Part shown: positions 1 through 11,886 of the stretch, in pieces | Position numbering within the stretch: the first letter of the stretch is position 1 | Layout of the letters: each line of letters starts with the position of its first letter | Origin: Lachnospiraceae bacterium | GTDB lineage: Bacteria; Bacillota; Clostridia; Lachnospirales; Lachnospiraceae | Direction of reading: 5' to 3' | NCBI GenBank assembly: GCA_017404585.1 | Contig: JAFRCB010000047.1 | Span: 1 to 11,886 of the forward strand | Length of the DNA stretch: 11,886 nucleotides | Program-made: the position numbers and the translations under genes | Notes under the pieces: generated by a model | The model's input: only the letters and a program-made list of their open reading frames with translations | What the model was told of the DNA's origin: nothing | Database searches by the model: none

Positions 1-432
1 TCATTTGACAAGCTGATGCAGGCAGACCGTGAGACACTTCTGGCCGTCAAGGACGTAGGCCCCGCAACGGCCGCGGCAATCGTCAGCTTCTTTTCGGCCG
101 GGGAGAACCGGGAGCTTATGAAAAAGCTCAGGGAAGCCGGCCTGACCATGGCGGAGGAAGCGAAGTCTGCAGGCAGCGAGCTTGCGGGAAAGACATTTGC
201 GGTCACAGGAGATGTGCATAAGTTCAAAAACAGGAACGAGCTCACGGCTTTTATCGAAGACCGGGGCGGAAAATGTGCGGGAAGCGTCTCGAAAAAAACA
301 TTTGCTCTTATAAACAATGATCCGGGCAGCACGTCCGGAAAAAATAAAAAGGCCCGAGAGCTCGGCATTCCGATCATCACTGAGGAGGAATTCCTGAGAG
401 CTCTGGAGGAAGGAGAATATAATGCCGATTAA
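1..432 (+). CDS. ligA: NAD+-dependent DNA ligase LigA, C-terminal part (5' end outside window)
   Basis: The frame is open from the first base, so this is the last 143 residues of a longer protein; the ATG at 16 is internal. LigA seals nicks in duplex DNA during replication and repair, using NAD+ to form the ligase-AMP intermediate. What remains is non-catalytic: the end of a helix-hairpin-helix stretch (around 'VKDVGPATAAAI'), then a BRCT domain over roughly the last 85 residues. Within it 'GKTFAVTG', 'GSVSKKT', 'LINNDPGS' and 'KARELGIPII' match the usual LigA BRCT pattern, and the protein ends a few residues after it, as LigA normally does. The adenylation and OB domains would lie upstream. 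The stop codon (TAA at 430-432) falls inside the start of metA, so translation of the two is probably coupled. Family is well supported; only the window edge makes it partial. Confidence 0.93.
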   Translation, partial: SFDKLMQADRETLLAVKDVGPATAAAIVSFFSAGENRELMKKLREAGLTMAEEAKSAGSELAGKTFAVTGDVHKFKNRNELTAFIEDRGGKCAGSVSKKTFALINNDPGSTSGKNKKARELGIPIITEEEFLRALEEGEYNAD

Positions 433-1390
433 AGTACCGAATGATCTGCCTGTACGGGCGATACTTGAGAAAGAGAATATATTTGTCATGGATGAGAACC
501 GGGCGATTCATCAGGATATCCGTCCGATTCAGATCCTTATCCTGAACCTCATGCCGATCAAGGAGGATACGGAGCTTCAGATCCTCAGGGAACTCTCGAA
601 CACACCGCTCCAGATCGACTGCACGTTCATGAGAATGCGGTCGCATGATTCCAAAAATACATCCAAGAGCCACCTTGATACCTTCTATGTGACCTTTGAT
701 CAGATCAAAAGGAAACACTATGACGGCATGATCGTCACCGGTGCGCCTGTCGAACTCTATGAATTCGAAGATGTCGATTACTGGGATGAGATTTCCCAGG
801 TGTTCTCCTGGATCAATACGCACGTGACATCGACGATCTATCTCTGCTGGGCGGCCCAGGCAGCTATGTATTACTATTACGGTCTGCAGAAAAAACTTCT
901 CGACAAGAAGATGTTCGGTCTGTTCCAGCACAAGGTGTTCAACCGCAAGGTCCCGCTGGTCAGGGGCTTCGACGATCAGTTCCTCATGCCGCATTCGAGA
1001 TACACCGATGTTCCGGCCAAAGATATAGCGAACTGCCCCGAACTCACTATTCTCGCTCAGTCGAAGGAGGCCGGTGTATTCCTCTGCATGGCTGAGAACG
1101 GCAGGAAAATCTATGTCACAGGTCATCCGGAGTACGGACGTATGCAGCTTCGCCGCGAGTACGAGCGAGACAAGAAGAAGGGCATCGAAATTGACCTGCC
1201 GAAGAATTATTTCCCGGATGACGATCCGGGCAGGAGACCTCCTCTTGTGTGGAGAGCCCATGCCAATAATCTCTATACCAACTGGCTGAACTATTATGTT
1301 TACCAGTCGACTCCTTACGATCTCGACGGAACACCGTGGGGAGATGAGATACCGGATAATTATTCGGAAAAACGTATCGATGAGAAATAA
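422..1390 (+). CDS. metA: Homoserine O-acyltransferase MetA (predicted O-acetyltransferase)
   Basis: A 322-residue enzyme of the MetA/HTS family (class I glutamine amidotransferase-like fold). It activates homoserine by O-acylation, the committed step of methionine synthesis. The catalytic residues sit at the same numbers as in E. coli MetA: Cys142 in 'YLCWAAQA', His235 and Glu237 in 'TGHPEYG'. Residue 111 is Glu ('GAPVELYEF'). From published work on Bacillus cereus MetA, Glu at 111 favours acetyl-CoA while Gly favours succinyl-CoA, so I infer that the product is O-acetylhomoserine. The length is normal (E. coli 309). The ATG at 422 follows an AGGAGAAT-type ribosome binding site inside ligA, and the first 11 bases overlap the ligA end. 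I see no S-box riboswitch or T-box directly upstream; expression may depend on the ligA transcript or a promoter inside ligA. No convincing terminator follows. Confidence 0.95.
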   Translation: MPIKVPNDLPVRAILEKENIFVMDENRAIHQDIRPIQILILNLMPIKEDTELQILRELSNTPLQIDCTFMRMRSHDSKNTSKSHLDTFYVTFDQIKRKHYDGMIVTGAPVELYEFEDVDYWDEISQVFSWINTHVTSTIYLCWAAQAAMYYYYGLQKKLLDKKMFGLFQHKVFNRKVPLVRGFDDQFLMPHSRYTDVPAKDIANCPELTILAQSKEAGVFLCMAENGRKIYVTGHPEYGRMQLRREYERDKKKGIEIDLPKNYFPDDDPGRRPPLVWRAHANNLYTNWLNYYVYQSTPYDLDGTPWGDEIPDNYSEKRIDEK

Positions 1391-1394
1391 TCCT

Positions 1395-1422
1395 TTGCTT
1401 TTGCGCAAATTCCGATTATAAT
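1395..1422 (+). promoter_or_regulatory. Sigma-A type promoter for the wzz/tyrosine kinase/argS operon
   Basis: TTGCTT at 1395-1400 and a perfect TATAAT at 1417-1422 are separated by 16 bases. The site lies 5 bases after the metA stop codon. Transcription would start near 1429, giving a leader of about 60 bases. The -10 box is consensus; the -35 box matches at three of six positions. Confidence 0.65.
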
Positions 1423-1445
1423 TTTTAGGTCATTGCAATGAGAAC

Positions 1446-1464
1446 GCCCGGCAGACAGCCGGGC
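1446..1464 (+). promoter_or_regulatory. GC-rich hairpin in the leader of the wzz-like gene
   Basis: GCCCGGC (1446-1452) and GCCGGGC (1458-1464) form a perfect 7-bp stem with a 5-base loop AGACA. It lies in the predicted 5' leader and ends 9 bases before the AGGAGGA ribosome binding site (1474-1480). No T-run follows, so it does not look like a terminator. It may stabilise the mRNA 5' end or affect ribosome loading; that role is inference. Confidence 0.5.
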
Positions 1465-1488
1465 AGATCATGCAGGAGGAGATATTTA

Positions 1489-2238
1489 ATGGACGATAAT
1501 CAGCAGATAAAAGAAGCGGAGATAGATCTTCGGGAGGTCATTGCCGCTGTCTGGGCGAAGATGTATCTGGTGATCCTTGCGGCTGTCATATTCGGCGGCC
1601 TCATTTATGTGTTCACGAAATTCTTCGTGACACCCATGTATACATCTAACACAAAGGTTTATATCCTGAACAGGACAAGTCAGAATTCTGAAATTGTCAA
1701 CACGGCAGACCTGAATTCTTCTACCTATCTTACACAGGACTATCTGCAGCTGGTCACAGCGCGGCCTGTTATGCAGGAGGTCATCGATGAGCTGGGTCTC
1801 GGCATGACGACCAATCGCCTTGCGGCGACGATTTCGGTCACGAACCCGGCAGATACCCGATATATTGTCATCAACGTCACTCATGAAGATCCCGCAATGG
1901 CTCAGGCGATCGCCGACGCCGTCCGGGTGTCCTCAGCAGAGTACATCACAAAGATCATGGCAATTCAGGCGGTCAATACGGTCGAGGAGGCTGATCTGCC
2001 CGTGAGCCCGTCAAGCCCGTCGGTCAGGAGAGATACATTCCTCGGTGCCGTTCTCGGTGCAATGCTGGCAGTCATTCTGATCGTGATTCGATTTATGCTG
2101 AATGATACGATCAAGGACAGTGAGGATGTGGAACGATACCTCGGTCTGTCTGTTCTCGGTGTCATCCCAAAGGAGGATGACGCGATGGAAACCAGTCGGT
2201 CAAGGAAGAGCAGAAAGAGAAAGGCGAAGAGGAAGTAA
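1489..2238 (+). CDS. Wzz/CpsC-like polysaccharide co-polymerase, membrane modulator of tyrosine kinase
   Basis: A 249-residue membrane protein of the Wzz (chain-length determinant) family in the split Gram-positive form, in which this protein and a separate cytoplasmic kinase together make the BY-kinase. Visible parts: a short cytoplasmic N-terminus ('EIDLREVIAAVW'), membrane segment 1 at about 25-46, an extracytoplasmic loop of about 135 residues ('PMYTSNTKVYIL' is typical of the family), a proline/serine motif 'PVSPSSPS' at 171-178, membrane segment 2 at about 184-203, and a cytoplasmic tail that usually contacts and activates the kinase. The tail ends in a very basic stretch (KSRKRKAKRK). 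The start is ATG 1489, because AGGAGGA lies 8 bases upstream; the in-frame ATG at 1438 lacks a comparable site and reads through the leader hairpin. The kinase gene starts 2 bases after the stop. It is likely to influence exopolysaccharide or capsule chain length, but no polysaccharide genes are visible here. Confidence 0.9.
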   Translation: MDDNQQIKEAEIDLREVIAAVWAKMYLVILAAVIFGGLIYVFTKFFVTPMYTSNTKVYILNRTSQNSEIVNTADLNSSTYLTQDYLQLVTARPVMQEVIDELGLGMTTNRLAATISVTNPADTRYIVINVTHEDPAMAQAIADAVRVSSAEYITKIMAIQAVNTVEEADLPVSPSSPSVRRDTFLGAVLGAMLAVILIVIRFMLNDTIKDSEDVERYLGLSVLGVIPKEDDAMETSRSRKSRKRKAKRK

Positions 2239-2240
2239 GA

Positions 2241-2924
2241 ATGCCGGTCGTAAAAATTAAGGATAAGACGCAGCATTTTCAGTTCGATGAGGCAATAAAG
2301 ATGCTGCGTACAAATGTAGAATTTGCGGGAGAAAATGTTCAGGCGGTGTGCATCACCAGCTGTCTTCCCAATGAAGGAAAGTCATCTATTGTTGCCCGGC
2401 TTGCGGAGTCCATGGCTCAGGCGGGCAAAAAAGTTGTGCTGATTGATGCAGATCTCAGAAAATCCGTGCTCCTCGGGCGCTATATTGTCGAGGGTGCGGA
2501 GCTCAAGGGCCTCAGCCATTTCCTGACAGGTCAGGGGACCATTAGCGAATGCCTCTGCCAGACGGATTATCCGACACTTCAGATGATATTCTCCGGACCG
2601 GATGTTCCCAACCCGGCGGAGCTTCTGGGAGGCAAACGTTTTTCGGCGCTTCTTGAGGCTCTGCGAAAGAATTATGACTATGTGTTGATTGATACACCGC
2701 CTCTCGGCTCCGTTATCGATGCGGCTATCGTATCAAGACAGTGCGACGGCGTCGCTCTTGTCATAGCGTCGGGCGAAGTCAGCTATAAATTTGCTCAGCA
2801 GGTAAAAGCTCAGCTCGAAATGTCCGACTGTAAGATACTCGGTGTGATCATGAACAAGGTCAACATGGAATCCGGCAAGGGCTATTACGGAAAATATTAC
2901 GGAAAATACTACGGAAGAGATTAA
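2241..2924 (+). CDS. CpsD/CapB-family bacterial tyrosine kinase (BY-kinase)
   Basis: A 227-residue cytoplasmic P-loop kinase, the expected partner of the Wzz-like protein encoded just upstream. BY-kinases autophosphorylate a C-terminal tyrosine cluster and so regulate capsule or exopolysaccharide polymerisation and export. Visible: the family N-terminal motif 'EAIKMLRTN' (18-26), Walker A 'SCLPNEGKSS' at 40-49 with Lys47, Walker A' 'VLIDADLR' at 66-73 with Asp69 and Asp71, and Walker B 'VLIDTPP' at 148-154 with Asp151. The C-terminus carries three YYG units (Tyr215/216, 219/220, 223/224), encoded by a 12-base tandem repeat. The length is normal for CpsD/CapB. The genes are separated by 2 bases, so translational coupling is likely; argS starts 9 bases downstream. 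No CpsB- or Wzb-type phosphatase is in the window. A ParA/MinD ATPase is the main alternative, but the tyrosine tail and the Wzz partner argue against it. Confidence 0.93.
   Translation: MPVVKIKDKTQHFQFDEAIKMLRTNVEFAGENVQAVCITSCLPNEGKSSIVARLAESMAQAGKKVVLIDADLRKSVLLGRYIVEGAELKGLSHFLTGQGTISECLCQTDYPTLQMIFSGPDVPNPAELLGGKRFSALLEALRKNYDYVLIDTPPLGSVIDAAIVSRQCDGVALVIASGEVSYKFAQQVKAQLEMSDCKILGVIMNKVNMESGKGYYGKYYGKYYGRD
2883..2918 (+). repeat. 12-base tandem repeat encoding the kinase tyrosine cluster
   Basis: Three 12-base units (2883-2894, 2895-2906, 2907-2918), the first two identical (TATTACGGAAAA) and the third diverged at two positions. Each encodes Tyr-Tyr-Gly plus Lys or Arg. Change in unit number by slippage would stay in frame and alter the number of phosphorylatable tyrosines. 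Confidence 0.85.
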
Positions 2925-3644
2925 GGAAAGTATATGGAAAAGATTCAAAATGTACTCACATCAAAGCTTAAGGAAGCTTTTCAGGCGGCAGGCTACGATC
3001 CGTCCTACGGTGAGGTCCGTCTCTCGGACCGCCCGGATCTGTGCGAGTTCCAGTGCAACGGGGCTCTGGCAGCTGCTAAGAAATATCACAAAGCTCCGTT
3101 CATGATCGCTGATGATGTTGTGGCAGCGCTTGACCGCGGCGAGAGGATATTTGATGCCGATGTAGTCCGTCCGGGCTTTATCAATATCAACGTCACCGGT
3201 GAATTTCTTGCGGATCTGCTCGGACAGATGGACGCCGATCCATACCTGTCTGTTCCGCAGACAGATCCCCCAAAGAAGATCGTGATCGATTACGGCGGAC
3301 CGAACGTCGCAAAACCGCTTCATGTCGGACACCTTCGCAGCGCTGTCATCGGCGAGAGCATCAAGCGGCTGGCAAGAGCATGCGGTGATGATGTGGTCGG
3401 TGACGTCCATCTCGGAGATTGGGGCCTTCAGATGGGTCTCATTATCACTGAGATGAAAATAAGAAAACCGGAGCTTATTTATTTCCGTGATGACGCGCCG
3501 ATCGATATGGATGATTATCCGAAGGAAGCGCCGTTCACCCTGGCTGAGCTCGAGGAAGTCTATCCGTGCGCTTCAGCGAAGTCCAAGGAAGATGAGGCAT
3601 ACAAGGCGGAAGCACTGGAGGCTACTCATCTTTTACAGATGGGT

Positions 3645-3647
3645 TAG
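3645..3647 (+). other. In-frame amber (TAG) codon inside argS
   Basis: The codons read CAG ATG GGT TAG CCG GGC TAC CGG GCT ATG TGG, giving Q-M-G-stop-P-G-Y-R-A-M-W. One base change gives Lys (AAG), Gln (CAG), Glu (GAG), Ser (TCG), Leu (TTG), Trp (TGG) or Tyr. None of the ten genes in the window whose ends are visible stops at TAG (seven TAA, three TGA, argS counted by its final TAA). That is compatible with TAG being rare or reassigned, but the sample is too small to show it. Confidence 0.95.
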
Positions 3648-3663
3648 CCGGGCTACCGGGCTA
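3648..3663 (+). repeat. 8-base perfect tandem repeat directly after the argS TAG
   Basis: CCGGGCTA occurs twice in a row (3648-3655 and 3656-3663). With the TAG, the sequence can also fold: TAGCC at 3645-3649 is complementary to GGCTA at 3659-3663, with a 9-base loop. The repeat encodes the conserved Pro-Gly-Tyr-Arg-Ala, so it is not an insertion. Confidence 0.75.
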
Positions 3664-4798
3664 TGTGGCTCAAAATCATGGAACTGTCCGTGGCTGATCT
3701 TAAGAAGAATTATGCAAGGCTGGATGTCTCCTTCGACCTGTGGAACGGTGAGTCCACAGTTCAGCCATATATTGCTCCGATGGTAGAGAAGCTGAAAGCG
3801 GAAGGCTATGCTCACTATGACCAGGGGGCATTGGTCATAGATGTTGCGGAACCGGACGATAAGATCGAGGTTCCGCCCTGCATGGTCCTGAAATCAGACG
3901 GAGCTTCACTCTACAATACGACGGACCTTGCGACTATTGTCCAGAGAATGGAAGACATATGCCCCGATGAGATTATTTACGTCGTCGATAAGCGCCAGTC
4001 CCTGTATTTCATGCAGGTGTTCCGTGCAGCCAGAAAGGCCCGTCTCATCGGTGAGAATACAAAACTTGTTCACGTCGGTTTCGGCACAATGAACGGTAAG
4101 GACGGGAAGCCCTTTAAGACCCGCCAGGGCGGTGTCATGAGGCTTGAGACCCTCCTTGATCAGATCAAAGAGTCGATGGTAAGAAAAATCGCGGAGAACA
4201 AGAATGTTCGTCTGGAGGATGCCGACGGAACGGCGGAAATCGTATCGCTCTCAGCCATCAAGTACGGTGATCTGTCCAATCAGGCGTCTAAAGATTATGT
4301 TTTTGATGAAGAGAAGTTCACGGCGTTCGAGGGCAATACGGGGCCGTACATTCTCTATACGATCGTTCGCATCAAATCTATCCTTGAGAAGGCAGCTGCC
4401 GCAGGCTTTGCGTCAGACGGCAGACTTCTTGCGCCGGCGGATCCCGCCGAGAAGTCTCTCATGCTGGATCTTGCCCGTTTCGGAGCATCGATCGAGGAGG
4501 CTTACGGTGAGCTTGCTCCGCATAAGATCTGCGCTTATATTTATGAGACCGCAAATGATTTCAACCGCTTCTATCACGGCACAAAGATCCTGTCCGAGGA
4601 GGATGAGGCAAGGCGCGGAAGTTACCTGAGACTTCTGTCCATTGTTCTCAAGGTCTTAAATAAGAGTATCGATATACTCGGATTTGAAGCTCCCGATCAT
4701 ATGTAATCGATGACCTGTCTTTTTGCGGCCTGCCTGAAAGCGGGTGCTGAAGCGTAACCGGCAGCTGACCGGGTCTTTTCGGAGTTAAAGGTATACAG

Positions 4799-4827
4799 TT
4801 GCAAACTGACATTAATTACGGTATACT
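4799..4827 (+). promoter_or_regulatory. Sigma-A type promoter for the Ser/Thr kinase gene
   Basis: TTGCAA at 4799-4804 and TATACT at 4822-4827 are separated by 17 bases, the optimal spacing, and match the consensus at five of six positions each apart from one further -35 mismatch. Transcription would start near 4834, which is the first arm of the terminator hairpin. The rest of the 185-base gap after argS (4707-4798) shows only a weak CCGG/CCGG stem at 4758-4772 followed by TCTTTTC, a possible but poor argS terminator. Confidence 0.65.
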
Positions 4828-4832
4828 ATGTC

Positions 4833-4865
4833 AAAAGGTACAGCAAAAGAGCTGTGCCTTTTTTT
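4833..4865 (+). terminator. Intrinsic terminator between argS and the Ser/Thr kinase gene
   Basis: AAGGTACAGC (4835-4844) pairs with GCTGTGCCTT (4851-4860) over 10 bp with one U-G wobble. The loop is AAAAGA and a run of seven T residues spans 4859-4865. It would end transcripts from the wzz/kinase/argS operon. It lies directly downstream of, and essentially at the start point of, the predicted kinase promoter, so it could also work as an attenuator. Confidence 0.8.
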
Positions 4866-4891
4866 ATTTCATAAAGACCGGAGGCGGCAAA

Positions 4892-6307
4892 GTGGAAAAG
4901 ATAGGCAAATACAGGGTGCTGAAGAAAATCGGGAGCGGGGGATATGGCAGCGTTTATGTGGTCCTTGATGATCGGATAGGGAAAAAATGGGCGATGAAGG
5001 AACTGCCGAAGTCGAAAAAAGGCGGCAGTGACGGCCTGTTCGTGCTTAAGGGTCTTGATCATCCTGCCGTACCGAGGATCGTAGAGGAACTCGAGGATGA
5101 GTATTACATCTATGAGATCATGGACTATATAGAAGGAGAGACTCTTGCGGAATACGCCCGGGCAGGACGTATCAGGTCGGCGCAGCAGCTGCTTGACATA
5201 TGTACGGAGATAAGCGGGATCATAGCGTATCTGCATAATCAGGACCCCCCTGTCATTTTCCGCGACATAAAGCCCGATAACTTTATTGTCACGAGTGAAG
5301 GGAAAATAAAGCTGGTAGACTTCGATATAGCCATTGTAGGTGAACAGACAGATAACATGCCGCTTGGCACGCGCGGTTATGCCGCTCCGGAACAGCATTT
5401 CGGAATCTGTTCCATGGCGGCGGACGTCTACAGTCTTGGCGTGACGATCGGTGAGTTCACGGATAAACTCTCGCAAACAGGCGGAAACAGCCGGGTATTT
5501 GAAAAAAGGACCCTGATGAAGATACGGAAGGTCGCCGGTAAAGCTGCGAACAGAGATGCCGGATCGCGGTATTCGGATGCCGCGGAAGTGTGGGAAGAGT
5601 TCATGCGGATCCGGCGGATGGACAGAGTGGAGAGGATAGCTGCTGTCTCAGGTGCTTTGATGCTGCTGTTTACGGTACTTGCATTCAGCCTGAGAGGTAT
5701 TTATCGGGATGCCGTAAGGTCCGACGCGGGGACCAGAGTAGTTCATTGTCTTGAATCGTCAAGGAAGACTGCAGACAGGATCATGCTTGAAATGGCGGAA
5801 GACGCTAATGCCGACGCCCGTCCGGACCTCGCCCGGTTCCATGCGGATATTATGAAGGCGGGCAGTTTGACAAAATCTACGGATGAGGAGACGGCAAAGG
5901 AGGTCACGAGGCAGCGGATACTTTATTACGAGCTGGCAGGCAGCCTTGCCGACAGCGAAGATGAGCGGGATCTGCAATATCGGAAGGCCATAGCGGAGAT
6001 ACTTGTTCTGATGGAGAATGCGGGGGAGCAGGATCTCGGTTTCTTAAGACTCAAGGCGGCGGAACTCAGCAGGAGCGTGGGAGATACGGGAAGCGCTGAG
6101 AGATTCCTTGCGGAGTTTATCGCAGATGAACACTCTGATGAGGATAAAATCTCCGCGTGGACAAAAGTCATGGCAATGAGACTATATGACGAGAGAAACC
6201 CCGACACAGCAGAACAGGCCCTTAGGGAAGTCCTTGAGATAGACGGAGCCGAACAGGACGAGCTGGTCATGAAATACAGAGAAATCATTGAAAATATAGG
6301 TCGATGA
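4892..6307 (+). CDS. Membrane Hanks-type Ser/Thr protein kinase with extracytoplasmic helical region
   Basis: The 471-residue protein starts at GTG 4892, chosen because GGAGG (4880-4884) lies 7 bases upstream and the kinase fold begins at once ('KIGKYRVLKKIG'). Longer in-frame starts would run through the terminator hairpin. Kinase domain, about 7-240: glycine loop 'GSGGYGSV' (14-21), ATP-binding Lys36 in 'AMKEL', catalytic loop 'FRDIKPDN' (123-130) with Asp125 and Asn130, metal-binding Asp143 in 'VDFDIA', and 'APE' (165-167). The core residues are all present, so it should be active, but HRD is FRD and DFG is DFD. One membrane segment lies at about 249-267, followed by about 200 residues outside, rich in charged amphipathic helices and TPR-like ('AEQALREVLEIDG'). 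There are no PASTA repeats, unlike PrkC/PknB. No phosphatase gene adjoins it. The downstream secreted protein gene is probably co-transcribed and may be a partner; target and ligand are unknown. Confidence 0.9.
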   Translation: MEKIGKYRVLKKIGSGGYGSVYVVLDDRIGKKWAMKELPKSKKGGSDGLFVLKGLDHPAVPRIVEELEDEYYIYEIMDYIEGETLAEYARAGRIRSAQQLLDICTEISGIIAYLHNQDPPVIFRDIKPDNFIVTSEGKIKLVDFDIAIVGEQTDNMPLGTRGYAAPEQHFGICSMAADVYSLGVTIGEFTDKLSQTGGNSRVFEKRTLMKIRKVAGKAANRDAGSRYSDAAEVWEEFMRIRRMDRVERIAAVSGALMLLFTVLAFSLRGIYRDAVRSDAGTRVVHCLESSRKTADRIMLEMAEDANADARPDLARFHADIMKAGSLTKSTDEETAKEVTRQRILYYELAGSLADSEDERDLQYRKAIAEILVLMENAGEQDLGFLRLKAAELSRSVGDTGSAERFLAEFIADEHSDEDKISAWTKVMAMRLYDERNPDTAEQALREVLEIDGAEQDELVMKYREIIENIGR

Positions 6308-6360
6308 GCCCTCGCACTGTCAGACCAGTAAAAGTGAGACTTGATAAAGGAGGCAATTAT

Positions 6361-7470
6361 ATGGCGGCAGTCGAAATTACCGGAAAAATGAAGAAAATCG
6401 GAGCTTTTCTGCTCCTTCTTATTATGTGCGCGTCATATCCCGTGCAGGCCGACCAGCAGTTTGTCCTTACGGTCGGAGATACTATGGTCATTCCGTGTCT
6501 CCTTGAGATATGGTCGGACCAGAGTGTGAGCTGTGTGATCAGCAACCCGGAAGTGCTTATGACAGACGGCAGCGGGCGGGCTGTAATTGCGCTCGCGGAA
6601 GGAACCTCGGATGTATACGTCCATATGACCAACCCGGAAAGCGACATGCGCTATACATTTGTCGTCGAGCCTGCTCTGCGATGGGAGACCGCGGGGGATT
6701 GGGAACTGCCGGAAGAGACGGCTGCCGACGGCGGAGCAGCTGCAGGTGACGGAACCCGTGTCGGCGATGGTGCGGAGGTCAATGAAGGAAATCATGTCAG
6801 CGGTGGTGCTAAGAACGGTGGGAGGTCCGGTGCCGGCAATGAGACAGAGGTCAACGGCGAGCCCCAGATCGGCGTTGAAGGCCAGGCTGACGGAGAGACT
6901 TATGCAGGCGATGAGGCACATGTCAGCAGTGGAACAACGGTCAATGACACTGGTCGTGAAGGCAGGGCTTTGGCGGACGAGAGAACTGACGCTGACGGCG
7001 GGGCTTCCCCGGGCAGCAGCACAGACTCACAGCAAGGAGCGCATTTGTCGGAGGAAGACCCTGTCGACTCAGAGTTCGACCTGCGTATGCCGGAGGAAGA
7101 CCGTGCTGACTCAGAGTCGGATCTGCACATACCGGAAGACGAGCGCGGTGCGCGTGAGATGACGGAATCTGTCCCGTTCTGGGAGGACCGGGGCAGCGGA
7201 GGGATCACGTTCCGGGTGATCGGGGATGATTTGTCCGAAAAAACAGAGCTGACGGAGGGCTCCGACAATCAAGATGCAAAGTACAGGCCGTTCGCATATC
7301 TCGAAAGTGACGGGGAAGTAGCGCCTCTTTTCGTGTGCGCCGCCGGACGTGAAGTGAGATGGAAATATGTCGGCAGGATCCTCTATATTGAAGCGGCTCC
7401 GACATATACCGGTCCTTATAGGGTGTGTGCCCGCGACAGCAGGAGAAATATCTATTATTTTAGTTCCTGA
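6361..7470 (+). CDS. Secreted protein with Ig-like (Big-type) N-terminal domain and acidic repetitive linker
   Basis: I do not recognise a named family. The 369-residue protein starts at ATG 6361, preceded by AAAGGAGG (6346-6353). An earlier in-frame ATG at 6304 overlaps the kinase stop but has no such site. Residues 1-30 look like a signal peptide ('MKKIGAFLLLLIMC', cleavage likely after 'PVQA'). Residues about 33-103 resemble a bacterial Ig-like fold ('LTVGDT', 'ISNPEVL', 'GSGRAVIALAEGTSDVYV'), with Cys46 and Cys58. Residues about 117-300 are a Gly/Asp/Glu-rich, probably disordered linker with loose 'EVN/HV' periodicity and a 14-residue tandem repeat at 231-258. The C-terminal 65 residues look folded, aromatic-rich and carry Cys326 and Cys356. 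No LPXTG motif, transmembrane anchor or SLH domain is visible, so it is either released or held by binding. Its place directly after a membrane kinase with an external domain suggests a shared envelope role; that is inference. Confidence 0.72.
   Translation: MAAVEITGKMKKIGAFLLLLIMCASYPVQADQQFVLTVGDTMVIPCLLEIWSDQSVSCVISNPEVLMTDGSGRAVIALAEGTSDVYVHMTNPESDMRYTFVVEPALRWETAGDWELPEETAADGGAAAGDGTRVGDGAEVNEGNHVSGGAKNGGRSGAGNETEVNGEPQIGVEGQADGETYAGDEAHVSSGTTVNDTGREGRALADERTDADGGASPGSSTDSQQGAHLSEEDPVDSEFDLRMPEEDRADSESDLHIPEDERGAREMTESVPFWEDRGSGGITFRVIGDDLSEKTELTEGSDNQDAKYRPFAYLESDGEVAPLFVCAAGREVRWKYVGRILYIEAAPTYTGPYRVCARDSRRNIYYFSS
7051..7140 (+). repeat. 42-base tandem repeat in the linker of the secreted protein
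   Basis: Units start at 7051 and 7093, with a degenerate third start at 7135; the period is 42 bases (14 codons). The encoded unit is E-E-D-x-x-D-S-E-x-D-L-x-x-P (residues 231-244 and 245-258). Its high acidity fits a flexible spacer or a cation-binding stretch. Confidence 0.8.
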
Positions 7471-7477
7471 AAGGCGA

Positions 7478-7507
7478 TTGATGAAATCGGTATATGTGTG
7501 CTATACT
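7478..7507 (+). promoter_or_regulatory. Possible promoter for the amidase and HAD-CPBP genes
   Basis: TTGATG at 7478-7483 and TATACT at 7502-7507 are separated by 18 bases, with a start point near 7514, about 30 bases before the amidase ATG. I see no terminator between the upstream gene and this point, so read-through from the kinase operon is also possible. Confidence 0.5.
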
Positions 7508-7544
7508 GCAATTTGGACTATGTAAAAAGACGGGGCGGTCACAC

Positions 7545-8609
7545 ATGAAAAAGAAAAATAAAAAACTTGATATCCTGATGATCCTGACAATTATCGCAGG
7601 CGTGCTGGTACTTGGCGCAGCAGGGACCCTGATCGGGCTGGAGGCCGGAAGGCTCCATACAGAAGTAGAGACGGCCAAAGCTGAGAGAGAGGCGAAAAAA
7701 AACGCTGCGGAAAGCGGTGTGGCAGCTGTGACAGAGAGCGGTCTTTCTGACTCGAACCAGACCGAGAATGTTGACCCGGAAGCTGCCGCAATAGCTCTGC
7801 ATGCCACGTCCGATGTGATCCGGGGAGCCGCAGTCGCCGCGATACCCAATGTCAGCGAGTATGCGGATGCGGTGCAGAACGGAAATTTAGTCACTCCGAT
7901 ACCGCGCAATTCGCTGGAGAATGCGGGGACCGGACAAAATCAGACCGAAGGAAACGGATTTATTGTCTGTATCGATGCCGGACATGAGACTAACCAGATC
8001 ACAGATCTGGAACCGAACGGCCCCGGATCTGAGAATATGAAGCAGGGGGTTACAAGCGGGACACAGGGCAACTGGTCCGGTGTGTATGAGTACCAGGTAA
8101 ACCTTGACGTGACTTTGAAGCTGCGAGACGCGTTGGCAGCCCGCGGCTATACGGTCGTTCTGTGCAGAGAAATCAATGATGTGACCATGTCCAACGTGCA
8201 GCGCGCTCAGATCGCCGCTGACGCGAACGCTGATATTTTTCTTCGCATTCACTGCAACAGCTCGGACAGCAGCTCTGTGGACGGCGTTCTGTGCTATGCG
8301 CCGACGTCATCCAACCCGTATCTCAGTGAAGAGGTAATAGAGCGCAGTCAGGCTTTGTCAAGGATCATGAGAGACGCTCAGTGCGAGGAGACAGGTCAGA
8401 CAGCTCTGGATAACCTGTACCAGGATGATATGACGGGAATCAACTGGGCTGAGATGCCTGTGACCATCGTCGAGATGGGATTCATGTCCAATTACGATGA
8501 AGATATGTTCCTTACTTCAGAAGACGGACAGGATCAGATCGTCAGAGGCCTTGTGAACGGCGTCGACGAGTATTTTTCCCGGTACGGCAAAATGGAAGCC
8601 GCGGAGTAA
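7545..8609 (+). CDS. Membrane-anchored N-acetylmuramoyl-L-alanine amidase (Amidase_3 family)
   Basis: The 354-residue enzyme is a zinc amidase cleaving the bond between N-acetylmuramic acid and L-alanine in peptidoglycan, acting outside the membrane. Residues 1-7 are lysine-rich, a membrane segment follows at about 9-31 (uncleaved signal anchor), and a short charged helix at 33-55 may form a coiled coil. A variable spacer runs to about 137. The catalytic domain covers about 138-346: zinc ligands His147 ('CIDAGHE'), Glu182 ('YEYQVN') and His236 ('RIHCNSS'), and the catalytic Glu310 ('VEMGFMSN'). All four are present, so it should be active. No SH3b, LysM or other wall-binding domain is visible. 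ATG 7545 is the start because the lysine-rich anchor begins there; the ribosome binding site (GGGGCGG, 7532-7538) is weak. The HAD-CPBP gene follows after 6 bases. Likely roles are wall remodelling, cell separation or sporulation; which one cannot be told from sequence. Confidence 0.92.
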   Translation: MKKKNKKLDILMILTIIAGVLVLGAAGTLIGLEAGRLHTEVETAKAEREAKKNAAESGVAAVTESGLSDSNQTENVDPEAAAIALHATSDVIRGAAVAAIPNVSEYADAVQNGNLVTPIPRNSLENAGTGQNQTEGNGFIVCIDAGHETNQITDLEPNGPGSENMKQGVTSGTQGNWSGVYEYQVNLDVTLKLRDALAARGYTVVLCREINDVTMSNVQRAQIAADANADIFLRIHCNSSDSSSVDGVLCYAPTSSNPYLSEEVIERSQALSRIMRDAQCEETGQTALDNLYQDDMTGINWAEMPVTIVEMGFMSNYDEDMFLTSEDGQDQIVRGLVNGVDEYFSRYGKMEAAE

Positions 8610-8615
8610 AGTGGA

Positions 8616-10166
8616 ATGTGGAATACAGTTTTATTCGATCTTGACGGAACTCTTACGGATTCCGGCGAGGGGATAACAAAAAGTGTGCAGTATGCGCTTG
8701 AAAAGGAGTTTGGAATGCAGGTCCCTCTCTCGGACCTGCGATGCTTTGTAGGACCTCCGCTCAAAGAACAGTTCATGAGCTTTGCGGGTGTATCTGAGGA
8801 GGAGGCAGTCAGGGCAGTTGAGCGCTATCGCGAGCGCTACAGGCCGAAGGGCATTTACGAGAACTATCTGTATGACGGTATAAAGAGTGTGCTTCGCCAG
8901 CTGCATGATGAGCACTTTACATTAGCTCTTACATCTTCAAAACCGACGATGTTCTGCAGACAGATCCTTCGCATGTTCAATATTGACGAGTATTTCACCG
9001 CCGTTGTCGGCAGTGATATGGACGGCCGTCGTACAGATAAGTATGAACTCATCGAGGAGACAATACGCGAGCTGGGTATGGAGGAACTCCGCGATGAGAT
9101 CGTGATGGTCGGCGACAGAAAATACGACTGTATCGGTGCAGCTGCTGCAGGCATAGACTGTATAGGCGTCACTTACGGTTTCGGATCCAGAGAAGAATTG
9201 GAGGCTGAGTGGCCTGCCTGCATCGTTGACAGCCCGATCGAGCTTCGAAATGTTCTCATAGGACAGGCCAGAAGCGGGATGAGCGGAACGGGAGGCAGTA
9301 CGTTCGGAAGTGAAAAATCCACTGACAGTACAAGGCTTTTCGTAAGGCCGACTGTCATGCCCGAGGATGGTGGTATATTTCGCTGTATCTTTACCTGTGT
9401 GGTGCCGGTGGCGCTTGCGTTCATCATCTCCGGCATCTTATATATGATCATCATATGGGGACTGCAGATATTCCTGCCGCAGATAGAGTTCGACAATACG
9501 TTTCTGGTCGTTTTGACCGGTATTGTGGACTTTATCCTGATTCCTTTTTTCTATATTATGTACAGGCATGATGAGATTAAGAGGATGACTTACGGACGGA
9601 CAGAGCGCATCCTGAATCTCAATGCGTTCGGCGCGGCAGCGGTGCTTATCGTTGCTTTGTTTTCAATCGGATTCGCGGATACCATCCAGGTGCCGCTCGG
9701 AGTGCTGATCCAAGACGAAGCGGGAGCCGAGATAAACGCGTCTTTGTTTCAGAACGTGAGCCTCATTATCCAGTTCATAAGTCTCTGTGCAATCGGTCCC
9801 GCCTGTGAGGAGCTGATCTTTCGAGGCCTTATGTACAGGAGGGTCAGAGACCTGCTCGGCGTTAGGTGGGCGGTGTTCCTGAGCGCAGTCTGCTTCGGAG
9901 TGTATCATCAGAACCTGACCCAGGGGGTATTTGCCTTTTTCTTCGGTATTGTGCTGGCAGCGGTGTATGAACATTACGGGACGATCTGGGCAGCAATTGC
10001 GGCTCACGCAGCCAATAATCTGTATGCTGTCATATTGAATGCGTTGATTGAACGGGAGATGGTCACGGATACCGGATATCTGTTCATGCTTGTTTTATCC
10101 GCCGCGGCGGCAATTTCGCTGGGATTCTATATCTTTAAATTCGATCAAAAAAAGAATGTGATATAA
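8616..10166 (+). CDS. Fusion protein: HAD phosphatase (phosphoglycolate phosphatase-like) plus CPBP intramembrane protease-like domain
   Basis: One uninterrupted 516-residue frame joins two unrelated families. Residues 1-216 are a HAD hydrolase like Gph/PGPase: 'DLDGT' at 8-12 with nucleophile Asp8 and acid Asp10, a helical cap at about 15-85, motif II Thr106/Ser107 in 'LTSSKP', motif III Lys142, and motif IV 'GDRKYD' with Asp167 and Asp171. A Ser/Gly/Thr-rich linker follows (about 217-252). Residues about 254-510 are a multi-pass membrane CPBP (Abi/Rce1-like) domain with all three motifs: 'EELIFR' (Glu398, Glu399, Arg403), 'FGVYH' (Phe427, His431) and 'HAANN' (His464, Asn468). Both halves keep their catalytic residues, so both may be active; the HAD half should face the cytoplasm. 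Substrates are unknown. The ATG is preceded by GGAG at 8603-8606, and the gap to the amidase is only 6 bases, so they probably share a transcript. A missed stop between two genes is unlikely, since the linker is in frame and no start with a ribosome binding site is evident there. Confidence 0.9.
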   Translation: MWNTVLFDLDGTLTDSGEGITKSVQYALEKEFGMQVPLSDLRCFVGPPLKEQFMSFAGVSEEEAVRAVERYRERYRPKGIYENYLYDGIKSVLRQLHDEHFTLALTSSKPTMFCRQILRMFNIDEYFTAVVGSDMDGRRTDKYELIEETIRELGMEELRDEIVMVGDRKYDCIGAAAAGIDCIGVTYGFGSREELEAEWPACIVDSPIELRNVLIGQARSGMSGTGGSTFGSEKSTDSTRLFVRPTVMPEDGGIFRCIFTCVVPVALAFIISGILYMIIIWGLQIFLPQIEFDNTFLVVLTGIVDFILIPFFYIMYRHDEIKRMTYGRTERILNLNAFGAAAVLIVALFSIGFADTIQVPLGVLIQDEAGAEINASLFQNVSLIIQFISLCAIGPACEELIFRGLMYRRVRDLLGVRWAVFLSAVCFGVYHQNLTQGVFAFFFGIVLAAVYEHYGTIWAAIAAHAANNLYAVILNALIEREMVTDTGYLFMLVLSAAAAISLGFYIFKFDQKKNVI

Positions 10167-10177
10167 CTGTAAGTTTG

Positions 10178-10207
10178 TTGACTTGCATTAATTTATCATG
10201 CTATAAT
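10178..10207 (+). promoter_or_regulatory. Strong extended -10 promoter for rpsB-tsf
   Basis: TTGACT at 10178-10183 and a perfect TATAAT at 10202-10207 are separated by 18 bases, with a TGC just ahead of the -10 box (10199-10201), i.e. an extended -10 element. Transcription should start near 10214, giving a leader of about 100 bases before rpsB. Such strength fits a ribosomal protein operon. Confidence 0.8.
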
Positions 10208-10227
10208 ACCATCTGTTGCAAATTTCA

Positions 10228-10283
10228 CATATGCGGATTCCGGCATTCGGTGCCCACTGGGTCATGCCGGCAGGAAACATATG
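10228..10283 (+). promoter_or_regulatory. Layered hairpin in the rpsB 5' leader
   Basis: Three nested helices can form: CATATG (10228-10233) with CATATG (10278-10283), CCGGCA (10240-10245) with TGCCGG (10265-10270), and CCC (10253-10255) with GGG (10259-10261), the last extendable by TG/CA with one bulged base. Internal loops separate them. It ends about 20 bases before the ribosome binding site (10304-10309) and has no T-run. Many ribosomal protein operons are repressed by their own product binding such a leader; that S2 does so here is inference, and I cannot match it to a named RNA family. Confidence 0.55.
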
Positions 10284-10316
10284 GGTGAGCTAAAAACCAT
10301 AAAAAGGAGAAACAAA

Positions 10317-11066
10317 ATGAGTGTTATTTCAATGAAGCAGCTGCTCGAAGCAGGCGTCCATTTCGGACATCAGACCAGACGCTGGAACCCCAAGATGAAG
10401 CCGTATATCTACACAGAGCGCAACGGCATCTATATCATCGACCTTCAGAAGTCCGTAGGCATGGTCGACGATGCGTACAACGCAGTCGTTGATATCGTCA
10501 AGGACGGCGGCAAGATTCTCTTCGTAGGTACAAAAAAGCAGGCACAGGATGCGATCCGCACAGAGGCTGAGCGCTGCGGTATGTACTATATCAACGAGAG
10601 ATGGCTCGGTGGTATGCTGACAAACTTCAAGACGATCCAGTCCCGCATCAAGAGAATGAAGGATATCGAGACAATGGCAGAGGACGGCACATTTGAAGTC
10701 CTGCCGAAGAAGGAAGTCCTTCAGCTCAAGAAGGAACTTGAGAAGCTTCAGAAGAACCTTGGCGGTATCCGTGACATGAAGAAGCTCCCGGATGCTATCT
10801 TCATCGTTGACCCGAAGAAGGAGCGTATCTGCGTACAGGAAGCTCATACTCTTAACATCCCGCTGATCGGCATCTGCGATACGAACTGCGATCCGGAAGA
10901 GCTTACATATATCATCCCGGGCAATGACGATGCTATCCGTGCCGTCAAGCTGATCGTTTCCAAGATGGCTGACGCTGTCATCGAGGCTAATCAGGGTCTC
11001 ATGGACGTTCCGGCAGAAGGCTACACAGCATATCCGGATGAAGAGTCCGAAGCCGCTGCTGAGTGA
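10317..11066 (+). CDS. rpsB: 30S ribosomal protein S2
   Basis: The 249-residue protein has the normal S2 length and is alignable throughout. It binds late to the 30S subunit, between head and body, and is needed for S1 docking where S1 exists. Recognised segments: '[20 protein letters not shown]' at the N-terminus, '[11 protein letters not shown]', '[11 protein letters not shown]', '[10 protein letters not shown]' and '[10 protein letters not shown]'. The C-terminus is acidic, as is common. The start is ATG 10317, because AAGGAG (10304-10309) lies 7 bases upstream and the family N-terminus begins there; an upstream in-frame ATG at 10281 falls inside the leader hairpin. Codon choice is biased as expected for a highly expressed gene. 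tsf follows after 29 bases, the standard bacterial order. Confidence 0.98.
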
Positions 11067-11095
11067 TTTGAACACAGTATTAGGAGGAAATTATA

Positions 11096-11886
11096 ATGGC
11101 AATTACTGCTGCAATGGTAAAAGAGCTTCGTGAGAAGAGCGGTGCAGGCATGATGGACTGCAAGAAGGCTCTTACAGCATGCGAAGGCAACATGGAAAAG
11201 GCAATCGACTTCCTTCGTGAGAACGGCAAGATGAAGGCAGCCAAGAAGGCTGACAGAATCGCTGCAGAAGGTCTCTGCAAGACCCTCGTTTCCGCAGACG
11301 GCAAAAAGGCAGTCGCAGTTGAGGTCAACTCCGAGACAGATTTCGTTGCCAAGAATGAGAAGTTCCAGGCATTTGTTCAGGCTATCGCTGAGCAGATCAT
11401 GGCTACAGACGCAGCTGACGTTGACTCTCTTCTTGCTACAACACTTGAAGACGGCAAGACAGTGGCAGAGTTCGTTACAGAGCATGTCGCTACAATCGGC
11501 GAGAACCTGAAGATCCGCAGATTTGCAAGAGTCGCTGCTGATAACGGATTCATCACATCCTATACACATATGGGCGGCAAGATCGTTGTTCTCGTAGAAG
11601 TTGAAGCTGACGAGTGCACACCGGAGCTTGCCGAGATGGCTAAGAACGTCGCTATGCAGGCAGCCGCTATGCGTCCGGAGTACTGCACACGCGCAGAAGT
11701 TTCCGCTGAGTATCTTGAGAAAGAGAAGGAAGTCCTTTTCGCAGCTGCCAAGAACGAGAAGCCGAACGCACCGGATAAGGTCATCAACGGTATCGTCAAC
11801 GGCCGTCTCAATAAGGAGCTCTCCGAAGTCGTCCTTATGGATCAGGTTTATGTCAAGGCAGAAGACGGCAAGCAGTCCGTACAGAA
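11096..11886 (+). CDS. tsf: Elongation factor Ts (3' end outside window)
   Basis: The frame is open from ATG 11096 to the window end, giving 263 complete codons with no stop. EF-Ts is the guanine-nucleotide exchange factor that recycles EF-Tu-GDP to EF-Tu-GTP in the cytoplasm. The N-terminal UBA-like domain is clear ('VKELREKSGAGMMDCKKAL'), and the family signature 'TDFVAKNEKF' follows at about residue 81. The core dimerisation region runs on ('MGGKIVVLVEVE', 'AMQAAAMRPEY'). The family is about 200 residues in short forms and about 280-310 in long ones, so some tens of residues are probably missing. The ribosome binding site is AGGAGGA at 11082-11088, 7 bases before the ATG. It is co-transcribed with rpsB from the promoter at 10178; there is no terminator between them. 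Confidence 0.97.
   Translation, partial: MAITAAMVKELREKSGAGMMDCKKALTACEGNMEKAIDFLRENGKMKAAKKADRIAAEGLCKTLVSADGKKAVAVEVNSETDFVAKNEKFQAFVQAIAEQIMATDAADVDSLLATTLEDGKTVAEFVTEHVATIGENLKIRRFARVAADNGFITSYTHMGGKIVVLVEVEADECTPELAEMAKNVAMQAAAMRPEYCTRAEVSAEYLEKEKEVLFAAAKNEKPNAPDKVINGIVNGRLNKELSEVVLMDQVYVKAEDGKQSVQ

Follow-up and report, generated by a model that had tools for sequence, protein, structure and literature searches.

A lone in-frame TAG in an otherwise intact arginyl-tRNA synthetase gene of a Lachnospiraceae assembly is probably an assembly error

The gene for arginyl-tRNA synthetase (ArgRS), argS, in an assembly of a Lachnospiraceae bacterium is intact except for a TAG at codon 238, and we infer that this TAG most likely reflects an error of the assembly, in the consensus or through mixing of strains. 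On this reading the consensus of a fragmentary, metagenome-type assembly would carry one isolated nonsense codon while its host uses the ordinary code, with error as the first cause and a real, recent nonsense allele in some cells as the less likely one. Full-length ArgRS would in that case be made, in most or all of the population's cells, from a gene with a sense codon there. Intact near-relatives, ordinary termination at TAG, a gene for release factor 1 (RF1), selection for protein function to either side of the TAG and another lone stop in the same assembly all argue for an error or a passing faulty variant. Among the options listed by the first-pass annotation, an error or a minority variant is thus the favored one, reassignment of UAG and a split ArgRS are not supported, and the second argS that it considered was not found in the assembly. 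The case is mainly a caution, since a recoding story readily suggests itself when a fragmentary assembly has a single stop within an essential gene; should reads confirm the TAG, the same gene would offer a way to test how cells cope with an interrupted arginine enzyme.

argS is intact on both sides of codon 238

The window, by which we mean the whole stretch of DNA analyzed (11,886 bases), is one entire contig, C250. The assembly to which it belongs totals 2,157,759 bases over 361 contigs, with a completeness of 64.9% and a contamination of 1.4% as given by the tool. The closest named genome-contig matches of the window are assemblies called Lachnospiraceae bacterium or Clostridiales bacterium; isolate names starting with RUG presumably mark a rumen origin.

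The argS frame opens with an ATG at 2934 on the forward strand and runs for 237 codons to the TAG at 3645 to 3647, which is codon 238; the identical frame continues from 3648 to a TAA ending at 4706. The first piece (2934 to 3647, forward strand) contains the N-terminal domain and the first part of the catalytic domain, with what we take to be the HIGH-type motif, and the second (3648 to 4706, forward strand) contains the rest of the catalytic domain and the DALR anticodon-binding domain. When the pieces were searched separately, residues 1 to 237 matched the profile TIGR00456 at 5e-35 and the 352 residues past the TAG matched it at 3e-80. With the TAG read through, the full-length score is 399.8 bits against a curated cut-off of 261.65. 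The Pfam domains Arg_tRNA_synt_N, tRNA-synt_1d (in two parts) and DALR_1 extend over both pieces, and the TAG cuts within tRNA-synt_1d, the catalytic domain. What departs from an ordinary ArgS is the reading frame, which is not uninterrupted, owing to the TAG at 3645 to 3647. Two close relatives are equal in length and align without a gap, indicating that no frameshift is involved. The frame reading, the gap-free alignments and the TIGR00456 and Pfam matches thus bear out what had been claimed from the letters alone: a TAG at codon 238 of an otherwise intact frame, no frameshift, and ArgRS domains kept on both sides. A plasmid search with the argS gene gave no matches.

Three other genes of the window were noted in passing. 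The frame at 4799 to 6307 encodes a protein with a Ser/Thr-kinase-like part, under the curated cut-offs. It is followed at 6304 to 7470 by a protein of 388 residues with an acidic, repetitive-looking middle and no NCBIfam match at E 0.001. A single frame at 8616 to 10166 joins a HAD-type phosphatase-like part to a CPBP-type intramembrane protease-like part, both under curated cut-offs.

Relatives have sense codons at a variable site

The argS profile was searched against 80 genomes, comprising the window's own, 41 further members of its genus and additional genomes from its family and order. A match was found in 74 of them, over the family cut-off in 73, and among the over-cut-off matches the window's genome alone has an internal stop. 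With the closest known protein (P0002) as the query, 39 of the 42 genus genomes gave a match, and again the stop is found only in the window's. The site could be aligned in 111 loci; the 110 besides the window's carry R, D, N, H, K, V and a few other residues, so that the site of codon 238 is variable across ArgRS relatives. The two closest proteins, P0002 and P0003, have arginine at the site, and P0004 to P0010 (89%) have lysine.

The two closest genomes, G025 and G017, have an argS that is whole at the DNA level, encoding ArgRS proteins 95% and 94% identical to that of the window; the G025 protein is identical to P0002. Both have a sense codon at the site, arginine in G025 and lysine in G017. 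The TAG shares no position with the arginine codon of G025 and is one base away from the lysine codon of G017, meaning that a single-base error requires a suitable codon in the window's own species. When the N- and C-terminal pieces were searched separately, the entries among the best 120 matches listed for each look like whole or partial ordinary ArgRS proteins. The nearest N-terminal entry among the matches listed, P0179 (179 amino acids, 95%), ends short of the site and is uninformative there, and a C-terminal fragment, P0122 (343 amino acids), has 80% identity to the matching part of P0002.

Three side observations come from these searches. The public near-relative protein P0003 is without exactly the ten residues that precede the TAG site, a gap between residues 227 and 228. 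A weak, sub-cut-off match to the ArgRS profile at G063:C103:11118-11375, in a genome of another family, lies in an 882-codon frame with one internal TAG; this frame is perhaps another class I synthetase. In one genus genome, G028, the argS match is broken up between two contigs (C365 and C46), one of them carrying two pieces and the other a third.

Selection has acted on both pieces as one protein

Does the gene show the wear expected of a broken copy? Compared with G025, the ratio of synonymous to nonsynonymous codon differences is 62:14 before the TAG and 102:15 after it; compared with G017, it is 65:18 before and 112:16 after. Third positions account for 173 of 212 and 193 of 230 differences in the two comparisons, the TAG codon being left out. 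Of the residues that occur in just one of the three sequences, 12 are in the window's and 10 and 15 in the relatives'. As far as can be judged from sequence, argS is not decaying, neither before the TAG nor after it. The predominance of synonymous differences on both sides suggests that the TAG codon is either very young or not real. Together with the counts of unique residues, it implies that the two pieces have been under selection as a single protein up to very recent times, if not to the present.

UAG seems to keep its ordinary meaning in this genome

Reassignment of UAG to an amino acid in the window's organism had been put forward partly because no gene in the window ends in TAG. This stands for the 10 window gene ends checked (7 TAA, 3 TGA; TAG at none) and counts for reassignment. 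It does not extend to the genome: a simple gene-prediction script, applied to 81 of the assembly's own contigs for genes of 80 codons or more, gave 324 gene ends, of which 161 are TAA, 130 TGA and 33 TAG. Homology supports 70 gene ends, 39 of them TAA, 28 TGA and 3 TAG, one of these three resting on a weak alignment (27% identity). These 70 were obtained after 36 of 117 homologous stretches had fallen short of the reference-frame end and 11 of the remaining 81 had shown no stop within 20 codons.

The RF1 gene, which the first-pass annotation had proposed looking for, was found at the end of contig C233, where it runs for 242 codons before the contig stops. Its match scores under the family cut-off (287.7 versus 423.25 bits), a shortfall that leaves reassignment some room and is accounted for by the contig ending inside the gene. 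RF1 is whole in all four relatives searched. Of the pyl genes, PylS gave no match over the cut-off in the assembly at its 64.9% completeness (best 22.1 bits versus 178.15). Further conserved genes with an internal TAG had also been proposed as something to look for; in 117 homologous stretches covering 37,199 aligned residues, the sole internal TAG is that of argS. No internal stop was seen in the assembly's 38 ABC-transporter matches or its 20 permease-domain matches. Given an RF1 gene and TAG at the ends of ordinary genes, reassignment is extremely unlikely. The organism seems to be a relative of Lachnospiraceae with an ordinary code, used throughout the rest of its genome.

A second lone stop lies in dapB

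The homology scan behind these counts set 101 of the assembly's own contigs (543,571 bases, including 52,182 N) against 2,232 frames drawn from 800 kb of G027, a genome of the same genus. Its 117 best stretches contain 10 stop cells (5 TGA, 4 TAA and 1 TAG), two of which lie inside conserved genes, namely, the TAG of argS and a TGA in dapB. The other eight were set aside as lying at alignment ends or upstream of gene starts. Two are within 7 residues of an alignment end (L198 at 5811 and L151 at 1913), and three are within 5 residues of an alignment start (L195 at 941, L255 at 891 and L124 at 3628). The remaining three (L255 at 2310 and L124 at 1407 and 1362) come shortly before the start of open frames (2313 to 3491 and 454 to 1359) and look like pre-start stops met by reference frames that were drawn from stop to stop, a reading supported by the overlap of the open frames there with the preceding open frame. 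No Rfam family matches at the set-aside stops upstream of gene starts. An earlier scan by coding statistics, for stops between coding-like flanks, gave 40 candidates on 81 contigs (26 TGA, 7 TAA and 7 TAG, argS being among the 7 TAG candidates) and was dropped in favor of the homology scan as too noisy, because it also flags ordinary gene junctions and opposite strands.

The dapB gene lies on contig C55 (L179), near 9838 on the forward strand, and meets its TGA after about 8 residues, in a glycine-rich stretch. It is the single dapB match in the assembly and is cut by the contig end; a family search reports the TGA too. Although this stop is also near an alignment start, it was kept, as 6 of the 8 preceding residues match and the family model covers the stop from its first position. 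Among 15 other genus genomes searched, of the 41 available, dapB is stop-free in 14 and without a match in 1.

No frame change was found in 447 query-contig pairs, which, together with the absence of stops in the two large families, indicates that errors are not widespread in the assembly. A pair of lone stops in core genes, one TAG and one TGA, is unlike what a changed meaning of UAG would produce and fits consensus errors or minority nonsense alleles. The rate of lone stops is drawn from few cases, one further stop beyond the TAG of argS, and the scan responds alike to an error and to a real minority allele.

A real nonsense allele is the second reading

Could the TAG be real? A recent nonsense allele might be present in some or all cells, with ArgRS supplied by an unassembled second copy or by cells that keep a sense codon. 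We consider this possible but distinctly less probable than an error. The near-relatives are intact, as a recent origin of the allele would have it, and the incomplete assembly leaves room for a second argS, about a third of the genome being missing. Two full-length argS matches do occur in one genome among the 80 searched from the same family (G047, contigs C108 and C255) and in one from the same order (G061, contigs C14 and C3). Against it, none of the genus genomes (39 matching of 42) has two full-length copies, no decay is seen on either side of the TAG, and ArgRS is normally essential. The second argS that had been suggested was not found in the assembly, where the single match to the ArgRS catalytic domain is the TAG-bearing gene of the window.

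Suppression and a split enzyme are improbable

Suppression of UAG, a split enzyme and recoding were weighed as a group, and even taken jointly they are improbable. Natural suppression or readthrough yielding full-length ArgRS, itself quite unlikely, would benefit from the variability of the site across the 110 other loci, where an inserted residue could be harmless. No CUA anticodon occurs among the nine typed tRNAs (10 Rfam matches, 1 untyped), a small set from an assembly that must be missing many tRNAs, so that a CUA tRNA could be among those missing; none is found either on the 101 contigs scanned, which contain 2 tRNAs and a tmRNA. The absence of a stop in any relative's argS also speaks against suppression, as does the fact that the assembly's other lone stop is a TGA. 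The particular case in which the strain truly carries the TAG and obtains its only ArgRS through a UAG-suppressing tRNA from the unassembled part of the genome is very improbable; if true, the supply of charged arginine tRNA would hinge on suppression.

RNA structure gives suppression mixed signals. An imperfect hairpin at 3620 to 3649 on the forward strand has the TAG in its right arm, as found by folding; the evidence for it is weak and post hoc. Folded as RNA, the 42 bases around it reach -15.6 kcal/mol, versus -11.7 and -12.7 in the two nearest relatives, whereas 34 of 1,737 36-base stretches of the window's argS fold better as DNA, and the hairpin is absent from the inverted repeats listed by an inverted-repeat search. 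The stretch with this upstream hairpin folds somewhat better than its shuffles (z -1.33, 18 of 200 as good), which is in favor of readthrough. Downstream structure of the kind that favors readthrough was not found, as folding of the 100 bases past the TAG is no stronger than that of shuffled sequences (z 0.42, 125 of 200 as good).

A split ArgRS, made as two polypeptides with the second starting at the ATG at 3663, is hardly to be expected. That ATG is in frame, 18 bases downstream of where the TAG begins, and sequence is conserved in both pieces. The methionine it encodes is, however, shared by the nearest relatives, whose ArgRS is unsplit (P0002 to P0010), a stop is seen in none of the relatives, and the cut falls inside tRNA-synt_1d and not at a domain boundary. 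The restart proposed at 3663 also finds no support in the bases before it, where no AGGAGG-like sequence is visible by eye.

Comparison with known systems

The hairpin invites comparison with quasipalindrome template switching, which turns an imperfect inverted repeat into a more perfect one, as PMC7202029 outlines. The window's stretch resembles such a mutation in folding better as a hairpin than those of the two relatives and differs from it in strength, the hairpin evidence being weak and after the fact. A sequencing or assembly artifact at the hairpin could mimic a template switch.

With bacterial stop-codon reassignment the gene shares an in-frame stop in a conserved gene; the window's genome differs in having a single such site and in still ending genes with TAG. 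By the account given in PMC8629427, the bacterial code changes known before it all reassign UGA. A search of titles returned no paper named for a natural stop in a bacterial argS; this concerns titles and makes no claim about what is in print.

Set beside the bacterial class I ArgS (TIGR00456), the window's gene has the same domain order and length, is 95% identical to an intact relative and differs by one TAG at codon 238. With the nonsense errors and minority alleles of metagenome-assembled genomes, to which it would probably belong, it shares a lone stop inside a conserved gene, intact relatives and a second case in the same assembly. Premature stops are taken as a sign of sequence error in the rumen assemblies of PMC6785717, there for indels in long reads, as far as that account goes, while the window's assembly has no frame change in the 447 pairs.
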